A stretch of DNA of 64,000 nt. Source: Hyphococcus sp. (GTDB taxonomy: Bacteria; Pseudomonadota; Alphaproteobacteria; Caulobacterales; Parvularculaceae). Made by a program: the position numbers and the translations under genes. Position 1 is the first letter of the stretch. Each line of letters opens with the position of its first letter. Location of the stretch: positions 62,001-126,000 of the forward strand of contig JABDJK010000080.1 of NCBI GenBank assembly GCA_013002535.1, in the 5' to 3' direction. Shown here one piece after another: positions 1 to 64,000 of the stretch. The notes under the pieces are model-generated. The model was not told the origin of the DNA and did not search any database. It saw nothing but the letters and a program-made list of their open reading frames with translations.

Positions 1-365
1 TAGGTGAAATTAAGGCGAGTCAAGAAGCAATCTCGACGGCGTTTTTGGCCCTATCGGATTACTATCGTGATCGAGGCGGTAAAGTTATTATAAGCGCCTC
101 GGCAAAGCGCGAGGGAAGCGAAATCGTTATCAACATTTGCGATAATCTAACTACGTTGTCCGAGGAAGATTTCCATTCCCAAACTACGCCCCTCATCGAA
201 ATCGACAGCTATCTGAACACGGCCGGCAGCGAGATGCCGATGGCGCTGCGCACCGTTGCCAGAGCAGTCCAGATCGCCAGCGGAGAATTTTCTCACCAAC
301 CGCTTGAAGCCGGAAACAAGTTTGAAATTCGGCTTTCGCTTGGAGCAGCTGAGCTCGCCGCATGA
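1..365 (+). CDS. C-terminal fragment of a HATPase/histidine-kinase-like protein
   Basis: The reading frame is already open at the window edge, so only the C-terminal ~120 residues are visible. The segment DRGGKVIISASAKREGSE followed by VINICDN, and the later ALRTVARAVQIASGEF ... FEIRLSL, follow the fold order of a histidine-kinase ATPase domain: an N-box-like helix, a beta strand, an acidic turn, then a long helix and a terminal strand. The usual DxGxG glycine box is not recognisable, so the domain may be degenerate, as in phosphotransferase proteins such as ChpT, or inactive. The first 300 bp lack any other candidate. Function beyond this fold resemblance is inference; an unrelated protein cannot be excluded. 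Confidence 0.4.
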   Translation, partial: GEIKASQEAISTAFLALSDYYRDRGGKVIISASAKREGSEIVINICDNLTTLSEEDFHSQTTPLIEIDSYLNTAGSEMPMALRTVARAVQIASGEFSHQPLEAGNKFEIRLSLGAAELAA

Positions 366-473
366 GGCTTGTTCCGGCGGCGGCCAAATATTACAAAAAA
401 CTAACTCCTCGCCCGTGAATGACAAAGCTTTAAAGTCTATGTTTTAAGTGAAATCGAGCTGTGTACGGATCGC

Positions 474-779
474 TTGAACGAAGCCGTGCTGATGGCTCCA
501 AAGGACCATCAGGGAAAGCCAGTTTTTTATACCATTCTCGGTCATGTCTCGCGTTCAGGGATGAGCCAGTGCATTTCCATCCATTATTTCGACACTCAGG
601 CGGGCGAGCTCCGCCAGCTTAACTATCCGAGCGCTGTAATCTTGGGATACAGCTTGGATGCCAAGCATGAAGCGATCCGAATTAACGGAGCCGGAATGGA
701 TATGGGGTTCGTCCTTATCTATGCGCTGGCGGAGAAGCTCTTGGGGGATGGATACGCGATTGAGCAGAAGTGGGTTTAG
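474..779 (+). CDS. Phage-type conserved hypothetical protein
   Basis: A protein of about 100 residues containing ILGHVSRSGMSQCISIHYFD near the N-terminus and INGAGMDMGFVLIYALAEKL near the C-terminus. This SRSGMS ... GxGMDMGF pairing is a recurring signature of a small protein family of unknown function found mainly in phages and mobile elements (recognised from memory, not searched). The start is uncertain: TTG at 474 or ATG at 492 in the same frame, neither with a clear ribosome binding site. It lies just upstream of the mobile mystery gene pair, which supports an accessory origin for this left end. No biochemical role can be assigned from sequence. Confidence 0.6.
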   Translation: MNEAVLMAPKDHQGKPVFYTILGHVSRSGMSQCISIHYFDTQAGELRQLNYPSAVILGYSLDAKHEAIRINGAGMDMGFVLIYALAEKLLGDGYAIEQKWV

Positions 780-865
780 GCCGCGCCGCATACGCCCGGA
801 TAACGAGGAATATTCGCTCACTTGCCTGAAATAAAAGCTTCACGGCGTTTCAACAGGATTCTTGC

Positions 866-980
866 GTCTACATATTTATGGACGAATTTTCTCATAAAGG
901 CCATAAAAATATGGACAAATGCGATAGTTAGTCTATATATAAGTAGACGGATAAGGCTTTGTGTCCATAAATATGTGGTC
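866..980 (+). promoter_or_regulatory. Array of four phased 18-bp palindromic operators before mmpA
   Basis: Four 18-bp imperfect palindromes: 866-883 GTCTACATATTTATGGAC, 899-916 GGCCATAAAAATATGGAC, 931-948 GTCTATATATAAGTAGAC, 963-980 GTCCATAAATATGTGGTC. They share the pattern GTCYAYAWAWWWRTRGAC. Start-to-start spacings are 33, 32 and 32 bp, close to three turns of B-DNA, so all sites face about the same side of the helix. The last ends three bases before the mmpA ATG at 984. The regular phasing and position suggest cooperative binding by the HTH protein MmpA or another regulator (inference). A promoter probably lies within the array, but no clear -35/-10 pair is separable from the AT-rich palindromes. 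Confidence 0.8.
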
Positions 981-983
981 GAT

Positions 984-1454
984 ATGAGTGTAAAAGAGAC
1001 AGTCAGAAGGCAAATTGCCAAGCAAATCGATAACGCTGCCAGCAGTGCAGCGAACACTACTTCCATGCCTTCAGAAGGCTGGATCGCGGCAATGCGCAAG
1101 GCGCTCGGTATGACGGGCGCGCAACTCGGGCGGCGCATGGGGCTATCCCGAAAGCGGATTTCACAAGTTGAAAAAGCCGAGATCGATGGCGGCGTCACCC
1201 TTCGCTCTATGCAAGACCTTGCTAGAGCAATGGACGCCAAATTTGTCTACGCGATCCTTCCGAAAGAAGGCGATGTCCAAAGCATTATTGAGCGCCAGGC
1301 CCGTAAAAAAGCCAAGGCGCTGGTCTCACGCGTCTCAACGCATATGGCGCTGGAAAAACAAGCGCTGGATGAGAAGCAGAACCAAGCTGAAATCAAACGG
1401 CTGGCCGATGAGCTTTTACGCGATCCCCCATCAGATTTTTGGGAGGAGGAATGA
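984..1454 (+). CDS. mmpA: Mobile mystery protein A, XRE-type DNA-binding protein
   Basis: A 156-residue protein. A Cro/C1-type helix-turn-helix spans about residues 32-88 (MRKALGMTGAQLGRRMGLS, RISQVEKAE), followed by FVYAILPKE and a charged helical tail rich in Gln, Glu and Lys. This layout matches the mobile mystery protein A family, which almost always precedes a Fic-domain partner. The frame stays open upstream to 822, but that stretch consists of the palindromic operator array and codes for implausible residues, so ATG 984 is the likelier start even without a good Shine-Dalgarno; the transcript may be nearly leaderless. It overlaps mmpB by 4 bp (ATGA), implying coupled translation. Likely role: repressor of its own operon (inference). 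Confidence 0.85.
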   Translation: MSVKETVRRQIAKQIDNAASSAANTTSMPSEGWIAAMRKALGMTGAQLGRRMGLSRKRISQVEKAEIDGGVTLRSMQDLARAMDAKFVYAILPKEGDVQSIIERQARKKAKALVSRVSTHMALEKQALDEKQNQAEIKRLADELLRDPPSDFWEEE

Positions 1455-2047
1455 GCGGCATTATAGGCGAACCGGATGGCGCAACGCCGCTCGATCCCGA
1501 CGACCTGGAAGGCCTGAAATTCAAGCACATCAAAACGCGCGGCGAGCTTGATGAACTTGAACAGGTCAATATCCAATCAGGCCTTCAATGGCTCTCAAGA
1601 ATCCGTATCAAAGATGTCTTGAGCGAAGAGTTCATCCGCACGCTGCACAAGAGGATGTTTGGGGATGTCTGGAGCTGGGCAGGTACATTTCGCTCAACCG
1701 AAAAGAATATCGGTATCGACCCCATTCAAATCGGGGAGCAACTCAGAATGCTCCTTGATGATGCGCGCTATTGGGCTGAGCATGAACCCTATCCACCGTT
1801 AGAAGCCGCCGCGCGGTTTCATCACCGGATCGTGCAAATCCACTGCTTCCCCAACGGCAATGGTCGGCATGCACGCATCGCGACTGACGCGTATTTGCAA
1901 GAGCGCTTTGCCCATCCGCCGATAGACTGGGCGGGCGGATTTGATCTGATGCAAAGCAATGAGCGCCGGGATGAATACATTGCCGCGCTCAGGGCGGCGG
2001 ATGCTGGCGATTACGAACCGCTTCTAAGCTTCGTTGGCGCGGATTGA
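1451..2047 (+). CDS. mmpB: Mobile mystery protein B, Fic-domain protein
   Basis: A 198-residue Fic/DOC-fold protein. The catalytic loop HCFPNGNGRHAR begins near residue 131: the general-base His, the GNGR phosphate-binding turn and the second Arg are present, with Asn where many family members have Asp/Glu. Fic enzymes usually transfer AMP or another phosphate-containing group to protein hydroxyls. The N-terminal segment ELEQVNI is typical of mobile mystery protein B. No clear [ST]xxxE[GN] inhibitory helix motif is seen here or in MmpA. The start ATG 1451 follows GGGAGGAGGA and overlaps mmpA by 4 bp. The pair resembles a toxin-regulator module, but its real function is not established. Confidence 0.88.
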   Translation: MSGIIGEPDGATPLDPDDLEGLKFKHIKTRGELDELEQVNIQSGLQWLSRIRIKDVLSEEFIRTLHKRMFGDVWSWAGTFRSTEKNIGIDPIQIGEQLRMLLDDARYWAEHEPYPPLEAAARFHHRIVQIHCFPNGNGRHARIATDAYLQERFAHPPIDWAGGFDLMQSNERRDEYIAALRAADAGDYEPLLSFVGAD

Positions 2048-2073
2048 TCAGTGCAAGTTTTTCAAAAAATTCA

Positions 2074-2110
2074 TGCATCAAAATGTGCATCATTTTGCGC
2101 ATCAACGCCG
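2074..2110. repeat. Three 12-bp direct repeats after mmpB
   Basis: GCATCA begins at 2075, 2087 and 2099, an exact 12-bp period (TGCATCAAAATG, TGCATCATTTTG, CGCATCAACGCC). Within it, AAAATG (2080-2085) and CATTTT (2091-2096) can pair around TGCAT. No T-run follows, so this is a poor intrinsic terminator. It may be a binding site or an element boundary (inference). Confidence 0.45.
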
Positions 2111-2133
2111 AGATTGGCGGTCTCTAAGTTGTT

Positions 2134-2160
2134 GATTTTCTGTGGGTTTTATAGAAAATC
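2134..2160. repeat. Inverted repeat abutting the tRNA-Gly 3' end
   Basis: GATTTTCT (2134-2141) and AGAAAATC (2153-2160) form a perfect 8-bp inverted repeat with an 11-nt loop. The repeat ends at the base next to the genomically encoded CCA of the minus-strand tRNA. Read on the minus strand it could be a 3' processing or weak termination hairpin, but it is followed by AACAAC rather than T residues. An integration-related site is the alternative. Confidence 0.4.
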
Positions 2161-2235
<75 letters not shown>

Positions 2236-2337
2236 GCTCCGATACCGGCAAGCTTGTCGCCCGCCAGTGAGCGACGCTATATGCACGAGCAAATCCGCCT
2301 TTGCAAGCGCCAATACACTCATTTTATGGGAGTTTTT

Positions 2338-2880
2338 ATGAGCGAAAACGAAATATCGCGGCCGCCGTCCCCGAAATCACGCGGCGACCTGCTCGAATGC
2401 TTAGATGAGTTCGGAATAAGCCACCGAACTGTTGACCATCAACCAGTATTTACCGTCGTCGAGAGCGCGAAGATAAAGGCCGACATGCCCGGAGGCCATT
2501 CCAAAAATTTGTTTTTGAAGGATAAAAAGGGCTCACTATTTTTGGCGGTTGCACACGCGGACACGAAGGTTGATCTCGTCGCCCTTGGCAAGATTATTGG
2601 CGCCAAGGGGCGCTTGTCTTTTGGAAATCCCGAATTGATGACCGCTACGTTGGGTGTTGAGCCAGGGTCCGTTACGCCGTTCGCGCTAATCAATGCGTCT
2701 CCGCAAGAATTGGCTTATGTCGTGATCGACCGCGCCATATTGGATTGTGACCCCGTTTGGTTCCACCCGCTCGAAAATTGCGCATCAACAGCGGTTTCGC
2801 CTGCTGACATGATTAAGTTTATAGAAAATTGCGGATTTACGCCTCTGATCCTTGATTTGGCTGATCCAACTGACGCTTGA
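2338..2880 (+). CDS. YbaK/ProX-type aminoacyl-tRNA deacylase
   Basis: A 180-residue YbaK/EbsC-fold protein of the prolyl-tRNA editing type (freestanding ProX/PrdX), which hydrolyses mischarged tRNA-Pro such as Ala-tRNA(Pro) in the cytosol. Recognisable segments are FGISHRTVDHQPVFTVVESA, GGHSKNLFLKDKKG, the conserved lysines and glycines around KGRLSFGNPELM, VEPGSVTPFALIN and the late WFHPLENCAST. ATG 2338 is chosen because GGGAG lies about 7 bp upstream; the frame extends to 2254 but that part is not family-like and overlaps the promoter region of the divergent tRNA. It stands alone, 58 bp before the thioredoxin gene. Confidence 0.85.
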   Translation: MSENEISRPPSPKSRGDLLECLDEFGISHRTVDHQPVFTVVESAKIKADMPGGHSKNLFLKDKKGSLFLAVAHADTKVDLVALGKIIGAKGRLSFGNPELMTATLGVEPGSVTPFALINASPQELAYVVIDRAILDCDPVWFHPLENCASTAVSPADMIKFIENCGFTPLILDLADPTDA

Positions 2881-2938
2881 CAGGTTGCGTTTCTGCTCGC
2901 GCGAACGCATCTAGAATACTTAAGCAATGGAGATAGAG

Positions 2939-3862
2939 ATGAGCTCGTTAATCGGGGCCAATGAGCCAAAAGCGGAATCGTTGGTAAAAGACGCAACCAT
3001 CGATAGCTTCGAAGCCGATGTCATCAAAGAATCCATGGTTCGTCCGGTTATTGTGGATTTCTGGGCCGACTGGTGCGGCCCATGCAAACAGTTGGCGCCG
3101 GCGCTTGAGAAGGCGGTTGCAGACGCAAATGGCGCAGTTTTACTTGTAAAAGTTGATATCGACAAAAACCAAATGCTGGCGTCACAACTGCGCATTCAGT
3201 CAATTCCAACGGTGTATGCATTCCACCAAGGCCGTCCGATTGACGGCTTTCAGGGCGCTCTGCCTGAGAGCGAAATAAAGGCCTTTGTCGATCGAGTAAT
3301 GGCGGCGGCAGGCGGGTCACCCAGCGAAGGCGACGATCCGAATGAAGACTATCTAAGCGCCGGCGAGGCCGCCTTCGAGGAAAGCGATTTTGCGGCGGCG
3401 GCGCAACTCTTTGGGCAGGTTGCACAAGCAGATCCGACGAATATCAAAGCACTCGCAGGATTGGCGCGCTGTTATGTTGGTTTGCAGGATTTTCAACAAG
3501 CCAAGCAGGTTTTGGAAACGATACCGGCGGATCAGCAAGAAGACCCCACTCTTCAGAGTATAAAAGCCGCCATAGCATTGGCGGAAAGCAACCCAACTTC
3601 AGGCGATCTGGCAAGCCTTGAGGCAAAAGTCGCCGCCGAACCGGAAAGCCTCGATGCCAAGTTCGATTTTGCCGGCGCGCTTCTGGCGGCCGGCTCAATG
3701 GAAAATGCGGTCGATCAGCTTTTAACAATTATTGAGACAGACCGTGAATGGAATGAAGACGCTGCGCGTAAAAAACTGCTCACTGTTTTTGATGCGTTAG
3801 GCGCGGGCAATCCGTTGACATTACGCGCGCGGCGGCGACTCTCGTCCATTTTGTTTTCATAA
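2939..3862 (+). CDS. cnoX: Thioredoxin-TPR co-chaperone, CnoX/YbbN family
   Basis: A 307-residue protein: an N-terminal thioredoxin domain with the active site WCGPC at residues 45-49 and cis-Pro in SIPTVYAF, then four TPR-like helix pairs from about residue 125 (DYLSAGEAAFEESDFAAAAQ, IKALAGLARCYVGLQDFQQA). This is the CnoX/YbbN architecture, a holdase that protects proteins from oxidation and passes them to GroEL. Unlike the E. coli protein (SxxC), a full redox-active CxxC is kept, as in other alphaproteobacteria. ATG 2939 is preferred over ATG 2927 because GGAG lies 6 bp upstream. The Lon-N gene follows 25 bp downstream, a common pairing. Confidence 0.88.
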   Translation: MSSLIGANEPKAESLVKDATIDSFEADVIKESMVRPVIVDFWADWCGPCKQLAPALEKAVADANGAVLLVKVDIDKNQMLASQLRIQSIPTVYAFHQGRPIDGFQGALPESEIKAFVDRVMAAAGGSPSEGDDPNEDYLSAGEAAFEESDFAAAAQLFGQVAQADPTNIKALAGLARCYVGLQDFQQAKQVLETIPADQQEDPTLQSIKAAIALAESNPTSGDLASLEAKVAAEPESLDAKFDFAGALLAAGSMENAVDQLLTIIETDREWNEDAARKKLLTVFDALGAGNPLTLRARRRLSSILFS

Positions 3863-3887
3863 ATAAACGGAGTTTCGAAGCCAAGCG

Positions 3888-4547
3888 ATGCCCACTCCGC
3901 ACGCAACTCGTCATCCAATTCAAGATATTCCGACGTGCCCAATCTTTCCGCTGGCAGGGGCCATATTGTTGCCTGGCGCACAATTGCCGTTAAATATTTT
4001 CGAGCCACGCTATTTGCAGATGGTGGATGATGCGCTTGCAGATGCAAGAATAATTGGAATGATACAGCCATCGGCCATAGGTCCGGAGACCGAACCCATT
4101 TCGCTTTTTAATGTTGGATGCGCCGGACGCATCACCACATTCAGCGAAACGAGCGACGGACGGTATCAAATCGTACTTTCAGGCTTGCATCGCTTTTCAA
4201 TTCGCGACGAAATTTACAGTGAGTTACCTTATCGGACAATACAGGCGGACTGGCTCGCATTTAGCGTCGATTCGCAAACTGACAATTCCGGGGAAGCTGT
4301 GGAACGGGACGCATTTTTGGACGCGGTGGGTGAATACCTTCATTCTGCCGGTCTTCATGCGGACGAAGATACGGTATCGAATGCCTCGATCGCATCGCTG
4401 ACCGCGTCGCTTACGATGGGAGCGCCATTTTCGCCCAGCGAAAAACAGGCGTTGTTGGAGGCAAAGACGATTGCCGATCGAGCATCATGTCTAATGGCGC
4501 TTATGAAAATGTCCGGTGATGATGACCCAGAGCATCCTATACAATAA
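3888..4547 (+). CDS. Lon N-terminal-domain protein (LON substrate-binding domain)
   Basis: A 219-residue protein consisting only of the LON N-terminal (PUA-like) domain: CPIFPLAGAILLPGAQLPLN followed by IFEPRYLQMVDDAL is the family signature, and GCAGRITTFSETSDGRYQIV and LSGLHRF complete the barrel. No AAA+ ATPase or Ser-Lys protease domain follows, so it is not Lon protease. Stand-alone LON-N proteins are widespread in alphaproteobacteria, and their role is uncertain, probably in substrate recognition. It follows the CnoX-like gene and precedes the Trm112-like gene, a recurrent order. Confidence 0.85.
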   Translation: MPTPHATRHPIQDIPTCPIFPLAGAILLPGAQLPLNIFEPRYLQMVDDALADARIIGMIQPSAIGPETEPISLFNVGCAGRITTFSETSDGRYQIVLSGLHRFSIRDEIYSELPYRTIQADWLAFSVDSQTDNSGEAVERDAFLDAVGEYLHSAGLHADEDTVSNASIASLTASLTMGAPFSPSEKQALLEAKTIADRASCLMALMKMSGDDDPEHPIQ

Positions 4548-4583
4548 ATTATCAATAATTCCGCTGCCAGAAATCAAAGCTTT

Positions 4584-4799
4584 ATGACCACCTCAAAAAC
4601 CGAACCTGAAATTGATCGAAAATTGCTCGAACTGCTTGTCTGTCCGCAGTCAAAGTCAAAACTGCACTACGACAAAGAAAAACAGGAATTGCTTAGTAAA
4701 CGCGCCAAACTTGCTTATCCAATCCGGGATGGTGTGCCAATTATGCTCACGGACGAAGCCCGAAACATCAGTGATGACGAACTCGCAAAGCTCAAATAG
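4584..4799 (+). CDS. Trm112-family protein (UPF0434/YcaR)
   Basis: A 71-residue protein with [19 protein letters not shown] and [17 protein letters not shown], the signature of the bacterial Trm112/YcaR family. In eukaryotes and archaea Trm112 activates methyltransferases; the bacterial single-domain version has no firmly established partner. Only one cysteine of the usual zinc-knuckle set remains (LVCPQS), which is common in this bacterial group. It lies 36 bp downstream of the LON-N gene and is probably co-transcribed. Confidence 0.85.
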
Positions 4800-4876
4800 C
4801 GCTCATTTGGCGTGCTCTCGGGGCTGGCGAAGACAATCGCATTTGGTGTAAAACGGTCGGTCAAAAAAGGAATTCC

Positions 4877-6340
4877 ATGCCGACACCCCCCCCCGTAGAT
4901 GCGCCAGCTCACGACCTAGTTTATTGCGATTCACCAGAAGCCGCCGTTGAGCGCCTAATTTATCTTTATGATGAGGCGCATTCGAAACTTCAGGCGCGTT
5001 TTGAGCAATTTATGGAGGGGGATTATGCGCCCGACGATGGGTATGCACCGGCCTATCCATATTTGTGCGCCAGCGTGCCGGCGGAAGCCGCCCCGCAAAC
5101 CTCAAAGCTCGCCTTGGGGCGCGTTGCTTCGGCTAGCATTCATGGCGCCTCGATAACGCAGCCACGGCTGTTTGAGCATTATTTTCGCGGGCAGATTGCA
5201 AGAATTATTGATCGGTTCTCGGCAAAAATTTTTGTTGGAAAATCCTTCACGCCAATCCCGCTTTCGTTCGCGATCGAAAAAGCGACTGCGGCGTTAAGCC
5301 AGGAGAGACGGAACGAACTTCAATATCATTTTCATACGCCAAACCTTGTTGCGACGAACGATGATATTGTAGACGGCCAATTTGTATTGAAACGCTCCGG
5401 CCCATTGCCGTTATCGCTATTCTCCGCAGAAAGGGTCGATTATTCGCTGCACCGTATTCAGCATTATACGGCCACTAAGCCAGACAGCTTTCAAGACTTT
5501 ATTCTGTTCACTAATTATCAGCGGTATGTTGATGAGTTCGTTGAGTACAGTTTGAAGGAAGTGGAGGCCGGTCGGGCTGCGTCATTGATAGAGCCTGGAG
5601 ATGTCGTTTCTACAAAAGGAAAAGCGGGGCAAAGAGGATCGGCGCGTTCACCGCAAATGCCCGCATATCATCTAACGCAGCCTGGCCATCAGGGGATAAC
5701 GCTCGTCAATATTGGCGTGGGCCCCTCTAACGCAAAGACAATAACTGATCATCTCGCCGTCCTGCGCCCGCAAGTTTGGCTTATGATCGGCCATTGCGGT
5801 GGGTTACGGCGAACGCAGCGGCTCGGAGATTATGTGCTGGCGCATGCATATTTACGCGAAGACAACGTTTTGGATGATGTTTTGCCGCCGTCAGTTCCAT
5901 TGCCGACGCTCGCCGAAGTGCAGTTGGCGATGACTAAGTCAGTTTCCGAAGTTTGCGACATCGACGAAGTAAAACTGAAAGAACACTTACGTACAGGCAC
6001 CGTCGTAACGACGGACGACCGAAACTGGGAATTGAGATTTGAACGCAACGCCGTTCGCTTGAACAAGGCGCGCGCGATAGCGATTGATATGGAGTCAGCG
6101 ACAATCGCGGCAAATGGATATCGGTATCGGGTCCCTTACGGCACGTTGTTGTGTGTTTCAGACCGACCGCTCCACGGCGAAGTTAAATTGCCGGGTATGG
6201 CAGATGCTTTCTATCAGGAACGGGTTAGCCAACACCTCGAGATTGGTGTGCGTGCAATCGAGATCCTGAGAGCCGATGCAAAACGCGGCGCCCTTCATTC
6301 CCGAAAATTACGAAGTTTCGACGAGCCGTTTATGCGCTGA
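4877..6340 (+). CDS. amn: AMP nucleosidase
   Basis: A 487-residue enzyme cleaving AMP to adenine and ribose 5-phosphate in purine salvage. The N-terminal AMP-nucleosidase domain (about residues 15-190) is followed by a nucleoside-phosphorylase-like catalytic domain with LMIGHCGGLRRTQRLGDYV, VVTTDDRNWEL, IAIDMESATIAANGYRYRVP and LLCVSDRPLHGE. The length equals that of the E. coli enzyme. AAAGGA lies 5 bp before ATG 4877. It converges with the glutaminyl cyclase gene 18 bp downstream; the palindrome TCTGGGCCCAGA lies between them, without a T-run. Confidence 0.92.
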   Translation: MPTPPPVDAPAHDLVYCDSPEAAVERLIYLYDEAHSKLQARFEQFMEGDYAPDDGYAPAYPYLCASVPAEAAPQTSKLALGRVASASIHGASITQPRLFEHYFRGQIARIIDRFSAKIFVGKSFTPIPLSFAIEKATAALSQERRNELQYHFHTPNLVATNDDIVDGQFVLKRSGPLPLSLFSAERVDYSLHRIQHYTATKPDSFQDFILFTNYQRYVDEFVEYSLKEVEAGRAASLIEPGDVVSTKGKAGQRGSARSPQMPAYHLTQPGHQGITLVNIGVGPSNAKTITDHLAVLRPQVWLMIGHCGGLRRTQRLGDYVLAHAYLREDNVLDDVLPPSVPLPTLAEVQLAMTKSVSEVCDIDEVKLKEHLRTGTVVTTDDRNWELRFERNAVRLNKARAIAIDMESATIAANGYRYRVPYGTLLCVSDRPLHGEVKLPGMADAFYQERVSQHLEIGVRAIEILRADAKRGALHSRKLRSFDEPFMR

Positions 6341-6358
6341 ATTGTTCTGGGCCCAGAG

Positions 6359-7138
6359 CTAGTTCAGCCGCGGCGTTAACTCAATTTCGTAAATCCAAGG
6401 CCAATTTTTTCCCGTAACGAAAAGTCTTTCGCTTTCCGCGTCGTAGGCTATGCCATTCAGGACGTCGGTTTCACCCTTCACGTAATCCTCATCAGGCAAT
6501 ATGCCCCGCATATCAATCACGCCGGTCACCTTTCCAGATGCGGGGTCTATGCGTACGATAGCATTCGTCTGATAGACGTTGGCGTAAACTTCGCCATCGA
6601 TCCATTCTAGCTCATTTAGAGCGGATACTGGACGATCGCGAAGTGTGACATCGACCGATCCCAAGATGTCAAACGTTTCTGGGTCGATGAACTTCAAAAT
6701 TGAAGAGCCGTCGCTCATCACCAGATGTTCGCCATTGCTGGTCAAACCCCAGCCCTCTCCGAAATATTGAAAACTTCGTTTCTGCTTCAGAGAGGATGGG
6801 TCGAACACCATTCCGTATTGTTCGCGCCAACTTAAAACGTAAATTTCTCCATTGTGAATTACCGAGCCTTCGCCAAATATTTGGTCCGGTAATTCCTGCT
6901 CCGCCGCGACTGCGCCCGTAGTAATTTTGATCCGCCGTAATTTTGACTGTCCGTATTGGCCTGTCGTTTCGAAAAGATCGCCGCTGTAGAAAAACAGCCC
7001 TTGTGTATAGGCATCTGTACTGTGCGGAATTTTTGAAATGACCTTGTATTCATAATAGACCGGTGCGGTGTCCGCCCGAACCGGCTCCGCCATTCCTGCA
7101 AGGATAAAAAAGAAAATTGAAACAAAAACCATAGTCAC
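6359..7138 (-). CDS. Glutaminyl-peptide cyclotransferase (bacterial beta-propeller type)
   Basis: A ~259-residue secreted protein of the glutamine cyclotransferase family (five-bladed propeller), which converts N-terminal Gln of proteins to pyroglutamate. An N-terminal signal peptide (VFVSIFFFILAGMAEPVRA) is followed by PHSTDAYTQGLFFYSGDLFE, GEGWGLTSNGEHLVMSDGS, ELEWIDGEVYANVYQTNAIV and LNGIAYDAESERLFVTGKNW, all family hallmarks. The GTG at 7138 overlaps the stop of the acyltransferase gene (GTGA), implying coupled translation; ATG 7132 is an alternative. Its tie to a ceramide-synthase-like gene is unexpected. The enzyme assignment is firm; a role in lipid metabolism is not supported by sequence. 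Confidence 0.88.
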   Translation of the reverse strand: MTMVFVSIFFFILAGMAEPVRADTAPVYYEYKVISKIPHSTDAYTQGLFFYSGDLFETTGQYGQSKLRRIKITTGAVAAEQELPDQIFGEGSVIHNGEIYVLSWREQYGMVFDPSSLKQKRSFQYFGEGWGLTSNGEHLVMSDGSSILKFIDPETFDILGSVDVTLRDRPVSALNELEWIDGEVYANVYQTNAIVRIDPASGKVTGVIDMRGILPDEDYVKGETDVLNGIAYDAESERLFVTGKNWPWIYEIELTPRLN

Positions 7139-8280
7139 AAAGTTTTTTCGTAAATCCGATAGGTTTTATAAATTTCTGCGCCCATATCAGTTAACATCGT
7201 CAACATGGCAGGATTGGTTTCTAGTATCCAGGATAATTCCGACTCGGTAACACCGTGATCCATGTTCGCAGAATTTACCATGTCTATGATTTTGTAGGCA
7301 AATGCCGCACCGACGGGTTTCCCCTGTAGGCGTTTTCGCACGCCCATCAAAGGCATTCTGGCTTTTGTTACGCCCTTGACTTTTAGGCGCCATAGAAATT
7401 TCGCCCAATTGAACGGCAATAGTCTTCCATTAAAATCTCGAGTGACTTCGTTTATATTTGGCAAAACGAGGCCAAATGCGGCGGGTTCGCCATCATAGTA
7501 GCAAAGCACCACATTATACTTTGAAATGATCGGCCGAAGCTCGCTTGCCATATGTTTGGCGTGATCTTCGGTAAACGGAATAAAGCCCCAATTATCAGAC
7601 CAGGCGTCGCTGTAAATATCGATAATGATTTTGATATCGCCAAGTAAGTCGCTCGCGTTCAGGCTGCGGATCGAAACCTTCGGACTCGAAAGCGCTTTTT
7701 CGACAAATCGAAGACGTTTTTCCGGGATAAATTGACGTTTTGGCATATAGCGCAATGCGTACATATCCATCGCTTTTGAAAATCCATTCGCCTCAATCAG
7801 CTTTTGGTAATAGCGGCGCCCATGGGGCATCATGATATAAGGCGGCGAATCAAACCCGTCGATCAGCATGCCGCATTCTTCATTTACGGAAAAATTAAAT
7901 GGCCCCGCGATTTTTAACATCCCTTGTTGACGTAGCCATTCGGATGCCGTTTTCAGGAGGCCGGTTGCGACATCAGACTCGTCTATAGACTCAAAGAATC
8001 CAAAGTGCCCTGCGCCATCATTATAGTGATTGATGTGCCCTTGATTTACAATCGCGGCAATCCTGCCAACAGGGGCGCCATTTTTGTACGCGACCCATAA
8101 TTGGTTCGGCGAGCCCCTTAAGCCTGGGTTCTTTTCAGGATCTAAGCGTGGTCCTATTTCAAATTCCAGAGGCGCAACATAATTTTCATCGTCAGCATAT
8201 ATTGATGACGCTAGCCTGATAAATTTCTTGCGTTCGGAACTGGTGTTAACTGGCTTTATCTCGACTGAGCCGTCACTCAT
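7135..8280 (-). CDS. Ceramide synthase-like N-acyltransferase (GNAT fold, bCerS candidate)
   Basis: A 381-residue protein of the family often mislabelled dATP pyrophosphohydrolase, with two GNAT-like halves (LWVAYKNGAPVGRIAAIVNQ; VVLCYYDGEPAAFGLVLPN). In Caulobacter a protein of this family acts as bacterial ceramide synthase, acylating the sphingoid base. Here it lies just downstream of the serine palmitoyltransferase operon on the same strand, which supports that role (family knowledge plus context). Start ATG 8280 has AGGGA about 8 bp upstream; a TTG at 8313 is less likely. No membrane segment is evident. It overlaps the glutaminyl cyclase gene by 2 bp. Confidence 0.7.
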   Translation of the reverse strand: MSDGSVEIKPVNTSSERKKFIRLASSIYADDENYVAPLEFEIGPRLDPEKNPGLRGSPNQLWVAYKNGAPVGRIAAIVNQGHINHYNDGAGHFGFFESIDESDVATGLLKTASEWLRQQGMLKIAGPFNFSVNEECGMLIDGFDSPPYIMMPHGRRYYQKLIEANGFSKAMDMYALRYMPKRQFIPEKRLRFVEKALSSPKVSIRSLNASDLLGDIKIIIDIYSDAWSDNWGFIPFTEDHAKHMASELRPIISKYNVVLCYYDGEPAAFGLVLPNINEVTRDFNGRLLPFNWAKFLWRLKVKGVTKARMPLMGVRKRLQGKPVGAAFAYKIIDMVNSANMDHGVTESELSWILETNPAMLTMLTDMGAEIYKTYRIYEKTL

Positions 8281-8338
8281 GGATTGCTGTTCCCTGCTGA
8301 AGCAAGACGCCAATAGGATCGAATGATTGGATTTAGCG

Positions 8339-8833
8339 TTATCGCAGACGAATAGCTACCTTTGCGCCGTCGGCAGTGACTTCAAAGATTGCTTTGGATA
8401 CGTGCGGCGCTGAAAACCTGACACGTGGATTGTTTGATATTCCCCATGGTTCGGCGGGCAAACCAAGGCCCGTGCGATCGAGAGATCCATTAGCATTTCG
8501 GTCGTGGTAAAGCGCGATGGCGTATAGACCGGGTTCGGGTGCTGTCATGCAGTAGGCGGTGAATGGTTCACGCGCGGCAAACCGAACTTGTTTTACTCGT
8601 TGTTTCGGCTTCAGGAATGTTTCTTCGTTGTTAAGATAAAGGTCCGCCGCCACCAATCCGACGCTTTTTTCGACGTTTTCAATAATAACGCGAATTTCGT
8701 TTTCGCCGCCGTTACAACTTACATGTAAAAAATCAAACTCTGGCGCGGAATCTGCGAATACCGTGGATGGCGTTGCGGTTAACAACAAGCCTGCTGGAAG
8801 GGTGAGGCGCACTAAACGTAAACGCAAACGCAT
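8339..8833 (-). CDS. DUF2141 secreted protein
   Basis: A 164-residue protein with a signal peptide (LVRLTLPAGLLLTATPSTVF then ADS) and a single DUF2141 beta-sandwich. The family signature is clear: YAIALYHDRNANGSLDR then GLGLPAEPWGISNNP. The DRNANGSLD loop resembles a calcium-binding turn. The function of DUF2141 is unknown; it is presumably periplasmic or outer-membrane associated. ATG 8833 gives a proper signal peptide, and the longer GTG start at 8878 does not. It lies between the serine palmitoyltransferase and ceramide-synthase-like genes, all leftward. A second DUF2141 gene is at 59279. Confidence 0.82.
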   Translation of the reverse strand: MRLRLRLVRLTLPAGLLLTATPSTVFADSAPEFDFLHVSCNGGENEIRVIIENVEKSVGLVAADLYLNNEETFLKPKQRVKQVRFAAREPFTAYCMTAPEPGLYAIALYHDRNANGSLDRTGLGLPAEPWGISNNPRVRFSAPHVSKAIFEVTADGAKVAIRLR

Positions 8834-8938
8834 TACAAAATTACCCAATACACAGTTAACACTTGCCACTTTTGCCACAGAAATGTGGCCTGGGCGTGGA
8901 CTTTTTCTTGTTAACGCAAAAGTGAAGCCAAACCCAAA

Positions 8939-10132
8939 CTAAGACGCGAGCGCCTCAGAAAGCGCAGTATATGCGCCAACAACCGCATCCAGATCTTCGT
9001 TCGTGTGCGCGGCTGATACACTTAATCGAAGAATGGAAGTCGCGTTTGGCGTTCCAGGCGGGATAGCCAAGTTTACGTATACGCCGTGGTCCATCAAAAA
9101 GTTCCACGCCATAAACGCTTGTTCACGATTTGCCATTTTGACAGCGATCACGGGGCTGGTCTCAGCGCAAAGTTCAAACCCAAGCTGCGTAAACGCCGCA
9201 TGAATTCGGTTCGCATTTTCCCATAATGAAGTCCGCATCGATGCATCTTCGGCGATTTTTTTTAGTGCAGCATTCGCCGCCGCGATGTTCGCCGGCGACG
9301 GCGATGCGGTGAACATATATGGCCGACTTGAAAAGCGAAGATATTCAAGTTCGGGATGGTTCGACATCACAAAACCGCCGATGGAGGCTAGGCTTTTCGA
9401 AAAAGTACCGGTGTAGAAATCGACATCCGCTAATACGCCATCTCGTTCACAAACGCCGCGGCCCCCGTCTCCGAATACGCCAAAGGAATGAGCCTCATCC
9501 AGCAATAGCTGTGCGCCGTGCCTATGTGCGACTTCCACAAATTCCCCGACAGGCGCGACGTCGCCGAACATTGAATACATGCCTTCGATACAAACGAGTT
9601 TGCCGGAAACGTTTTCATCTAGTCGGGACAGCCGCTTGTCCAAGCTCTCGGGGTCATTATGGCGGAAACGAACGGTTTGCGCGCCGCTAAGTTGGCAGCC
9701 GTCATAAATGCATGCATGGCAATCTGCGTCGATTAAAATGACGTCGTTTGGCGGTTGCGCCAGCGCGCTAATTGCGCCGAGATTTGCCTGGTAACCGGTA
9801 GAAAAGACGATGCAATATTTGTAGCCAGCAAATTCAGCCAAGTCATTTTCGAGTTTTCGATGCGCAGCGTAAGTCCCGTTTGCGAAACGCGAACCTGTTG
9901 TTCCAGTGCCGGCCTCATCGATGGCGATTTTCGCAGCATCAACCGCGTCCTTGTTGAAAGTCATGCCGAGGTAATTGTTGGTGCCGGCAAGGACGATTTC
10001 CTTGCCTTTTACGATTGCCCGCGTCGGCCCTTTTATTTCGTCCATTGAAACGCCGAATGGGTCGCGTTCGGTCGCCGCGACGAGCGCGTTATATTGTTCG
10101 GCTGTGCTCTTAAATTTATCGAAAAGGCTCAT
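8939..10132 (-). CDS. spt: Serine palmitoyltransferase (alpha-oxoamine synthase)
   Basis: A 397-residue PLP enzyme of the alpha-oxoamine synthase family. It shows TNNYLGMTFN, GTGTTGSRFANGTYAAHRKL, LLLDEAHSFGVFGDGGRG, the PLP-lysine motif YTGTFSKSLASIGGF (Lys near residue 244) and RLSVSAAHTNEDLD. The family also holds KBL, BioF and HemA; the neighbours (ACP, CerR-like reductase, acyl-ACP ligase) identify this one as serine palmitoyltransferase, condensing Ser with an acyl thioester to 3-ketosphinganine. ATG 10132 lies three bases after the ACP stop, so the two are translationally linked. The dedicated ACP suggests acyl-ACP rather than acyl-CoA as donor (inference from Caulobacter). Confidence 0.87.
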   Translation of the reverse strand: MSLFDKFKSTAEQYNALVAATERDPFGVSMDEIKGPTRAIVKGKEIVLAGTNNYLGMTFNKDAVDAAKIAIDEAGTGTTGSRFANGTYAAHRKLENDLAEFAGYKYCIVFSTGYQANLGAISALAQPPNDVILIDADCHACIYDGCQLSGAQTVRFRHNDPESLDKRLSRLDENVSGKLVCIEGMYSMFGDVAPVGEFVEVAHRHGAQLLLDEAHSFGVFGDGGRGVCERDGVLADVDFYTGTFSKSLASIGGFVMSNHPELEYLRFSSRPYMFTASPSPANIAAANAALKKIAEDASMRTSLWENANRIHAAFTQLGFELCAETSPVIAVKMANREQAFMAWNFLMDHGVYVNLAIPPGTPNATSILRLSVSAAHTNEDLDAVVGAYTALSEALAS

Positions 10133-10135
10133 CAA

Positions 10136-10399
10136 TCAGGACTGTTCTTTTTTGAGATCATGGATGGCGTCCACCAACTCACCAATCGTTTTAATTTCTG
10201 ATATGGTGTTTACTGGAATTGAGATGTCGTAACTATCTTCGATGTCCATGACGATATCGAGAACAGATACAGAATCGATTTCAAGGTCTGCGATCATGTC
10301 AGTCTCACGCGTAAGTTTAACGCCCTTGTCGTTTAAGGGCTCTATCAACGAAGCAATTTTTCGAAATACAAGATCGTCGTCTTCTTGAATGCCTGACAT
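10136..10399 (-). CDS. Sphingolipid-pathway acyl carrier protein
   Basis: An 87-residue acidic acyl carrier protein. The phosphopantetheine site is DLEIDSVSVLDIVMDIED, with the acceptor Ser near residue 43, preceded by a long helix and followed by ISIPVNTISEIKTIGELVDA. ATG 10399 has AGAGGG upstream; a TTG at 10414 is less likely. It lies between the CerR-like reductase and Spt genes in the same order as the Caulobacter ceramide locus, so it probably presents the fatty acyl group made by the adjacent ligase to Spt. It is distinct from a housekeeping AcpP (fatty-acid genes are elsewhere at 54.7-57.4 kb). Confidence 0.87.
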   Translation of the reverse strand: MSGIQEDDDLVFRKIASLIEPLNDKGVKLTRETDMIADLEIDSVSVLDIVMDIEDSYDISIPVNTISEIKTIGELVDAIHDLKKEQS

Positions 10400-10436
10400 A
10401 TAATCCCTCTCCAACCGTTCGTTGGCTTAATCCTGT

Positions 10437-11360
10437 CTATAGCAAACCGTTCGCACGATACCAATCGATCGTTTGTGCAAATCCTGCTTCCAGGGTGATC
10501 GCTGGACGCCAAGCCGTGGTGCTAGACAGCAAATTTTCGCGCGCAACCCAATCTGGATGAAAAAATTCATTGACTTGCCCAATCCTTACACTCGGGCCTT
10601 TTCCGGAAATACGCTCGAAAGCCGCAAGAATTGCATGATAGACAGAAATCATCGATTTGGGGACTGGGAGATGTCTTGGTGAGATACCTAGCGCGCGGCC
10701 CAGCGTGTCGCTGATCTCCCGCCACGAGCGCCCGTCTTTGGTATCATCGCCGACTTCATAAATGGCGCCGGGCGGCGCCTCTAACGCCGCAGCGACAATC
10801 GCCGCAGCGGCGTCGCTAACGTGCAGTAATGTTGCTTTTGCAGGCGGGTTCGTGTTCGGGGCCGGCGCCCAGCCGGCAGCAACTGTTTTGAAAAAAGGCA
10901 GTGTCGCTGAATCGCGAGGCCCGTAAATGGCTGGAAGACGAAGTGAAACCCAGCTTCCGCCCGTATCGGCCACCGCATCTTCGCCCTGCCGTTTGCTCAT
11001 TGCATATGGAGAAACGCTCGGCTGCCGCGCCGATAGCGATGATATATGGATTAAAACGGCTTGCGCGGATTTAGCGGCTGCGGCGATATTTGAGGCGCCA
11101 CGCACATTTATCTTCTCGTAGTCATCGGCGCGCTTCGGGTGCGTCACGCCCGCAAGGTTAATGACGAAATCCGCTCCTTCACACAGCATTTTTAGCGCAA
11201 CGGGATCGTCAAGATCGCCCGCAATAATCTGTAAATGTTGATCGCCCTTAAAAGCGTCTGGATTGCGAATTAGCGCGGCAACTTCAAAATTTCGTTGGCG
11301 AAGAATGTCCAGGAGTTCGCGGCCTATAAACCCGCTGGCGCCCGTTACGGCAAATCTCAA
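10437..11360 (-). CDS. cerR: NAD(P)-dependent epimerase/dehydratase, ceramide reductase-like (CerR)
   Basis: A 307-residue extended short-chain dehydrogenase: the nucleotide-binding TGASGFIGRELL at the N-terminus, AGDLDD, NLAGVTHPKRA, catalytic YAMSKRQGE (Tyr-x3-Lys) and RLPAIYGPRDSATLPFF. In Caulobacter the equivalent gene reduces the keto group of the oxidised ceramide intermediate. The gene starts two bases after the stop of the acyl-ACP ligase gene and ends 37 bp before the ACP start, so it is part of one operon. The substrate assignment rests on conserved order; other epimerase/dehydratase substrates cannot be excluded from sequence alone. Confidence 0.78.
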   Translation of the reverse strand: MRFAVTGASGFIGRELLDILRQRNFEVAALIRNPDAFKGDQHLQIIAGDLDDPVALKMLCEGADFVINLAGVTHPKRADDYEKINVRGASNIAAAAKSAQAVLIHISSLSARQPSVSPYAMSKRQGEDAVADTGGSWVSLRLPAIYGPRDSATLPFFKTVAAGWAPAPNTNPPAKATLLHVSDAAAAIVAAALEAPPGAIYEVGDDTKDGRSWREISDTLGRALGISPRHLPVPKSMISVYHAILAAFERISGKGPSVRIGQVNEFFHPDWVARENLLSSTTAWRPAITLEAGFAQTIDWYRANGLL

Positions 11361-11362
11361 TT

Positions 11363-13135
11363 TTACACGCGCGCTTCCGCCATAGCTGGCGAGGCCTCAG
11401 CAGCAGATTTGGCGACAGTCTCGTCGAAGGCGCCGTCAAGATATTTTTGTTTTACTTTTGCACGGGAGAGTTTTCCGGAGGAGGTCATGACCATAGAGTG
11501 CGGACGCGCCAAAACAATTGTTGCCGGTGCGCCAGCAGCATTTTGTATGACTTTAGCAATTTCGCGCTTCATGATTTCGCGAGCCTCATCATCCATACCC
11601 CGTCGCTCTACGACCACTACAATCTTTTCGCCTTGCCCGTCATCGACAGAAAACGCCGCGACGCCGCCGCTTCGAACGCCTTCAACCTTCTCCACCGCCC
11701 ATTCAATATCTTGTGGCCAGATGTTTCTTCCGTTGATTATGATGAGATCTTTTGCCCTGCCGGTGATAACGATTTCACCGTCCAACATGTAACCCATATC
11801 ACCGGTATCGAGCCACTCTCCGTGATACATCTCAGCCGAAGATTTCGGCGCGGAATAATATCCGGGCGTTAGGCTTGGTCCTTTTATAAAAATGCGTCCG
11901 ACGACGCGTTCATCGACCGCATCGCCCTTTTCGTTGCGCACCTCAATGTCGTGACCCGGCAGTGCAGCCCCGCAAAGTACAAAGCCTCGATTATGTTCGG
12001 GTGATGTAACCGCAGAAGCTGGTTGGGCAATGCCTGATCGCGTGTAGTGGCGCATATCAACTTGGTCGACGATAATTTCTCGGTCCAGTTGCGGAAAAGC
12101 AATCGCAAGTGTCGCCTCCGCCATGCCGTAACTGGGCGTGAACGATTTTCGCGAGAAACCGAATGGTTCGAAAGCGTCAGCGAAAGCATTCAAGGCTTCA
12201 GCGCGCACCATATCGCCGCCGATGCCCGCAACACGCAGTGTACTCAGATCGATTGACCCCGGCTCGGCGCGCGCGGATCGTTTTGCTGCTAAATCATACC
12301 CAAATGAGGGGCTATAGGTTAGCGTGGCTTTCTGATCACTCATAATCCGTAACCAGAGTAAAGGCCGCCGGACGAAATCCGACGTTGACAGGTAGTCTAC
12401 CGATAATTGTGCGAATAGCGGCGCCAGCAAAAATCCAATCAAGCCCATGTCATGATACAGCGGAAGCCAGCTTACGGCGCGATCGCCGGCCCGGGCCATT
12501 AAACCATGGCGCGTAATTGCCGTTAGGTTCGCGGTAACGGAGTTTTGCGTACCGATAACGCCCTTTGGCGCACTCGTTGAACCTGAAGAGTATTGAATGT
12601 AACAATTTTCGCCAGGTCCAAATGGCTTTGCTGCGGTCGATCCTATTGATAACGCCGCGACCTCCTCAAAATCGAGAATTTCTACGTCACCTGAATCTCC
12701 GGCGGCCTCCATAAGGAATTCTTTAAGCTCCGCCGGACCGATTGCGGCGGCCGCGTCGGCGCCTGAAATCATTTGCGTAATTTGCCGTAGATATCCGTCC
12801 TTGCCGCCAAGGTTCACCGGCATCGGCATCGGCGCCGGCACTAACCCTGCGCATTGGCAGGCAAAGAAAGTCAGCAAAAAAGTTGGGCTGGTTTCGGCAA
12901 TAATTGCAATACGCGCCCCACGTTCGTAACGCCCAGCAAGTTTATCGGCGAGTAATTTCGCTTTTTCGAGAACTTCGGCATACGCCATCGAGGCATACAC
13001 TTCGCCGCGCAGATTAAAGAAGTTGACGCCAGTTTCGCCGCGCGCCGCATAATCAAGCGCTTCAGGGATGCTAGCGAAGCCGCCAGCTTGATGTTCAAGG
13101 GTCTTGTTTGCGCTTGGTGTCGACTGGACTGCCAT
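11363..13135 (-). CDS. Fatty acyl-AMP ligase / acyl-ACP synthetase
   Basis: A 590-residue ANL-superfamily enzyme: the P-loop YIQYSSGSTSAPKGV, WLPLYHDMGLIGFLLAPLF, SYGMAEATLA, EWLDTGDMGYMLDGEIVITG, RAKDLIIINGRNIWPQDIEW and the C-terminal Lys in TSSGKLSRAKVKQKYL. This is the fatty acyl-AMP ligase branch (FAAL/acyl-ACP synthetase) rather than FadD. It is the first gene of the leftward sphingolipid operon and likely loads a free fatty acid onto the adjacent ACP for Spt. The promoter must lie in the 335-bp divergent gap to its right. Confidence 0.87.
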   Translation of the reverse strand: MAVQSTPSANKTLEHQAGGFASIPEALDYAARGETGVNFFNLRGEVYASMAYAEVLEKAKLLADKLAGRYERGARIAIIAETSPTFLLTFFACQCAGLVPAPMPMPVNLGGKDGYLRQITQMISGADAAAAIGPAELKEFLMEAAGDSGDVEILDFEEVAALSIGSTAAKPFGPGENCYIQYSSGSTSAPKGVIGTQNSVTANLTAITRHGLMARAGDRAVSWLPLYHDMGLIGFLLAPLFAQLSVDYLSTSDFVRRPLLWLRIMSDQKATLTYSPSFGYDLAAKRSARAEPGSIDLSTLRVAGIGGDMVRAEALNAFADAFEPFGFSRKSFTPSYGMAEATLAIAFPQLDREIIVDQVDMRHYTRSGIAQPASAVTSPEHNRGFVLCGAALPGHDIEVRNEKGDAVDERVVGRIFIKGPSLTPGYYSAPKSSAEMYHGEWLDTGDMGYMLDGEIVITGRAKDLIIINGRNIWPQDIEWAVEKVEGVRSGGVAAFSVDDGQGEKIVVVVERRGMDDEAREIMKREIAKVIQNAAGAPATIVLARPHSMVMTSSGKLSRAKVKQKYLDGAFDETVAKSAAEASPAMAEARV

Positions 13136-13482
13136 TTACGCCCCCGCAATTTGGCGAGTTAAAACCGCCATTTTCTTACCTCAGCATAACGGCGCATCCC
13201 CCCGCGCCCGCTGCTACTATATGTTTTACGGGTCGCCCCGCCAAATTCGCCCGTAGCTTTACTTCCACAAGTCTGTGCATTGCACAAAAATAAGCAGATA
13301 CAAAGCTTTAGCGGGCCGTGCCAGGGGTCGCTTTGTTGCACCGCATCAAATTTTACCCAGGCCTTTTACAAAATACGAATTGGACGCCCGCGTCAATCCG
13401 CCGTCCATGCTTGAAGTCGGCAGTCTCCGCGCATAGTTTCCAGCGACATGGCGTGGCGATTTTTGCCAATATGCCTCAACGG
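13136..13482. promoter_or_regulatory. Divergent intergenic region of the sphingolipid locus
   Basis: No convincing gene in about 345 bp. It separates the leftward ligase operon from the rightward hydroxylase gene and should contain both promoters. AATTTGGCG (13148-13156) and CGCCAAATT (13239-13247) form a 9-bp inverted repeat about 80 bp apart, a possible looped operator. No clear -35/-10 pair could be chosen. Confidence 0.4.
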
Positions 13483-14253
13483 ATGAGTAAAATGCGGATT
13501 TTCGTCGGCTACAAGGCGTGGAAAAGTGAAGAATATCTGCTGAACCGGATGACCTTCGACGACCTTGTTCGCGCCTATATCACCTATCCAGCCATACAGA
13601 TATACGCGCTAATTCTGATTGGCTCTCTTGCCATAGGTATTTGGAAAATGGGGGCGATTTGGCCGTTTTTGGCCTCGATTGCGGCTGGAATGCTACTCTT
13701 TCCGTTCGCGTGGTACGTCACACATCGGTTCATTCTTCACGGCAGCTGGATGTTCAAGACGCCATTCTTGGCGAGCTTGTGGAAACGAGTTCACTACGAT
13801 CATCATCGCTTTCCGAATGATTTATCCGTGCTTTTTGGCGGCCTGCATACCACGCTTCCAACCATTTTCCTGGCGGCGGGTCCATTGGGGTGGCTCATTC
13901 ACGGCGCCGCCGGCGCTGCAGGCGCAATAGCTGGAACGGTCATCATGACTTGCGTTACAGAATTCCTTCATGCCGGTGAACACCTCGCTTTTGAGCCAAA
14001 ATCAAAATTCTGGAAAGACATGAAGCGGCGGCATTTGGCGCACCATTTCCACGATGAGTCCGGTAATTTTGGAATAGCTGAATTCTTTTGGGATCGGATT
14101 TTCGGTACGTTTTATGACAAAACAGAAGAGCGCAACCGCAGCGCAACGGCTCGAAATCTTGGTTACACTGACGAAACAGCCAAGAAGTACCCTTGGGTTA
14201 AAGAGCTTACCGACGCTGAGCCGCAAACAAAACAAGCGATGCGCTCGTCATAG
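13483..14253 (+). CDS. Sterol desaturase / fatty-acid hydroxylase superfamily protein
   Basis: A ~256-residue membrane di-iron hydroxylase. The eight-histidine motifs are visible: HRFILH, HYDHHRFP, HAGEHL and HLAHHFHDESGNFGI. Two hydrophobic hairpins precede and separate them (IQIYALILIGSLAIGIW, FLASIAAGMLLFPFAWYV). This superfamily hydroxylates lipids at the membrane, including sphingoid bases and ceramide acyl chains. Placement head-to-head with the sphingolipid operon suggests a hydroxylated ceramide product (inference). The start is uncertain among ATG 13471, 13483 and 13492; none has a strong ribosome binding site, and the open frame back to 13318 is not family-like. Confidence 0.8.
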   Translation: MSKMRIFVGYKAWKSEEYLLNRMTFDDLVRAYITYPAIQIYALILIGSLAIGIWKMGAIWPFLASIAAGMLLFPFAWYVTHRFILHGSWMFKTPFLASLWKRVHYDHHRFPNDLSVLFGGLHTTLPTIFLAAGPLGWLIHGAAGAAGAIAGTVIMTCVTEFLHAGEHLAFEPKSKFWKDMKRRHLAHHFHDESGNFGIAEFFWDRIFGTFYDKTEERNRSATARNLGYTDETAKKYPWVKELTDAEPQTKQAMRSS

Positions 14254-14444
14254 ATCAAATTTGCGGGCGCCATAATGTCGCGCCTTTAAATCCCACTCGA
14301 ACCGGTTGATTTTGTTCGCCGGCTTTGCCAATTTCCCGCGGACTTTAATCGGGGCTGGTTGAAGCGCGCTGATGGGGACCATCCTGGCGCGGCCATATCA
14401 GCAATCACCCCACGATAAATCGGGATTTCCCAGGAGAAATACAA

Positions 14445-16571
14445 ATGAGCATGTCGCTTTGGTTGGTCATTTTGGCCGGCTTTGTCGCTGTTGGATATGG
14501 CGCTTTTACCGTGAATTCGGTGTTATCACTTTCGCAAGGCAACGAAAAAATGCGCGAGATCGCTGGCGCGATCCAGGAAGGCGCGCAAGCCTATTTGAAT
14601 CGCCAATACATAACGATCGCGATTGCAGGCGCCGTGGTTTTTCTGGTCTTGCTCTTTGCTTTCCAGTTTGACTTCGTTCCTGCAGTCGGTTTCGCCATTG
14701 GCGCGATTTTGTCAGGCGCCGCCGGTTATATCGGAATGTTGGTTTCCGTTCGCGCTAATGTGCGTACAACGCAAGCTGCGAGCGAAAGCCTAGCCAAAGG
14801 TCTTTCCGTCGCGTTCCGTTCTGGCGCCGTCACCGGCATGCTGGTCGCGGGTCTCGCGCTGATTGGTCTCGCTGCATATTATGCAATTCTGACAACGGGC
14901 ATGGGCAACGCTCCAGAGAGCCGTCAGGTCGTTAATGGCTTGATTGCTCTATCGCTCGGCGCTTCATTGATTTCGGTATTCGCTCGCCTTGGCGGCGGCA
15001 TCTTTACCAAAGGCGCCGACGTGGGCGGCGACATGGTCGGCAAGGTTGAGGCGGGAATTCCCGAAGATGATCCTCGCAATCCTGCGACAATTGCAGACAA
15101 TGTTGGAGACAACGTTGGCGACTGCGCAGGCATGGCTGCTGATTTGTTTGAAACGTATGTCGTTACGGTTGCTGCGACCATGGTGCTCGGTTCAATTCTG
15201 TTCACGGCCAACGCAGCTGAATTCATGTTCTATCCATTGGCGATCGGCGCAGTTTGTATCATTACGTCAATCATCGGAACGTTTTTCGTAACGCTCGGCA
15301 AGGGCTCGACGAATATCATGGGCGCCTTGTATAAAGGACTGGTCGTTACCGGGCTTTTGTCGCTCGTAGCTGTTGCTGCCGTCACATTTCAACTGTTCGG
15401 CTTTTCGGAGGAAATTGGCCAGACAGCTGCCGGCAAGGGATTTACTGGCCTAAGCCTTTATATTTGCGGGGTTGTCGGTCTTGTAATTACCGGGCTGATC
15501 GTTTGGATTACCGAATACTACACCGGCACAGGGTTCCGGCCGGTTAAATCGGTAGCGCTTGCATCTGAATCCGGTCACGGCACCAACGTTATTCAAGGTC
15601 TCGCGGTTTCCATGGAAGCAACTGCGCTTCCGGCGATCGTCATCGTTGTAGGCATTATTTTGACATATAATCTTGCAGGTCTTTACGGTATCGCAACCGC
15701 CGTTACGACAATGCTCGCGCTGGCAGGCATGATTGTCGCTCTGGATGCCTTTGGTCCGGTTACAGACAATGCTGGCGGTATCGCGGAAATGGCCGGTCTT
15801 GAAGGGTCTGTGCGCGATACGACTGATGCGCTGGATGCCGTTGGCAACACAACCAAAGCGGTAACCAAGGGCTATGCAATTGGTTCGGCCGGCCTTGGCG
15901 CACTGGTGTTATTCGCAGCCTACACAGAGGACATTCGCCACTTTGCCGCACACCCGGCGGACTATCCGTTCTTTGAGGGTGTCTCGGTATCGTTCTCGTT
16001 GTCCGATCCTTACGTAATTTCTGGGCTCCTTCTTGGCGGCCTCTTGCCGTATCTCTTCGGCGGTATCGCCATGCAGGCTGTTGGCCGTGCGGCCGGCGCC
16101 GTTGTTGAGGAAGTTCGCCGGCAGTTCCGTGAAGACCCTGGCATCATGGCGGGAACTTCTAAGCCAAATTATGGCCGAGCCGTTGATATGCTTACACGCG
16201 CAGCGATTAAGGAAATGGTGGTGCCATCCATGTTGCCAATCCTTTCTCCGTTGGCGCTTTACTTCATCATCAATGCAGTAGGCGGCAAGGAAGCGGCTCT
16301 TGCAGCAGTAGGCGCCATGTTGATCGGCGTTATCGTGACCGGCTTCTTTGTTGCGATTTCTATGACCGCAGGCGGCGGCGCATGGGATAACGCCAAGAAA
16401 TACATTGAAGACGGCAATCACGGCGGTAAGGGCTCAGAAGCGCATAAAGCGTCCGTCACAGGCGATACCGTCGGCGACCCCTACAAAGATACAGCGGGTC
16501 CGGCGGTAAACCCGATGATCAAGATTACCAATATCGTTGCCTTGCTTTTGCTTGCAGTTTTAGCCGGTTAA
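14445..16571 (+). CDS. hppA: Proton-translocating membrane pyrophosphatase
   Basis: A 708-residue integral membrane protein with about 16 hydrophobic segments. It couples PPi hydrolysis to proton export. Substrate-binding motifs are present: [40 protein letters not shown] and near the C-terminus [19 protein letters not shown]. At about residue 467 the sequence reads [10 protein letters not shown], the Lys/Thr pair typical of potassium-independent H+-PPases, where potassium-dependent forms carry Ala and Gly. AGGAGA lies 7 bp upstream of ATG 14445. It is monocistronic and closed by a strong terminator. Confidence 0.95.
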
Positions 16572-16593
16572 GGCGCAACAATTTCCACTCAAG

Positions 16594-16622
16594 AAAAGGC
16601 CGCTATATTAGCGGCCTTTTTT
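16594..16622 (+). terminator. Intrinsic terminator shared by hppA and the convergent peroxidase gene
   Basis: AAAAGGCCGCT (16594-16604), loop ATATT, AGCGGCCTTTT (16610-16620), then further T: a perfect 11-bp stem with a T-run, working rightward for hppA. The mirrored A-run provides a shorter T-tract leftward. The last codons of the peroxidase gene (Lys-Gly-Arg-stop) are read from this hairpin, with the stop codon starting in the loop at 16610. Confidence 0.92.
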
Positions 16623-18362
16623 GTGTCGCCGTTCGGGTGAGGCATTGCTAACGTAAAATACATTTTTCGGAATTTCCCGGCGCCGGATATCGGTGTTCGC
16701 CACGATTATGTCGCTTAAACGCACATGCTTGATCATCGCCTTTTCAGGACGGGTGAGATCTCGTTCCCACCAAAAACGGTCGAAGTCGCGCAAAGCTGTA
16801 AACTGGTGAACCACAATAGCGCGGAAAGTCTCGCCGAGTTGCGATCCCTCACCGGGTAATGAATCTTCGCTGACGCCGCCCACCCAAAGGTCAATGTCAT
16901 CGACATCGGCATACGCCATTGCGAGTTTTTCGCTGACGGAAACGTTCGACGAAATGTCAGAAAAATCCGTTGCCCGTTCAAGGCCGAGCGCTTCGCGCAC
17001 ATCGTTATATGACGGCAACCCGCGATCACGGCCACGTTGGATATTGAGTGCGGCAAGATCAAATCCGCCAGCGCCGGGCGGACCAAATAAAAAATTTCGG
17101 AGATCATCGACAATCATATTGTCGAATGCTTGGCTCTTTTGCGCCGCGAGCCCGCGAAGCACCGGGTCAATGTCATTTCTCGATGTTAGCAGTATTGGTG
17201 CATTGAAAAATGCATCGCGCAGCTCAAGATGGCCGTCAGCCACCTCGTGACCATCGCCGTCGATTCTCAACAATTTCTCGTTGATCAACGTATGCCCAAG
17301 TCGATAGGCGGCGCCGGAAAATTCCGTGAACAGACCGGGATTACCTTCGCGATACCCGCGATAGGGCGGCATTGCGTCTTCGCCGATCAGCGCTGGTAGA
17401 AATTCATTGTATGTGATGATTTGAATTTCAGCGATTACCATTCGCCTGGCGGCGAAATATATGTCGTCACCAGAATACCACGGCCGCATTCGTTTAATTT
17501 GATCAGCCCATCTGTTGTGCTCGCGTACAAACAGTGTGTGCATAACGGTCAACCCGATTTGTTCATTTGAACGGACATCCCCGGCGACGAAAAGCTCTGC
17601 CGGATCGATCGGCCCTTCGTTTGCATTTGGCAACAGTTCGGAATTCAGCGGCAGCAAATCACCGGGGCTGGTTTTCAATCGCCCGGTTCCATCATTGGCG
17701 CGCAAGGCGGCAGCGCGATCAGCACTCGACCCGTAGACCATAGAGCCGTCAATCCACGACGTTATTTCGTTCAACTGTTCGCGTGGGTTCTCAAGATCTG
17801 TGCCGGTCGCATCATCAAACAAGGCCCGATCAAAACGGATACGCACCTCACCGGTTCTGAATGGATCGAAATCTGGATCTCCAATAGGAACGACAATATC
17901 GTGCGATCTGTCATTGCTCTTTACAGCATCGCCTAAGGCGACGTCGTGATCGATAAATTGACCCCACTGCCATAAATAATCACTAGTATCGAATAAATTT
18001 GGAAATGATTGGTCGTCTTGATCTACAACTAGATTGCTTATCTCCCTCCCGCCCGCTCGGGTGGCCCCGGCCATTTCAGAAATGCCATCTGCATAGTCAT
18101 TAGGCGCAAGGCGCAACAATTGTTCAAATGCCGCGCCGGCTGCCGGGTCGCTTAAATTATTGCCTGAACCGTCAAAACTTCTGAACTCACGGGATTGATT
18201 AAATACGCGTGATCCAGAACGTTTTTTCGATGCTTCAAATGCGTCTTTGTCGCGCTCAATATTTTGAGCTGGTGACGGTTGCCCCTTTGCATGGCTCGCC
18301 GGGGACAATGACATCGCCAACAGGCCAAGTGCAATTTGTGCGGTAAAAACACATTGTTTCAT
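16608..18362 (-). CDS. Secreted animal-type haem peroxidase
   Basis: A 584-residue protein of the animal haem peroxidase (peroxidasin/cyclooxygenase) superfamily. A signal peptide (FTAQIALGLLAMSLSPASHA) is followed by SDYLWQWGQFIDHDV, whose His is the distal haem ligand, the Asp-rich calcium loop DPDFDPFRTGEVRIRFDR, SWIDGSMVYGS, MHTLFVREHNRWAD, the proximal-His region AYRLGHTLI and LNIQRGRDRGLPSYNDVREA. It probably oxidises halides or phenolics outside the cytoplasm. ATG 18362 follows GGGAGGGAAACTA, a strong ribosome binding site, and excludes the longer start at 18416. The gene stands alone; its 3' end lies within the terminator hairpin of hppA. Confidence 0.9.
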   Translation of the reverse strand: MKQCVFTAQIALGLLAMSLSPASHAKGQPSPAQNIERDKDAFEASKKRSGSRVFNQSREFRSFDGSGNNLSDPAAGAAFEQLLRLAPNDYADGISEMAGATRAGGREISNLVVDQDDQSFPNLFDTSDYLWQWGQFIDHDVALGDAVKSNDRSHDIVVPIGDPDFDPFRTGEVRIRFDRALFDDATGTDLENPREQLNEITSWIDGSMVYGSSADRAAALRANDGTGRLKTSPGDLLPLNSELLPNANEGPIDPAELFVAGDVRSNEQIGLTVMHTLFVREHNRWADQIKRMRPWYSGDDIYFAARRMVIAEIQIITYNEFLPALIGEDAMPPYRGYREGNPGLFTEFSGAAYRLGHTLINEKLLRIDGDGHEVADGHLELRDAFFNAPILLTSRNDIDPVLRGLAAQKSQAFDNMIVDDLRNFLFGPPGAGGFDLAALNIQRGRDRGLPSYNDVREALGLERATDFSDISSNVSVSEKLAMAYADVDDIDLWVGGVSEDSLPGEGSQLGETFRAIVVHQFTALRDFDRFWWERDLTRPEKAMIKHVRLSDIIVANTDIRRREIPKNVFYVSNASPERRHKKGR

Positions 18363-18499
18363 TAGTTTCCCTCCCAGAATTATCAAAATATTCGCTGGGA
18401 AAGAAAAAATATTCAAGCGCTGTCATAAAACAGGATATTCAATGGTTAAATTCGCGCTATGAGCGAATATATTTTTAAATCTCGATGGCAAGGCAACGT

Positions 18500-19174
18500 A
18501 TGAGCGCAAAATTCGACGCTATAATATTCGATTGCGACGGCGTTCTGGTTGACAGCGAGATTTTGGGATTAGATGCGTCCACCGCGTATCTGCAAGAGCA
18601 TGGATTTGACTGGACAGCGGCGGATTTGGTCAAACTATTTACAGGTTTTCGCGACGATGTTTTCGCTGAAAAACTGAATGCGGCGTATTATGAAATTCAT
18701 CAAAAAAATCCCGGCGAAGCTTTCTTCTCTGGATTGATTGAAACGCGCCGCGCGCGCAGGCACTTGCTTCAAACGGTGCCTGGCGCCGAAAAAGCGATTA
18801 GCCAAATTGGAATAAAAAAAGCGATTGCGTCATCGTCACGCACTGAGTTCTTGGAAGGAAAATTGAAGCGAACGGGATTGTACGATCTATTCGCACCACA
18901 CATATATTCCGCTGACAAGGTGAAACACGGGAAACCGGCGCCAGATATTTTTGATTTCGCCGCTGAGAAGATCAAAACGCCGCCAGCGATGTGCCTCGTT
19001 ATCGAGGACAGCGAAAACGGCGTGAAGGCTGCGCGGGCCGCGGGAATGGATGTTTGGGGGTTCGTTGGCGGCGGTCATTGTTTTCCGGGGCACGACGCAC
19101 GGCTCGTGGCCGCTGGCGCCACTAGGATTATAGATGATTTTACAGCGTTGACGCTCGCCCTTAGTTCGCCCTGA
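18500..19174 (+). CDS. HAD-superfamily phosphatase (beta-phosphoglucomutase-like)
   Basis: A 224-residue HAD hydrolase, subfamily IA: FDCDGVLVDSEILGLDAS holds the nucleophile and acid Asp pair, KKAIASSSRTEF motif II, VKHGKPAPDIFDFAAEK the motif III Lys and VIEDSENGVKAARAAGM the magnesium-binding acids. A helical cap lies between residues about 20 and 85. The likely substrate is a small phosphorylated metabolite, unknown here. ATG 18500 is preferred, with AAGG about 10 bp upstream; ATG 18485 in the same frame is possible. The threonine-aldolase-like gene follows 64 bp downstream. Confidence 0.88.
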   Translation: MSAKFDAIIFDCDGVLVDSEILGLDASTAYLQEHGFDWTAADLVKLFTGFRDDVFAEKLNAAYYEIHQKNPGEAFFSGLIETRRARRHLLQTVPGAEKAISQIGIKKAIASSSRTEFLEGKLKRTGLYDLFAPHIYSADKVKHGKPAPDIFDFAAEKIKTPPAMCLVIEDSENGVKAARAAGMDVWGFVGGGHCFPGHDARLVAAGATRIIDDFTALTLALSSP

Positions 19175-19238
19175 CTATAGCTACCGGCACACGGTGAAAT
19201 CGATTTAGATTTTCAGCAGATTTCTGTAAGGTCACAAG

Positions 19239-20291
19239 ATGAATTTTGCTTCCGATAATTGGTGGGGTGTTGCGCCCAAAATCATGGACGCGATCTCCAG
19301 CGAGAACAACGGATCATCACCTGCCTATGGCGGTGATGACAGAACAGCAAAAGCAAAATCGAGGCTCTCGGAAGTTTTCGAATGCGAATGTGAAGTTTTC
19401 TTCGTTTCAACCGGCGGCGCGGCAAATGGATTGGCGCTTTCTGTACTTTCGCCGCCTTACGGGATGATCGTCTGTCATGAAGATTCCCATATTCAAATGG
19501 ACGAATGCGGCGGACCGGAGTTTTTTTCATCGGGCGCAAAATTGCTTCCAATACGGGGTGACCATGGAAAGTTGACCGCTACAGGCGTAATAAAAGCGCT
19601 GGACGGATTTCCCCACCGGCCGCCGCACGGCGCACCGGCTTCTGCACTATCGCTAACGCAAGGGACAGAAACCGGAACAATATATTCAATCGATGAAATC
19701 TCGGAATTGTGCGCTGTCGCCCATGCGAGAGGTCTAAGCGTGCACATGGACGGCGCCCGGTTTGCCAATGCGGTTGCGGCGACCGGCGCGGCGCCTGCGG
19801 AACTTTCTTGGAGAGCTGGTGTCGATGTTTTGTGCTTTGGCGGCACAAAAAACGGTTGCCTTGCCGCAGAAGCCATAATTTTCTTTAAGCGCGAATTAGC
19901 CGGTGATGTTGAATTTCGCCGAAAACGTGCTGGTCACCTGTGGTCGAAGATGCGCTTCATTGCCGCCCAGTTTGACGCGTATTTGGACCGTGAATACTGG
20001 TTGGAGTTAGCCGGGCACGCTAATTTCATGGCTAAAACACTCTCTGACGGACTTGCGCAAATCGACGGAGTGAATGTTCTTTTTGAGACTGAGATCAATG
20101 AAGTTTTTGTGTCGTTTCCAAACGGCGTTGCGGAAAAACTGCGTAACGATGGCGCTACATTTTACCCATGGGTTACCCCTGGCGTATCACGCGATGCATG
20201 CGCTCAACGCCTGATAACATCATTTCAAACGTCACAATCGGATGTCGAAAAATTTCTGGATCATGTACAAACGCAGTGCAACAAGCCATAA
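19239..20291 (+). CDS. Low-specificity threonine aldolase family, PLP enzyme
   Basis: A 350-residue fold-type I PLP enzyme of the beta-eliminating lyase/threonine aldolase family. FASDNWWGVAPKIMDAI, PAYGGDD, VFFVSTGGAANGLAL, HIQMDECGGPEFFS, GLSVHMDGARFANAVAA and the Schiff-base motif LCFGGTKNGCLAAEA are all present. These enzymes split L-(allo)threonine into Gly and acetaldehyde, though specificity cannot be read from sequence. The stop TAA is immediately followed by the reverse stop of hemH (TAATTA), a zero-gap convergent junction. Confidence 0.88.
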   Translation: MNFASDNWWGVAPKIMDAISSENNGSSPAYGGDDRTAKAKSRLSEVFECECEVFFVSTGGAANGLALSVLSPPYGMIVCHEDSHIQMDECGGPEFFSSGAKLLPIRGDHGKLTATGVIKALDGFPHRPPHGAPASALSLTQGTETGTIYSIDEISELCAVAHARGLSVHMDGARFANAVAATGAAPAELSWRAGVDVLCFGGTKNGCLAAEAIIFFKRELAGDVEFRRKRAGHLWSKMRFIAAQFDAYLDREYWLELAGHANFMAKTLSDGLAQIDGVNVLFETEINEVFVSFPNGVAEKLRNDGATFYPWVTPGVSRDACAQRLITSFQTSQSDVEKFLDHVQTQCNKP

Positions 20292-21314
20292 TTATCGCCA
20301 GCCAGATGTTTCTCGCTCGATCAGGTTTTGTAACAGAGAAATCATTTCCGGCGAGTCATTTAAGCACGGAATCAAGGTAAATTTTTCGCCGCCGTTCGAT
20401 TCGAAAATCGAGCGCAATTCAATGTCAATTTCTTCCAGAGTTTCGATGCAGTCCGAAACGAATGCCGGCGTAATAACAGCGATGTTTTTTATTCCATTTT
20501 CAGAGGCGATTTTTATCGTCTGCTCCGTAGACGGTTCCAGCCATTTCTCGCGCCCGAATTTTGACTGAAACGCCATTGGCGCAAAATCGTCGCTCCATTG
20601 CATTGCCTCACGCAATAAGCGCGCAGTTTTTGAGCAATGACAAAAATACGGGTCGCCGGCATCAAAATAACGCTGGGGTATGCCATGAAAAGAAATGACG
20701 ACGCGCTCCGGCGCCCACGATAAGGATTCTAGATGCCGTGTTGTAACGTCGCGGAGAGCAGCGATATACAAAGCTTCATCGTAAAATGGCGGCGCCATTC
20801 GAATGGCCGGCTGCCAGCGTCTATTTCGCAAGGCGTCGAAAACCGCATCGCCAACGCTCGCAGTCGTAGTCGCTGAATATTGCGGGTAAAGAGGAACGAT
20901 GAGAATTTTGTCACACCCGGACGATGCAAGTTTTGAAACCGTCTTGGCGATCGACGGGTTTCCATATCGCATGGCCCATTCAATAATTATCTGATCTTCA
21001 TAAAGATCAGCAACCGTTGACGCTTGCTTTCGCGTATAGTGCCGAAGCGGACTTTCATTCGCGACATCAAACCAGATTTTTTTATATTTTTTTGCGGTCG
21101 ACGGTGGTCGAACATTCAAAATAATACCGTGCAAAATGGGAAGCCATATAAAACGCGGGAGATCAACGACGCGTTTGTCGGCCAAAAATTCTCGCAGATA
21201 CCGACGAACTGCGCTGCTGGTTGGTGCGTCTGGCGTTCCAAGATTAACTAATAACGCGCCTATCCGCCCGTGGCGTGCGAGGGGATGGTCGTTGGGTCGG
21301 TGGTTTTGACTCAC
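20292..21314 (-). CDS. hemH: Ferrochelatase
   Basis: A 340-residue enzyme inserting Fe(II) into protoporphyrin IX, the last haem synthesis step. ALLVNLGTPDAPTSSAVRRY at the N-terminus, IVPLYPQYSATTTASV, VVISFHGIPQRYFDAGDPY (metal-binding His), QSKFGREKWLEPSTEQTI and PAFVSDCIETLEEIDIE (catalytic Glu) mark the family. The C-terminal [2Fe-2S] cysteine cluster of some ferrochelatases is not apparent. The start is GTG 21314; no ATG lies in the correct region. Confidence 0.93.
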   Translation of the reverse strand: MSQNHRPNDHPLARHGRIGALLVNLGTPDAPTSSAVRRYLREFLADKRVVDLPRFIWLPILHGIILNVRPPSTAKKYKKIWFDVANESPLRHYTRKQASTVADLYEDQIIIEWAMRYGNPSIAKTVSKLASSGCDKILIVPLYPQYSATTTASVGDAVFDALRNRRWQPAIRMAPPFYDEALYIAALRDVTTRHLESLSWAPERVVISFHGIPQRYFDAGDPYFCHCSKTARLLREAMQWSDDFAPMAFQSKFGREKWLEPSTEQTIKIASENGIKNIAVITPAFVSDCIETLEEIDIELRSIFESNGGEKFTLIPCLNDSPEMISLLQNLIERETSGWR

Positions 21315-21414
21315 AAGCGCCTAACAGCAACGAAACAGCAATATGCGAACGTACATACAGTCCAAGTGCGCCAAGATTCAACAAAATTCGCAGCGCGCGG
21401 CTATCATTGCGTAT

Positions 21415-21750
21415 CTATTCTTTGTGAGGCGCAGCTTTGTCTTTTACTCGATACCGGACCTCATCTTGCCGCCGAAACTTGTGTTGCAGTCGGTCATTCT
21501 CCGATAAAATGCGATAGGATTTTTCGCGAGGGCGAACCGCTTCGCTGGGCGATAACGTTGTGCGCCCTCGGAGCGCGGTTCGATCGATCGGCCGATAAGA
21601 TTTTGGAGATTCGGCATTTTCGTCACGAGAGGCGCTGCGAAGCGCCAAGATGCCCGCGCCGCCTAACCCGCCTGAGGCCTCATTTTGAATGTACCAAAAT
21701 ATGACAATGCTGGCGGCAACCAAGATGCTAATGAATTCTATATGTTCCAC
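21415..21750 (-). CDS. Small membrane-anchored hypothetical protein
   Basis: A 111-residue frame starting at GTG 21750 with GAGAG upstream. One N-terminal transmembrane helix (FISILVAASIVIFWYI) is followed by QNEASGGLGGAGILALR, then a basic, hydrophilic tail with several Arg-rich stretches ending RYRVKDKAAPHKE. The helix-then-basic-tail layout looks like a real small inner-membrane protein, but I do not recognise a family. It is leftward, upstream of hemH, and fills what would otherwise be a 650-bp gap. A longer opposite-strand frame (21270-21704) overlaps it and looks like its shadow. Confidence 0.5.
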   Translation of the reverse strand: MEHIEFISILVAASIVIFWYIQNEASGGLGGAGILALRSASRDENAESPKSYRPIDRTALRGRTTLSPSEAVRPREKSYRILSENDRLQHKFRRQDEVRYRVKDKAAPHKE

Positions 21751-21962
21751 TTGATCACTCTCGAATTGAACAAATTGGTTAACGGCGCCCCGGGCTTAAA
21801 CGCGCCGTGCTTTTGAACAATCATCTGCAAACTCTGTGCAAAACCAAATACTTGTGCATTTGAAAATCTACTGCTCGCGGGCATCGCTCAAGAATTTTAG
21901 TTAATATAGCGATAGGGTAGTGATTAACGCAATATTTCGTGGGTTAAGCCTAATTTCCTGCA

Positions 21963-23495
21963 ATGGCTACGCTGTCTGCATATGACGCTGTACAAAATCC
22001 TTTCCGCCAAATCGCGACCGCGGCCGGCGGATTGATTTTCTGTGGGTTTATCGCTGTAACGACAATTGCCACGCTTATTTTCCCGCCGGCGATTATAATT
22101 TTCGCCGCCCCGATCATTGTGCTTGGGATTTGGTTCCTCCCAAAAAGAAAATGCGTCCCCAACAAGATTGTCTGGCCTTTGATATTGGCAGCCGCAGCGC
22201 TAATGCCGTTTTGGCCAACATATATACATTTAAAGATTGGTTCGCTCCCCATCCTTACGCCTCCAAGAATTGTTTTTTATATTCTTAGCGTCATTTGGAT
22301 ATTCGACATGATATCGTCGCGCGTAAGGCGCGGATATTTCTTGCTAGGTTTGAAAAACAATAAATTCTTGGGCGGCGGCGTTATCTGCTTTTTTGCGCTC
22401 AACGCACTTAGCTTGCCGATGGCGGAGGGCAGGGTCCTTGCAAGCGAAATATTTTTTCGCCAGCTGATAATACTGGCAATACCGTTTTGCATTTTTGTAA
22501 CATATGTGCGGAATTTCAAAGCTATTCGTCAAATAGCTGCCGCCACTGCAATTGGCGCGGGTGTTGCCGGCGGAATTGCAGGAGTTGAATTTCTGACAAA
22601 ATCGCTCCTCGCAGCCAAGCTAGCGCCGTTTATAATGACGAGCGCGCAATGGTTGGAAATAACACAGGAGCTAAAAACACGCGATGGAATTTTTAGGGCG
22701 CAAGCGACGCATACACATCCAATTTCCCTTGGTGAATATTTAAGTTTCGCAGCGCCAATGGCGCTTTGTTTTCTGGCTACGGCAAGAAAGCGGGCACGGA
22801 TTATTTGGGCGTTTATACTAATTTTGGTTGTTATAGGTATATTTGCAACGAACTCGCGCGGCGCTTTATTGGCGCTTGCCGCAGGAACTGGTTTTGTTGC
22901 TGCTGTTGCATTTTGTTGGCGAGTTAGACAGTTGCAAGGATCACGATTTCTGCCGCTTGCTGGATTGGCAAGTGTTTTTCTTATTGCAGCCGCTCCGGTC
23001 CTTGTTACCGGCGCAGAGAAAATTACAAACGGTGATTCAGGGACATCCGCGGCTAGATCAACACAAGGCCGCATTGATCAGATCAATATGGCGTGGCCAA
23101 AGATCGTCAAAAGACCGGTATTGGGATACGGAGCGGGTCGGTCCGCGCGTATTGTTGGGTATTATGGACGAGCGCTTTCTCTTGATAATTATTATCTTTC
23201 GCTCGCAGTTGAATTGGGATTTCCAGGGCCTTTATGTTTTCTGGCGATACTGTTCGCTGCGATTGTTACGACATTAAAACGCGCAAGCGACACGACTTTG
23301 CAAGCGATTTTTCAGGCGGAACGTATGGTATGGCTTGGCCTAAGCGGCGCCATGTTCGCGTTTTTAGTGTCGCGGATGATCATATCCCAAACCGGAAACC
23401 TGAATTATTTTTTTCCGATCTTAGGCGCAATCATTGGGGCTAACGCGGGGCGACGATTTCGCCGCCCTGCGCAATTTGCTTTAGCTTCTGGCTGA
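21963..23495 (+). CDS. O-antigen ligase/polymerase-like membrane protein (Wzy_C type)
   Basis: A 510-residue integral membrane protein with about 11-12 hydrophobic helices and one large periplasmic loop. The family core is visible: HTHPISLGEYLSFAAPMALC, GIFATNSRGALLALAAG, STQGRIDQINMAWPKIVKRP, LGYGAGRSA and DNYYLSLAVELGFPGPLCFL. This is the O-antigen ligase/Wzy_C superfamily, which ligates or polymerises surface glycans. No glycosyltransferase genes are adjacent, so the substrate is unknown. The 3' end overlaps the convergent UrcA remnant by 15 bp. Confidence 0.82.
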   Translation: MATLSAYDAVQNPFRQIATAAGGLIFCGFIAVTTIATLIFPPAIIIFAAPIIVLGIWFLPKRKCVPNKIVWPLILAAAALMPFWPTYIHLKIGSLPILTPPRIVFYILSVIWIFDMISSRVRRGYFLLGLKNNKFLGGGVICFFALNALSLPMAEGRVLASEIFFRQLIILAIPFCIFVTYVRNFKAIRQIAAATAIGAGVAGGIAGVEFLTKSLLAAKLAPFIMTSAQWLEITQELKTRDGIFRAQATHTHPISLGEYLSFAAPMALCFLATARKRARIIWAFILILVVIGIFATNSRGALLALAAGTGFVAAVAFCWRVRQLQGSRFLPLAGLASVFLIAAAPVLVTGAEKITNGDSGTSAARSTQGRIDQINMAWPKIVKRPVLGYGAGRSARIVGYYGRALSLDNYYLSLAVELGFPGPLCFLAILFAAIVTTLKRASDTTLQAIFQAERMVWLGLSGAMFAFLVSRMIISQTGNLNYFFPILGAIIGANAGRRFRRPAQFALASG

Positions 23496-23812
23496 CGAAA
23501 TCGTCACGTTTCCAGCATCGACACTTTCGTGAGCCGCATTTAAGCGCGGGTGGTCGATCTTGAAAACGACTTGCTCCGTCAACTCGTACGCACCCTCGGT
23601 GCCAGCGATTATTGCCGAAATCGATCTCTGTTCATAAGTATAGCAAGCGCGCTCCGCTTGGGTCGTAAGGCGATTATACAACCCCAGCGCGCCGGCGCCC
23701 GGGTTTACTTCTGCCTGCTTATACTTGACGGGAAAAATTCCTTCGCATGCGACTGCGCGATTGGCGCTGAGGCAAATGCAAGAACGAAAATTGCGGTGCT
23801 CAAGGTTTTCAT
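23481..23812 (-). pseudogene. UrcA-family secreted protein, frameshifted after the signal peptide
   Basis: ATG 23812, with CCAGGAGAG 7 bp upstream, starts a textbook signal peptide (MKTLSTAIFVLAFASAPIAQ SHA) but that frame stops after 35 codons. The mature domain continues in a neighbouring frame: FPVKYKQAEVNPGAGALGLY, NRLTTQAERACYTYEQ, VVFKIDHPRLNAAHES, the pattern of UrcA proteins, with the stop at 23481. The break falls at a five-A run on the plus strand (23733-23737). One more A there would give Glu-Phe-Phe-Pro-Val and restore a single frame of about 110 residues. It may be a genuine loss, a sequencing error in a homopolymer, or a slippery site. UrcA function is unknown. Confidence 0.75.
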
Positions 23813-24028
23813 GCGGCTCTCTCCTGGATGCTTGGATTGCGCCCCATGTGAACCGCCTTTTTAAAGCTTTGGGTGTGAAAGCTATATTGGCAGCCAATAA
23901 AGAAATAAAACGCCTACGTTCTAACCGTTGAAATCCGTTTTAACGCGCAAACAAATCCATTGATCTCGTTTCCATTCACAGCACTGTGAACTTGACCCAG
24001 GCGGCCAATTGGTGATGAACATGGGCCT

Positions 24029-24841
24029 ATGAACTACGGTGACAAATGGGCGCTCGTAACCGGCGCATCTGCGGGTATCGGCGCCGCTTTTGCCCGGTCG
24101 CTTGCGGAAAAAGGCGCTAATTTAGTTTTGATCGCCCGTCGTCGCGAGCGTCTGGATGAAGTTGCGCGCGAACTTGAAAATAAATTCAACATTTCAACAA
24201 TAGTGATCGCGGCAGACCTTGCGAAACCAGAAGCGCCCGTCGCAATAGTTGATGAGTTGAAGAGCGCAAATGTACAAATTGACATATTGATCAATAATGC
24301 TGGGTTTGGCTTGCCCGGTTTCTTTTGCGACAACGAATGGAACGCTCACCAGGATTTTATTGAGCTGATGGTTACGTCCTACGCTCAACTTACTCGTTTG
24401 TTGTTGCCTGGTATGATCGAGCGAGATTATGGGCGGATCATTCAAGTCGCCTCAGTCGCCGGCCTCGTCCCCGGATCTGCGGGCCATACGCTATATGGGC
24501 CGTCAAAAGCATTCCTGGTCAGCTTTGCACAATCATTGGCTGCGGAATGTGAAGGAACCGGCGTGAACTCCTCCGCACTTTGTCCCGGATTCACTTATTC
24601 TGAGTTTCACGATGTCAACGATACGCGCGGCTTGGTCTCCAAATTGCCGAAATACATGTTCATGGACGCAGAGCCAGTTGTTGAGGGGGCGCTTCAGGCC
24701 GTCGAACGAGCGCACGTTGTTTATGTTCCCGGCGCCTGGAATAAATTTCTGGTTTGGTTGGTAAAGGCGCTGCCCCGGCCATGGGCGGCTGATCTGATGC
24801 GCGGGCAATCCAAAAAATTCAGGCGGACAGAAGAAAAATAG
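24029..24841 (+). CDS. Short-chain dehydrogenase/reductase
   Basis: A 270-residue classical SDR. The NAD(P) site is ALVTGASAGIGAAFARSLAE, NNAG occurs in LINNAGFGLPG, and the catalytic Ser-Tyr-Lys lies in VASVAGL and HTLYGPSKAFLVSF. A hydrophobic C-terminal stretch (WNKFLVWLVKALPRPW) may touch the membrane, as in related DltE/YqjQ-type SDRs acting on lipids or ketones. The substrate is unknown. It converges with the malic enzyme gene, only five bases apart. Confidence 0.87.
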   Translation: MNYGDKWALVTGASAGIGAAFARSLAEKGANLVLIARRRERLDEVARELENKFNISTIVIAADLAKPEAPVAIVDELKSANVQIDILINNAGFGLPGFFCDNEWNAHQDFIELMVTSYAQLTRLLLPGMIERDYGRIIQVASVAGLVPGSAGHTLYGPSKAFLVSFAQSLAAECEGTGVNSSALCPGFTYSEFHDVNDTRGLVSKLPKYMFMDAEPVVEGALQAVERAHVVYVPGAWNKFLVWLVKALPRPWAADLMRGQSKKFRRTEEK

Positions 24842-24846
24842 TTATT

Positions 24847-27147
24847 CTAGGCGAGCTTCTCCGACCAAGTCCGATGTTCACAATCCAAATCATACGCGGC
24901 CATAGCGGCTAGCGTGACAATATCAGTCACACCTGCGCCGACTTGCGCAATCTGCACAGGTTTATCGAGACCGATGAGCAGGGGGCCAAGCACAACCGCG
25001 CCGCCTATTTCGCCTAGCAGCTTGGTTGATATTGCCGCCGAGTGAACGCCAGGCGTGATCAGAACATTCGCTTCGCCCTGTAGGCGTGAGAACGGGTACA
25101 CCGCGCGAAAGGTTTCGTTGAGCGCCATTCTCGGCGTCATTTCTCCCTCATACTCAAAATCAACGTCGGCTCGATTGTCCAAGATCGCAACGGCGCCGGA
25201 AACGCGGCGAGAATGTTCAGTGTTAGGATTGCCGAAATTTGAATGCGAAACAAAAGCAACTTTCGGCGTATATCCGAGATGCCGCACCGCGTGGGCGACT
25301 TGTACCGCAATATCGGCCAGGTCGGTCGGCGTCGGTAACTCCGTTACATTTGTATCCGCGATAAATAAAGTTCGCGTTTTGGTCAGAATTATTGACATGC
25401 CAATGATCCGGTCATTTGGCTTGGGGTCCAGCGCTAGTCGAATGTTTTCCAGCGCAACATTGTAATGGCGAGTGATCCCGGTAACCATTCCGTCTGCATG
25501 GCCGTGGGCGAGCATGCATGCCGCATAAACGTTACGGTCGACATTAACCAAGCGCTGTGCGTCTCGGAACAGATGCCCTCGGCGCTGCAATCGCTTATAT
25601 AAATATTCCGTATAGGCCGCATTATGTTTTGCTGTCCGGGAATGGTATGTTTCAAATTCATGATTGACTGGCAAGCCGGCGTCCGCCAGTGCATTTTTGA
25701 TCTCCACATCCCGTCCAATCAGAATTGGCGTTCCAAGCCCTTCCTGCTGAAATGCGTATGCAGCGCGGACAACAGCTTCTTCTTCGCCTTCCGCGAATAC
25801 AATGCGCCGTGGCGTTTCGCGGGCCCGAAGCGATGAATAGATTTTTTGCGAAAATGACGCCGATGGGTTAGTTCGCGCGGCCAGTATTTCCGAATATTTC
25901 GTGAGATCTTCGATTGGTCGTCGGGCGACGCCTGTATCAGCCGCGGCTTTCGCGACTGCAGGCGGAATTGTTGAGATCAAACGAGGATCAAAGGGCGTTG
26001 GAATAATGTAACCGGGCCCGTATTGGAGGCGTTTTCCGTATGCGGCGGCGACTTCGTCAGGAACATCAGCGCGGGCAAGCGCAGCCAGCGCTTTTGCGCA
26101 CGCTATTTTCATTTCCTCATTTATTGTGCGCGCACGCGCATCGAGGGCGCCGCGGAAAATATAAGGAAAACCCAAAACATTGTTCACCTGGTTGGGATAA
26201 TCGGAACGTCCGGTAGCAATAATTGCGTCGTCTCTTACTTCTTGAATCTCTTCGGGAAGTATTTCGGGCGTCGGGTTTGCCATGACGAAAACAATCGGGT
26301 TTTTCGCCATGGATTTGATCATGTCTTGTGAAATCGCCCCGGCGACGGACAGCCCAAGGACGACGTCTGCGCCGTCCATGGCTTCGGCTAAGGTCCGTTT
26401 GTCAGTTTCGACCGCATGCGCAGATCGCCATTGGTCCATTCGCTCCGTTCTGCCCTTGTAAAGAACACCTTTAGAATCGCAGACCAGTGCATTTTCGTAC
26501 GGCAACCCCATGGCCTTGATAAGGCCGATCACTGACAAGGCCGACGAGCCGGCGCCGGAAACAGCGACCTTGACATCGCTGATTGATTTCCCAGTGATGT
26601 CGAGCGCATTCACTAAGCCGGCTGCCGCAATTATCGCGGTGCCATGCTGATCGTCATGGAACACTGGAATGTCCATAAGTTCTTTGAGCCGTTCTTCTAT
26701 AATGAAGCTTTCCGGCGCCGCGATATCCTCGAGGTTTATACCGCCGAATGACGGCCCGAGATATTTGACCGCATTTATGAATTCGTCCGCGTCGCTCGTA
26801 TCAACTTCTATATCGACGCTATCGATATCGGCGAAACGCTTGAATAGAACCGACTTGCCTTCCATTACAGGCTTGGATGCAATTGCACCCAGATTGCCCA
26901 TACCAAGGATTGCTGTGCCATTAGAGATGACGGCAACCATGTTGCCTTTGGACGTGTAATCGTAAGCAGTATCGGGATCGTCGGCTATTTTTCTTACAGG
27001 AACAGCAACGCCGGGCGAATAGGCGAGCGAAAGATCGCGCTGTGTCGCCATTGGCTTAGTCGGGCTGATCTCCAGTTTTCCTGGCTTTCCCCGGGAATGA
27101 AAATCTAAGGCTTCTTGATCCGTGAATTTCGTTCTGCTGTCGTCCAT
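24847..27147 (-). CDS. maeB: NADP-dependent malic enzyme with phosphotransacetylase-like domain
   Basis: A 766-residue multidomain malic enzyme. The N-terminal malic domain holds LSLAYSPGVAVPV, LFKRFADIDSVDIEVDT and FHDDQHGTAIIAAAGL; the NAD(P)-binding domain VAVSGAGSSALSVIGLIKA; the C-terminal half (from about residue 440) is a phosphate acetyl/butyryltransferase-like regulatory domain with TRHYNVALENIRLAL and VLGPLLIGLDKPVQIAQVGA. It converts malate to pyruvate plus CO2. ATG 27147 matches the usual family length; the open frame up to 27381 is not conserved. It is divergent from nfu. Confidence 0.92.
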   Translation of the reverse strand: MDDSRTKFTDQEALDFHSRGKPGKLEISPTKPMATQRDLSLAYSPGVAVPVRKIADDPDTAYDYTSKGNMVAVISNGTAILGMGNLGAIASKPVMEGKSVLFKRFADIDSVDIEVDTSDADEFINAVKYLGPSFGGINLEDIAAPESFIIEERLKELMDIPVFHDDQHGTAIIAAAGLVNALDITGKSISDVKVAVSGAGSSALSVIGLIKAMGLPYENALVCDSKGVLYKGRTERMDQWRSAHAVETDKRTLAEAMDGADVVLGLSVAGAISQDMIKSMAKNPIVFVMANPTPEILPEEIQEVRDDAIIATGRSDYPNQVNNVLGFPYIFRGALDARARTINEEMKIACAKALAALARADVPDEVAAAYGKRLQYGPGYIIPTPFDPRLISTIPPAVAKAAADTGVARRPIEDLTKYSEILAARTNPSASFSQKIYSSLRARETPRRIVFAEGEEEAVVRAAYAFQQEGLGTPILIGRDVEIKNALADAGLPVNHEFETYHSRTAKHNAAYTEYLYKRLQRRGHLFRDAQRLVNVDRNVYAACMLAHGHADGMVTGITRHYNVALENIRLALDPKPNDRIIGMSIILTKTRTLFIADTNVTELPTPTDLADIAVQVAHAVRHLGYTPKVAFVSHSNFGNPNTEHSRRVSGAVAILDNRADVDFEYEGEMTPRMALNETFRAVYPFSRLQGEANVLITPGVHSAAISTKLLGEIGGAVVLGPLLIGLDKPVQIAQVGAGVTDIVTLAAMAAYDLDCEHRTWSEKLA

Positions 27148-27345
27148 TACGGCCCCGAACACTGAATTGAATTTCCAATAGCGATTACGCTGATGATACT
27201 CAGGTGGCAAGCGGACCCAAGGCTTTGGGTCGGTTCTTATTGGCGTGATTTCCGGCCTGCTGCATTGCGACAAGCTATGCGAGGGACTATGTTTCTCTAT
27301 CATTTCGCATTTGTGCGACCGGAAACTGAGAAGAAGCTCGATTAG

Positions 27346-27933
27346 ATGTTCATTCAAACAGAAGATACGCCCAATCCACAATCACTCAAGTTTCTGCCGG
27401 GACAGGCTGTACTGGGCGAGGGCGCTTTAGGCATGGATTTTCCGACAATGGAAACAGCGGCGGCGGGCTCGCCGCTTGCGGCGCTGATATTCGAAACTGA
27501 CGGCGTCATGGGCGTATATTTGGGCGGCGACTTCATCACTGTAACAAAATCAGAAGCCGTTGAGTGGGTGCACATCAAGCCGGCAATATTGGGCGCTATC
27601 GCTGATTTTCTTACAACGCGAATGCCGGTGATCGCTGAGGGCGTTTCGCCCACGTCGAATAATCCGGCAACGGCGTTGGAAGATTATGAGGGTGAGGACC
27701 GGGAAACGGTTGAGCAAATTATTGAGTTAATTGAAACGCGCGTTCGTCCGGCAGTGGCGGCTGACGGCGGCGATATAGTCTTCAAACACTATGAGCCCGC
27801 GACCGGTGTAGTTTTTCTGTCGATGCAGGGCGCCTGCGCCGGATGTCCGTCATCTACAATGACCCTAAAATCGGGTATCGAAAATATGCTGAAACACTAT
27901 GTGCCAGAGGTCGTTTCGGTAGAAGCGGCTTAG
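27346..27933 (+). CDS. Nfu-type iron-sulfur cluster scaffold/carrier
   Basis: A 195-residue protein with an Nfu N-terminal domain (MFIQTEDTPNPQSLKFLPGQ, SPLAALIFETDGVMGVYLGG) and a C-terminal NifU domain with the cluster-binding CAGCPSST (Cys-x2-Cys). This two-domain form is the alphaproteobacterial and mitochondrial NFU1 type, delivering [4Fe-4S] clusters to target enzymes. It is head-to-head with maeB across about 200 bp. Confidence 0.92.
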   Translation: MFIQTEDTPNPQSLKFLPGQAVLGEGALGMDFPTMETAAAGSPLAALIFETDGVMGVYLGGDFITVTKSEAVEWVHIKPAILGAIADFLTTRMPVIAEGVSPTSNNPATALEDYEGEDRETVEQIIELIETRVRPAVAADGGDIVFKHYEPATGVVFLSMQGACAGCPSSTMTLKSGIENMLKHYVPEVVSVEAA

Positions 27934-27990
27934 GCCTGGATGTTGGTAATTAGTATCAATCGTTAAAAACACCCGAATGAAAGGATAATC

Positions 27991-28200
27991 ATGTCTGACA
28001 ATGTTTATGCAATCTCAAAGGTCGTCGGGACCTCGAAAAAATCAATTGAAGATGCAATTGAAAATGCAATCGCTAGAATGTCCGGTTCAATCAAAAACTT
28101 GGACTGGTTTGAAGTAATATCAACGCGCGGATATCTGGATGAGGGTGCAATCAGATATTATCAGGTGACCCTCGAAGTCGGATTCCGGCACGAAGCGTAG
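27991..28200 (+). CDS. Dodecin family flavin-binding protein
   Basis: A 69-residue dodecin: VYAISKVVGTSKKSIEDAIE, NLDWFEVISTRGYLDEGAIR (Trp that stacks on flavin) and YYQVTLEVGF. Dodecins form hollow dodecamers that store FMN or riboflavin. AAAGGA lies 6-7 bp upstream of ATG 27991. The following nitroreductase-like flavoenzyme gene starts eight bases downstream, a plausible functional pairing. Confidence 0.9.
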   Translation: MSDNVYAISKVVGTSKKSIEDAIENAIARMSGSIKNLDWFEVISTRGYLDEGAIRYYQVTLEVGFRHEA

Positions 28201-28207
28201 TCAACAA

Positions 28208-28801
28208 ATGCCTGACGAAATTATCAATGATGCGGCTATGGATATCATTTTCCGTGACGCAAGAACGCGCAATGGTTGGAAAGACCGGGATATTTCGCGG
28301 CCACTGGTGCAGGCTGTGTACGACCTAATGAAGTGGGGTCCAACATCCGCGAATTGTTCGCCTGCTCGATTCATATTTGCGCAAAGCGATGCGGCAAAAG
28401 CGCGCCTCAAGCCGCACCTTTCCGCGGGCAATGTTGATAAAACCCTATCTGCGCCATGTTGCGTCATCATTGGCAATGACCTGGACTTTTATGAAAAGCT
28501 GCCAGAGTTATTTCCGCATACGGATGCGAAATCCTGGTTTGCCGGAAACGAATCGTTGATCGAAGAAACGGCAATGCGAAATGGCACGCTTCAGGGCGCT
28601 TATTTCATGATTGCCGCGCGCGCCCTTGGGCTCGATTGCGGGCCAATGTCAGGCTTTGATAGGGAAGGCGTCGATGGCGAGTTTTTTGCCGACACGAATA
28701 TCCGCTCTAATTTTCTGTGCAACATAGGGTATGGGAATGACGACAATTTGTTTCCGCGTTCGCCGCGTCTGGATTTCAATGAAGCGTGCCAAGTGATTTA
28801 G
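28208..28801 (+). CDS. Nitroreductase family protein, RutE/HadB-like
   Basis: A 197-residue flavin reductase fold. VQAVYDLMKWGPTSANCSPA, SAPCCVIIGNDLDFYEKLPE, RNGTLQGAYFMIAARALGLD, GPMSGFDREGVDGEFF and NFLCNIGYG match the RutE subgroup, assigned to 3-hydroxypropionate/malonic-semialdehyde reduction. No other rut genes are nearby, so that role is uncertain; a generic NAD(P)H flavin reductase is the alternative. It is directly downstream of the dodecin gene. Confidence 0.83.
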   Translation: MPDEIINDAAMDIIFRDARTRNGWKDRDISRPLVQAVYDLMKWGPTSANCSPARFIFAQSDAAKARLKPHLSAGNVDKTLSAPCCVIIGNDLDFYEKLPELFPHTDAKSWFAGNESLIEETAMRNGTLQGAYFMIAARALGLDCGPMSGFDREGVDGEFFADTNIRSNFLCNIGYGNDDNLFPRSPRLDFNEACQVI

Positions 28802-28816
28802 TGGTAACAGCGACAA

Positions 28817-29641
28817 GTGAGGATTGAAACAAAACAGCGTTTCGTCGCCGCTGCACGCTCGTTGCGCTTGCTTCCATTATTAGATGCGCTGCGTTTTATA
28901 AGGTCGCGGTCCAAATCATCCTCTTTGAATACTGAATTTCGTGACAAACACCCAGATTTTGCGCCGCCGCCATTATGGTGGATGCACGATATGTACCGGC
29001 ATACGTCATTTGAGCTTTATTGGCAGACCGGGATTTCGACGGCGCGCGTGATCGAGGAAAAAATCAATGGCAATATAGAAACAAAAACGCCGATTGTAGC
29101 CGACTGGGGGTGCGGGCTGGGGCGCATTATTCGCCACCTTCCATCCCGCTACAGCCGATATGGCTTTGATTACAATGGCCATGCAATCAAATGGAATAGG
29201 AACAACCTTGCCGACATCATTTTTAAAGAAAATGACTTACTTCCGCCATTACCTGTGGGCGCCAATGCGTTTGATGCAATTTACGCACTTTCGGTATTCA
29301 CCCATTTATCTGAACAGGCGCATGAATTGTGGATAGATGAAATTTTTCGTTGTTTAAAACCTGGCGGAATATTCTTGGGGGCATTCCATATGCGGCCGGC
29401 GTCAGAACAATTGCTGCCATTGGAGCGCGAAAAATTCGATGCGGGCAAATTGGTTATCCGCGGCGGTGTAAAAGAAGGGTCGCGCACCTTTACAGCGCAC
29501 CACCCGGAAGACTATTTGCGCAAAAGATTGTTCGCAAAATTTGAAATATTGGAAGGCCCGATTGATTTATTCGGGCAAGAGCTTTTCATCGTGCGCAAGC
29601 CGACAGTCGGAGCTAAACCGGAACGAATAAAAACATGTTGA
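28817..29641 (+). CDS. Class I SAM-dependent methyltransferase
   Basis: A 274-residue protein with Rossmann methyltransferase motifs: VADWGCGLGRIIRHLPSRYS (motif I), YGFDYNGHAIKWNRNN (motif II acid), FDAIYALSVFTHLSEQ (motif IV) and CLKPGGIFLGAFH (motif VI). The N-terminal 50 residues are basic. The substrate is unknown. The start is GTG 28817, 15 bp after the nitroreductase stop. It overlaps tsaB by seven bases. Confidence 0.85.
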   Translation: MRIETKQRFVAAARSLRLLPLLDALRFIRSRSKSSSLNTEFRDKHPDFAPPPLWWMHDMYRHTSFELYWQTGISTARVIEEKINGNIETKTPIVADWGCGLGRIIRHLPSRYSRYGFDYNGHAIKWNRNNLADIIFKENDLLPPLPVGANAFDAIYALSVFTHLSEQAHELWIDEIFRCLKPGGIFLGAFHMRPASEQLLPLEREKFDAGKLVIRGGVKEGSRTFTAHHPEDYLRKRLFAKFEILEGPIDLFGQELFIVRKPTVGAKPERIKTC

Positions 29642-30321
29642 CGATGGGGATCGATACAGCGCTTTCGCATTGTTCAGTCGCCATCATGTTCGACGAGCAA
29701 GTGCTCGCCGAGAATTCGGTGCTTTTAACGCGCGGGCATGCCGAACAAATCGGTCCGATGGTGCGGGAAATATGCGCCCTGGCCGATGTTTCGGTGCTAG
29801 ATTTTGATCGCATTGGCGTTGTAGTCGGGCCCGGCAGTTTTGCTGGCGTAAGGGTCGGGCTAGCGTTCGCACGCGGGCTCCAGATCGATGGCGGGCCGCA
29901 AATCGTCGGGGTTTCCAGCCTGCAGGGGCTTGCATTAGGCGTGCACGATGATGGCGAAGATAAAAATATCCTCGCCCTTATCGATGCCAGGCAGGGATAT
30001 TTTTACGCTGCTGTTTTTGATCGTGACGCAAAGGTAATTGCGCCGCCATTTATCGGTAACAGGAATTTGATTGAAGAGACAGTTTTTGCGGCTGCTAAAG
30101 GCCGGAAAGTTTTATTATGTGGGCCGGCGGCTGGGGATTTTATTCAAATCGGAAATTTAGCCGGAAGCGCGTCAGAAAATACACATATTGATGCGAAGGA
30201 GATTGCAAATTTTTGCGCCTGTTATTCAGGGGCGAAGCAAAACGTATCACCGCTTTATTTACGCCCCCCGGACGCCGCCCCAAAAAAAACTGGCCGATAT
30301 TCCGCAGTTTATGATAAATGA
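29635..30321 (+). CDS. tsaB: tRNA t6A biosynthesis protein TsaB
   Basis: A 228-residue ASKHA-fold protein, partner of TsaD in making N6-threonylcarbamoyladenosine at tRNA position 37. LTMGIDTALSHCSVAIM, LTRGHAEQIGPMVREI, VVVGPGSFAGVRVGLAFARG and ALIDARQGYFYAAVFD are typical. rimI follows with an 11-bp overlap, the standard tsaB-rimI order. Confidence 0.92.
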   Translation: MLTMGIDTALSHCSVAIMFDEQVLAENSVLLTRGHAEQIGPMVREICALADVSVLDFDRIGVVVGPGSFAGVRVGLAFARGLQIDGGPQIVGVSSLQGLALGVHDDGEDKNILALIDARQGYFYAAVFDRDAKVIAPPFIGNRNLIEETVFAAAKGRKVLLCGPAAGDFIQIGNLAGSASENTHIDAKEIANFCACYSGAKQNVSPLYLRPPDAAPKKTGRYSAVYDK

Positions 30322-30763
30322 TAATTGGACAATACGCGAGCTGGGCCGCGGTGAACTGGCCGAATTGACCGAGTTGGAAACGCGCTGCTTTGAAACGAAC
30401 CCTTGGGGAAAGGCAAAGTTGGAAGCCAGCTATCGTGATCGCGCAACAACGATTACTGTTTGTGTGCGAGGAAACTCAATTATTGGGTTTTGTATTTGGC
30501 GCGTTTTTCCGCCAGAATCAGAAATTCTTTTGATCGGTGTTCGCCCCACAGAAAGAAACATTGGCGTTGCAAAAGCAATGATACGCAATGTAATTGAAAA
30601 CTCCAGGACGCGCTCAGTGAAAACGCTTTATTTGGAAGTCAGCAACCGTAATTACCCAGCGATTACTTTTTATAAAGCGTCCGGCTTTGTTGAATCTGGC
30701 GTCCGTAGGGGCTATTATAGAAGCGGTGCGGACGCTCTTCTTATGGCTTGTAAAATTCAGTAG
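30311..30763 (+). CDS. rimI: Ribosomal-protein-alanine N-acetyltransferase family (RimI-like)
   Basis: A 150-residue GNAT acetyltransferase. ITVCVRGNSIIGFCIWRVF, EILLIGVRPTERNIGVAKAM (a variant of the acetyl-CoA loop), TLYLEVSNRNYPAITFYKAS and GFVESGVRRGYYRSGADALL are the RimI pattern. Family members acetylate the N-terminus of ribosomal protein S18. ATG 30311 lies inside the end of tsaB; the longer frame from 30188 is out of family and inside tsaB. Confidence 0.88.
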   Translation: MINDNWTIRELGRGELAELTELETRCFETNPWGKAKLEASYRDRATTITVCVRGNSIIGFCIWRVFPPESEILLIGVRPTERNIGVAKAMIRNVIENSRTRSVKTLYLEVSNRNYPAITFYKASGFVESGVRRGYYRSGADALLMACKIQ

Positions 30764-30862
30764 TTTGCTTACGGCCCTGTAATGGCGCGATCGGCTTGTT
30801 GCGCTAGTCAATAATCAACAAGACAACTTTCTGCTTACGTGTGTTCTGCAAGAGGATAATCG

Positions 30863-31279
30863 ATGAATCGGCTTGAAAAGCTTTGCGTTGAAAAGGGTAT
30901 GCGAATGACGGACCAGCGCCGCGTGATCGCGCGGGTTTTGTCTGATGCAGATGACCACCCCGATGTCGAAGAGATCCATCGACGTGCGGCTGAAATAGAC
31001 TCAAATATTTCTATCGCGACTGTTTATCGCACAATGCGACTGTTTGAAGAATCCGGCGTTGTAGAACGCCATGACTTTCAAGATGGCCGCGCTCGTTACG
31101 AAGAGGCGACAGAAAATCACCACGATCATTTGATCGACTTGCGATCTGGAAACGTGATTGAATTCGTCAACGACGAAATTGAGGCTTTGCAAAAAAAAAT
31201 CGCCGAAGAGCATGGTTTCAAGCTTGTCGACCATCGGCTCGAGCTCTACGGCATTCCGCTGCAGAAACGGGAAGAATAA
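30863..31279 (+). CDS. fur: Fur-family transcriptional regulator
   Basis: A 138-residue ferric-uptake-type regulator: MRMTDQRRVIARVLSDADDH (winged helix), IATVYRTMRLFEESGVVERH and the metal-binding ENHHDHLIDLRSGNVIEF. The CxxC zinc site of classical Fur is replaced (LRSG), as in many alphaproteobacterial Fur/Mur proteins, so iron or manganese may be the co-repressor. AAGAGGA lies upstream of ATG 30863. It is followed by the diiron protein gene. Confidence 0.9.
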   Translation: MNRLEKLCVEKGMRMTDQRRVIARVLSDADDHPDVEEIHRRAAEIDSNISIATVYRTMRLFEESGVVERHDFQDGRARYEEATENHHDHLIDLRSGNVIEFVNDEIEALQKKIAEEHGFKLVDHRLELYGIPLQKREE

Positions 31280-31312
31280 ATATACTATGAGCGCGGAATC
31301 TGCCGCGTGTTA

Positions 31313-31341
31313 TTGACGGCATGGGGTAAACTGAGTAGTGT
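31313..31341 (+). promoter_or_regulatory. Possible sigma-70 promoter of the diiron gene
   Basis: TTGACG (31313-31318), a 17-bp spacer and TAGTGT (31336-31341) stand 25 bp before ATG 31366. The -35 is good and the -10 is weak. It suggests the diiron gene has its own promoter separate from fur. Confidence 0.35.
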
Positions 31342-31365
31342 AATTTCCCAACTCAGGAGAATCTC

Positions 31366-32463
31366 ATGGCCTCGTTGCGTGAACTTTATCCAATCCCAGA
31401 AATAGATAGTTGCTGGACTGTGCCTCAGGATTTTGAGGCGTCGTTCGATTGGGAGTATGACGACGGCCGCAAGCAGATGATGCACCTTTACCAGAAGGGT
31501 AAAGACATGCAGTGGGACGCCGTTGAGCGAATTGATTGGAGGCTTGCGCTCGATTCAGAAAACCCGATGGGAATGCCAGATGAGTCAAGCACAATCTACC
31601 ACACGTCTGCTTGGAGGAAGATGAATGAGGCGGAAAGGATTGAAATCCGCCGACACTCTCAAAGCTGGACAATTTCACAATTCTTACAAGGCGAACAGGC
31701 CGCGCTAATTTGTGCGGCAAAGATTGTGCAACAGGTGCCCGATATCGACGCAAAATTTTATGCGTCAACGCAAGTTATGGACGAAGCCCGTCATGTAGAG
31801 GCTTACAAGAAATTTGTTGCAGGCTTTGGCGTCGCCTATCCAATGACAAAACCGTTGCAAACCTTAGTCGACCAAGCACTGAGAGATTCTCGGTGGGACA
31901 TGACATATCTAGCAATGCAGGTCGTAATTGAGGGCCTCGCGCTGGCGGCGTTCGGAAGTATCCGCGACCTTGCGAAAAATCCATTGGCGCAACAAGTTAA
32001 CGCCTATGTCATGGAAGATGAATCACGGCATGTCGCCTTTGGCCGGTTGACGCTCAAAGACTACTATCCGGAATTGACGCAAGCGGAACGCGATGAGCGC
32101 GAGGAGTTTTTGGTAGAGGCTTGTTATCTCATGCGTGATCGCTTCGAAGCAAAAGAGATGTATGAGCATTTGGGGCTAGCCTCAGATGAGCTCTTTGAAG
32201 AACAAAAGAATTCGGAATTCATGCAGCACTTTAGATCAATGTTGTTTACAAGAATTGTTCCAATCGTGCGCGATATTGGTCTGTGGTCTAATAAGATTCA
32301 AACGGCCTATTCGGACATGGGCGTGCTTGGATTCGCTGATATAGCGTATGAAACTCTTGTGGAAATGGATGAGGCGCGCGCTCGCGAACTCGATGAGATG
32401 AATCGGTTAAACCGTGAAAAATATGTCGCAGATACTGCGGCTTTAGGCGCTGCTGCGCAATAG
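31366..32463 (+). CDS. Ferritin-like diiron protein, possible oxygenase/oxidase
   Basis: A 365-residue helical protein with two carboxylate-His iron motifs: Glu in QFLQGEQAAL with DEARHVEAY (ExxH), and Glu in VVIEGLALAAFG with MEDESRHVAF (ExxH). This E/ExxH/E/ExxH pattern is the ferritin-like/ribonucleotide-reductase-R2 superfamily. No R2 radical Tyr environment or R1 partner is evident, so an oxygenase or oxidase role (AurF-like) is more likely. AGGAGA lies 5 bp before ATG 31366. Position after fur hints at a metal-related role (inference). The substrate is unknown. Confidence 0.75.
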   Translation: MASLRELYPIPEIDSCWTVPQDFEASFDWEYDDGRKQMMHLYQKGKDMQWDAVERIDWRLALDSENPMGMPDESSTIYHTSAWRKMNEAERIEIRRHSQSWTISQFLQGEQAALICAAKIVQQVPDIDAKFYASTQVMDEARHVEAYKKFVAGFGVAYPMTKPLQTLVDQALRDSRWDMTYLAMQVVIEGLALAAFGSIRDLAKNPLAQQVNAYVMEDESRHVAFGRLTLKDYYPELTQAERDEREEFLVEACYLMRDRFEAKEMYEHLGLASDELFEEQKNSEFMQHFRSMLFTRIVPIVRDIGLWSNKIQTAYSDMGVLGFADIAYETLVEMDEARARELDEMNRLNREKYVADTAALGAAAQ

Positions 32464-32494
32464 CACCTGTATTTTAGAGCGGGCTATTGAGCTC

Positions 32495-33247
32495 TTAGGG
32501 ACAGTATTGCGCACCAAGAATCCTTCCTTGTCCCGGTTCTTGTACAAGAATTACGCAGCCTTGATTTTCTGGTGGAAATTCCACGGAAATGGTTTGCCCC
32601 GCTTTCCGTACGACGCCTAATTTTTTTAAGCCAGTGACGACATTTAGCTCGGCTAAGGTTTCCCCTGCATTTTCACCACGCGGGATTTCGGTGGTTGTTT
32701 CTTGCAGAAAGCTAATCAAATAAGCATTGCCGCCGTCATCGCTTTTTCCAATTGAAACTTCGATTGCGTTTTGTGCTTTGACAGTTGCCAACGGTATAGG
32801 CCGGCGCGTCGTTGACTTGTTGACGGCCGCAGAAATCTTTTCTCGTGACGAGCCTATTGTTTCCGATTCCCCGTTAAACACCATCTGCGGCGTATAGACT
32901 GATGTTCGGCCGCGTATGTTCCGATTGTAGGCTCGCTGACGCTCAGTGTTCTCTTTTGAGGAATATGGGTCTTGCCACCGGCCCTTCGAGGTTTGCAGCA
33001 TATTCCAATAGTCCACGTGCCAAGCGAGCCCGATGACGTTCTCCGATCGAACCAAGTCGCGAAATATCTCATTCGCGGAAACGCAGGAGTTACACGATTG
33101 TGAGGTAAACAATTCAGCAACTACGATATTTTCATCCGCAGTTTGGCCGTGAGCGGCAGACATAAAGGCCAAGCCGGCCGCGGCGATAGCGGCGGCTGCG
33201 CTGTTTCGGGAGTGGTGCGCTTTTGAATTTATCCGGTCTGTACGCAC
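32495..33247 (-). CDS. DUF1223 secreted thioredoxin-like protein
   Basis: A 250-residue protein with a signal peptide (SAAAAIAAAGLAFMSAAHG) and a DUF1223 thioredoxin-fold domain. VVAELFTSQSCNSCVSANE holds a CxxC, then LAWHVDYWNMLQTSKGRWQD, SVYTPQMVFNG. Members are periplasmic and widespread in proteobacteria, with no established function; a redox role is inferred from the fold. The start is GTG 33247. The C-terminal part is a beta-rich extension ending in GAQYCP. Confidence 0.87.
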   Translation of the reverse strand: MRTDRINSKAHHSRNSAAAAIAAAGLAFMSAAHGQTADENIVVAELFTSQSCNSCVSANEIFRDLVRSENVIGLAWHVDYWNMLQTSKGRWQDPYSSKENTERQRAYNRNIRGRTSVYTPQMVFNGESETIGSSREKISAAVNKSTTRRPIPLATVKAQNAIEVSIGKSDDGGNAYLISFLQETTTEIPRGENAGETLAELNVVTGLKKLGVVRKAGQTISVEFPPENQGCVILVQEPGQGRILGAQYCP

Positions 33248-33406
33248 GTAAAATCCATTTAAACTGATTACAATATTATGCGATATTTGATGCTTGCCCG
33301 CAAAACAACCATGCTCAAATCTTTGCGATTAGGCGTAAAACCGTCGTGTTGCATATCATGCCTGGTGGTCGTAAATACCGGCGCTTGGTGAAACTGGCGG
33401 TATGGA

Positions 33407-34789
33407 ATGGCGCAATCACAGCAAAAACAGGACAAGTCTGTGTTCATTCGGACTTATGGATGCCAGATGAACGTTTACGATTCAGAGCGGATGGCGGACC
33501 TTTTGCGCCCGCATGGGTATCGCGCAGTAGAAGCCGCTGAAAATGCGGATCTGATTATCTTGAATACTTGTCATATTCGCGAAAAGGCGGCTGAGAAAGT
33601 CTATTCAGAACTAGGCCGATTGAAGCAGCTTAAAGAGGCTGGGAATGCGGCGGGTCGCAATGTGAAGATCGTCGTGGCCGGTTGCGTGGCGCAAGCAGAG
33701 GGCGCGGAGATAAAATCGCGTGCGCCGCAAGTCGATATGGTGTTTGGACCACAGTCTTATCACCATCTACCTGAATACTTGGCGCGTTCATCGCGACTTC
33801 TCGACGAAGCGGTTGAGACCGAATTTGATGTCGAAGAAAAATTTGACAGCCTTGACAACGCCATTGCGCCACGCACTGTCACTGGCCCGGCGGCGTATGT
33901 CACAATTCAAGAGGGGTGCGATAAATTCTGCACTTTTTGTGTTGTACCTTATACGCGCGGCGCAGAAGTTTCTCGTACGGCAGATGAAATTGTCAACGAA
34001 GTGCGACTGCTATCTCAACAAGGCGTTCGAGAGATCACGCTCCTCGGGCAAAATGTAAATGCCTGGATGGGCCCGGCGCCGCGGGGTGAGACGTGGAAAC
34101 TCGGCGACCTTTGCAGGCATCTTGCACTAATTGACGGAATAGATCGTATCCGGTTCACGACATCGCACCCACGCGATATGGACCAGGGACTGATCGATGC
34201 CTTTGCGGATGAAAAAAAATTGATGCCGTATTTGCACCTTCCGGTGCAGTCTGGTTCAGACAAGGTATTGAAAGCGATGAACCGCGGCCACACCGCTGCC
34301 GAATATTTGGACATTATCAATGCTGTGCGAAAAGCGCGCCCGGATATTGCGATTTCCGGCGATTTTATCGTTGGATTTCCGGATGAGTCAGATGCAGATT
34401 TTGAACAAACCCTTAAATTAGTCGAGGAGATCGAGTACGCCTCTGCGTACTCATTCAAATACTCCAGACGCCCGGGAACGCCGGGCGCTGGCATGCCAAA
34501 ACAGGTCGCGGAAACGCAAAAGGACTCACGATTGGCGAGATTACAGGCGGTTTTGGAAGCTCAAAAAACAAGATTTAACCAATCTCAGATAGGTCAAACA
34601 TTGCCAATTTTGTTCGAAAAGACAGGCCGGCATGACGGACAGCTGATCGGACGCACGCCATATTTGCAAAGCGTTCATGCAAAAGCGCCAGAATCCATGA
34701 TAGGTTCCATTGAACTAGTTTATATTAAGGATGCTACGCCAAACGCTCTTTCGGGCGTGTTGCAAAAAGATAGTGAGGCCGTCGCTTGA
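33407..34789 (+). CDS. miaB: tRNA-2-methylthio-N6-isopentenyladenosine synthase
   Basis: A 460-residue radical-SAM methylthiotransferase. Three N-terminal cluster cysteines (GCQMN, CHIREKAAEK, AGCVAQAEG), the radical SAM motif CDKFCTFCVVPYTRG, LLGQNVNAW, HLPVQSGSDKVLKAMNRGH and a C-terminal TRAM domain. It methylthiolates i6A37 of tRNAs. It opens a long co-directional operon and overlaps phoH by 4 bp. Confidence 0.95.
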   Translation: MAQSQQKQDKSVFIRTYGCQMNVYDSERMADLLRPHGYRAVEAAENADLIILNTCHIREKAAEKVYSELGRLKQLKEAGNAAGRNVKIVVAGCVAQAEGAEIKSRAPQVDMVFGPQSYHHLPEYLARSSRLLDEAVETEFDVEEKFDSLDNAIAPRTVTGPAAYVTIQEGCDKFCTFCVVPYTRGAEVSRTADEIVNEVRLLSQQGVREITLLGQNVNAWMGPAPRGETWKLGDLCRHLALIDGIDRIRFTTSHPRDMDQGLIDAFADEKKLMPYLHLPVQSGSDKVLKAMNRGHTAAEYLDIINAVRKARPDIAISGDFIVGFPDESDADFEQTLKLVEEIEYASAYSFKYSRRPGTPGAGMPKQVAETQKDSRLARLQAVLEAQKTRFNQSQIGQTLPILFEKTGRHDGQLIGRTPYLQSVHAKAPESMIGSIELVYIKDATPNALSGVLQKDSEAVA

Positions 34790-35757
34790 GCGAACAACTC
34801 GAAGTTGATGAAATTGAGCTGATTGATTTCGCTGACAACCAGTTAACAGCAGAGTTATCAGGCGCACATGATGCACACCTTGCGATCATAGAAGAAAAAT
34901 TCGACGTAAAAATTCATCCGCGTGGAAATCGCTTTTCGATCAACGGAGCGCAACGAAATCGCAATCGCGCGGCTAAGGCTTTACACCGCCTGTATGATAA
35001 ATTGGCGCGCGGAGAATTTGTTGGCGTTGGCGAAGTCCGGGCGGTCGCAAATCTAGAAAACGAAAATATTTCTGATAACTCAATATCAAAATCTTCCGAA
35101 GCAATAAACTTGACGATAAAGACGCCCAAAAGAGCTGTTTCGCCGCGCTCAAAGAATCAAGCGTCTTACCTGCATAAACTCAATAGAGCTGCCTTGACAT
35201 TCGGCGTGGGGCCGGCCGGCACTGGGAAAACATATCTGGCGGTGGCGAACGCTGTTAGTCTTTTGCTGCGTGGGCAAGTGGAGCGTGTCGTACTATCTAG
35301 GCCTGCCTTGGAGGCGGGCGAAAGGATCGGTTTTTTACCAGGCGACATGAAGGAAAAGGTAGATCCGTTTTTGCGGCCTCTTTACGATGCGTTGCACGAT
35401 ATGTTGCACGCAGACTATGTTGAGCGACGAATTTCCTCCGGAGAAATCGAAATTGCACCGGTTGCGTTTATGCGGGGCAGAACATTGGCGCGCTCTGCGG
35501 TGATCTTGGATGAAGCACAAAATGCGACACCGGAACAAATGAAGATGTTTCTCACACGGCTCGGCGACGGCGCTCATATGACCGTCACGGGCGATCCCTC
35601 GCAAACAGACCTGCCGAGGGGAGTGAAATCTGGATTAATCGACGCCTTAGAAGTGTTGGATGGCGTCGATGGCGTTGAGATCGCCAAGTTTGATGCGGCG
35701 GACGTCGTGCGGCATCCGCTGGTTAGCAAAATAATAAACGCCTATGATCGACGATAA
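34786..35757 (+). CDS. PhoH-like ATPase
   Basis: A 323-residue PhoH/YbeZ-type P-loop ATPase. Walker A GVGPAGTGKTYLAVANA near residue 145, Walker B SAVILDEAQNATPEQMKMFL and TVTGDPSQTDLPRGVKSGL. The N-terminal 110 residues form a KH-like/ssRNA-binding region. It is linked with YbeY in ribosome and RNA quality control. TTG 34786 overlaps the miaB stop (TTGA). The family is widely annotated as phosphate-starvation-inducible, which may not apply here. Confidence 0.93.
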   Translation: MSEQLEVDEIELIDFADNQLTAELSGAHDAHLAIIEEKFDVKIHPRGNRFSINGAQRNRNRAAKALHRLYDKLARGEFVGVGEVRAVANLENENISDNSISKSSEAINLTIKTPKRAVSPRSKNQASYLHKLNRAALTFGVGPAGTGKTYLAVANAVSLLLRGQVERVVLSRPALEAGERIGFLPGDMKEKVDPFLRPLYDALHDMLHADYVERRISSGEIEIAPVAFMRGRTLARSAVILDEAQNATPEQMKMFLTRLGDGAHMTVTGDPSQTDLPRGVKSGLIDALEVLDGVDGVEIAKFDAADVVRHPLVSKIINAYDRR

Positions 35758-35774
35758 GACGCTCTGAAACGAAG

Positions 35775-36251
35775 ATGAGCGAAAACCTCTTAATAGAATA
35801 CCGGGTTAATCCAGGTTCGTGGGAAGATGTCGATTGCGGCGCAGTTTCGAAAAGCTGCGCAAACGTATTGGGGACGGAATTTCCGGATGCGAGTTGGCCT
35901 GTAAGTGTTTTGTACGCCGAAGATGCGATAATCGCCGAGTTGAACCAAAAATTTAGAAAACGTCAGGGACCCACTAATGTATTGTCGTTTCCGTCTGACG
36001 GTGCTGGTTTTTGTGATGTTTTTCTCGGCGATGTGATTTTGGCTTACGAAACCTGTAAACGTGAAGCAGAACAAGCAGCAAAAACGATTTCGGACCATAC
36101 AACACATCTTCTAATACATGGTGTACTGCACTTGCTTGGGTTTAGCCACGAAAAGGACGAAGAAGCGATTCGTATGGAAGCAATGGAAACAAAGTTGCTA
36201 ATGTCAATTGGCATAACGGATCCGCACAAGGAAATCCATGAGAATTTGTAA
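35775..36251 (+). CDS. ybeY: Endoribonuclease YbeY (16S rRNA maturation)
   Basis: A 158-residue zinc hydrolase. The motif HGVLHLLGFSHEKDE contains the three zinc-binding His (HxxxHxxxxxH); the residue before the last His is Ser where Asp is usual (GxDH). PTNVLSFPS and LGDVILAYETCKREA are family segments. It trims 16S rRNA 3' ends and takes part in ribosome quality control. It is 17 bp after phoH and overlaps corC by one base. Confidence 0.92.
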   Translation: MSENLLIEYRVNPGSWEDVDCGAVSKSCANVLGTEFPDASWPVSVLYAEDAIIAELNQKFRKRQGPTNVLSFPSDGAGFCDVFLGDVILAYETCKREAEQAAKTISDHTTHLLIHGVLHLLGFSHEKDEEAIRMEAMETKLLMSIGITDPHKEIHENL

Positions 36252-37135
36252 TGACTTCTGATGACAGCCTCAGCAACAATCGGTCGGGTTTTTGGAGGCG
36301 TTTAGCGGCAGCGTTCTCGAATTCTGAAAATGAATTCGACGACACCCAAGTCAATGCGGAAACGGGCGTTGTCGAGCCACAAACACCAAAACGTCGCGAA
36401 ATGATCGAGCGTGTAATTGCATTCGATCAAAAAAAGGTAGTTGAAGTCATGGCGCCGCGGGCTGACATCTTTGCGGTCGATGTCGAAACGCCATTGCAAG
36501 AATTGATCGACCTTTTTGCCGAAGCCGGACACTCGCGAATGCCAATTTATCGCGGCGATCTCGACGATCCGATAGGTATGATCCACATTAAAGATGTTGT
36601 GGCTGCAATCGCAGGCAAGACAGAAAAAAATGATTTGGCTGGACCGATACTGAAATCACTGCGACGTGACATTCTATATGTGCCGCCATCAATGCTGGTG
36701 ACCGATCTGTTACTTCGAATGCAGGCATCACGCATTCATATGGCGCTCGTTATTGACGAGTATGGTGGGACAGACGGGCTTGCAACTATTGAAGATCTGA
36801 TAGAGGAAATCGTCGGCGATATTAACGACGAGCATGATGAAACTGAGATGCCAGAGATTTCCGATGTCGGTGCAAATGGATGGAATGTCGACGCGCGGGT
36901 AGAGTTGTCCGAACTGGAATCCGTCGTAGGGATCGGATTGGATTCTTGCAGCGAAGAGGAGGTCGATACCGTGGGTGGGTTTGTTGTTTCTTTAGCGGGG
37001 CGCGTGCCGCAACGCGGCGAAGTCGTAAATGCGAATGACAGGTTTGAATTCGAAATTATAGAGGCCGACGCCCGCAAAGTTCGTAAATTGCGCATTCGCC
37101 CGTCTACAAACGACCTCAAAGACGCGGCGGAATAG
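36251..37135 (+). CDS. CBS-pair/CorC_HlyC-domain protein
   Basis: A 294-residue cytosolic protein with tandem CBS domains (VEVMAPRADIFAVDVETPLQ to IHIKDVVAAIAG; ILYVPPSMLVTDLLLRMQAS to TDGLATIEDLIEEIVGDI) and a C-terminal transporter-associated CorC_HlyC domain (VDTVGGFVVSLAGRVPQRGE). No DUF21 membrane part is present. Members are called CorC or TlyC; proposed roles include Mg/Co efflux regulation, not proven. It lies between ybeY and lnt, a conserved order. Confidence 0.9.
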   Translation: MTSDDSLSNNRSGFWRRLAAAFSNSENEFDDTQVNAETGVVEPQTPKRREMIERVIAFDQKKVVEVMAPRADIFAVDVETPLQELIDLFAEAGHSRMPIYRGDLDDPIGMIHIKDVVAAIAGKTEKNDLAGPILKSLRRDILYVPPSMLVTDLLLRMQASRIHMALVIDEYGGTDGLATIEDLIEEIVGDINDEHDETEMPEISDVGANGWNVDARVELSELESVVGIGLDSCSEEEVDTVGGFVVSLAGRVPQRGEVVNANDRFEFEIIEADARKVRKLRIRPSTNDLKDAAE

Positions 37136-37140
37136 CTATA

Positions 37141-38724
37141 GTGAAAGAAAATCCCGCCACGATGAGTGCGGTCATCGGATATTTCGCAAACGTTTGTGGC
37201 TGGCGTCGATGGGCAGTAGCGTTTTTCGCCGGGGCAGGCGCCGCTCTGTCGATGGCGCCGTTTTATTTTTTCCCTTTGCTTGTCGCCGGATATACGATTC
37301 TTGCAGTTTTCATAGATGCTTCAAAAAAACAGAAGCGACCTCGATTTTCAGCATTCATTGCTGGATGGTGGTTTGGGTTTGGATATTTTCTTCTCGGAAT
37401 ATATTGGATGGCGTTTTCGTTCTTTGTCCAAGCAGACGAATTCGCTTGGATGGCCCCCTTCGCTATTACCGCGCTGCCAGCTTTTCTTGCACTTTTTACA
37501 GCGGCGGCGTCGGCGCTGTCGTGCGCATTTTGGCCGCATGGATGGCGGAGGATCATATTTTTTACTGTAATATTTGCATCCTTCGAATTCCTACGCGGCC
37601 ACGTTTTGACGGGTTTACCTTGGAATTTGTCCGGCCAGGCGCTCGCTGGCGCCGCAATCTGGGCTCAAACAGCCGCTTGGTATGGTGCGTACGGCTTATC
37701 TTTTGTTGTTATCTTGATATGCGTACTTCCAATGCTTGGAGTAAGTGATGCCGGCAATAATTTTAACTGGAAAAAGGGAGTATTGCCGCCCGTTATAGCG
37801 ATTGCGTTTTTATTGTTGGTTGGTTGGCTGCGATTGATCGGTATAGAAAGCGGTCCGCAAAAGGAAATTAGCTTACGCGTTGTGCAGCCAAATATTTCAC
37901 AAAGAGAAAAAATTGATCCAAGTTTCTGGGGCGAAAATTTCAATAAGCAGCTTTCATTATCACAATCCACCAATTCTAACGATCACAATCTAATCATCAT
38001 ATGGCCGGAAAACGGTGTGCCGTTGTTGGACGAATCACAACGCGCAATGACTATTTTGGCGACATCGCTCCCGGAAAAATCTGTTCTTGTCGCCGGGGCC
38101 GTGCGGCGAACAAACGCCAATAATGGGGCGCAGTCTTTTTACAATTCTATTTCAATTGCATCGCCTGTTGGAGATAGTCTGTTGATCACTGGGCAATATG
38201 ACAAACACCACCTGGTGCCATTTGGCGAGTACTTGCCCTTCTTTGGAATACTTGACGCCGTCGGACTAGCGCAGTTGACCCCTTACGGTGACGCTGGTTT
38301 CGCCCGGGGCGAGGGGCCTGCCACATTTAAAATTGCCGGCGCCGAATTCGCGTTATTGATATGTTACGAAGCTATTTTCCCAGGCGAAATATATCCCAAA
38401 GGCCAGCGTCCCGATGGCATTATAACTGTAACGAATGACGCTTGGTTTGGTGATAGTTCAGGTCCCAGGCAGCATTTGGATCAAGCCCGATTGCGATCGA
38501 TCGAATCTGGATTACCGATGGCGCGATCAGCGAATACTGGCATTTCAGCTGTTATTGACGCGAAGGGGCGTATAATTGAGAAGCTGCCGCTATACGAACG
38601 CGGTAAAATTGACGCGCCGTTGCCGCGAAAGCTGTCACAAACGCTCTATGGCGTTGTTGGTGATTGGTTGTTTGGTGCAATGTGTTTGGTCGGATTGATC
38701 GTGTCGCGCACCCGCAAAAAGTAA
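37141..38724 (+). CDS. lnt: Apolipoprotein N-acyltransferase
   Basis: A 527-residue inner-membrane enzyme adding the third acyl chain to lipoproteins. An N-terminal 7-8 helix membrane domain precedes a nitrilase-like domain with the catalytic triad: Glu in IIWPENGVPLL, Lys in YDKHHLVPFGEYLPF and Cys in FALLICYEAIFPG. VTNDAWFGDSSGPRQHLDQA and ESGLPMARSANTGIS complete the fold. A C-terminal helix anchors it. The gene is AT-richer than its neighbours. The likely start is GTG 37141, five bases after corC. Confidence 0.94.
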   Translation: MKENPATMSAVIGYFANVCGWRRWAVAFFAGAGAALSMAPFYFFPLLVAGYTILAVFIDASKKQKRPRFSAFIAGWWFGFGYFLLGIYWMAFSFFVQADEFAWMAPFAITALPAFLALFTAAASALSCAFWPHGWRRIIFFTVIFASFEFLRGHVLTGLPWNLSGQALAGAAIWAQTAAWYGAYGLSFVVILICVLPMLGVSDAGNNFNWKKGVLPPVIAIAFLLLVGWLRLIGIESGPQKEISLRVVQPNISQREKIDPSFWGENFNKQLSLSQSTNSNDHNLIIIWPENGVPLLDESQRAMTILATSLPEKSVLVAGAVRRTNANNGAQSFYNSISIASPVGDSLLITGQYDKHHLVPFGEYLPFFGILDAVGLAQLTPYGDAGFARGEGPATFKIAGAEFALLICYEAIFPGEIYPKGQRPDGIITVTNDAWFGDSSGPRQHLDQARLRSIESGLPMARSANTGISAVIDAKGRIIEKLPLYERGKIDAPLPRKLSQTLYGVVGDWLFGAMCLVGLIVSRTRKK

Positions 38725-38829
38725 TTTATACGAGTTAGCGTTGGCTCGATACAACCATTGCGCGATACGCCTGTTTTCCTGTAAAAGTGGGCGTTGCAGT
38801 GACAATCGCTGCGTAATGCGAGCAAGCTA

Positions 38830-39297
38830 ATGTCAAAGCCTGGCGTTTCGGTGAAATCGAAATCGAAAACTAGCGCGCCCAAAAAGCGAACCGGCCCCCA
38901 CCCGGTTGATGTTCATGTAGGCGCGCGTCTCCGGCTCCGTCGAAGTTTTTTGGATATGAGTCAGGAGGCGCTGGGCAGGGCGCTTGGCCTCACGTTCCAA
39001 CAAATCCAGAAATATGAGAAGGGCTCAAACAGAATCGGCGCAAGCCGACTATACGAATTGTCCAAGCTATTAGAGGTCCCCGTCCAGTTTTTTTATGACG
39101 GTTATGGCGAAATAATTGGCGGATCAGCGGGTCATTCGGAAAACGCCGATGTCGATCCCTTTATGGAATTGATTAATTCGCCCGAGGGTATTGAGCTTTG
39201 TCGGCATTATTCGGCAATTCAGGATCCAAATCTGAAAAAAAAGGTATTGGAGCTCGTCAGAACTATTGCTCAATCAGATGATTTAATTAATCGCTAA
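38830..39297 (+). CDS. XRE-family transcriptional regulator
   Basis: A 155-residue protein with a basic N-terminus (KSKSKTSAPKKRTG) and a Cro/C1 helix-turn-helix at about residues 32-88 (GARLRLRRSFLDMSQEALGR, LTFQQIQKYEKGSNRIGASR). The C-terminal half ends in a helical region (KKKVLELVRTIAQ). A regulator of this type between lnt and metK is common in alphaproteobacteria and may control metK or itself (inference). Confidence 0.9.
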   Translation: MSKPGVSVKSKSKTSAPKKRTGPHPVDVHVGARLRLRRSFLDMSQEALGRALGLTFQQIQKYEKGSNRIGASRLYELSKLLEVPVQFFYDGYGEIIGGSAGHSENADVDPFMELINSPEGIELCRHYSAIQDPNLKKKVLELVRTIAQSDDLINR

Positions 39298-39324
39298 GGC
39301 AGGATTTGGCGTCATTTTTGGGCG

Positions 39325-39358
39325 TAGACACCCGCGCCCGTATTGTCTATATGCGCGG
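39325..39358 (+). promoter_or_regulatory. Possible H-type pseudoknot in the metK leader
   Basis: TAGACA (39325-39330) pairs with TGTCTA (39344-39349), and CCGCGC in that loop (39332-39337) pairs with GCGCGG (39353-39358). The interleaving gives an H-type pseudoknot with two 6-bp stems, 42 bp before the metK ATG. The known SAM-II and SAM/SAH consensus sequences are not seen. The TAGACA/TGTCTA dyad could instead be a DNA operator for the adjacent XRE regulator. Confidence 0.35.
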
Positions 39359-39399
39359 CGATATAAACTTTTCTTTATATGAAAGGGTGGTACGTCGAC

Positions 39400-40620
39400 A
39401 TGGCGCGCAATTCATATTTATTTACGAGCGAAAGCGTATCGGAAGGCCATCCTGACAAGGTTTGCGATCGAATTTCTGATGAAATCGTTGACTTGATTTA
39501 TCGCGAAGCCGCGGCTGCCGGTATGAGCGCTTGGGATGTCCGGGTTGCTTGTGAAACCTTAACGACAACAAATCGCGTTGTCATCGCTGGTGAGGTTCGC
39601 GCGCCAGAAAGCCTCATGGACGGTCATGGCGGCGTTGTCGCAGCCCCATTCGAAAAAGCTGCGCGCGATGCGATTAGATCCATTGGTTATGAACAAGACG
39701 GGTTTCATTGGGAGACCGCGGAGATCAGCGTTTTGTTACATGGCCAGTCCGCCGATATCGCCCAAGGCGTTGACAGTGCAGATGATGCAAATTCGGAAGG
39801 GGCAGGTGATCAAGGCATAATGTTTGGGTATGCCTGTCGCGAAACGCCCGCGCTCATGCCGGCGCCGATTTATTACAGCCATAAAATTCTAGAGGATCTG
39901 GCCGCCGCGCGTCACGCGAAAGTCGGCGATGCCGGTAAGCTTGGCCCAGACGCGAAAAGCCAGGTTACTGTTCGATATGTAGATGGTGAACCGGTTGAAA
40001 TCACTTCGATCGTACTCTCCACTCAACATTTGGACGAAAGCTGGGATTCCCAAAAGGTGAGATCTGTTGTTGAGCCATATATCAGAAAGTCAGTCGGCGA
40101 TCTCAAAATAGCAGATGACTGCGTCTGGCATGTAAATCCAACGGGCAAATTTGTAATTGGTGGTCCTGACGGCGATGCTGGTTTGACAGGGCGCAAGATC
40201 GTTGTTGATACATATGGCGGCGCCGCGCCGCACGGCGGGGGCGCTTTCTCCGGCAAAGACACAACAAAAGTTGATAGGTCGGCTGCCTATGCAGCAAGGT
40301 ACCTTGCTAAAAATGTAGTTGCGGCGGGATTTGCAGATCGCTGCACCATCCAATTATCTTATGCGATTGGTGTAGCGGCGCCTTTGTCAGTCTACGTTGA
40401 TTTGCACGGCGCCGGAAAAGTTGACGAGGCCAAATTGGAAAATGTGCTTGGCGAGGTTATGGATTTATCGCCCTCAGGCATCCGCCGGACTCTTGACCTC
40501 AATAAACCGATTTACGCCAAAACGGCGGCATACGGACACTTTGGTCGCGACGTCACTGACGACGGCGGTTTTTCATGGGAAAAAACCGATTTAGTTGACG
40601 CTTTAAAAAATGCGATCTGA
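39400..40620 (+). CDS. metK: S-adenosylmethionine synthetase
   Basis: A 406-residue enzyme making SAM from Met and [23 protein letters not shown], the ATP motif [12 protein letters not shown] and the P-loop-like [20 protein letters not shown] are all intact. ATG 39400 is chosen because the conserved N-terminus begins there; ATG 39379 in the same frame would add seven non-family residues. The leader holds a possible pseudoknot. trmB follows about 80 bp downstream. Confidence 0.95.
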
Positions 40621-40698
40621 CGCATTGATCGAAAAATTCATTTGGCTTGCGTTATGGGAGACATTGAGGCTGACGAATTGATTGGCTAAGACCCAAGG

Positions 40699-41391
40699 GT
40701 GGAAAAAAGCAGTTACATTCGCAACCTATACGGTCGGCGCATCGACAAACCTTTGCGCGCTCGTCCGGCAAGATTAATGCAGGAGTTGTTGCCCGAATTT
40801 TCTATAAAATTCGAAGACGGTAATAATCCATTAGATGAATTGTTTTCGCAAGACCGCGAAACTTGGCTGGAAGTAGGTTTTGGCGGCGGCGAACATTTGG
40901 CGGCCCAGGCGATTAAGAATCCTGACGTCACATTGATTGGGGCTGAGCCGTTTGTGAACGGCGTCGCAAAAACCCTTTCGCTCATTGATCAAGACAATAT
41001 TGAAAATATCCGCATTCATTTCGGCGACGCGAGGCCGTTGATCGAAGCGCTGCCGGATGAATCTATCTCTAAAATATTCGTTTTACATCCAGATCCATGG
41101 CCCAAAAGGCGACATCATAAACGGCGTATGATCAACTCTTGGTTCACTGAGGAGGCGGCGCGAATATTGAAAAACAATGGAGAAGCCCGCATTGCTTCCG
41201 ATATTCCGGATTACATTCAGTGGACGTTAATGCATTTCCAAAATTCCAGCGAGTTCCAGTGGCGCGCAAAAGAAATGAATGATTGGAAAGTTCGTCCTGA
41301 TGACTGGCCGCAAACACGCTATGAAATAAAGGCGCTAAGAGATGGGCGCCGGCCAACATATCTTTCTTTTGAAAGGCTGGCGCGGCTGTGA
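40699..41391 (+). CDS. trmB: tRNA (guanine-N7)-methyltransferase
   Basis: A 230-residue SAM methyltransferase forming m7G46. The SAM site WLEVGFGGGEHLAAQAI, FVLHPDPWPKRRHHKRRM (catalytic region) and a C-terminal TRYEIKALRDGRRPTYLSFE are typical TrmB. The start is GTG 40699 with AAGG very near; an in-frame stop at 40687 rules out an upstream start. Its position right after metK, the source of its cofactor, is conserved. Confidence 0.93.
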   Translation: MEKSSYIRNLYGRRIDKPLRARPARLMQELLPEFSIKFEDGNNPLDELFSQDRETWLEVGFGGGEHLAAQAIKNPDVTLIGAEPFVNGVAKTLSLIDQDNIENIRIHFGDARPLIEALPDESISKIFVLHPDPWPKRRHHKRRMINSWFTEEAARILKNNGEARIASDIPDYIQWTLMHFQNSSEFQWRAKEMNDWKVRPDDWPQTRYEIKALRDGRRPTYLSFERLARL

Positions 41392-41430
41392 TTTGCCTAT
41401 CAATAAAAATGCGCCAAGATAGCGAATGGT

Positions 41431-42741
41431 TTGATTGATGTGAGGCTGGCTGTGCAACTCAAATTATTGACGGCCTTGTTTTCGTTAGTTTCAATGCTCG
41501 TTGTCTCCGGGTGCGCAAAGATAACGCTTGCTTGGGCAGACCTCTCTGCAGATGGGGCAGTGGCGACGCCGGACGTGCTTGGAGAATTCAACGGCGACGG
41601 ACCGGTGACGTCCTTGTCACAATGGCAAGCGTCCAGGGCGCCCGCACTTCGCACGGCATTTGAAAAATATGTCTATGGCGCATTTCCAGATGAGAGTACT
41701 GTAAACGTATTGAGCGCGCGCGCTGTTGATTTGGATGCATTTGGCGGTCTGGCAACGCTCTATGAATCGCGATTGCAAGCTTCGGTGCGTTTTGGCGACA
41801 CTGACAATAAAACCGAAGTCTTTCTCCTTAATGCCTTGATTCCTAATAACGCCCCGAACGCGCCGGTTGTGTTGATGCAGACCTTTTGTCCGCGTTGGGA
41901 CACCATACCACACGAAAAAATTTCGCGGCCAAAAAAGTCGGGCGGTTGCGGCGGCGCCGGCTCTGGATTGATGCGTTACATTTTTGGTCGATACATTGCG
42001 ACACCGCCGATCGAAGAGATTCTAAATCGCGGATACGCAATCGCAACGATTTATCCCAGTGAATTCGTTCCCGATCGGCGCGAAACGGGGCTGGCTGCGC
42101 TTGCCGCGTTATCCGATGGCCGGCCAGCAGGCTCGGAACAATGGGGCGCTATCGCAGCTTGGGGTTTCGGTTATTCGTGGATGGTTGATGCTTTAAGGCA
42201 GATGCCGGCAATTAGCGCGACAAAGTTCATTGCATACGGTCACTCGCGATATGGCAAAGCCGCGCTTGTTGCAGCAGCATATGATAAGCGAATAAATGGC
42301 GTTATTTCTCACCAATCGGGAACAGGCGGCGCCTCGCTTAACGCAGGAAAGAAAGGCGAAAGTATCGCCGATATTACCTCATCGTATCCCCATTGGTTTG
42401 CCGCGAGCTACGCAAATGCAGCGGATCGATATTTATTACCGATTGATCAACATCAGCTTTTGGCGTTGATTGCGCCGCGTCCGATATTGCTTGGAAACGC
42501 ACGGCGCGATGTCTGGTCCGATCCAAACGGTGCGTTTCGCGCTGCTATGGGCGCCGATGCTGTATACGAACTTTACGGAGTAAAAGGGCTAGACCAACAA
42601 CGTCTCGGTACATGGCGACCAGACGCAGAATTGTCATTCTGGATACGTCCTGGCACACATGGCGTCGTAAAAGAAGATTGGCCCGCGTTTCTGGAGTTTC
42701 TCGATGCGCATTTCGAAGGAAACATGAAGGACATAAACTAA
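41431..42741 (+). CDS. CE15-like glucuronoyl esterase lipoprotein
   Basis: A 436-residue alpha/beta hydrolase. The N-terminus LFSLVSMLVVSGCAK has a lipobox (VSGC), so it is probably an outer-membrane or periplasmic lipoprotein. The nucleophile motif GHSRYGKAALVAAAYDKRI, oxyanion neighbours SHQSGTGGAS, DVWSDPNGAFRA and the late His in GTHGVVKEDW match carbohydrate esterase family 15-type esterases, which cut ester links between glucuronate and lignin. Substrate is not provable here. It sits between two tRNA-modification genes, adjoining ttcA without a gap, an odd place for a carbohydrate esterase. Confidence 0.78.
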   Translation: MIDVRLAVQLKLLTALFSLVSMLVVSGCAKITLAWADLSADGAVATPDVLGEFNGDGPVTSLSQWQASRAPALRTAFEKYVYGAFPDESTVNVLSARAVDLDAFGGLATLYESRLQASVRFGDTDNKTEVFLLNALIPNNAPNAPVVLMQTFCPRWDTIPHEKISRPKKSGGCGGAGSGLMRYIFGRYIATPPIEEILNRGYAIATIYPSEFVPDRRETGLAALAALSDGRPAGSEQWGAIAAWGFGYSWMVDALRQMPAISATKFIAYGHSRYGKAALVAAAYDKRINGVISHQSGTGGASLNAGKKGESIADITSSYPHWFAASYANAADRYLLPIDQHQLLALIAPRPILLGNARRDVWSDPNGAFRAAMGADAVYELYGVKGLDQQRLGTWRPDAELSFWIRPGTHGVVKEDWPAFLEFLDAHFEGNMKDIN

Positions 42742-43587
42742 GTGCCGGACGGCGAAACCCAATTTAAGCAAACAAACTTTCCGGAATTTTATCGGAACGC
42801 GCCTAGCTCTGTTTCGTTTCGAAAACTTCGAAAGCGATTATTGCGCCAAGCACAAGATACAATAATTCGATTTGGTTTAGATACGCCAAGAAATCACGAT
42901 GTTTCTCAAAAATGGTTGGTTTGTGTTTCGGGCGGAAAGGATTCCTATTCGCTATTGGCGCTATTACTCGATTTGAAATGGCAAGGTGCGTTGAACGCGG
43001 AGTTGCTTGTATGCAACTTGGATCAGGGCCAGCCGGGATTCCCCAAAAATGTGCTCCCAAACTACCTGAAAATGTTGGGTGTGCCATTCCGTATTGTGAC
43101 GGAAGATACATACTCTATCGTTTCTGAAAAAGTCCCGTCGAACAAAACATTTTGTGCGCTGTGTTCACGGTTGCGTCGTGGCATTTTGTATCGTGTTGCT
43201 CGCGAAGAGAATTGTGATGCGATTGTGCTTGGGCATCATAGGGATGACGCCTTAGAGACATTTTTCATGAATTTATTTCATGGGGGCCGCATGGCGTCGA
43301 TGCCGCCAAAACTGATGAATGACGACGGTGATGTTCTGGTTTATCGGCCATTGCTACAATGCGCCGAAAGCGACATTGAGAAATTTGCTGCGGCGATGTC
43401 ATTCCCCATCATTCCTTGTAATTTGTGCGGCTCGCAGGACGGACTCCAGCGAGTTGCTATGAAAAAGTTGTTAGACGGATGGGAAGAAAAATCACCAGGT
43501 CGTCGTGAAACAATTTTTCGGGCATTGCAAAATGTTCGGCCAAGCCACTTGGCCGATAAACGGATTTGGGATTTTGAAAATCTCTAG
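42742..43587 (+). CDS. ttcA: tRNA 2-thiocytidine biosynthesis protein TtcA
   Basis: A 281-residue PP-loop ATPase thiolating C32 of tRNAs. P-loop [19 protein letters not shown], cluster cysteines in [12 protein letters not shown] and IPCNLCGSQ, and [17 protein letters not shown] are family hallmarks. The start GTG 42742 directly follows the esterase stop. The stop codon shares CTAG with the convergent DUF2937 gene (4-bp overlap at 43584-43587). Confidence 0.92.
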
Positions 43588-44081
43588 GCGTATCTACGAC
43601 CGCCGCCAAACATCGCGCCGAGTAAACCAAATATTACGGATGATCCCCCCCATAGCAGCGCAAATCCACCTGCCGCATAAATTGCTCCGTGCGCAGTTGC
43701 GGGTATTGCAGGCTCAAATTGCTCATAAACCGATTCCGTAATGTCGCGTATTTGTGTCTTCGCTAATATCAAAGGGCGCGCAAGATCGGTCGCACCGTCA
43801 AGTTCGGCGAGGTGCGCTGTTAATCGCTCATATCTGCGAACGGCGGCGACATATGTTTGGCAAAGGGCGTCTAACAATCCCGTCGCGGTTCCGCATTCGG
43901 CTAATGCGGTCTCCCGCGTGTAGCCATACCCCGAAACGTTCGCGTCGAACTCTTCGACGATAGGGCGAAGCTCATCAACCCGACCTTGTAAATTTTGCAT
44001 GTATTGGAGCGTAAAGCCCGGTCCCTGGGATGCCAAAACGGCGCCTGCGATCCCTAAAATAAAAGCAAGAAAACGTCCCAT
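43584..44081 (-). CDS. DUF2937 membrane protein
   Basis: A 165-residue protein: an N-terminal helix ([20 protein letters not shown]), a helical extracytoplasmic middle ([20 protein letters not shown]) with Cys pairs ([16 protein letters not shown]) and a C-terminal helix ([20 protein letters not shown]). This layout matches DUF2937, of unknown function. ATG 44081 is preceded by GGAGGGG, a very strong ribosome binding site, which rules out the longer start at 44363. It is divergent from rimP. Confidence 0.8.
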
Positions 44082-44174
44082 GAAAATTACCCCTCCGGCC
44101 CCAAAACCACATCCAGAAACGGATTTTGGCCGATTAAAAGTCGAAAATCCACCTAAAAAGGCGCATGAGCAGGG

Positions 44175-44203
44175 CTGACAAACAGGCGTAGACGCCCTAT
44201 ATA
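44175..44203 (+). promoter_or_regulatory. Sigma-70-like promoter of the rimP-nusA-infB operon
   Basis: CTGACA (44175-44180), a 17-bp spacer and TATATA (44198-44203) form the best promoter candidate before rimP. Initiation near 44210 would give a leader of about 65 nt carrying the hairpin at 44231-44258. Confidence 0.55.
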
Positions 44204-44230
44204 GCCGCCAAACGCATTTCGAATAATCGG

Positions 44231-44258
44231 AAGCGGGCCCCGCCGGGGCCCGCTTTTT
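44231..44258 (+). terminator. Terminator-like attenuator hairpin in the rimP leader
   Basis: AAGCGGGCCC (44231-44240) pairs perfectly with GGGCCCGCTT (44246-44255), closed by a further C-G pair, followed by TTTTT (44254-44258). This is a strong intrinsic terminator located between the promoter and the rimP start at 44278, so transcription must pass it to reach nusA and infB. It looks like an attenuator, possibly responsive to NusA itself (inference). Confidence 0.8.
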
Positions 44259-44277
44259 CGTTAGGATTGAGCTTACT

Positions 44278-44811
44278 TTGACGCCGCTTGAGGAAAATAT
44301 CTGGAAAATCGTGGAGCCCGCCGTAAAAAGCGCCGGTTTTCTGCTTGTGCGAATTCGCGTCACGGGCGCTCAAAGGAAAACTTTGCAAATTATGGCTGAG
44401 CGGCCTGATCGAACGATGTCCGCAGAAGATTGCGCACGGCTTTCGCGTGCAATATCGCCGATAATTGAGGACGCCGACCCGATCGCAGGGCAATTCGTTC
44501 TTGAAGTTTCGTCACCGGGAATCGATCGCCCCCTCGTCAAATTACAGGACTTTGCTGAATGGCAAGGGTGGCCAGCTAAATTACAGCTCGATCGGCTCGT
44601 TGAGGGGCGAAAAAATTTCAAAGGGATTGTTGCTGGCGTCGACGAAGGCCGCGTTGCATTCGATATAGACGGTGAAGATGAGACAGCGATATTTCCGTAC
44701 GAATGGATTGCAAGCGCAAAGCTCATTCTCACTGACGAACTTATTCAAGAAAGCCTAAAAACCGGTGCGACCACGCCAAATCAACAGGAGATACATCATG
44801 GAGAAAATTGA
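44278..44811 (+). CDS. rimP: Ribosome maturation factor RimP
   Basis: A 177-residue protein for 30S subunit maturation: FLLVRIRVTGAQRKTLQIMA, CARLSRAISPIIEDADPIAG, QFVLEVSSPGIDRPLVKLQD and a C-terminal SH3-like domain ending LTDELI. The start is TTG 44278 with AGGA upstream. The stop overlaps the nusA start by one base. Confidence 0.92.
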   Translation: MTPLEENIWKIVEPAVKSAGFLLVRIRVTGAQRKTLQIMAERPDRTMSAEDCARLSRAISPIIEDADPIAGQFVLEVSSPGIDRPLVKLQDFAEWQGWPAKLQLDRLVEGRKNFKGIVAGVDEGRVAFDIDGEDETAIFPYEWIASAKLILTDELIQESLKTGATTPNQQEIHHGEN

Positions 44812-46445
44812 TGAACGCCGTTAGCGCAAACAAATTAGAGTTGCTGCAGATTGCAGACGCTGTTGCGCGTGAAAAGTCGATCGATAAGTCTCTTGTGATT
44901 GATGCGATGGAAGACGCGCTCGCTCGCGCCGCCCGTTCGCGTTACGGGCATGAGACTAATGTAAAAGCAGAGATTAATCCGACGACCGGCGAGACACGGC
45001 TGTGGCGCCTTTTGGAAGTGGTCGAAGAAGTCGAAAACGATTCGGCGGAAATTACGCTTGATGAAGCGCGTCACCGCAATCCGGAGGCTGAGCTTGGCGA
45101 CTTCATGTCTGATCCATTGCCGCCAATTGATTTTGGACGGGTTGCGGCAATGGCCGCAAAGCAAGTTATTACGCAAAAGGTGCGCGAAGCGGAGCGTGAT
45201 CGTCAGTATGAAGATTTCAAAGACCGTGTTGGTGAAATCATAAATGGTATCATTAAGCGGGTAGAGTATGGCCATGTTATTGTTGATTTAGGGCGTGCTG
45301 AAGCGATTATTCGACGTGACCAACAACTTCCGCGTGAAAACTATCGCAATGGCGACCGTGTTAGGGCGTATATAATTGACGTGCGCCGCGAAACGCGCGG
45401 ACCACAGATATTTTTGTCTCGCGCGCATCCGCAATTTATGGCGAAACTTTTCGAGCAGGAAGTGCCGGAAGTATATGACGGAGTCATCGAGATTCGTGCG
45501 GTTGCGCGCGATCCTGGAAGCCGCGCAAAAATTGGCGTTATGTCGAATGACAGCGGTGTCGATCCCGTTGGCGCTTGTGTCGGGATGCGCGGATCACGCG
45601 TTCAGGCGGTTGTCAATGAATTGGGCGGCGAGAAAATCGATATCGTGCCTTGGAATGAAAATGACGCCACATTCGTTGTGAATGCCCTTGCGCCTGCCGA
45701 GGTTACAAAAGTCGTTCTCGATGAAGAGCTTCAACGGATCGAAGTGGTCGTGCCTGACGAACAGCTCTCATTAGCGATCGGCCGACGAGGACAAAACGTC
45801 CGACTCGCGTCGCAACTGTCGGGCTATGAAATTGATATCATGACGGAAGAGGAAGAGAGCGCGAAACGTCAGGAAGAATTCCGCATACGGTCTGAAGCCT
45901 TTATGGAGGGGCTTGATGTTGACGACATGATGGCCGGTCTGTTGGTTTCCGAGGGGTTCGCGGCGATAGAAGAAATTGCGCTTGTCGATCTTGATGAACT
46001 CGTTGAGATCGATGGTCTTGATGAGGAAACGGCGGAAGAGCTCCAGGCGCGGGCGCGTGATTTTCTTGAAGAGCAAAATAGAAAACTTGACGAGAAGCGA
46101 AAAGAGCTCGGCGTCGACGATGCGGTTGTTGAGCTTGACGGCCTCGATTTGAAAATGATCGTGGCGCTGGGTGAAAACGACGTCAAATCCCTTGAAGATG
46201 TGGCGGGTTGCGCGACCGATGATTTGGTCGGGTGGACTGAGCGTGTCGACGGTGAAAGAAAACATTTCGACGGAATTCTCGAAGGGTTCAACATTTCAGC
46301 TGAAGCAGCAGAAGAACTTATTATGGCCGCGCGGATAAAGGCCGGTTGGATTACCGAGGAAGATCTTGCTGAATTACGCGCAGAGCAAGAAGCGGCGGCT
46401 GCGGCTGAATTAGAGGAGCAGGAAAACGCTGAAGCGCTCGTGTGA
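44811..46445 (+). CDS. nusA: Transcription termination/antitermination factor NusA
   Basis: A 544-residue protein: an N-terminal RNAP-binding domain, an S1 domain (EIINGIIKRVEYGHVIVDLG), two KH domains (GACVGMRGSRVQAVVNELGG, IGRRGQNVRLASQLSGYEI) and C-terminal acidic helix-hairpin repeats (LVDLDELVEIDGLDEETAEE). ATG 44811 shares one base with the rimP stop. The 3' end overlaps the probable CTG start of ylxR. Confidence 0.95.
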   Translation: MNAVSANKLELLQIADAVAREKSIDKSLVIDAMEDALARAARSRYGHETNVKAEINPTTGETRLWRLLEVVEEVENDSAEITLDEARHRNPEAELGDFMSDPLPPIDFGRVAAMAAKQVITQKVREAERDRQYEDFKDRVGEIINGIIKRVEYGHVIVDLGRAEAIIRRDQQLPRENYRNGDRVRAYIIDVRRETRGPQIFLSRAHPQFMAKLFEQEVPEVYDGVIEIRAVARDPGSRAKIGVMSNDSGVDPVGACVGMRGSRVQAVVNELGGEKIDIVPWNENDATFVVNALAPAEVTKVVLDEELQRIEVVVPDEQLSLAIGRRGQNVRLASQLSGYEIDIMTEEEESAKRQEEFRIRSEAFMEGLDVDDMMAGLLVSEGFAAIEEIALVDLDELVEIDGLDEETAEELQARARDFLEEQNRKLDEKRKELGVDDAVVELDGLDLKMIVALGENDVKSLEDVAGCATDDLVGWTERVDGERKHFDGILEGFNISAEAAEELIMAARIKAGWITEEDLAELRAEQEAAAAAELEEQENAEALV

Positions 46446-47082
46446 CACGGAAAGGCGTCAAAATCGCCGGTGCATAGCGACGGGTAAAACCGGCGACAAG
46501 GATAATTTTGTCCGTTTTGTGCTCTCGCCAGACGGAATAGTGACGCCGGACTATTCCGAATGTTTGCCTGGGCGCGGCGCCTGGGTTTGCGCCGACCAAA
46601 CTGTATTGGCGTCAGCGATTGAATCCAGGGCCTTTTCGAAGTCCTTTCAGTCTGACGCTACAGTGCCTTCGGATCTGCTGGACTCGGTTGATTGTGGCCT
46701 GACCTCGGCTGCGCTTTCTGCATTGGGGTTAGCGCGCAAGGCGGGCGATCTCGTCCTCGGATTTGATGGTATAATCCGCCAATTAAAACGAAAAACTGGG
46801 CTGGCGATATTGGTGATGGCGAGCGATGCGTCTGCGAACGGCCGTCGGCAGCTCTATAAAGTTTCGAAAAACGTTTTGACAATTGCTGAAATTTTCACAT
46901 TAGACCAGATGTCTCGGGCCGTTGGCGGCGGCAACGTCGTATATGCCGGTTTACTGCCTGGACATTCGGCTTCGCGATTTTCGAAACTATCGTATCGATT
47001 GATAAATTACCGAAGCGGTAACGCCGCTTTTGGACAAAATGCGGGCAGTAGACCGCAGCATCATACGGATGTATGCCAATGA
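46429..47082 (+). CDS. ylxR: YlxR/L7Ae two-domain RNA-binding protein with probable CTG start
   Basis: A YlxR (DUF448) domain followed by an L7Ae/L30e-like domain, as usual between nusA and infB in alphaproteobacteria. The conserved YlxR start RRCIATGKTGDKDNFVRFVL then SPDG is encoded from 46465. From the in-frame stop at 46411 there is no ATG, GTG or TTG until 46519, which lies after that motif. CTG 46429, 5 bp after AGGA and with GAGGAG further up, is the best start and gives about 217 residues. The L7Ae part (LGLARKAGDLVLGFDGIIRQ, LYKVSKNVLTIAEIF) is intact. The protein overlaps nusA by 17 bp. Confidence 0.8.
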   Translation: MKRSCDTERRQNRRCIATGKTGDKDNFVRFVLSPDGIVTPDYSECLPGRGAWVCADQTVLASAIESRAFSKSFQSDATVPSDLLDSVDCGLTSAALSALGLARKAGDLVLGFDGIIRQLKRKTGLAILVMASDASANGRRQLYKVSKNVLTIAEIFTLDQMSRAVGGGNVVYAGLLPGHSASRFSKLSYRLINYRSGNAAFGQNAGSRPQHHTDVCQ

Positions 47083-47162
47083 TGCTTTCGATGAAAGCAA
47101 TGACTGCGTCTGTTGTGGCGCAGCCGAAAATGCGCTGTATAGCGGCGCAAAATGGAGTTTGA

Positions 47163-49751
47163 ATGAGCGACGACGTCGAAACCGAAGAAAAGGCGAAGAA
47201 ACCGCGCCGCCCGCTTACGCTGCGCCGTACCGAGACTGGTGCGGTTAAGCAGAGCTTTTCGCACGGCCGCTCCAAAACGGTGGTGGTTGAAACCAAACGC
47301 CGTCGCGTCTTAAGCCCCAAGAAGCCTGGCGATGAAAGCGCAGCGCCAGAGCGTAAAACGGTAAAGAAGAAGACAGCTTCCAAAAACGTTGTAGAAACAC
47401 CTCAGGCCGATGATGCGCCAAAATCTGGTGCTGTTCTTCGCACGCTTTCGGAAGATGAGAAGCAAGCTCGCGCTGACGCCCTGGCGCAGGCCCGCAAAGA
47501 AAAGGCTGCGCGCGCCAAAGTCGAGGCGGCCGAGCGCGCTGAACGCGAGGCGCGAGAAGCCGACGAGCGCGAGAAGTTAGAGGTTGAGCGTAAGCGGCGC
47601 AGCGAAGAAGAGGCCAAGCGAGCCAAGGAAGCCGAAGAGCGCCGTCAAGCAGAAGAAGAAGCGCGTCTTGCTCTGGAAGCGGAAGAGGCTGAGCGTAAAA
47701 AACGCGGTGAAAAAAGTGGTCGCGTAAAATCTGAAGATCAGAAGGAAACACCGGCCGCAGACGCCGATCCTAATAATCCCCTTGCGCAATTAGGCGGGCG
47801 ACTGAAGACACGTCGCAAAGGCCCGACCGACGAGCGACAATCCAAGACAAAAGAAGCGCCGCGACGCCGCACGGGCAAACTGACCATCGCAAATGCATTG
47901 GACGACGAAGAAAGACAGCGATCGCTGGCTTCAGTCAAGCGAGCCCGTGAGCGTGAAAAGAAAGCACGCCAAAAGCGCGGCGAGACGGCGCGCGTTGTTA
48001 GAGATGTTACAATTCCCGAGACAATTACTGTTCAGGACTTGGCTGGCCGTATGTCTATGCGTGCAGTCGATCTAGTCAAAGAATTGATGACGCAAGGTCA
48101 AATGGTGACGGCGAACGCTGTTCTCGATGCAGATACGGCTCAGCTGATCGCGGAAGATCTTGGACACACGGTAAAACGCGTTGCAGAATCGGACGTTGAG
48201 GAGGGGCTAGGCAGTGACGTCGATGATCCATCTGAAATGGAGTCGCGCCCTCCGGTTGTTACCATCATGGGGCACGTGGATCACGGCAAGACATCGCTGC
48301 TTGATGCGCTGCGCGAAACCGATGTCGTTAGCGGCGAAGCTGGTGGAATTACCCAACATATTGGCGCATACCAAGTCGATCTAGGCAAAGATCGTCGGAT
48401 CACTTTTTTGGACACGCCGGGACATGCTGCATTCACCCAAATGCGTGCACGCGGCGCCAATGTTACCGATATAATAATTTTGGTAGTTGCTGCCGATGAT
48501 TCGATCATGCCACAAACTGAGGAGGCGATTAGCCACGCCAAAGCTGCCGGCGTTCCGATAATTGTTGCTATCAACAAAATCGATAAGCCGGACGCTAATC
48601 CGGATAAGGTTCGCACAGATTTATTACAGCACGAGATTCAAGTAGAAAGCCTTGGCGGCGAAGTGCAGGATGTCGAGGTGTCCGCGCTTAAGAAAACAAA
48701 CTTGGACAGCTTACAGGAAGCAATTTTGCTTCAAGCCGAACTTTTAGATCTTAAAGCAAATGCAAAACGCGCGGCTGACGGCGCTGTTGTTGAATCCCGT
48801 CTCGACAAAGGTCGCGGCGCCGTCGCTACCGTTCTGGTTGAGCGCGGGACATTAAAGCGTGGCGACATTATTGTCGCCGGTGGCGAATGGGGCAAAGTCC
48901 GTGCAATGACAGATGATAGGTCAGCTGCGGTCAAGCAGGCTGGTCCGGCAATGCCAATTGAAATACTCGGACTCAATGGCGCGCCCGATCCGGGCGAAAA
49001 ATTCTACGTCGTAGATACAGAAGCGCGTGCGCGTGAGGTAGCGGAATTTCGACAAAGACAGCAGCGTGAAAAGCATGCGGCCAAGTCTTCTGGCACATCG
49101 CTGGAACAAATGATGGCGCAGCTTCAGGATTCTGAAATTAAGGAGCTGCCAATTGTTATTAAGGGTGACGTGCAAGGCTCAGTAGAGGCGATTGTGTCAT
49201 CACTGGAAAAATTCTCTACTGACGAAGTGCGTGTGCGTATCCTGCATACTGGCGTCGGCGGCGTATCAGAAAGCGATGTGATTTTGGCGCAAGCCTCGGC
49301 GGCGCCGGTAATCGGGTTCAATGTGCGCGCAAACAAACAAGCGCGAGACGAAGCGGAACGTTCGAACGTTGAGATTCGGTATTATTCGGTAATTTATGAT
49401 CTCATTGACGATATCAAGGGCGTACTTTCAGGTATGTTGGAACCTGAGCTTCGGGAGACATTTCTCGGAAACGCCGAAATATTGGAAGTATTCAACATTT
49501 CGAAACATGGCAAAGTTGCAGGGTGCCGTGTTTCTGAAGGTAAGGTGGAACGCGGCGCTAAAGTGCGCTTGGTCCGCGACAGCGTGGTTATTCACGAGGG
49601 CGAATTGTCTCAACTCAAACGTTTCAAAGACGATGTAAACGAAGTGCCTGTGGGTCAGGAGTGTGGAATGTCGTTCGCAAATTACGAAGACATGAAGCAA
49701 GGCGATGTTATCGAGTGCTTCCGGGTCGAAAAGATTTCGCGAACGCTTTAA
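47163..49751 (+). CDS. infB: Translation initiation factor IF-2
   Basis: An 862-residue GTPase. An N-terminal IF2 domain ([20 protein letters not shown]) and a long charged coiled coil (about residues 95-180, rich in Ala, Glu, Arg and Lys) precede the G domain: G1 [44 protein letters not shown]. Beta-barrel domains and a C-terminal fMet-tRNA binding domain follow. It delivers initiator tRNA to the 30S. It is 80 bp after ylxR. Confidence 0.96.
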
Positions 49752-49768
49752 GGCGTCAAAGTATACTC

Positions 49769-50170
49769 ATGCCTAAACGAATTGGTAAAAAGACAGGGCC
49801 GTCTCAACGGCAATTGCGTGCTGGCGAATTAATTCGCCACGCGCTGGTTGAAATGCTTCAGCGCGAAACTTTTCGCGAACCAGCGCTTAACGGAGTATCA
49901 GTCACCATTTCGGAAGTTCGTTGTTCTCCCGATTTAAAGAATGCCAGTTGCTTCGCTGCGCCGCTGGGCGGCGAACATCAAGCTGATGTTATTGATGCCC
50001 TAAACAAGATTGCACCATACTTGCGGCGTCTTCTCGGCCAGAAGATTGAGATGAAGTTTACGCCGGCGCTTGTTTTCAAGAGTGACGAAACCTATTCCGA
50101 AGCGCAACGGATAAATAGGCTGCTTACGCAACCGAAGGTCGCGCAGGATTTGAAGAAAATTGGCGACTGA
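49769..50170 (+). CDS. rbfA: Ribosome-binding factor A
   Basis: A 133-residue KH-type cold-shock maturation factor: QRQLRAGELIRHALVEMLQR, VTISEVRCSPDLKNASCFAA, LNKIAPYLRRLLGQKIEMKF and TPALVFKSDE. ATG 49769 is chosen for the family-like start PKRIGKKTGPSQRQ; the longer frame lies inside infB. It is 17 bp downstream of infB. Confidence 0.93.
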   Translation: MPKRIGKKTGPSQRQLRAGELIRHALVEMLQRETFREPALNGVSVTISEVRCSPDLKNASCFAAPLGGEHQADVIDALNKIAPYLRRLLGQKIEMKFTPALVFKSDETYSEAQRINRLLTQPKVAQDLKKIGD

Positions 50171-50205
50171 CGCGCTCGCTGAATCTACGGTTAATTGTAT
50201 CTAAA

Positions 50206-51141
50206 ATGGGTCGACGCAACAAAAAAGGCAGACCGGTATCAGGGTGGCTGGTGCTGGATAAAGCTTATGATTTCGGCTCTACGGACGCCGTTTCAAAAGT
50301 CAAATGGTTATTCAATGCGCAAAAAGCCGGGCACGCCGGTACGCTGGACCCGCGAGCGACAGGCATCCTGCCGATTGCACTTGGCGAGGCCACCAAGACC
50401 ACGCCCTACATTATTGGCGCAAAGAAGAAATATCGTTTCACGGCGAAATGGGGCGCCGCAACTTCAACGGATGATACAGAGGGCGACGCTATTGCAACTT
50501 CGGATCTTCGCCCATCGCGCAGGGAAATTGAAGCGATATTGCCCCAATTCATCGGCGAAATTGATCAGGCGCCGCCGCGTTTCTCGGCTGTAAAGATTCG
50601 TGGTGCGCGCGCTTATGACCTTGCGCGTGCTGGCGAAGAGGTGGCGCTGGAGTCGCGAAAAATACTTATCGGTTCCCTGGAACTCGTTAATTTGAAGTCT
50701 GAAGATGAAGCCGTATTTGAGGCGGTTACTGGAAAAGGCGCGTATGTCCGGGCATTGGTGCGTGATATTGCTGTCGCTCTTGGTACTGTTGCGCATGTAT
50801 GTGAGCTAAGGCGAACAGCGGTTGGCCCATTTTCCGAAGATAACGCGGTGACCATAGGGGATATAGAAGCGGTAGATCTTGTTGAAGACCGGGATGCGTT
50901 TTTGATGCCTATTACTGAGGCGCTAGCATCTATTCCGCAAGCAGTTGTTGACGGTCCGCAGGCGAGTAAGATCCGTTGTGGTCAGGCGGCGATCTTAAGC
51001 CCGCAATGCGCAAAAGGGGTTCGCGGCGAGAACGCCGGTGAAATTCCCGCCGTATTGGCTTTATTGTATGATAAGCCGGTGGCGATATGCTCTCTAGACG
51101 GGTTGAAATTGAAGCCGGTTCGGGTTTTTGCGGCCAGCTAA
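50206..51141 (+). CDS. truB: tRNA pseudouridine-55 synthase
   Basis: A 311-residue pseudouridine synthase for the T-loop. GWLVLDKAYDFGSTDAVSKV, the catalytic motif GHAGTLDPRATGILPIALGE (Asp) and PPRFSAVKIRGARAYDLARA, then a C-terminal domain. It is the last gene of the operon. In most relatives rpsO and pnp follow in the same direction; here pnp converges. Confidence 0.94.
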   Translation: MGRRNKKGRPVSGWLVLDKAYDFGSTDAVSKVKWLFNAQKAGHAGTLDPRATGILPIALGEATKTTPYIIGAKKKYRFTAKWGAATSTDDTEGDAIATSDLRPSRREIEAILPQFIGEIDQAPPRFSAVKIRGARAYDLARAGEEVALESRKILIGSLELVNLKSEDEAVFEAVTGKGAYVRALVRDIAVALGTVAHVCELRRTAVGPFSEDNAVTIGDIEAVDLVEDRDAFLMPITEALASIPQAVVDGPQASKIRCGQAAILSPQCAKGVRGENAGEIPAVLALLYDKPVAICSLDGLKLKPVRVFAAS

Positions 51142-51213
51142 TTCTCGGGCCATAAAAATAGTTGGCTGCATCGTTTCAGTTACTACGATGATCAAAAATT
51201 TGTCCCTAAAATA

Positions 51214-51246
51214 AAAAACGGGATCAGATACACTGTTCCCGTTTTT
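51214..51246. terminator. Bidirectional terminator between truB and pnp
   Basis: AAAAACGGGA (51214-51223) pairs with TCCCGTTTTT (51237-51246) around a 13-nt loop. The A-run on one side and T-run on the other serve both convergent genes. Confidence 0.85.
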
Positions 51247-51279
51247 AACGTGTTCTCAATCGGGTGAGTCGTCGCCCGG

Positions 51280-53394
51280 TTAGTCTTTTTCGATTTCTTG
51301 TCCAGTAGATTGGTCAACGATTTTCATCGAAAGCCGCACCTTTCCACGATCGTCGAAGCCAAGGAGCTTAACAAATACTTCGTCGCCTTCCTTCACTACG
51401 TCAGTCGTTTTTTCCGGGCGACCGTCAGCTAATTGCGAAATGTGCACCAGCCCATCGCGCGGCCCAAAGAAATTGACGAAGGCGCCAAAGTCCATGGTTT
51501 TAACGACTTTCCCTTTGTAGATTTCGCCGACTTCGGGCTCGGCGACGATTGAGTGAATCCACTTATATGCGGCTTCAATGTTCGATTTTTCGTTTGACGC
51601 AATCTTGATCAAGCCCTCATCATCGACATTAATCTTGGCGCCGGTCTCTTCGACGATCTGTCGAATAACCTTCCCGCCCGATCCAATCACATCGCGAATC
51701 TTTTCTTTATCAATCTGCATCGTTTCGATTCGCGGCGCGTAATCGCCGAGATCGTCCCGCGCGCTTTCGAGCGCCTTAGACATCTCACCGAGTATGTGCA
51801 TGCGGCCGTCTTTTGCTTGAGCAAGGGCAATCTGCATAATTTCTTCAGTGATACCGGCAATCTTAATGTCCATCTGAAGAGATGTGACGCCCTCATCAGT
51901 ACCTGCAACTTTGAAGTCCATGTCGCCCAAATGATCTTCGTCGCCTAGAATATCTGAAAGAACAGCGTAGCGCTCGCCCTCAAGAATCAGTCCCATTGCG
52001 ATGCCAGCGACGGGACGCTTCACAGGAACGCCGGCATCCATCAGAGCCAAAGACGAGCCGCAAACGGTCGCCATCGATGACGAACCATTTGATTCTGTGA
52101 TTTCGGAAACAAGCCGAATGACATACGGAAACTCTTCTTGAGAGGGAATGACCGCTTTCATTGCGCGCCATGCAAGCTTGCCATGACCGATTTCACGCCG
52201 GCCCGTGAACCCCATTCGTCCAACTTCACCGACAGAGTAAGGCGGGAAATTATAGTGTAGCAGGAATTGTTCTTTGTAAGTTCCGGCGAGTGCGTCGATA
52301 AACTGTTCGTCTTCGCCGGTGCCCAAAGTCGCCACAACCAACGCTTGCGTTTCACCGCGTGTAAATAGCGACGAGCCATGGGTGCGCGGCAAAATGCCGG
52401 CTTCTGCAACAATTGGTCGTACAGTTTTGGTATCGCGGCCGTCGATCCGCTCCCCGGTATCCAGAATGCCGCCACGAACAATATCAGATTCAATCGATTT
52501 AAAGGCGCCGCCAACACTCGATTGAGATGGAGCGGCCTCATTTTCATCGTCGCACAATGCCTCAATTGCTTTCGCTTTTGCGGTTGCGAGCGCTTCTTGG
52601 CGGTCTTGTTTCACAACAAGCTTGTACGCCGCCCGTACATCTTCTTCGACGATTTCGCGGACTTGCTGCTCAATTTCGGTATTATCAGCTGGCGCAAAAT
52701 CCCATGGATCCTTTGCGGATTCCTCAGCGAAACCGATGATGAAGTCGATTGCGTCTTTTGCGGCGTCATGTCCAAATTTGACTGCGCCCAACATTACGTC
52801 TTCTGACAGTTCTTTGGCTTCTGACTCAACCATCATAACGGCGTCAGACGTGCCTGCCATGACGAGATCGAGCTTCGTATCGCCCATTTGATCAATGGTG
52901 GGGTTTAATACATAAGCGCCGTCCATATACCCAACGCGCGCAGCGCCAATAGGCCCAAGAAATGGGATGCCGGAAATGGTCAATGCTGCTGAAACGGCGA
53001 TCATAGCGACGACGTCTGGATCGTTTTCAAGGTCATGGCTGAGGACTTGCGCGACGACGAGGACTTCGTTTTTGAACCCTTTTGCGAACAATGGACGGAT
53101 GGGCCGGTCAATTAGTCGCGACGTCAAAGTTTCTTTTTCCGTCGGCCGGGCTTCGCGCTTGAAATACCCGCCTGGAACGCGTCCAGCAGCGTAGTATCGC
53201 TCTTGATAGTGGACCGTAAGTGGAAAAAAATCGAAATTGGGATTTGCCGCTTTTGCGCCAACGACTGTCGCCAGAACAGTCGTATCGCCATAGGTTGCTA
53301 GAACGGCGCCATCAGCTTGCCGCGCCATTTTGCCCGTTTCAAGAGTTAGCGTACGACCGCCCCATTCGATTGATTTTTTAGTGAGATTAAACAT
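51280..53394 (-). CDS. pnp: Polyribonucleotide nucleotidyltransferase (PNPase)
   Basis: A 704-residue 3'-5' exoribonuclease: two RNase PH domains ([40 protein letters not shown]), a helical linker, a KH domain ([20 protein letters not shown]) and an S1 domain ([20 protein letters not shown]). The start ATG 53394 follows GAGAAGAAAAG. A terminator lies just upstream, so it is not co-transcribed with the SDR gene, and its promoter must lie between 53395 and about 53460. Confidence 0.95.
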
Positions 53395-53463
53395 CTTTTC
53401 TTCTCTTTCGTAAAAAGCGCTGTGCGCGGATCGCATAACGCTTGCTTTATGAAACCGGATAAA

Positions 53464-53492
53464 AAAACGCCGCCCAATTCTGGCGGCGTTTT
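53464..53492 (-). terminator. Intrinsic terminator of the SDR gene, before pnp
   Basis: On the minus strand AAAACGCCGCC, a 7-nt loop and GGCGGCGTTTT form an 11-bp stem followed by a run of T (plus-strand A-run 53461-53467). It ends leftward transcription three bases past the SDR stop region and separates it from pnp. Confidence 0.88.
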
Positions 53493-53494
53493 CG

Positions 53495-54256
53495 TTATCG
53501 CGGTTGCATTCTTATGGCTCCATCGAGCCGGATTGTTTCGCCGTTCAAATAGGCATTGCGGCAAATTTCCATTGCTAGCGACGCATACTCCTCTGGCGTC
53601 CCCATACGTTTTGGGAATGGCACCATTGCACTGAGCGCGTCTTTTACCTTGTCATCCATTCCCATCATCATTGGTGTCAGGAATATACCGGGCGCTATCG
53701 TGTTTACACGAATGCCTACAGACATAAGATCCCGGGCGATTGGAAGCGTCATCCCCGACACACCGGCTTTCGACGCCGTGTAGGCGGCTTGCCCAATTTG
53801 CCCATCAAAAGCTGCGACGGAAGCAGTGTTTATGATGACGCCGCGATCACCATCTTGGCCGGGCTCATTTTTTTCCATTTCCGCTGCAACAAGACGAATG
53901 CAATTGAAGGTGCCGACGAGGTTGATGTTTATTACTTTTTGAAAGCTTTCAAGGCGGTGCGCGCCATTTTTGCCAATGGTTTTCTCACCTATCGCAATGC
54001 CAGCGCAATTGATGAGGATACGCGGAGCGCCGAGTGCGGCGACGGTTTTTTCGACTGCCGTCGAAACACTTTCCTCATTGGAGACATCGGTGTGGCAAAA
54101 TATGCCGCCAAGTTTTGCGGCTAAGGCCTCGCCTTTTTCATCATTCATGTCCCAAAGCGCGACTTTGGCGCCTTTTCGGCCGAGCGCTTCGGCTGTCGCA
54201 GCGCCGAGACCAGACGCCCCGCCGGTTACAATGGCTGAGACTTCAGAAAAATTCAT
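53495..54256 (-). CDS. SDR dehydrogenase, 3-hydroxyacyl-CoA dehydrogenase-like
   Basis: A 253-residue classical [35 protein letters not shown] (Asp favours NAD), [33 protein letters not shown] with catalytic Tyr-x3-Lys, and [13 protein letters not shown]. It resembles the 17-beta-HSD type 10/short-chain 3-hydroxyacyl-CoA dehydrogenase group, used in beta-oxidation or isoleucine breakdown. It separates rpsO from pnp, which are normally adjacent. Confidence 0.88.
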
Positions 54257-54324
54257 TCATCTTCTCCGGGAAATTCAATTTGCATCGGCGCTTGGTTTGT
54301 TAGGATACGCTCGAGAATTCGGCT

Positions 54325-54594
54325 CTATCGGCGGATGCCGAGCTCACCGATCAACTTTTTGTATCGATCTTCATCCCGCCGTTTCACGTAGTCGAGCAGG
54401 CGACGGCGTTGCGAAACCATTTTCAATAAGCCGCGACGAGAATGGTTGTCTTTTTTATGCTCTTTGAAGTGTTCAGTCAGGTTGGTAATGCGCTCAGTAA
54501 GGATTGCGACCTGGACTTCAGGAGACCCAGTATCATCGTTACCTTGGGCGAATTTTTTGATTAGCTCGGCCTTGCGGCTTGGCGCAATAGACAT
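54325..54594 (-). CDS. rpsO: 30S ribosomal protein S15
   Basis: An 89-residue protein of usual length: [60 protein letters not shown] then LLDYVKRRD. It binds 16S rRNA helices h20-h22. GGAGAAATTTT precedes ATG 54594. A GC-rich, hairpin-prone leader (about 54615-54650) lies upstream and could be an S15 autoregulatory site (inference). Confidence 0.96.
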
Positions 54595-54732
54595 AAAATT
54601 TCTCCGCAGCGTCTTGAAATATGCCGGCCCCGCCGGGACGCCGTCCAGCAGGGTCGATGAATTATGACGCGCTTATGGGCGAAGGGCGTTCAAATATCAA
54701 GGTCCAGCCTAACCTTGCGGCAAACTGGCCCA

Positions 54733-55554
54733 TCACTCTTTCAGCGCGGCTTCATCGGGCATCCCTACAATGTGAAAACCCGCATCTACGTGATGGGTCT
54801 CACCGGTGCACGATGCGCCGAGGTCTGACAGCAAATACAGAGCCGCACCAGCGACCCCTTTGGGTTCGGTATCGTCGCGCAACGGGCTTGCCGCGCGATT
54901 GAATGAGAACATATGGCGCCCGGAAGAAATACCCGCCGCAGCTAGAGTTTTGATCGGTCCGGCTGAAATCGCATTAACGCGAATTCCCCTCGGGCCAAGA
55001 TCGCGCGCAATATACCGCATCGACGCCTCGAGGGCGGCTTTCGCGACCCCCATGACGTTATAATTGGGGATAACGCGCTCTGATCCCAGATAGGTAAGCG
55101 TGATCATTGAGCCGCCTGGTTTCATCAATTTGGAGGCCCGGTTCGCAGCATCCACAAATGAGTAGGCTGACACATCCATCGTGTCTTTAAAATTTTTGCG
55201 GGTCGTGTTTTCGACGAAGGACCCTTCCAGTGCTTCTTTGTCGGTGAACGCAATCGAGTGGACCAAGAAATCTAAATCACCCCAGGCGTTATCAATTACA
55301 CTAAAGGCAGCGTCCATTGAGCCATCAGAAAGAACATCACATTCGACGATTAGTTTAGATTCCAGACTTTCCGCAAGCGGCCGAACCCGGCGCTCCAGCG
55401 CTTCATTTGCATAAGTGAACGCAAGCTCTGCGCCTTGCGCGTGCAATTGTTGTGCAATGTGCCACGCAATTGAATTCTTATTGGCGACTCCCATGATCAT
55501 ACCGCGCTTGCCGCGCATTAAGTCGCCGCTTGGAAAAGGTGCTTCACCGCCCAT
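54733..55554 (-). CDS. fabI: Enoyl-ACP reductase (NADH)
   Basis: A 273-residue enoyl-ACP reductase: GKRGMIMGVANKNSIAWHIA, LDFLVHSIAFTDKEALEGSF and the catalytic Tyr-x6-Lys in NYNVMGVAKAALEASMRYIA. ATG 55554 has AAGGA 7 bp upstream and is preferred to TTG 55575. It catalyses the last step of each fatty-acid elongation cycle. It is downstream of fabB and fabA on the same strand. Confidence 0.94.
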   Translation of the reverse strand: MGGEAPFPSGDLMRGKRGMIMGVANKNSIAWHIAQQLHAQGAELAFTYANEALERRVRPLAESLESKLIVECDVLSDGSMDAAFSVIDNAWGDLDFLVHSIAFTDKEALEGSFVENTTRKNFKDTMDVSAYSFVDAANRASKLMKPGGSMITLTYLGSERVIPNYNVMGVAKAALEASMRYIARDLGPRGIRVNAISAGPIKTLAAAGISSGRHMFSFNRAASPLRDDTEPKGVAGAALYLLSDLGASCTGETHHVDAGFHIVGMPDEAALKE

Positions 55555-55616
55555 TTCGCTATCCTTATTTGTCAACCATGCCGTGGAATCGGCGCTGCAT
55601 TAGTTATACGAACAGG

Positions 55617-56831
55617 TCAAACGCGCTCGACTGCCAAACATCCGTTAGTTCCGCCAAAGCCAAAACTATTGGTAAGGAAGCAGTCGATTTTAGCGTTGTC
55701 GATGCGTTCGCGAATGACAGGTAAGTCCTGGAATTCCGGGTCGAGATTTTCGATATGCGCCGACGCCGCCAGAAACTTCTCTTTCATCATGATCAGGCCG
55801 TACACAAGCTCTTGGGCGCCAACGGCGCCGAGCGAGTGGCCAGTAAGAGACTTGGTTGACGAGAATGGCGGAATTTCAGACCCGAAAACTTCTCGCAACG
55901 CTTGTGTTTCTTTTTGATCGCCAACCGGCGTCGATGTGCCGTGTGGGTTCACATAATCGACCGGTTTGCGGACTGTTTCCAGCGCGCCATTCATACAGCG
56001 CACAGCGCCTTCGCCGGACAGCTGGACCATGTCGTAGCCGTCTGAGTTAGCGAAATAGCCGGTGATTTCACCCAGAATTTCTGCGCCGCGAGCCTTGGCG
56101 TGCTCATATTCTTCTAGGACTACGACGGCAGCGCCGCCGGCAATCACAAAGCCGTCGCGATCCTTGTCATATGCGCGACTGGCGGTTTCAGGCGTATCGT
56201 TAAAGGCCGTCGCCATGGCGCCCATGGCGTCGAAAATATTGGCAAGCGTCCAGTCAAGTTCTTCGCCGCCGCCCGCAAACACAATGTCCTGTTTGCCCCA
56301 CATGATTTGTTCCGCGGCGGCGCCAATGCAGTGAACCGATGTCGCGCAGGCCGATGAGATTGAATAATTGACGCCAAGAATTTTAAAGGGGACTGCGAGT
56401 GTTGCGGAATTTGTCGACGACATTGCTTTTGGAACAATAGTCGGGCCGAGTTTTTTCGTATTTCCAGTTTCTCGAGTTTTGTCCGCAGCAGCGACGATTG
56501 CGCGGGTGGAGGGCCCGCCAGACCCCATTATTATCCCTGTGCTTGGAGCGCTAATTTTTTCTTCATCGAGCCCGGACATCTCAATAGCTTCTTGCATGGC
56601 GACATAGTTCCATGCTGCGCCTTCGCCCATGAAGCGTCGTGTGCGCCGATCCAAAACTGATTCTACATCCAGTTTCGGGCGGGCCCAAACTTGGCATTTA
56701 AAACCATGGTCAACAAAATCGTCGGCAGTCGTAATGCCGGATTTAGATTCACGGAGCGAATTTGAAACCTCGGCAACGTTATCGCCAATCGACGAAACGA
56801 TACCCATGCCGGTAATTACCACTCGCCTCAT
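55617..56831 (-). CDS. fabB: 3-oxoacyl-ACP synthase I
   Basis: A 404-residue condensing enzyme: RRVVITGMGIVSSIGDNVAE, the nucleophile in SISSACATSVHCIGAAAEQI and the His pair in YVNPHGTSTPVGDQKE and KSLTGHSLGAVGAQELVYG. FabB elongates unsaturated acyl chains. It is 42 bp downstream of fabA, the classic fabA-fabB pairing. ATG 56831 gives the family start. Confidence 0.94.
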   Translation of the reverse strand: MRRVVITGMGIVSSIGDNVAEVSNSLRESKSGITTADDFVDHGFKCQVWARPKLDVESVLDRRTRRFMGEGAAWNYVAMQEAIEMSGLDEEKISAPSTGIIMGSGGPSTRAIVAAADKTRETGNTKKLGPTIVPKAMSSTNSATLAVPFKILGVNYSISSACATSVHCIGAAAEQIMWGKQDIVFAGGGEELDWTLANIFDAMGAMATAFNDTPETASRAYDKDRDGFVIAGGAAVVVLEEYEHAKARGAEILGEITGYFANSDGYDMVQLSGEGAVRCMNGALETVRKPVDYVNPHGTSTPVGDQKETQALREVFGSEIPPFSSTKSLTGHSLGAVGAQELVYGLIMMKEKFLAASAHIENLDPEFQDLPVIRERIDNAKIDCFLTNSFGFGGTNGCLAVERV

Positions 56832-56873
56832 ATTCGCATTCACTCCCAAGCCTGCATTGCGGTTAATGCTAAA

Positions 56874-57404
56874 TCAGCTTCCTTGGACGTCCAATTGATC
56901 TGGCGTGAACAAGCCAACCCGCAGGTCCTTTGCGGTATAGATTTTTCGACCGTCCACAAACATAGCGCCGTCGCCGATTCCGAGCTTGAGAGCTCGGTTC
57001 ATGACCCGGCGCATGTTGATCTCGTATTTGACCAGTTTTGCGTCAGGCATGACTTGACCGGAGAACTTAACTTCGCCCGCGCCCAGCGCGCGACCTTTTC
57101 CCGGCAAGCCTGACCAAGTCAAATAAAACCCAATCAATTGCCAAAGCGCGTCCAATCCGAGGCAGCCAGGCATAACCGGGTCGCCGGGAAAATGGCAATC
57201 GAAGAACCATAGATCCGGATTTATGTCGAGTTCAGCCTCGATCAAGCCCTTGCCATGTTCGCCGGCTTCGTCATTGATCTGTGTGATGCGGTCAAACATA
57301 AGCATTTGCGGCACTGGCAGCTGCGCAGTGCCCGGCCCGGCGAAACCATGATAGCCGCATTCAAGCAATTCTTCGCGGTTGTAGCTGTTTTTCTTTTCTA
57401 GCAT
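56874..57404 (-). CDS. fabA: 3-hydroxydecanoyl-ACP dehydratase/isomerase
   Basis: A 176-residue hot-dog enzyme: [20 protein letters not shown] and the active-site segment [20 protein letters not shown] (His and Asp). It introduces the cis double bond in anaerobic-type unsaturated fatty acid synthesis. It is the first gene of the leftward fabA-fabB-fabI set. No recognisable regulator gene is adjacent. Confidence 0.95.
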
Positions 57405-57459
57405 TTACCTGACTTCGCTGGTTGATTGCGCCGTTAGGTAAAGGCGGGCGCTCGCAGGG

Positions 57460-58008
57460 TCAATTCTGCGCCGCAGAAAACAGGGTTGAGATTTCGGCTC
57501 CCCAAAGCGCCCTTTCCGGGGCCCACCCTTTTGCGCCTTTGGCAGTCACAAAAAACCAGCCGTCTTGGACTTTGGAAACCCTGGCGATTACCCCGCCGCC
57601 AAGATGCGCCTTCGCAGGCGCCGCATAATTGGGCCTTGCCCGCAGCGGTAGCCGTTCTGAGCGAACAAGGACCGTTTGTGCGCCGGACAATTTGGATCGG
57701 TGGATCCAGCATTCATCGGATTCAGCGTCCCGAATCTTGCGCCAGTGATCGCTCGTTTCTGCAACGACAAGAACCGGTAAACCTCGACGCTTGTATGTTA
57801 ATCTGACCGGATGAGAAAAGCTCGGACCAGACCGGCAATAGGTTTCGCTTGTCTTGAGTGAGACAAATCTGGGAACCGGGTAGCCGGATGGCGTATCAAC
57901 CCGCACTTCTACGGGCGCGGCGCCGTCGGCGCTATTCGCAGCGGCGAACGCGCCAAAGACGATAATAATCGAGATCGGGAGGAAAACTAATCGCAAAACA
58001 AACACCAC
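57460..58008 (-). CDS. SH3-domain periplasmic protein (DUF1058/SH3_4 type)
   Basis: A ~182-residue protein with a signal-anchor (LRLVFLPISIIIVFGAFAAA) and two SH3-like repeats: PRFVSLKTSETYCRSGPSFS ... DHWRKIRDAESDECWIHRSK and RLPLRARPNYAAPAKAHLGG ... GWFFVTAKGAKGWAPERAL. Members bind or sense cell-wall material; the exact function is unknown. The start is uncertain: GTG 58008 is chosen, GTG 58005 and TTG 58023 are possible. A CtrA-type box lies upstream. Confidence 0.8.
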   Translation of the reverse strand: MVFVLRLVFLPISIIIVFGAFAAANSADGAAPVEVRVDTPSGYPVPRFVSLKTSETYCRSGPSFSHPVRLTYKRRGLPVLVVAETSDHWRKIRDAESDECWIHRSKLSGAQTVLVRSERLPLRARPNYAAPAKAHLGGGVIARVSKVQDGWFFVTAKGAKGWAPERALWGAEISTLFSAAQN

Positions 58009-58060
58009 GTGTTCAAAAAACAATATATAATGAACAAACCCTTACCCGACGACAATTCGC

Positions 58061-58075
58061 TTAATACCAAGTTAA
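58061..58075. promoter_or_regulatory. CtrA-type binding site TTAA-N7-TTAA
   Basis: TTAATACCAAGTTAA followed by CC is a perfect TTAA-N7-TTAAC match to the alphaproteobacterial CtrA box. It lies in the 103-bp divergent region between the SH3-protein gene (leftward) and the hydroxyacid dehydrogenase gene (rightward), where it could control either. Confidence 0.55.
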
Positions 58076-58111
58076 CCAAAATAGAAAAATCGGGCCGAAG
58101 CGGCATATAGT

Positions 58112-59125
58112 ATGAGAATTATGAAGCTTGAAAACCCGCGCGTTGCGTTGACCCGAAAATTACCGTCGCCAGTCGAGAAGCGGCTTGCGGACCTGTTTGA
58201 CGCGGTAATGCGCGAGGATGATGCGCCGCTCTCGCGCGAAGCATTGTTAGAATGCGCGCGTGATTGCGATGTGCTTGCGGCAACGCTGAGCGATCGGCTT
58301 GACGAGCAATTTTTTGACGCCGTAGGCGATCGCCTCAAACTCATCGCAAATTTTGGCGCCGGGGTCGATCATATCGATGTAGCGGCCGCAAACGAACGCG
58401 GGATCACTGTTACGAACACCCCGTCGGTGCTCGCTGAGGATGCCGCCGATATGGCGATGGCGTTGATCCTGGCCGTGCCGCGCCGACTGGTTGAGGGCGT
58501 CCGCGCTCTCGAAAACGGCGACTTCCATGGCTGGTCGCCGACCTGGATGCTTGGCCATCGGGTGCGTGGCAAGAAACTGGGCATTATTGGCATGGGCCGC
58601 GTCGGCGAGGCGATCGCGCGGCGCGCCAACGCCATTGGTCTTTCGGTTCACTACCATAATCGGAACGCCATTAATCCGCACATAGAGAAGGAATTGAGCG
58701 CAAGCTATTGGGACGATCTTGATGCAATGCTGGCTGAAATGGACATAGTTTCGGTCAATTGTCCGCTTACAGAGTCGACTTTCCATCTGTTATCGAAAGC
58801 ACGATTAGAGCGCCTTCAATCCCATGCCTATGTTGTTAATATTTCACGCGGCGAGATTGTCGATGAATGCGCGTTGGCCGACCTCATTGAAGCCGGGCGG
58901 ATCGCCGGCGCAGGTCTTGACGTCTATGAGCGTGGCAGCCCGAACGCGAAACTAGCGGCTGCGCCCAATGTCGTTCTTTTGCCGCATATGGCCTCGGCCA
59001 CGGTGGAGAGCCGTATCGAGATGGGCGAGCGGGTCATCATCAATATCAAGATGTTTGCCGACGGCCATAAGCCGCCGGATCGGGTCATCCTGGGCCTTGA
59101 CGAGGGCCGTTCGCCCGCGACTTAA
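58112..59125 (+). CDS. D-2-hydroxyacid dehydrogenase (glyoxylate/hydroxypyruvate reductase-like)
   Basis: A 337-residue NAD(P)-dependent enzyme: LKLIANFGAGVDHIDVAAAN, nucleotide loop KLGIIGMGRVGEAIARRANA, VNISRGEIVDECALADLIEA (Arg), GAGLDVYERGSPN (Glu) and VVLLPHMASATVESR (catalytic His). It reduces a 2-keto acid to the D-2-hydroxy acid; glyoxylate or hydroxypyruvate are likely. The start is ATG 58112 or 58121, without a clear ribosome binding site. Confidence 0.9.
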   Translation: MRIMKLENPRVALTRKLPSPVEKRLADLFDAVMREDDAPLSREALLECARDCDVLAATLSDRLDEQFFDAVGDRLKLIANFGAGVDHIDVAAANERGITVTNTPSVLAEDAADMAMALILAVPRRLVEGVRALENGDFHGWSPTWMLGHRVRGKKLGIIGMGRVGEAIARRANAIGLSVHYHNRNAINPHIEKELSASYWDDLDAMLAEMDIVSVNCPLTESTFHLLSKARLERLQSHAYVVNISRGEIVDECALADLIEAGRIAGAGLDVYERGSPNAKLAAAPNVVLLPHMASATVESRIEMGERVIINIKMFADGHKPPDRVILGLDEGRSPAT

Positions 59126-59278
59126 CGCATCGTTAGGGCTCAACCGTTGCCTTCCAGTCACATCTGTTCACAACCCGTTGTCGTCAATAAAATTTTAGTT
59201 GAATCGCAACCATCGCAGCGCAATCCTCTTGCCGTCGCCGAAGTATAACCGGCGCTCTCAGTAAGCATTGTTTTGGGG

Positions 59279-59755
59279 ATGATTGTTGTGCGGAAGATGA
59301 TGGGGATCGGGGCCTTGCTCGCGGCGGCGACTGCCGCCCATGCGGATTCCGCTGAGCCGGTCAATCTGTTCACTATTCATGCAAATCCAATGATCGCCGT
59401 TGCGGCGGTTCAGGCCCCCTTCGAAGCGCTGCCGGGTCAGGCGGTGCGGCTGTCTGTCTATGACAGCGAAGACGCTTTCCTTGAGAATGTTATTGCGAAA
59501 CATGAAGCGACTGTCGGAGAGGACCGCGTTGCGGTGATGCCGTTGGAAGAACTGGCGCCCGGTGAATATGCGTTCGTCGCTTATCTCGATGAAAATGGAG
59601 ATGGTAAACTCAACCGCGGCAAAGTGCTTGGCCGTCCCAAAGAGCCGGTGGCGTTCTCCAATGGCGTCAAACCAAAACTGCGCAAACCGAAATTCGAAGA
59701 AACGAAAGTTTCAATTGAGCCTGGCGCCGTCGTTGTCATTAAATTCGACGACTAA
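59279..59755 (+). CDS. DUF2141 secreted protein (second copy)
   Basis: A ~158-residue protein with a signal peptide (MMGIGALLAAATAAHADSA) and a DUF2141 domain: YAFVAYLDENGDGKLNRGKV, LGRPKEPVAFSNGVKP and KPKFEETKV are the full signature. The DENGDGKLN loop is calcium-binding-like. The function is unknown. It is a distant paralogue of the protein at 8339. ATG 59279 is chosen over the TTG at 59273. Confidence 0.82.
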   Translation: MIVVRKMMGIGALLAAATAAHADSAEPVNLFTIHANPMIAVAAVQAPFEALPGQAVRLSVYDSEDAFLENVIAKHEATVGEDRVAVMPLEELAPGEYAFVAYLDENGDGKLNRGKVLGRPKEPVAFSNGVKPKLRKPKFEETKVSIEPGAVVVIKFDD

Positions 59756-59760
59756 AGCGC

Positions 59761-60387
59761 CTATTCTCGTAAGAATTCAGCCTCGATTTCCAACGTAACT
59801 TTGTCGCCGACAAGGCCGTCGAAGCGGTCGACGCTAAAGTGGCTGCGCCTGATTATTCCAGTCGCTGAGAAGCCGACAACATACGCGCGGCGCAAGGCGT
59901 CGCGGGCGCCGCCGTTAAACTCGACATTCAGCGATACAGGTGCGTTGGCGCCGTTCAAGCTAAGATCGCCAGTCATCACTCCACTGGTCTCACCGGTAAT
60001 TTGGATTGATGTGGAGCGAAAGGCCGCTTGCGGAAACGCCTCCGCACTAAACCAGTCGGGCCCCATCAGCGTTGCGGCGAATTCATCATTGGCGATGTCA
60101 AGGCTGGTCATGTCGATGATGGCTTCGATTATGGCGTCCTGGGGGCGCTCCGGGTCGAAATCGAGGCTCGCGTCAAATCGTTCAAATCGCCCGACATAGG
60201 TCGAAAAGCCAAGGTGATCGACCTTAAAGAGAAGGCTCGCATGTTCGCTGTCGAGGCGGTATTGGCCGGCGCGAAGCGCGGTCGCCTCTGCCCGGACGTT
60301 CGGCTTCGCGATATCGGCAAGCACCGACGCACACCCGCTTGCGGCAAACGCCGCAGCAAGTACAAATATTCTGACGCCAGTGATCAT
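59761..60387 (-). CDS. YceI-family lipoprotein
   Basis: A ~208-residue YceI-domain protein, a lipocalin-like barrel that binds isoprenoid or polyprenyl lipids. The N-terminus FVLAAAFAASGCASV has a lipobox (ASGC). QYRLDSEHASLLFKVDHLGF, STYVGRFERFDASLDFD, MTGDLSLNGANAPVSLNVEF and HFSVDRFDGLVGDKVTLEIE are typical. ATG 60387 has AGAGG 8 bp upstream; ATG 60393 overlaps the moeB stop (TGATG). It is coupled to moeB. Confidence 0.87.
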   Translation of the reverse strand: MITGVRIFVLAAAFAASGCASVLADIAKPNVRAEATALRAGQYRLDSEHASLLFKVDHLGFSTYVGRFERFDASLDFDPERPQDAIIEAIIDMTSLDIANDEFAATLMGPDWFSAEAFPQAAFRSTSIQITGETSGVMTGDLSLNGANAPVSLNVEFNGGARDALRRAYVVGFSATGIIRRSHFSVDRFDGLVGDKVTLEIEAEFLRE

Positions 60388-60392
60388 TTGCA

Positions 60393-61160
60393 TCACCTCT
60401 GTTGCGCTTCTGCGCCGCAATCGCATGCCGGATCCGCGGAAAGCTTTACCGTTCGTGTCTGAGCGGCGAGCCCGTCATAGATGAGGAGCCGCCCGGCAAG
60501 GCTCTCGCCAACGCCAGTGATCTCCTTGATGACCTCCATAGCGGCCAGCGCCCCGACGACGCCAGTCACCGCCCCGAGAACGCCTTCCTCAGCGCAATTG
60601 ACCTGCTGGTCCAGCGGCGGCTCCTCTGGCGTCAGGCAGCGATAACACGGGAGGACGCCCGGCGCCTCGAACGGTTTGAATGTTGCCACCTGTCCTTCGA
60701 AGCGCCCGACTGCGGCGGAAACCAGCGGCGTTCGCGCGGCGATGCAGGCTGTGTTCAAAGCGTAACGCGTTGCGAAATTATCGACGCCCTCAACAACGAA
60801 GTCGACGTCGCTGACACGGTTGCGCGCGTTGGTATCGTCAATGCGCAAGTTCAGCGGTTTGAATTTAACACCAGGGTTTAGCGCATTGATGAAGTCGCCC
60901 GCGGCGTCGACTTTTGCGCGGCCTATGTCGTCCGTGCGGAAAATGACCTGGCGCTGAAGGTTGGAAAGCGAAACAACATCATCGTCAGCTATATGCAATT
61001 CGCCGACGCCGGCGGCGGTGAGATACTCAATGATCGGCGCGCCGAGGCCGCCTGCGCCAACAATCAACACCTTTGCGTCGAGCAGATTCTTCTGCCCTTG
61101 GCCGCCGATTTCCTTCAACAGGATATGGCGCGAATAACGCGTTAGTTCATCTTCGTTCAT
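60393..61160 (-). CDS. MoeB/ThiF-family adenylyltransferase
   Basis: A 255-residue E1-like enzyme: RYSRHILLKEIGGQGQKNLL, ATP site VLIVGAGGLGAPIIEYLTAA, DDDVVSLSNLQRQVIF, and zinc cysteines in PCYRCLTPE and ACDCGAE. It adenylates the C-terminal Gly of MoaD/ThiS-like sulfur carriers. No rhodanese domain is attached and no moaD or thiS is adjacent, so the pathway (molybdopterin or thiamine) is open. Confidence 0.9.
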   Translation of the reverse strand: MNEDELTRYSRHILLKEIGGQGQKNLLDAKVLIVGAGGLGAPIIEYLTAAGVGELHIADDDVVSLSNLQRQVIFRTDDIGRAKVDAAGDFINALNPGVKFKPLNLRIDDTNARNRVSDVDFVVEGVDNFATRYALNTACIAARTPLVSAAVGRFEGQVATFKPFEAPGVLPCYRCLTPEEPPLDQQVNCAEEGVLGAVTGVVGALAAMEVIKEITGVGESLAGRLLIYDGLAAQTRTVKLSADPACDCGAEAQQR

Positions 61161-61213
61161 GCCGTTTAAATTGCGCCGTGACCGCGCCGAATTCAAATGC
61201 TAAAATCGCTGTC

Positions 61214-61414
61214 ATGCAGAAAACCATGATCATTATCGGGGTTACGATTATCGTGATTGGCCTTTTGTGGCCGTTCATCATGAAGCTTGGCCTCGGCCGT
61301 CTCCCCGGCGACATCGCGATCAAGCGTGAGGGGTTCTCGTTCTATTTTCCGATTACGACGATGATTATCGTTAGCATCATTGCGACGATATTGTTTCGAC
61401 TATTCGGGAAATAG
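61214..61414 (+). CDS. DUF2905 small membrane protein
   Basis: A 66-residue protein with two transmembrane helices (MIIIGVTIIVIGLLWPF; FPITTMIIVSIIATILFRLF) separated by the conserved loop LGLGRLPGDIAIKREGFSFY, the DUF2905 signature. The function is unknown. ATG 61214 is the conserved start. The stop is immediately followed by the reverse stop of dut. Confidence 0.88.
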   Translation: MQKTMIIIGVTIIVIGLLWPFIMKLGLGRLPGDIAIKREGFSFYFPITTMIIVSIIATILFRLFGK

Positions 61415-61894
61415 CTAGACCCCGGTTGAGCCGAACCCGCCGGCGCCGCGGGCGGTGTCGTCAAGCTCGTCGACCTCTTCGAAGACGGCCTGCCACACCG
61501 GCGCGATCACCATCTGGCCGATGCGGTCGCCGCGCTGTATGATGAAATCATCCGTTCCGTGATTAATTAGAATAACTTTCAATTCGCCGCGATAGTCTGC
61601 GTCGATAGTGCCCGGAGAGTTGACGCAGGAAATGCCGTGCCTCGCGGCAAGACCGGAGCGCGGGCGCATCTGCGCCTCCCATCCCGGCGGTAGGGCGATG
61701 GCGATCCCGGTCGGAACCATGAAACGCTCGCCGGGTTTTAATGTCAGCGGTTCGTTGATCGCCGCGCGGACATCACAGCCGGCGGCAAGCGCGGTCTCAT
61801 AAGACGGCAGATCAAGCCCTTCACCGTTTGGCAGGCGCTTGATGCGTATATGGGGAGAACTGGCGGTTTCGGTTTTCATCGCTGATAGGATCAT
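61415..61894 (-). CDS. dut: dUTP diphosphatase
   Basis: A 159-residue trimeric dUTPase with all five motifs: [66 protein letters not shown] and [13 protein letters not shown]. It removes dUTP and supplies dUMP. ATG 61894 has AGAGA upstream; ATG 61879 is an alternative. The coaBC gene often found next to it is absent. Confidence 0.95.
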
Positions 61895-62178
61895 GGGTTT
61901 ATCTCTGATCGGATTCGGGGGCTTTTAATCATGGATTTGGCCCGTCTCAGAGAAATAGTTTTCCTCAGAATGCGGGCTCCGGGCGCGACAAATGTCACAG
62001 CTTTGCTTTTTGTTCGGCGCCTTACTCCTATTGGCTTTGCGGCGGAACTGGTCTGGTGCACGAAGAGTAAGCCGCGGAAAATCGGGGTTGCCGGGGCTGT
62101 ATTGAGCGGCGGGCGGTTCATCTATTCAAAGCGCCAATTTGTGGACTGTTTGGGGTTTTGCCTTTTGCGGTTCAAAGT

Positions 62179-62210
62179 TCCGTCGTCCTGGCGAAAGCCG
62201 GAATCTATCT
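62179..62210. repeat. Degenerate dispersed palindromic repeat
   Basis: TCCGTCGTCCTGGCGAAAGC then CGGAATCTATCT resembles a short palindrome often dispersed in proteobacterial intergenic DNA, typically CGTCATCCCGGCGAAAGCCG then GGATCCA. The core CTGGC-GAAA-GCCGG folds with a GNRA-type loop. Only one copy was noticed in the window. Confidence 0.5.
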
Positions 62211-62324
62211 CCGAAATTTTCAGCGTTTGTTGATGGCGCGGGTGATGGGCCCCGCCCGGCTGCAAATGCGGCCAAGTAATAAACAACGCGCCTTCGCGCC
62301 TGGGCGCCGGGGGAGCGGTAAAAT

Positions 62325-62351
62325 AAAAAAACGGCGCGCCTCGGGATGAGG
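62325..62351 (-). terminator. Possible terminator after the nadR-like gene
   Basis: On the minus strand, CCTC-ATCCC-GAGG is followed by the self-complementary CGCGCC stretch and a run of seven T (plus-strand A-run 62325-62331). The stem is short, so this is a weak call. Confidence 0.3.
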
Positions 62352-62356
62352 GGCGG

Positions 62357-63364
62357 TTATCGGCGACGCATCAAGTGTCCCAAAATCTCCATCGCTTTTT
62401 CCTCGCGCGCGCTCCAGTCGCCTTCTTGGATAATGTCGAACGGGACGTCGAGCGCCGTGAGGCGTGCGACAGCGGCGTCGTAAAACCACGCCCGTGTTTG
62501 TGCTCCGCCGGCGTAGCGGACGCCGTCATCAATCCATTCAACATTCGGTGAAAGGACGATATAATGATCGGCGAGATTTTCTTTCGCAATCATCGCTTCC
62601 AGTATTTCAGATTTTTGGCCCAACAAATGCTCCGCCCAGATTGCGGTCTGGATGATATCAGTGTCTTCGACCAAAACCGGCCCGGCGTCCGCCGCCATGG
62701 CGCGGCGCATGGCGGCGTGGGTCCGGGCGAGGGCGACGAGGCCATCTTCTGCCCAGTCGGCGCCTTTCTCGCTGCCCGATTGCATGTAGTGGACGTCATA
62801 GGCGCGGCCATATTCAGGCAATGCTCTACCGCCGATGGTGTCTGCAAGCTTTCGCGCCAAGACGGTCTTACCGCTGCTCTCCGGGCCTAAAATACAAAGC
62901 CGTTTCTGAAAATAGGGCCGAGCGGGCGCAAGAAGATCGCGCCAATGTTCCGCCGGATCATCGCGAATGTCGCTTGCGGCGACGGGATAAATCTCGCGGT
63001 CGGGATCGATCATAACCGGCGTTGCGTTGAGATCGTTCGCCAATCGAAAGATGTATGGCTCCGACCCGAAGACATGGGAAATAGGCTGCGGCGCGTGCTC
63101 GCGGATTGCCGCCTCCCAGATTTCCCAGAAATCCGGGTGATCCGCCGGCCCTTGCGGAATATCGCGGTGCATATGGACGATATTGGCGCCAGGTATGGCC
63201 TTGGCCATCCACGCTGCGCGGAGCGCGCCGTCGATCGGCTCGGCGTCTGTCGAACAGACGAGCACCGTCAGTTCATCGACCATGTTGAGCGCGGTCTCAC
63301 AGACAAAGCGGTGCCCGCGGTGGGGCGGCATGAACTTGCCGAGGAAAAGCCCGTGGCTGATCAC
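62357..63364 (-). CDS. NadR-like NMN adenylyltransferase/nicotinamide riboside kinase
   Basis: A 335-residue bifunctional protein. The N-terminal nucleotidyltransferase has LFLGKFMPPHRGHRFVCETA (HRGH, the HxGH class) and a later ISxxxxR-like segment (ASDIRDDPAEHWRDL). The C-terminal kinase has Walker A CILGPESSGKTVLARKLA and VLVEDTDIIQTAIWAEHLL. It salvages nicotinamide riboside to NAD. GTG 63364 overlaps the pnuC stop (GTGA). No DNA-binding domain of the enterobacterial NadR is present. The longer frame to 63511 lies inside pnuC. Confidence 0.88.
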   Translation of the reverse strand: MISHGLFLGKFMPPHRGHRFVCETALNMVDELTVLVCSTDAEPIDGALRAAWMAKAIPGANIVHMHRDIPQGPADHPDFWEIWEAAIREHAPQPISHVFGSEPYIFRLANDLNATPVMIDPDREIYPVAASDIRDDPAEHWRDLLAPARPYFQKRLCILGPESSGKTVLARKLADTIGGRALPEYGRAYDVHYMQSGSEKGADWAEDGLVALARTHAAMRRAMAADAGPVLVEDTDIIQTAIWAEHLLGQKSEILEAMIAKENLADHYIVLSPNVEWIDDGVRYAGGAQTRAWFYDAAVARLTALDVPFDIIQEGDWSAREEKAMEILGHLMRRR

Positions 63365-63963
63365 GTCGCCGCAACGCCCGCGCGGTGGGCGCGACGCCAA
63401 TTGAAATAGCCAATGGTCGAAAGGACGAGAAAGATTGCGTAGAGCGCCGCCGTCGGCTGCAGGTCCTGGCTCCAATAAAGACCGACGGCAAAGACGTCGC
63501 CGATAATCCACAGAATCCAGTTTTCGAGATAGCGCAGCGCGAGCAACATTTGTGCAGCGAGGAATATCGCCGTCGTCAAACCGTCGGCGAAGGGCGCGGC
63601 GGCGTCGGTCATCGCGGCCATGACGGCGCCAATAGAGATGGAAGCTAAAATAACGGCGGCAGCAATGATGGCGCCCTGCTTCATCGTCAGACGTCTGACG
63701 ATAACGCCGCCGGTTGCATCTCGCTTGCCGAGCCAGTGCATGAGGCCATAGGCCTGAATGCCAAAATAAACGAATTGCAGAGCCGACTGGCCATAGAGTT
63801 TGTTTTCAAAGAATATCCAGACGTAAAGCGTCACCATGGCCATGCCGAATGGGTAGTTCCAGATCGAGCGCCGAACGAGCAGTGTTACGTTGATAAGCCC
63901 CAGGAAAAATGCAGCAATTTCAATCGGCCGCGAGCCGACCATGGCGATGAGGAAATCGAGCAT
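63361..63963 (-). CDS. pnuC: PnuC-family nicotinamide riboside transporter
   Basis: A 200-residue membrane protein with about seven helices: FFLGLINVTLLVRRSIWNYP, FGMAMVTLYVWIFFENKLYG, QSALQFVYFGIQAYGLMHWL and RYLENWILWIIGDVFAVGLY are the PnuC signature. It imports nicotinamide riboside by facilitated diffusion, trapped by the kinase encoded next. It is coupled by a 4-bp overlap. Confidence 0.92.
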   Translation of the reverse strand: MLDFLIAMVGSRPIEIAAFFLGLINVTLLVRRSIWNYPFGMAMVTLYVWIFFENKLYGQSALQFVYFGIQAYGLMHWLGKRDATGGVIVRRLTMKQGAIIAAAVILASISIGAVMAAMTDAAAPFADGLTTAIFLAAQMLLALRYLENWILWIIGDVFAVGLYWSQDLQPTAALYAIFLVLSTIGYFNWRRAHRAGVAAT

Positions 63964-63972
63964 TACTGCGGC

Positions 63973-64000
63973 TTATTCCGCCGCTTTGACGAGGTGCGGG
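63973..64000 (-). CDS. Possible C-terminal end of an upstream leftward gene
   Basis: Read on the minus strand from the window edge, the bases give Pro-His-Leu-Val-Lys-Ala-Ala-Glu-stop (TAA at 63973-63975). This could be the last codons of a gene ten bases before pnuC. Only about eight residues are visible, so no identity can be given. Confidence 0.3.

Follow-up and report, generated by a model that had tools for sequence, protein, structure and literature searches.

Judged by its layout, the closest analogue of the array described here is the operator of Escherichia coli hipBA. There, four 18-bp dyads lie before the operon, and an XRE-type HTH gene precedes and overlaps the toxin gene, which encodes the HipA kinase. 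The sites are at -134, -106, -67 and -39 of hipB (spacings 28, 39 and 28), the final one ends 21 nt ahead of the ATG, and all are perfect copies of the HipB site pattern TATCCN8GGATA. The HigBA/GraTA systems also have an XRE-type HTH antitoxin, paired with a toxin that is not a Fic protein; P. aeruginosa HigA is reported to form cooperative dimers on promoter palindromes (PMC6987408). In this design a single 28-bp stretch is embraced by two dimers, one from either side. A third point of comparison is provided by VbhA-VbhT, FicA-FicT and AntF-Fic-1, where the VbhA/FicA-type partner of the Fic protein is a small inhibitory-helix protein. The pair studied here belongs to the families of mobile mystery proteins A and B (TIGR02612 and TIGR02613). 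In the open-licence literature no paper was found on the regulation or mechanism of this pair. Excerpts of published work interpret a TIGR02612 gene beside a Fic gene as an antitoxin, already in 2013 (PMC3936711), place TIGR02613 under Fic/Doc in the cargo of Tn7-like elements (PMC8649781), list mobile mystery protein b of Mesorhizobium loti (mll2066) among the 50 genes with the highest M-values under heat shock (PMC3989490), and mention mobile mystery genes as mobile or plasmid genes (PMC4725956, PMC4750851).

How does the present locus compare? The window, i.e. the whole 64-kb stretch of DNA that was analysed, has an mmpA gene (984 to 1454, plus strand) for a 156-residue XRE-type HTH protein, the proposed repressor/antitoxin, which overlaps the Fic gene mmpB (1451 to 2047, plus strand) through ATGA. 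The naming of this pair as mmpA/mmpB in an earlier note on this DNA was confirmed, for the genes are adjacent and both products pass the curated cut-offs: MmpA scores 163.5 bits against TIGR02612 (cut-off 122.6) and 29.7 bits against HTH_3, and MmpB 262.3 bits against TIGR02613 (cut-off 124.4) and 57.1 bits against Fic. The layout is that of a type II toxin-antitoxin system, a two-gene operon in which a DNA-binding gene adjoins a toxin-like gene. Start codons of mmpB at -4 (37/80) or -1 (12/80) recur among the genome-contig loci, near copies counted.

An AlphaFold2 model of the window MmpA, built with 55 sequences, has a mean pLDDT of 91.2. A Foldseek search with it returned nothing at E ≤ 0.001; the weaker matches mainly cover residues 27-96 and leave the C-terminal helices (98-123 and 130-146) outside. 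HigA3 (Z 8.7) and HigA2 (Z 8.5) are among the top structural matches, and the solved folds closest to the model include HipB structures, with modest scores. MmpB shows the Fic fold, with FicD, VbhT, EcFicT and Fic-1 among its structural matches, and carries the catalytic HxFxxGNGRxxR of Fic proteins as HCFPNGNGRHAR, a motif present in all 41 aligned MmpB rows, which had been selected for it. In fold and motif MmpB thus resembles the class I Fic toxins of the VbhA/FicA type, whereas its partner is HTH repressor-like, with no conserved inhibitory motif: [ST]xxxE[GN] occurs in just 21/95 MmpA and 2/41 MmpB sequences, so no conserved neutralising motif is visible. Twelve of the matches in MmpA begin in residues 21-30, at the start of the HTH. 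Residues 27-32 of the window MmpA were considered as such a motif and rejected as a chance match because the motif is not conserved. A tryptophan within the final eight residues of MmpA is nearly invariant (94/95) and is a candidate contact with MmpB.

Four 18-bp dyads, which carry no strand, stand before mmpA. The outermost putative operator, D-4, lies at 866 to 883 (GTCTACATATTTATGGAC), and is followed by D-3 at 899 to 916 (GGCCATAAAAATATGGAC), D-2 at 931 to 948 (GTCTATATATAAGTAGAC) and D-1 at 963 to 980 (GTCCATAAATATGTGGTC). Start-to-start spacings are 33, 32 and 32, and three bases separate the end of D-1 (980) from the mmpA ATG at 984. The positions, the spacings and the three-base gap are as first described; the accompanying statement that all four sites match GTCYAYAWAWWWRTRGAC applies only to 866 and 931, the sites at 899 and 963 each having one mismatch. 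The half-sites are of the GTCYAYA type and the dyads are imperfect, with 6, 6, 7 and 6 complementary base pairs out of 9 (from D-4 to D-1). The array did not arise by chance. For the 150 bp upstream of mmpA, a motif-blind four-dyad score combining dyad symmetry with mutual likeness at 32 or 33 bp was 68.7, the maximum from 5000 dinucleotide shuffles being 42.0, and when the entire window was scanned in this way position 866 came top with 71.8, ahead of a runner-up at 40.7. When up to three mismatches are allowed, 12 strand-matches to GTCYAYAWAWWWRTRGAC occur in the window, where 2.1 ± 1.7 would be expected, and 8 of the 12 are the array. Sites with at most one mismatch are confined to the array in the window's own 3.4-Mb genome, and two mismatches add 15 strand-matches, a reversed control pattern giving 13 in total; no wider regulon of GTCYAYAWAWWWRTRGAC-like sites was seen in this genome. 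A terminator-like match at 865 to 884 is D-4 itself. Relative to hipBA, then, the locus has several 18-bp dyads before an XRE-HTH/toxin operon and departs in its spacing, in its site sequence, and in having a Fic gene second instead of a HipA kinase gene. The separation of the dyads also distinguishes it from HigA, whose dimers share a single stretch.

Arrays of this kind are not peculiar to the window. Loci were collected from whole genomes at class level (27/385 over the cut-off, own genome counted), from near relatives (5/60, own genome counted) and from named genome contigs (the best 80 of 201 confirmed), making 111 with the window, and 95 after removal of 16 near copies; weak or partial TIGR02612 matches (L002, L029, L030, L031, L036-L050) were left out. 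Because the genome-contig scan used a closer alignment than the family-wide one, 80 of the 111 loci are biased toward the window's branch. A motif-free autocorrelation of dyad symmetry in 94 upstream regions (one of the 95 being too short) peaked at 33 bp (z 14.3) and 32 bp (z 7.0); elsewhere in the 19-60 bp range the highest value was z 2.0, at 30. The earlier note had proposed looking for regularly spaced dyads before other mmpA genes, whose absence would count against its reading, and they are there: three dyads at 32/33 bp reach p ≤ 0.05 (100 shuffles per locus, hence a floor of 0.0099) in 87 of 95 non-redundant mmpA upstream regions, against 23 of 269 control stretches taken from other parts of the same loci. 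Among eight spacing pairs, 32/33 scored highest in 88/95 upstream regions and 38/269 controls. Upstream regions of couple_hipB (TIGR03070; n = 30), a different family of XRE antitoxins, gave p ≤ 0.05 at this spacing in 5, and it was best in 4. The eight mmpA regions below significance are L126, L007, L058, L023, L087, L011, L111 and L018; in L087 and L111 dyads are visible by eye.

A clear-array set of 77 of the 95 loci was defined by p ≤ 0.02 and z ≥ 3.5. Its mean step is 32.7 bp (132 gaps of 33 and 56 of 32), all 188 gaps being 32 or 33 because the extension permitted no others, so that the preference rests on the autocorrelation and the per-locus tests. Dyad sequence varies among MmpA branches as spacing stays constant, which makes the spacing, and not the site, the family feature. 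The array accompanies mmpA in Alpha- and Gammaproteobacteria, Thermodesulfobacteriota, Nitrospirota, Nitrospinota and one Myxococcota MAG. It is also found in all five plasmid loci examined among 239 matching records (p = 0.003 each), on very different sites, e.g. with ATCAGC- or GTATC-type half-sites. It is a sound conclusion from these comparisons that the phased array is a general putative operator of mmpA genes, conserved in geometry and broader than first described. Its placement on one face of the DNA holds only approximately: the step is about 3.1 turns at 10.5 bp, and successive dimers would be rotated by roughly 40 degrees.

We consider it very probable that the array is the mmpAB operator, that MmpA dimers bind the dyads and repress, and that MmpB is likely a Fic toxin held by MmpA. 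An MmpA (XRE/HipB-like) dimer would sit on each 18-bp dyad through a recognition helix at residues 56-67, with successive dimers about three helical turns apart and probably touching. In the window D-3 would hold a -35-like half-site, D-2 a -10-like core and D-1 the start region. Given promoter-like elements and a start region inside the dyads, the filled array is proposed to shut off transcription of mmpA and mmpB, most simply by direct occlusion of both. Most likely the operon encodes a type II toxin-antitoxin pair, with MmpB as its Fic toxin, restrained by MmpA; the array would make the operon respond to the MmpA:MmpB ratio. By analogy, mmpAB is best explained as a hipBA-like toxin-antitoxin design with a geometry of its own. 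What the sequences themselves establish is the array, its family-wide spacing, co-variation of a helix with the operator, superposed promoter-like signals, and a link between array strength and intact mmpB.

The last of these bears on the nature of MmpB. In the class-level set mmpB is over the cut-off in 23 of 385 genomes, and its best match always lies beside an mmpA match (a partial one, below the cut-off, in G244); G274 also has a second, partial mmpB match below the cut-off, which lies on a different contig and is unaccompanied by any listed mmpA match. Five of the 27 mmpA genomes (G093, G114, G226, G281 and G383) have no mmpB match, the sequence of G226 extending just some 280 bases past mmpA. 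The array is significant in 73 of 75 loci with an intact mmpB (L023 and L087 are the other two) and in 14 of 20 where mmpB is broken, absent or beyond reach, and its scores are lower in the latter (median z 7.3 versus 3.2; Mann-Whitney p 3e-4). This linkage, a correlation only, is in keeping with a toxin unable to persist once its regulator is absent, and with decay of the regulator's array after the toxin has been lost.

MmpA might repress as proposed and MmpB nevertheless serve regulation or defence, modifying its target with no damage to the cell, in which case there would be no toxin-antitoxin pair. This is possible, and of the alternatives it survives best, yet we think it clearly the less probable interpretation. 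Its attraction is that MmpB resembles PDC-S04 (E 7.5e-19), a candidate defence family of PADLOC, and that on a Shewanella plasmid (L135, 276 to 6375) mmpAB has the qatCD anti-phage genes on one side and a type I restriction gene on the other. It accounts less well for the fact that mmpB is beside mmpA in 23/23 genomes (again with G244 partial) and mmpA also occurs without an intact mmpB, which is the asymmetry of toxin and antitoxin; and the excerpt of the 2013 report cited above had called the TIGR02612 neighbour of a Fic gene an antitoxin (PMC3936711). Among models of defence systems MmpB has, besides the candidate PDC-S04, only a weaker match to SoFic. As to the phage-immunity module that had been mentioned as a parallel, no MmpA relatives were found in phage or viral-contig collections, so a reading of MmpA as a phage-immunity repressor is unsupported. 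Toxicity of MmpB and its neutralisation by MmpA are what we infer, as are binding, cooperativity and repression by MmpA.

A scan of the window for a strict sigma-70 consensus found no promoter. Promoter signals were analysed in the 59 of 77 arrays that come within 0-4 nt of the ATG, much closer than the 21 nt of hipBA (the remaining 18 stop 5-36 nt ahead). Among these arrays TTGAC forms the right half of D-3 in 39/59, compared with 52/295 other half-sites (p 4e-13), and GTATA forms the left half of D-2 in 27/59, compared with 30/295 (p 1e-9). The best sigma-70-like promoter most commonly has its -35 at position 14 of D-3 and its -10 at position 4 (18/59) or 2 (11/59) of D-2, and the others scatter. 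GG or GAG at positions 10-14 is found in D-1 of 26/59 arrays and in D-2 and D-3 of 4/59 and 2/59. Successive dyads have promoter-like and, less often, ribosome-site-like sequences superposed on them. In the window the right half of D-3 is TGGAC rather than TTGAC, and it overlaps a putative -35-like hexamer, TGGACA (912 to 917, plus strand), at the place where 39/59 have TTGAC. A putative -10-like TATATA (934 to 939, plus strand) follows after 16 bp, at the D-2 place of the commonest best promoter (18/59). D-1 would fall within the 5' leader.

Does this coincidence of D-3, D-2 and D-1 with promoter-like and start-region signals mean that MmpA binds the dyads as independent, non-touching sites, spaced merely so as to fit -35, -10 and start region? 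Those signals could by themselves fix the spacing of three sites. The number of dyads argues otherwise: three occur in 48 of the 77 loci, four in 24 and five in 5 (extra dyads being accepted above the 95th percentile of shuffled bases), and in 24 of the 59 near-ATG arrays, the window among them, a fourth dyad lies upstream of D-3 at 32-33 bp, where no promoter element requires one. We regard independent sites as unlikely and prefer the reading in which neighbouring MmpA dimers probably touch.

Which protein reads the array? In the 77 clear-array loci, operator distance was compared with protein distance over sliding 12-residue stretches, corrected for whole-protein distance. The best co-varying stretch of MmpA is 56-67 (partial r 0.28), and for the stretch 54-65, fixed in advance, the observed value was reached by 1 of 2000 Mantel permutations. 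Residue 56 is the top single column (partial r 0.43), followed by residues 31 (0.29) and 36 (0.28); among stretches from residue 88 on, i.e. in the C-terminal part, there was no notable positive correlation with the operator in these loci. The AlphaFold2 model, viewed after this analysis, has a helix exactly at 56-67, predicted to be the recognition helix of the HTH (codons at 1149 to 1184 of the window, plus strand). Since the stretch that co-varies with the operator is a helix of the model, it is probably MmpA itself that reads the array. Where residue 56 is Arg or Lys, the commonest outer half-site base is G in 69/70 loci, and with other residues it is G in 0/12, figures that do not amount to 82 independent cases because the switch occurred in few lineages; on the tree there are four independent pairs, 3 concordant, 0 discordant and 1 without difference (sign test p 0.25). 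Pairing of Arg with G, and of Asn or Gln with A, is a textbook protein-DNA contact. By sequence only, the locus thus has what is expected of a type II antitoxin, operators in its own promoter matching its recognition helix.

That the dyads are instead operators of a host regulator, the module having borrowed a host promoter, we regard as improbable. The array travels with mmpA across several phyla and on plasmids, and its motif follows the MmpA branch: the half-site of the Myxococcales MAG locus L062, GTCTATATA, is that of the Hyphomonas loci L053 and L054, which belong to the window's clade. Nor does the window's own genome have another low-mismatch site. Control by MmpA, i.e. the autoregulation suggested in the earlier note, is on the other hand strongly supported by comparison, given the array in 87/95 upstream regions, the promoter-like elements and the co-variation of the recognition helix.

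The setting of the pair was also inspected, with neighbour genes annotated for the window and five plasmid loci. Between the left-hand gene (3 to 365) and mmpAB the window has an open reading frame (474 to 779, plus strand) that has no family match and no match among 29 other relatives. On the other side the module is bordered by the 3' end of a tRNA-Gly(gcc) gene (2161 to 2235, minus strand). In each of the 15 genus relatives examined, this tRNA is followed by the same YbaK-like gene, and mmpAB is absent from the 1.5 kb read on each side; in five of them a homologue of gene 3 to 365 is 123-466 nt before the tRNA, compared with 1795 nt in the window. Given these shorter distances and the lack of a nearby mmpAB, the segment 366 to 2160, with the open reading frame and the pair, looks acquired. 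No att-like repeat of the tRNA end marking an island edge was found at the window locus. In one of the 15 relatives (G407) an mmpAB of its own (MmpA 51% and MmpB 76% identical) lies in the same orientation 2.4 kb ahead of that tRNA, so the pair may have settled at this spot repeatedly. Phased repeats before small HTH genes are also familiar from partition and replication control, and one orphan mmpA adjoins parAB on a Vibrio casei plasmid, but it is very improbable that the array serves to replicate or partition a mobile element, as an iteron or a centromere-like site that affects mmpA only secondarily, because in a chromosomal setting common to relatives the window copy adjoins a tRNA and a conserved YbaK-like gene, the array is stronger where mmpB is intact, and the dyads carry promoter signals.

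If the array is indeed an operator filled by MmpA, a more specific switch can be tentatively pictured, although we doubt more than we believe it. MmpA would build a regular nucleoprotein array rising by about 3.1 turns per step, a value kept constant as recognition helix and operator co-evolved; the number of dyads (three to five) and MmpB binding would together set an ultrasensitive or conditionally cooperative switch over the promoter and ribosome-start region, which would release the Fic protein when the ratio falls, e.g. on phage attack or plasmid loss. The conserved geometry, the code between helix and operator and the promoter layout make the mobile mystery pair directly testable and show where to cut and respace the DNA. 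Across the family the number of operators (three, four or five) and the specificity vary at one constant spacing, a natural series in which to study how arrays set switches in toxin-antitoxin-like modules.

Some further observations concern individual loci. In L022, L027, L059, L091, L103, L124 and others mmpB is broken or partial and the adjoining mmpA keeps its array. The mmpA of L124, a record titled Frankia sp. RB7, groups with a Hyphomicrobiales one, pointing to transfer or to a mislabelled or contaminated record. The orphan mmpA of the Vibrio casei plasmid (L133, 2902 to 5752) has no annotated mmpB and has a 32/33 array beside the ParB/ParA genes. Finally, seven couple_hipB upstream regions (L141, L150, L152, L159, L160, L161 and L162) gave high three-dyad scores, 42.7 to 50.3 as raw values outside any shuffle comparison, at 25-28 bp, and the HipB-type family may have a fixed spacing of its own in this range.

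Follow-up and report, generated by a model that had tools for sequence, protein, structure and literature searches.

Five genes are needed for ceramide synthesis in Caulobacter crescentus, and in E. coli BL21 the 3-oxo-sphinganine route has been shown for the serine palmitoyltransferase Spt together with AcpR and AasR; YghO of the same strain is listed as the ortholog of the ceramide synthase CerS, an assignment made by sequence (PMC9386255). Ceramide hydroxylation in Caulobacter is ascribed to the DesA-family protein CC_0202 and affects the sensitivity to polymyxin-type antibiotics (PMC11324152). The window analysed here is a stretch of 64,000 nucleotides from Hyphococcus sp., a member of the Parvularculaceae. 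All five Caulobacter ceramide genes (aasR, cerR, acpR, spt and cerS) are found at one locus in this window, and the cluster is a ceramide pathway of an already known kind. It is accompanied by a divergent gene for a fatty acid hydroxylase (FAH), predicted to hydroxylate ceramide.

The ceramide gene cluster

The genes from aasR to cerS are all intact open reading frames on the minus strand, with intergenic gaps of 2, 37, 3, 105 and 58 bp. The first, aasR (positions 11363–13135), encodes a fatty acyl-AMP ligase/acyl-ACP synthetase, predicted to load AcpR. It scores 701 bits against NF006624 (cut-off 600), also matches PF00501 and is 42% identical to the ligase of the E. coli BL21 cluster. This is followed, after 2 bp, by cerR (10437–11360), which has a TTG start and codes for an extended SDR (PF01370, with GASGFIG and YAMSK motifs), the candidate ketosphinganine/keto-ceramide reductase; it is 33% identical to its BL21 counterpart in the equivalent position and syntenic with the BL21 and Caulobacter-like cerR genes. 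The product of acpR (10136–10399), a dedicated acyl carrier protein, matches PF00550 and has its phosphopantetheine serine within a DSV motif, while spt (8939–10132), encoding the FSK lysine motif, reaches 580.5 bits against the model for proteobacterial-type serine palmitoyltransferases (NF047599), above the curated cut-off of 500. As in ceramide biosynthesis clusters of the Rhodobacteria type, spt is linked to genes for a dedicated AcpR and an AasR, here over gaps of 2–37 bp, and the operon includes a CerR-type SDR.

A single gene, coding for a DUF2141 protein whose N terminus resembles a signal peptide (8339–8833, minus strand; PF09912), separates spt from cerS (7135–8280), which is thus the second gene downstream of spt. 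The tight gaps of 2, 37 and 3 bp given in the original prediction match the reading-frame coordinates exactly, and the ceramide-synthase-like gene it placed two genes downstream is where it was said to be. It had nearly the full pathway on one strand; the strand is right, while the "nearly" can be dropped, all five genes being present, and with this set complete its expectation that the organism makes ceramide stands as a prediction. The linked hydroxylase gene had escaped it, being on the opposite strand and just beyond the stretch it described.

The same gene order recurs in those related Parvularculaceae loci for which the contigs span the region, so the arrangement is not due to chance. 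Compactness is shared by the whole family (23 Parvularculaceae genomes), and tighter versions occur elsewhere, with gaps of 72 and 174 bp in two other families and all five genes contiguous in E. coli BL21; the idea that it is exceptional was therefore rejected. In a family inferred to be the Caulobacteraceae, the gap between spt and cerS is 6.7–8.0 kb in 13 of the 14 genomes with both genes, the two being on different contigs in the remaining one, which agrees with the earlier remark that the Caulobacter synthase gene is several genes away.

The gene for an exported glutaminyl-peptide cyclotransferase (6359–7138, minus strand; PF05096, 307 bits, and synteny) overlaps cerS by 4 bp. It is directly downstream of cerS in many relatives, not in all, and is probably a passenger. 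Across Caulobacterales and Roseomonas, the DUF2141 gene adjoins cerS or spt or forms part of the cluster, and its closest homologs lie in the sphingolipid cluster. An exclusive association with such clusters was rejected, weaker homologs being present in many Spt-less genomes, and our search of the open-access literature did not link DUF2141 to sphingolipids; as a guess, the protein might be a periplasmic helper. Between the divergent aasR and FAH genes, an alignment of nine loci reveals a conserved stretch at positions 13287–13324 (consensus TTGAGCGGATACAAG...GGTCAACGGGCAAG), possibly a shared promoter or operator. A scan for sigma-70 promoters and terminators gave sites no more numerous than in shuffled sequences.

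The ceramide synthase and the predicted pathway

For CerS, no Pfam or NCBIfam model reaches its cut-off, and a sequence search of the PDB gave nothing significant. The protein is 39–40% identical to YghO of E. coli BL21, and 39–44% identical when the CerS proteins of Caulobacter-type clusters are considered together with YghO. Its AF2 model (pLDDT of 92) has a tandem GNAT fold, as judged from its structural matches. Placement outside the ceramide synthase clade had been named beforehand as counting against the original prediction; in the tree, the protein groups inside, among the Spt-linked CerS/YghO proteins, and the homologs of Spt-less genomes fall outside. A CerS homolog is present in 64 of the 66 Spt-positive Caulobacterales genomes. 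An unrelated GNAT was rejected on the basis of the tree and this co-occurrence, and the protein is assigned to the CC_1154/YghO family of bacterial ceramide synthases. A GNAT acting on another amine, with a free long-chain base or another aminolipid as the product of the cluster, would fit the generic nature of the fold and the missing Pfam assignment at cut-off, but is made very unlikely by the near-perfect co-occurrence with Spt, by the clustering of cerS with spt in most genomes and by the sequence identities given above.

Gene identities, gene order, co-occurrence and fold are established here, and we infer every enzymatic step in this organism, the hydroxylation with its position, and the head group. 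A fatty acid would be activated by AasR and loaded onto AcpR, after which the acyl-AcpR would be condensed with serine by Spt. CerS, as a tandem-GNAT N-acyltransferase, would add the second acyl chain and CerR would reduce the keto group; the literature disagrees on which of these two comes first. The ceramide would then be hydroxylated, most likely on the N-acyl chain, by the divergent FA2H/Scs7-type di-metal membrane enzyme FAH, and a phosphoglycerate-type head group would be added via a separate small locus on contig C52. That the cluster makes ceramide by such a Caulobacter-type route, with hydroxylation by FAH and a head group from C52, we regard as likely.

The mini-cluster on C52 contains genes for a CC_1161-like protein, a DAGK-type lipid kinase, a metallophosphoesterase and a CpgD-like nucleotidyltransferase. 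The CC_1161-like protein, the kinase and the CpgD-like cytidylyltransferase are those of the Caulobacter CPG/CPG2 pathway, with orthology based on 27–37% identity to counterparts in another Caulobacterales cluster. With this unlinked mini-cluster, the possibility of a genome without a head-group pathway was rejected. A second LptF/LptG pair was not found: two PF03739 genes are all that this draft genome shows, whereas each of the other 26 Parvularculaceae with Spt that were searched has at least four.

The linked hydroxylase

The FAH gene (13492–14253, plus strand) encodes a protein of 253 amino acids that comprises the hydroxylase domain only. It has no N-terminal cytochrome b5 domain and is therefore FA2H-like, not a eukaryotic-type FA2H. 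The match to PF04116 is 76.5 bits (cut-off 31). Histidines 78, 83, 101, 104, 105, 160, 164, 181, 184 and 185 are invariant in 18 homologs, and the di-metal centre, with its four histidine motifs, aligns with that of the yeast ceramide fatty acid hydroxylase Scs7, which is the only significant relative in the PDB by sequence (E = 3e-7 for the single sequence and 1e-12 for the profile). The fold leads to the same protein, with a Foldseek E-value of 2e-4 (probability 1.00) and a VIA Z-score of 14.3 over 197 residues (r.m.s.d. 3.5), the next, unrelated chain scoring 6.3 in a library in which Scs7 is the lone PF04116 fold. A PF04116 paralog from the same genome gave no Scs7 match. As PF04116 covers other activities and Scs7 is the sole PF04116 structure recovered, the match cannot tell acyl 2-hydroxylation apart from hydroxylation at C4 of the sphingoid base or from action on another lipid.

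FAH is present in 25 of 200 Caulobacterales genomes, all 25 being among the 66 with Spt (p = 2e-14, ignoring kinship). Where contigs could be checked, it either belongs to the sphingolipid cluster or borders on it (22 of 22 genomes), with at least three different positions represented. On plasmids of Roseomonas mucosa and R. gilardii, which carry a full sphingolipid locus, FAH immediately precedes cerS, the two genes overlapping by 4 bp. The Roseomonas cerS homologs are annotated as "dATP pyrophosphohydrolase" and FAH as "sterol desaturase", labels for which we suggest correction. Five of the 27 Parvularculaceae with Spt lack FAH, as do most of the remaining Spt-positive genomes, and it is thus accessory to the pathway.

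FAH is probably the ceramide hydroxylase of the Parvularculaceae, several other Caulobacterales and Roseomonas. It would then be a third, unrelated bacterial enzyme of this kind, a counterpart of the eukaryotic sphingolipid hydroxylase inside ceramide operons; another bacterial route of ceramide hydroxylation is the P450 in Sphingomonas. That the cluster makes ceramide while FAH acts on another lipid, such as a carotenoid, ornithine lipid or phospholipid, would agree with the functional diversity of PF04116, with the weak match, far below cut-off, of one cluster FAH homolog to the ornithine-lipid hydroxylase OlsE, and with an orphan homolog, 47% identical, on a Sphingomonas plasmid outside any sphingolipid locus. 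It is nevertheless unlikely, since none of the 200 Caulobacterales genomes has FAH without Spt, since FAH occupies several cluster sites and, in other lineages and in Roseomonas, is a neighbour of cerS or coupled with it, and since six further PF04116 genes in this genome are distant. Also rather unlikely is hydroxylation of the sphingoid base (at C4, Sur2-like, leading to phytoceramide) instead of the N-acyl chain. Sur2 and Scs7 belong to one superfamily and the structural comparison included no Sur2; a weak argument against it is that both sequence and fold point to the acyl 2-hydroxylase Scs7 as the only relative of known structure.

In the open-access literature, no FA2H-type or PF04116-type ceramide hydroxylase was found reported in bacterial ceramide operons or clusters. 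Hydroxylation is a mark of many sphingolipids, and the strict link of FAH to spt and cerS makes its function directly testable; the compact locus conveniently brings together a complete set of ceramide genes and the hydroxylase gene.

Comparison with known systems

When compared with yeast Scs7p and animal FA2H, FAH shares the histidine motif set and the fold of the hydroxylase domain, but lacks cytochrome b5 and is about 20% identical, with a function that is predicted. The Caulobacter crescentus genes (CC_1165–CC_1162 and CC_1154) are the same five, with the same aasR-cerR-acpR-spt order and, on the same strand, a cerS homolog downstream. However, where in Caulobacter seven genes (CC_1161–CC_1155, mostly for head group and transport) separate spt from cerS, here only the DUF2141 gene does so, with the head-group genes on another contig, and the Caulobacter hydroxylation is ascribed to the DesA-family CC_0202 (PMC11324152) instead of an FA2H-type enzyme. 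In E. coli BL21 (yghO and ECD_02851–02854) all five ceramide genes are contiguous, but yghO lies upstream of aasR in divergent orientation, and both FAH and DUF2141 are missing from the cluster. The Roseomonas mucosa plasmid locus also has FAH adjoining cerS, as well as DUF2141, metallophosphoesterase, kinase and CpgD-like genes; it forms a single locus that includes LptF/LptG, whereas in Hyphococcus the head-group part is separate.

Gene content and order of the ceramide cluster

The cluster lies within positions 62001–126000 of contig C111 (JABDJK010000080.1), part of a 3.4 Mb genome whose close relatives are Marinicaulis and other Parvularculaceae. It is a complete ceramide cluster of known type, mostly ordinary and found in a family where such clusters are widespread, and the organism almost certainly makes ceramide. 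On the minus strand, the genes for a fatty acyl-AMP ligase (aasR, 11363–13135), a reductase (cerR, 10437–11360), an ACP (acpR, 10136–10399) and serine palmitoyltransferase (spt, 8939–10132) follow each other. When the gene boundaries were re-derived, these genes were present as the original prediction described them, and its gaps of 2, 37 and 3 bp proved exact. The ceramide synthase gene (cerS, 7135–8280) is, again as predicted, the second gene after spt, with a DUF2141 gene (8339–8833) standing between them; at its stop, cerS shares 4 bp with the beginning of a glutaminyl cyclotransferase gene. The DUF2141 protein has an export-type amino-terminus and its gene is a conserved cerS neighbour across Caulobacterales and Roseomonas; a literature search found no paper connecting DUF2141 with sphingolipids. 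A large protein of the animal haem peroxidase family (PF03098, 496 bits) is encoded close to the cluster, at 16608–18416, and also beside it in several relatives.

Both Spt (580.5 bits against NF047599, cut-off 500) and the ligase (701 against NF006624, cut-off 600) pass their family thresholds; Pfam finds PF00550 in the ACP and classes CerR as an extended SDR. CerS has no Pfam match at cut-off, and its homologs give GNAT matches that are mostly weak. Its AF2 model (pLDDT 92) has a tandem GNAT fold, the nearest structures being a glucosamine N-acetyltransferase, a tandem GNAT of the clavulanate pathway and mycothiol synthase. It is 39–40% identical to YghO of E. coli BL21, given as ortholog of the Caulobacter acyltransferase CC_1154 (PMC9386255). 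Two Roseomonas cerS homologs (locus L103, 10086–11243; locus L106, 24820–25977) carry the annotation "dATP pyrophosphohydrolase", apparently a misnomer.

Ceramide synthase clade and cluster compactness

Among the 200 Caulobacterales genomes searched, a strong CerS is present in 64 and a strong Spt in 66, both counts taking in the genome studied here. Spt is present in all 64 CerS-carrying genomes; of the two Spt-positive genomes lacking CerS, at least one has a contig end at the expected CerS position. Weak CerS homologs (23–28% identity) are present in Spt-less genomes. In a quick tree with SH-aLRT support, calculated without bootstraps, the Spt-linked proteins cluster together with an SH-aLRT of 99, among them the window CerS, those of Caulobacteraceae-type clusters and YghO. 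Homologs from Spt-less genomes fall outside this group. The acyltransferase thus groups inside the ceramide synthase clade; a position outside it, which the original prediction had named as speaking against its reading, is not what the tree shows.

In 23 Parvularculaceae genomes, 628–1036 bp separate spt from cerS, and every one of them has the DUF2141 gene there. In most other families the interval is 4.5–8.0 kb and holds a CC_1161-like gene, a kinase and LptF/LptG; from genome size and gene content, we infer that family f3 is the Caulobacteraceae and that f5 is Hyphomonadaceae-like. Gaps of 72 and 174 bp occur in two genomes from other families, and in E. coli BL21 we find all five ceramide genes contiguous, as also noted in PMC9386255. 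The compact order is therefore a family trait and not a peculiarity. In two genomes, G119 and G153, spt and cerS are 135 and 557 kb apart, so linkage is not obligatory.

Predicted head group genes form a separate mini-cluster of the same genome, unlinked to the ceramide genes (contig C52, locus L080, 5126–8828). It contains a CC_1161-like gene (5126–6025), a DAGK-type kinase (6035–7021), a metallophosphoesterase (7075–8037) and a CpgD-like nucleotidyltransferase (8034–8828). Related metallophosphoesterase genes occur in another Parvularculaceae head group locus and in the Roseomonas sphingolipid locus described below. The CC_1161/kinase pair is patchy within the genus and absent from about half of the Spt-positive species, and therefore some species may attach a different head group to ceramide or none at all. 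A second LptF/LptG pair usually accompanies Spt: at least four such genes are present in the other 26 Spt-positive Parvularculaceae searched, and the number in other species of the genus is four. The draft genome has only two (contig C13), which may reflect a real loss or a draft gap.

A linked FA2H-type hydroxylase gene

What the cluster adds to the known type is a linked FA2H-type gene, FAH (13492–14253, plus strand), which encodes a PF04116 protein by Pfam and is divergent from aasR; the original prediction had overlooked it. FAH occurs in 25 of the 200 genomes, all 25 Spt-positive (Fisher p = 2e-14, not phylogeny-corrected). In 22 it shares a contig with Spt or CerS and lies at most 3.8 kb from one of them; in the other three the contig breaks there, and in one of these (G010, locus L083) FAH is beside AasR, CerR, ACP and a truncated Spt. 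Its position varies: upstream of and divergent from aasR in most Parvularculaceae, between the DUF2141 gene and cerS in one other Parvularculaceae genus and one f5 genus, and beside spt in two genera of family f4. On Roseomonas plasmids with a full sphingolipid locus, it directly precedes cerS with a 4 bp overlap. That FAH is repeatedly found beside these partner genes is an argument for a function in common with them. Against this stands an orphan FAH homolog (47%) that a Sphingomonas plasmid carries away from any sphingolipid genes (locus L104, 11968–12729). Between the divergent aasR and FAH genes lies a stretch conserved in nine relatives (13287–13324), possibly a shared promoter or operator.

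Among all solved structures, the only significant sequence match of FAH is Scs7, the yeast ceramide fatty-acid hydroxylase (3e-7 with the single sequence, 1e-12 with a profile); a PF04116 paralog from the same genome, used as control, gives no Scs7 match. The histidines of the motifs HRFILH, HYDHH, HAGEH and HLAHH are invariant across 18 homologs, and the motifs align with those of Scs7. The AF2 model of FAH (pLDDT 82) matches Scs7 with a Foldseek probability of 1.00 and a VIA Z of 14.3, the next unrelated chain reaching 6.3. No second PF04116 structure usable as an alternative reference was among the FAH matches, and because Scs7 is the only one that came up, the match is stronger support for the superfamily and the type of chemistry than for a particular substrate. 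FAH is predicted to act on the sphingolipid of the cluster, which we consider probable; the narrower prediction, that it acts specifically on the N-acyl chain, is evenly balanced.

No report of an FA2H-type gene within a bacterial ceramide operon was found in the literature searched, which consisted mainly of open-access papers. The order of acylation and reduction in the ceramide route is debated (PMC11087976). Functional FA2H-like enzymes are present in some myxobacteria, and the fatty acid 2-hydroxylases of Sphingomonas are P450-type (PMC10002949). In Caulobacter, hydroxylation of the amide-linked acyl chain has been ascribed to CC_0202, a DesA-family protein whose loss leads to colistin resistance (PMC11324152).
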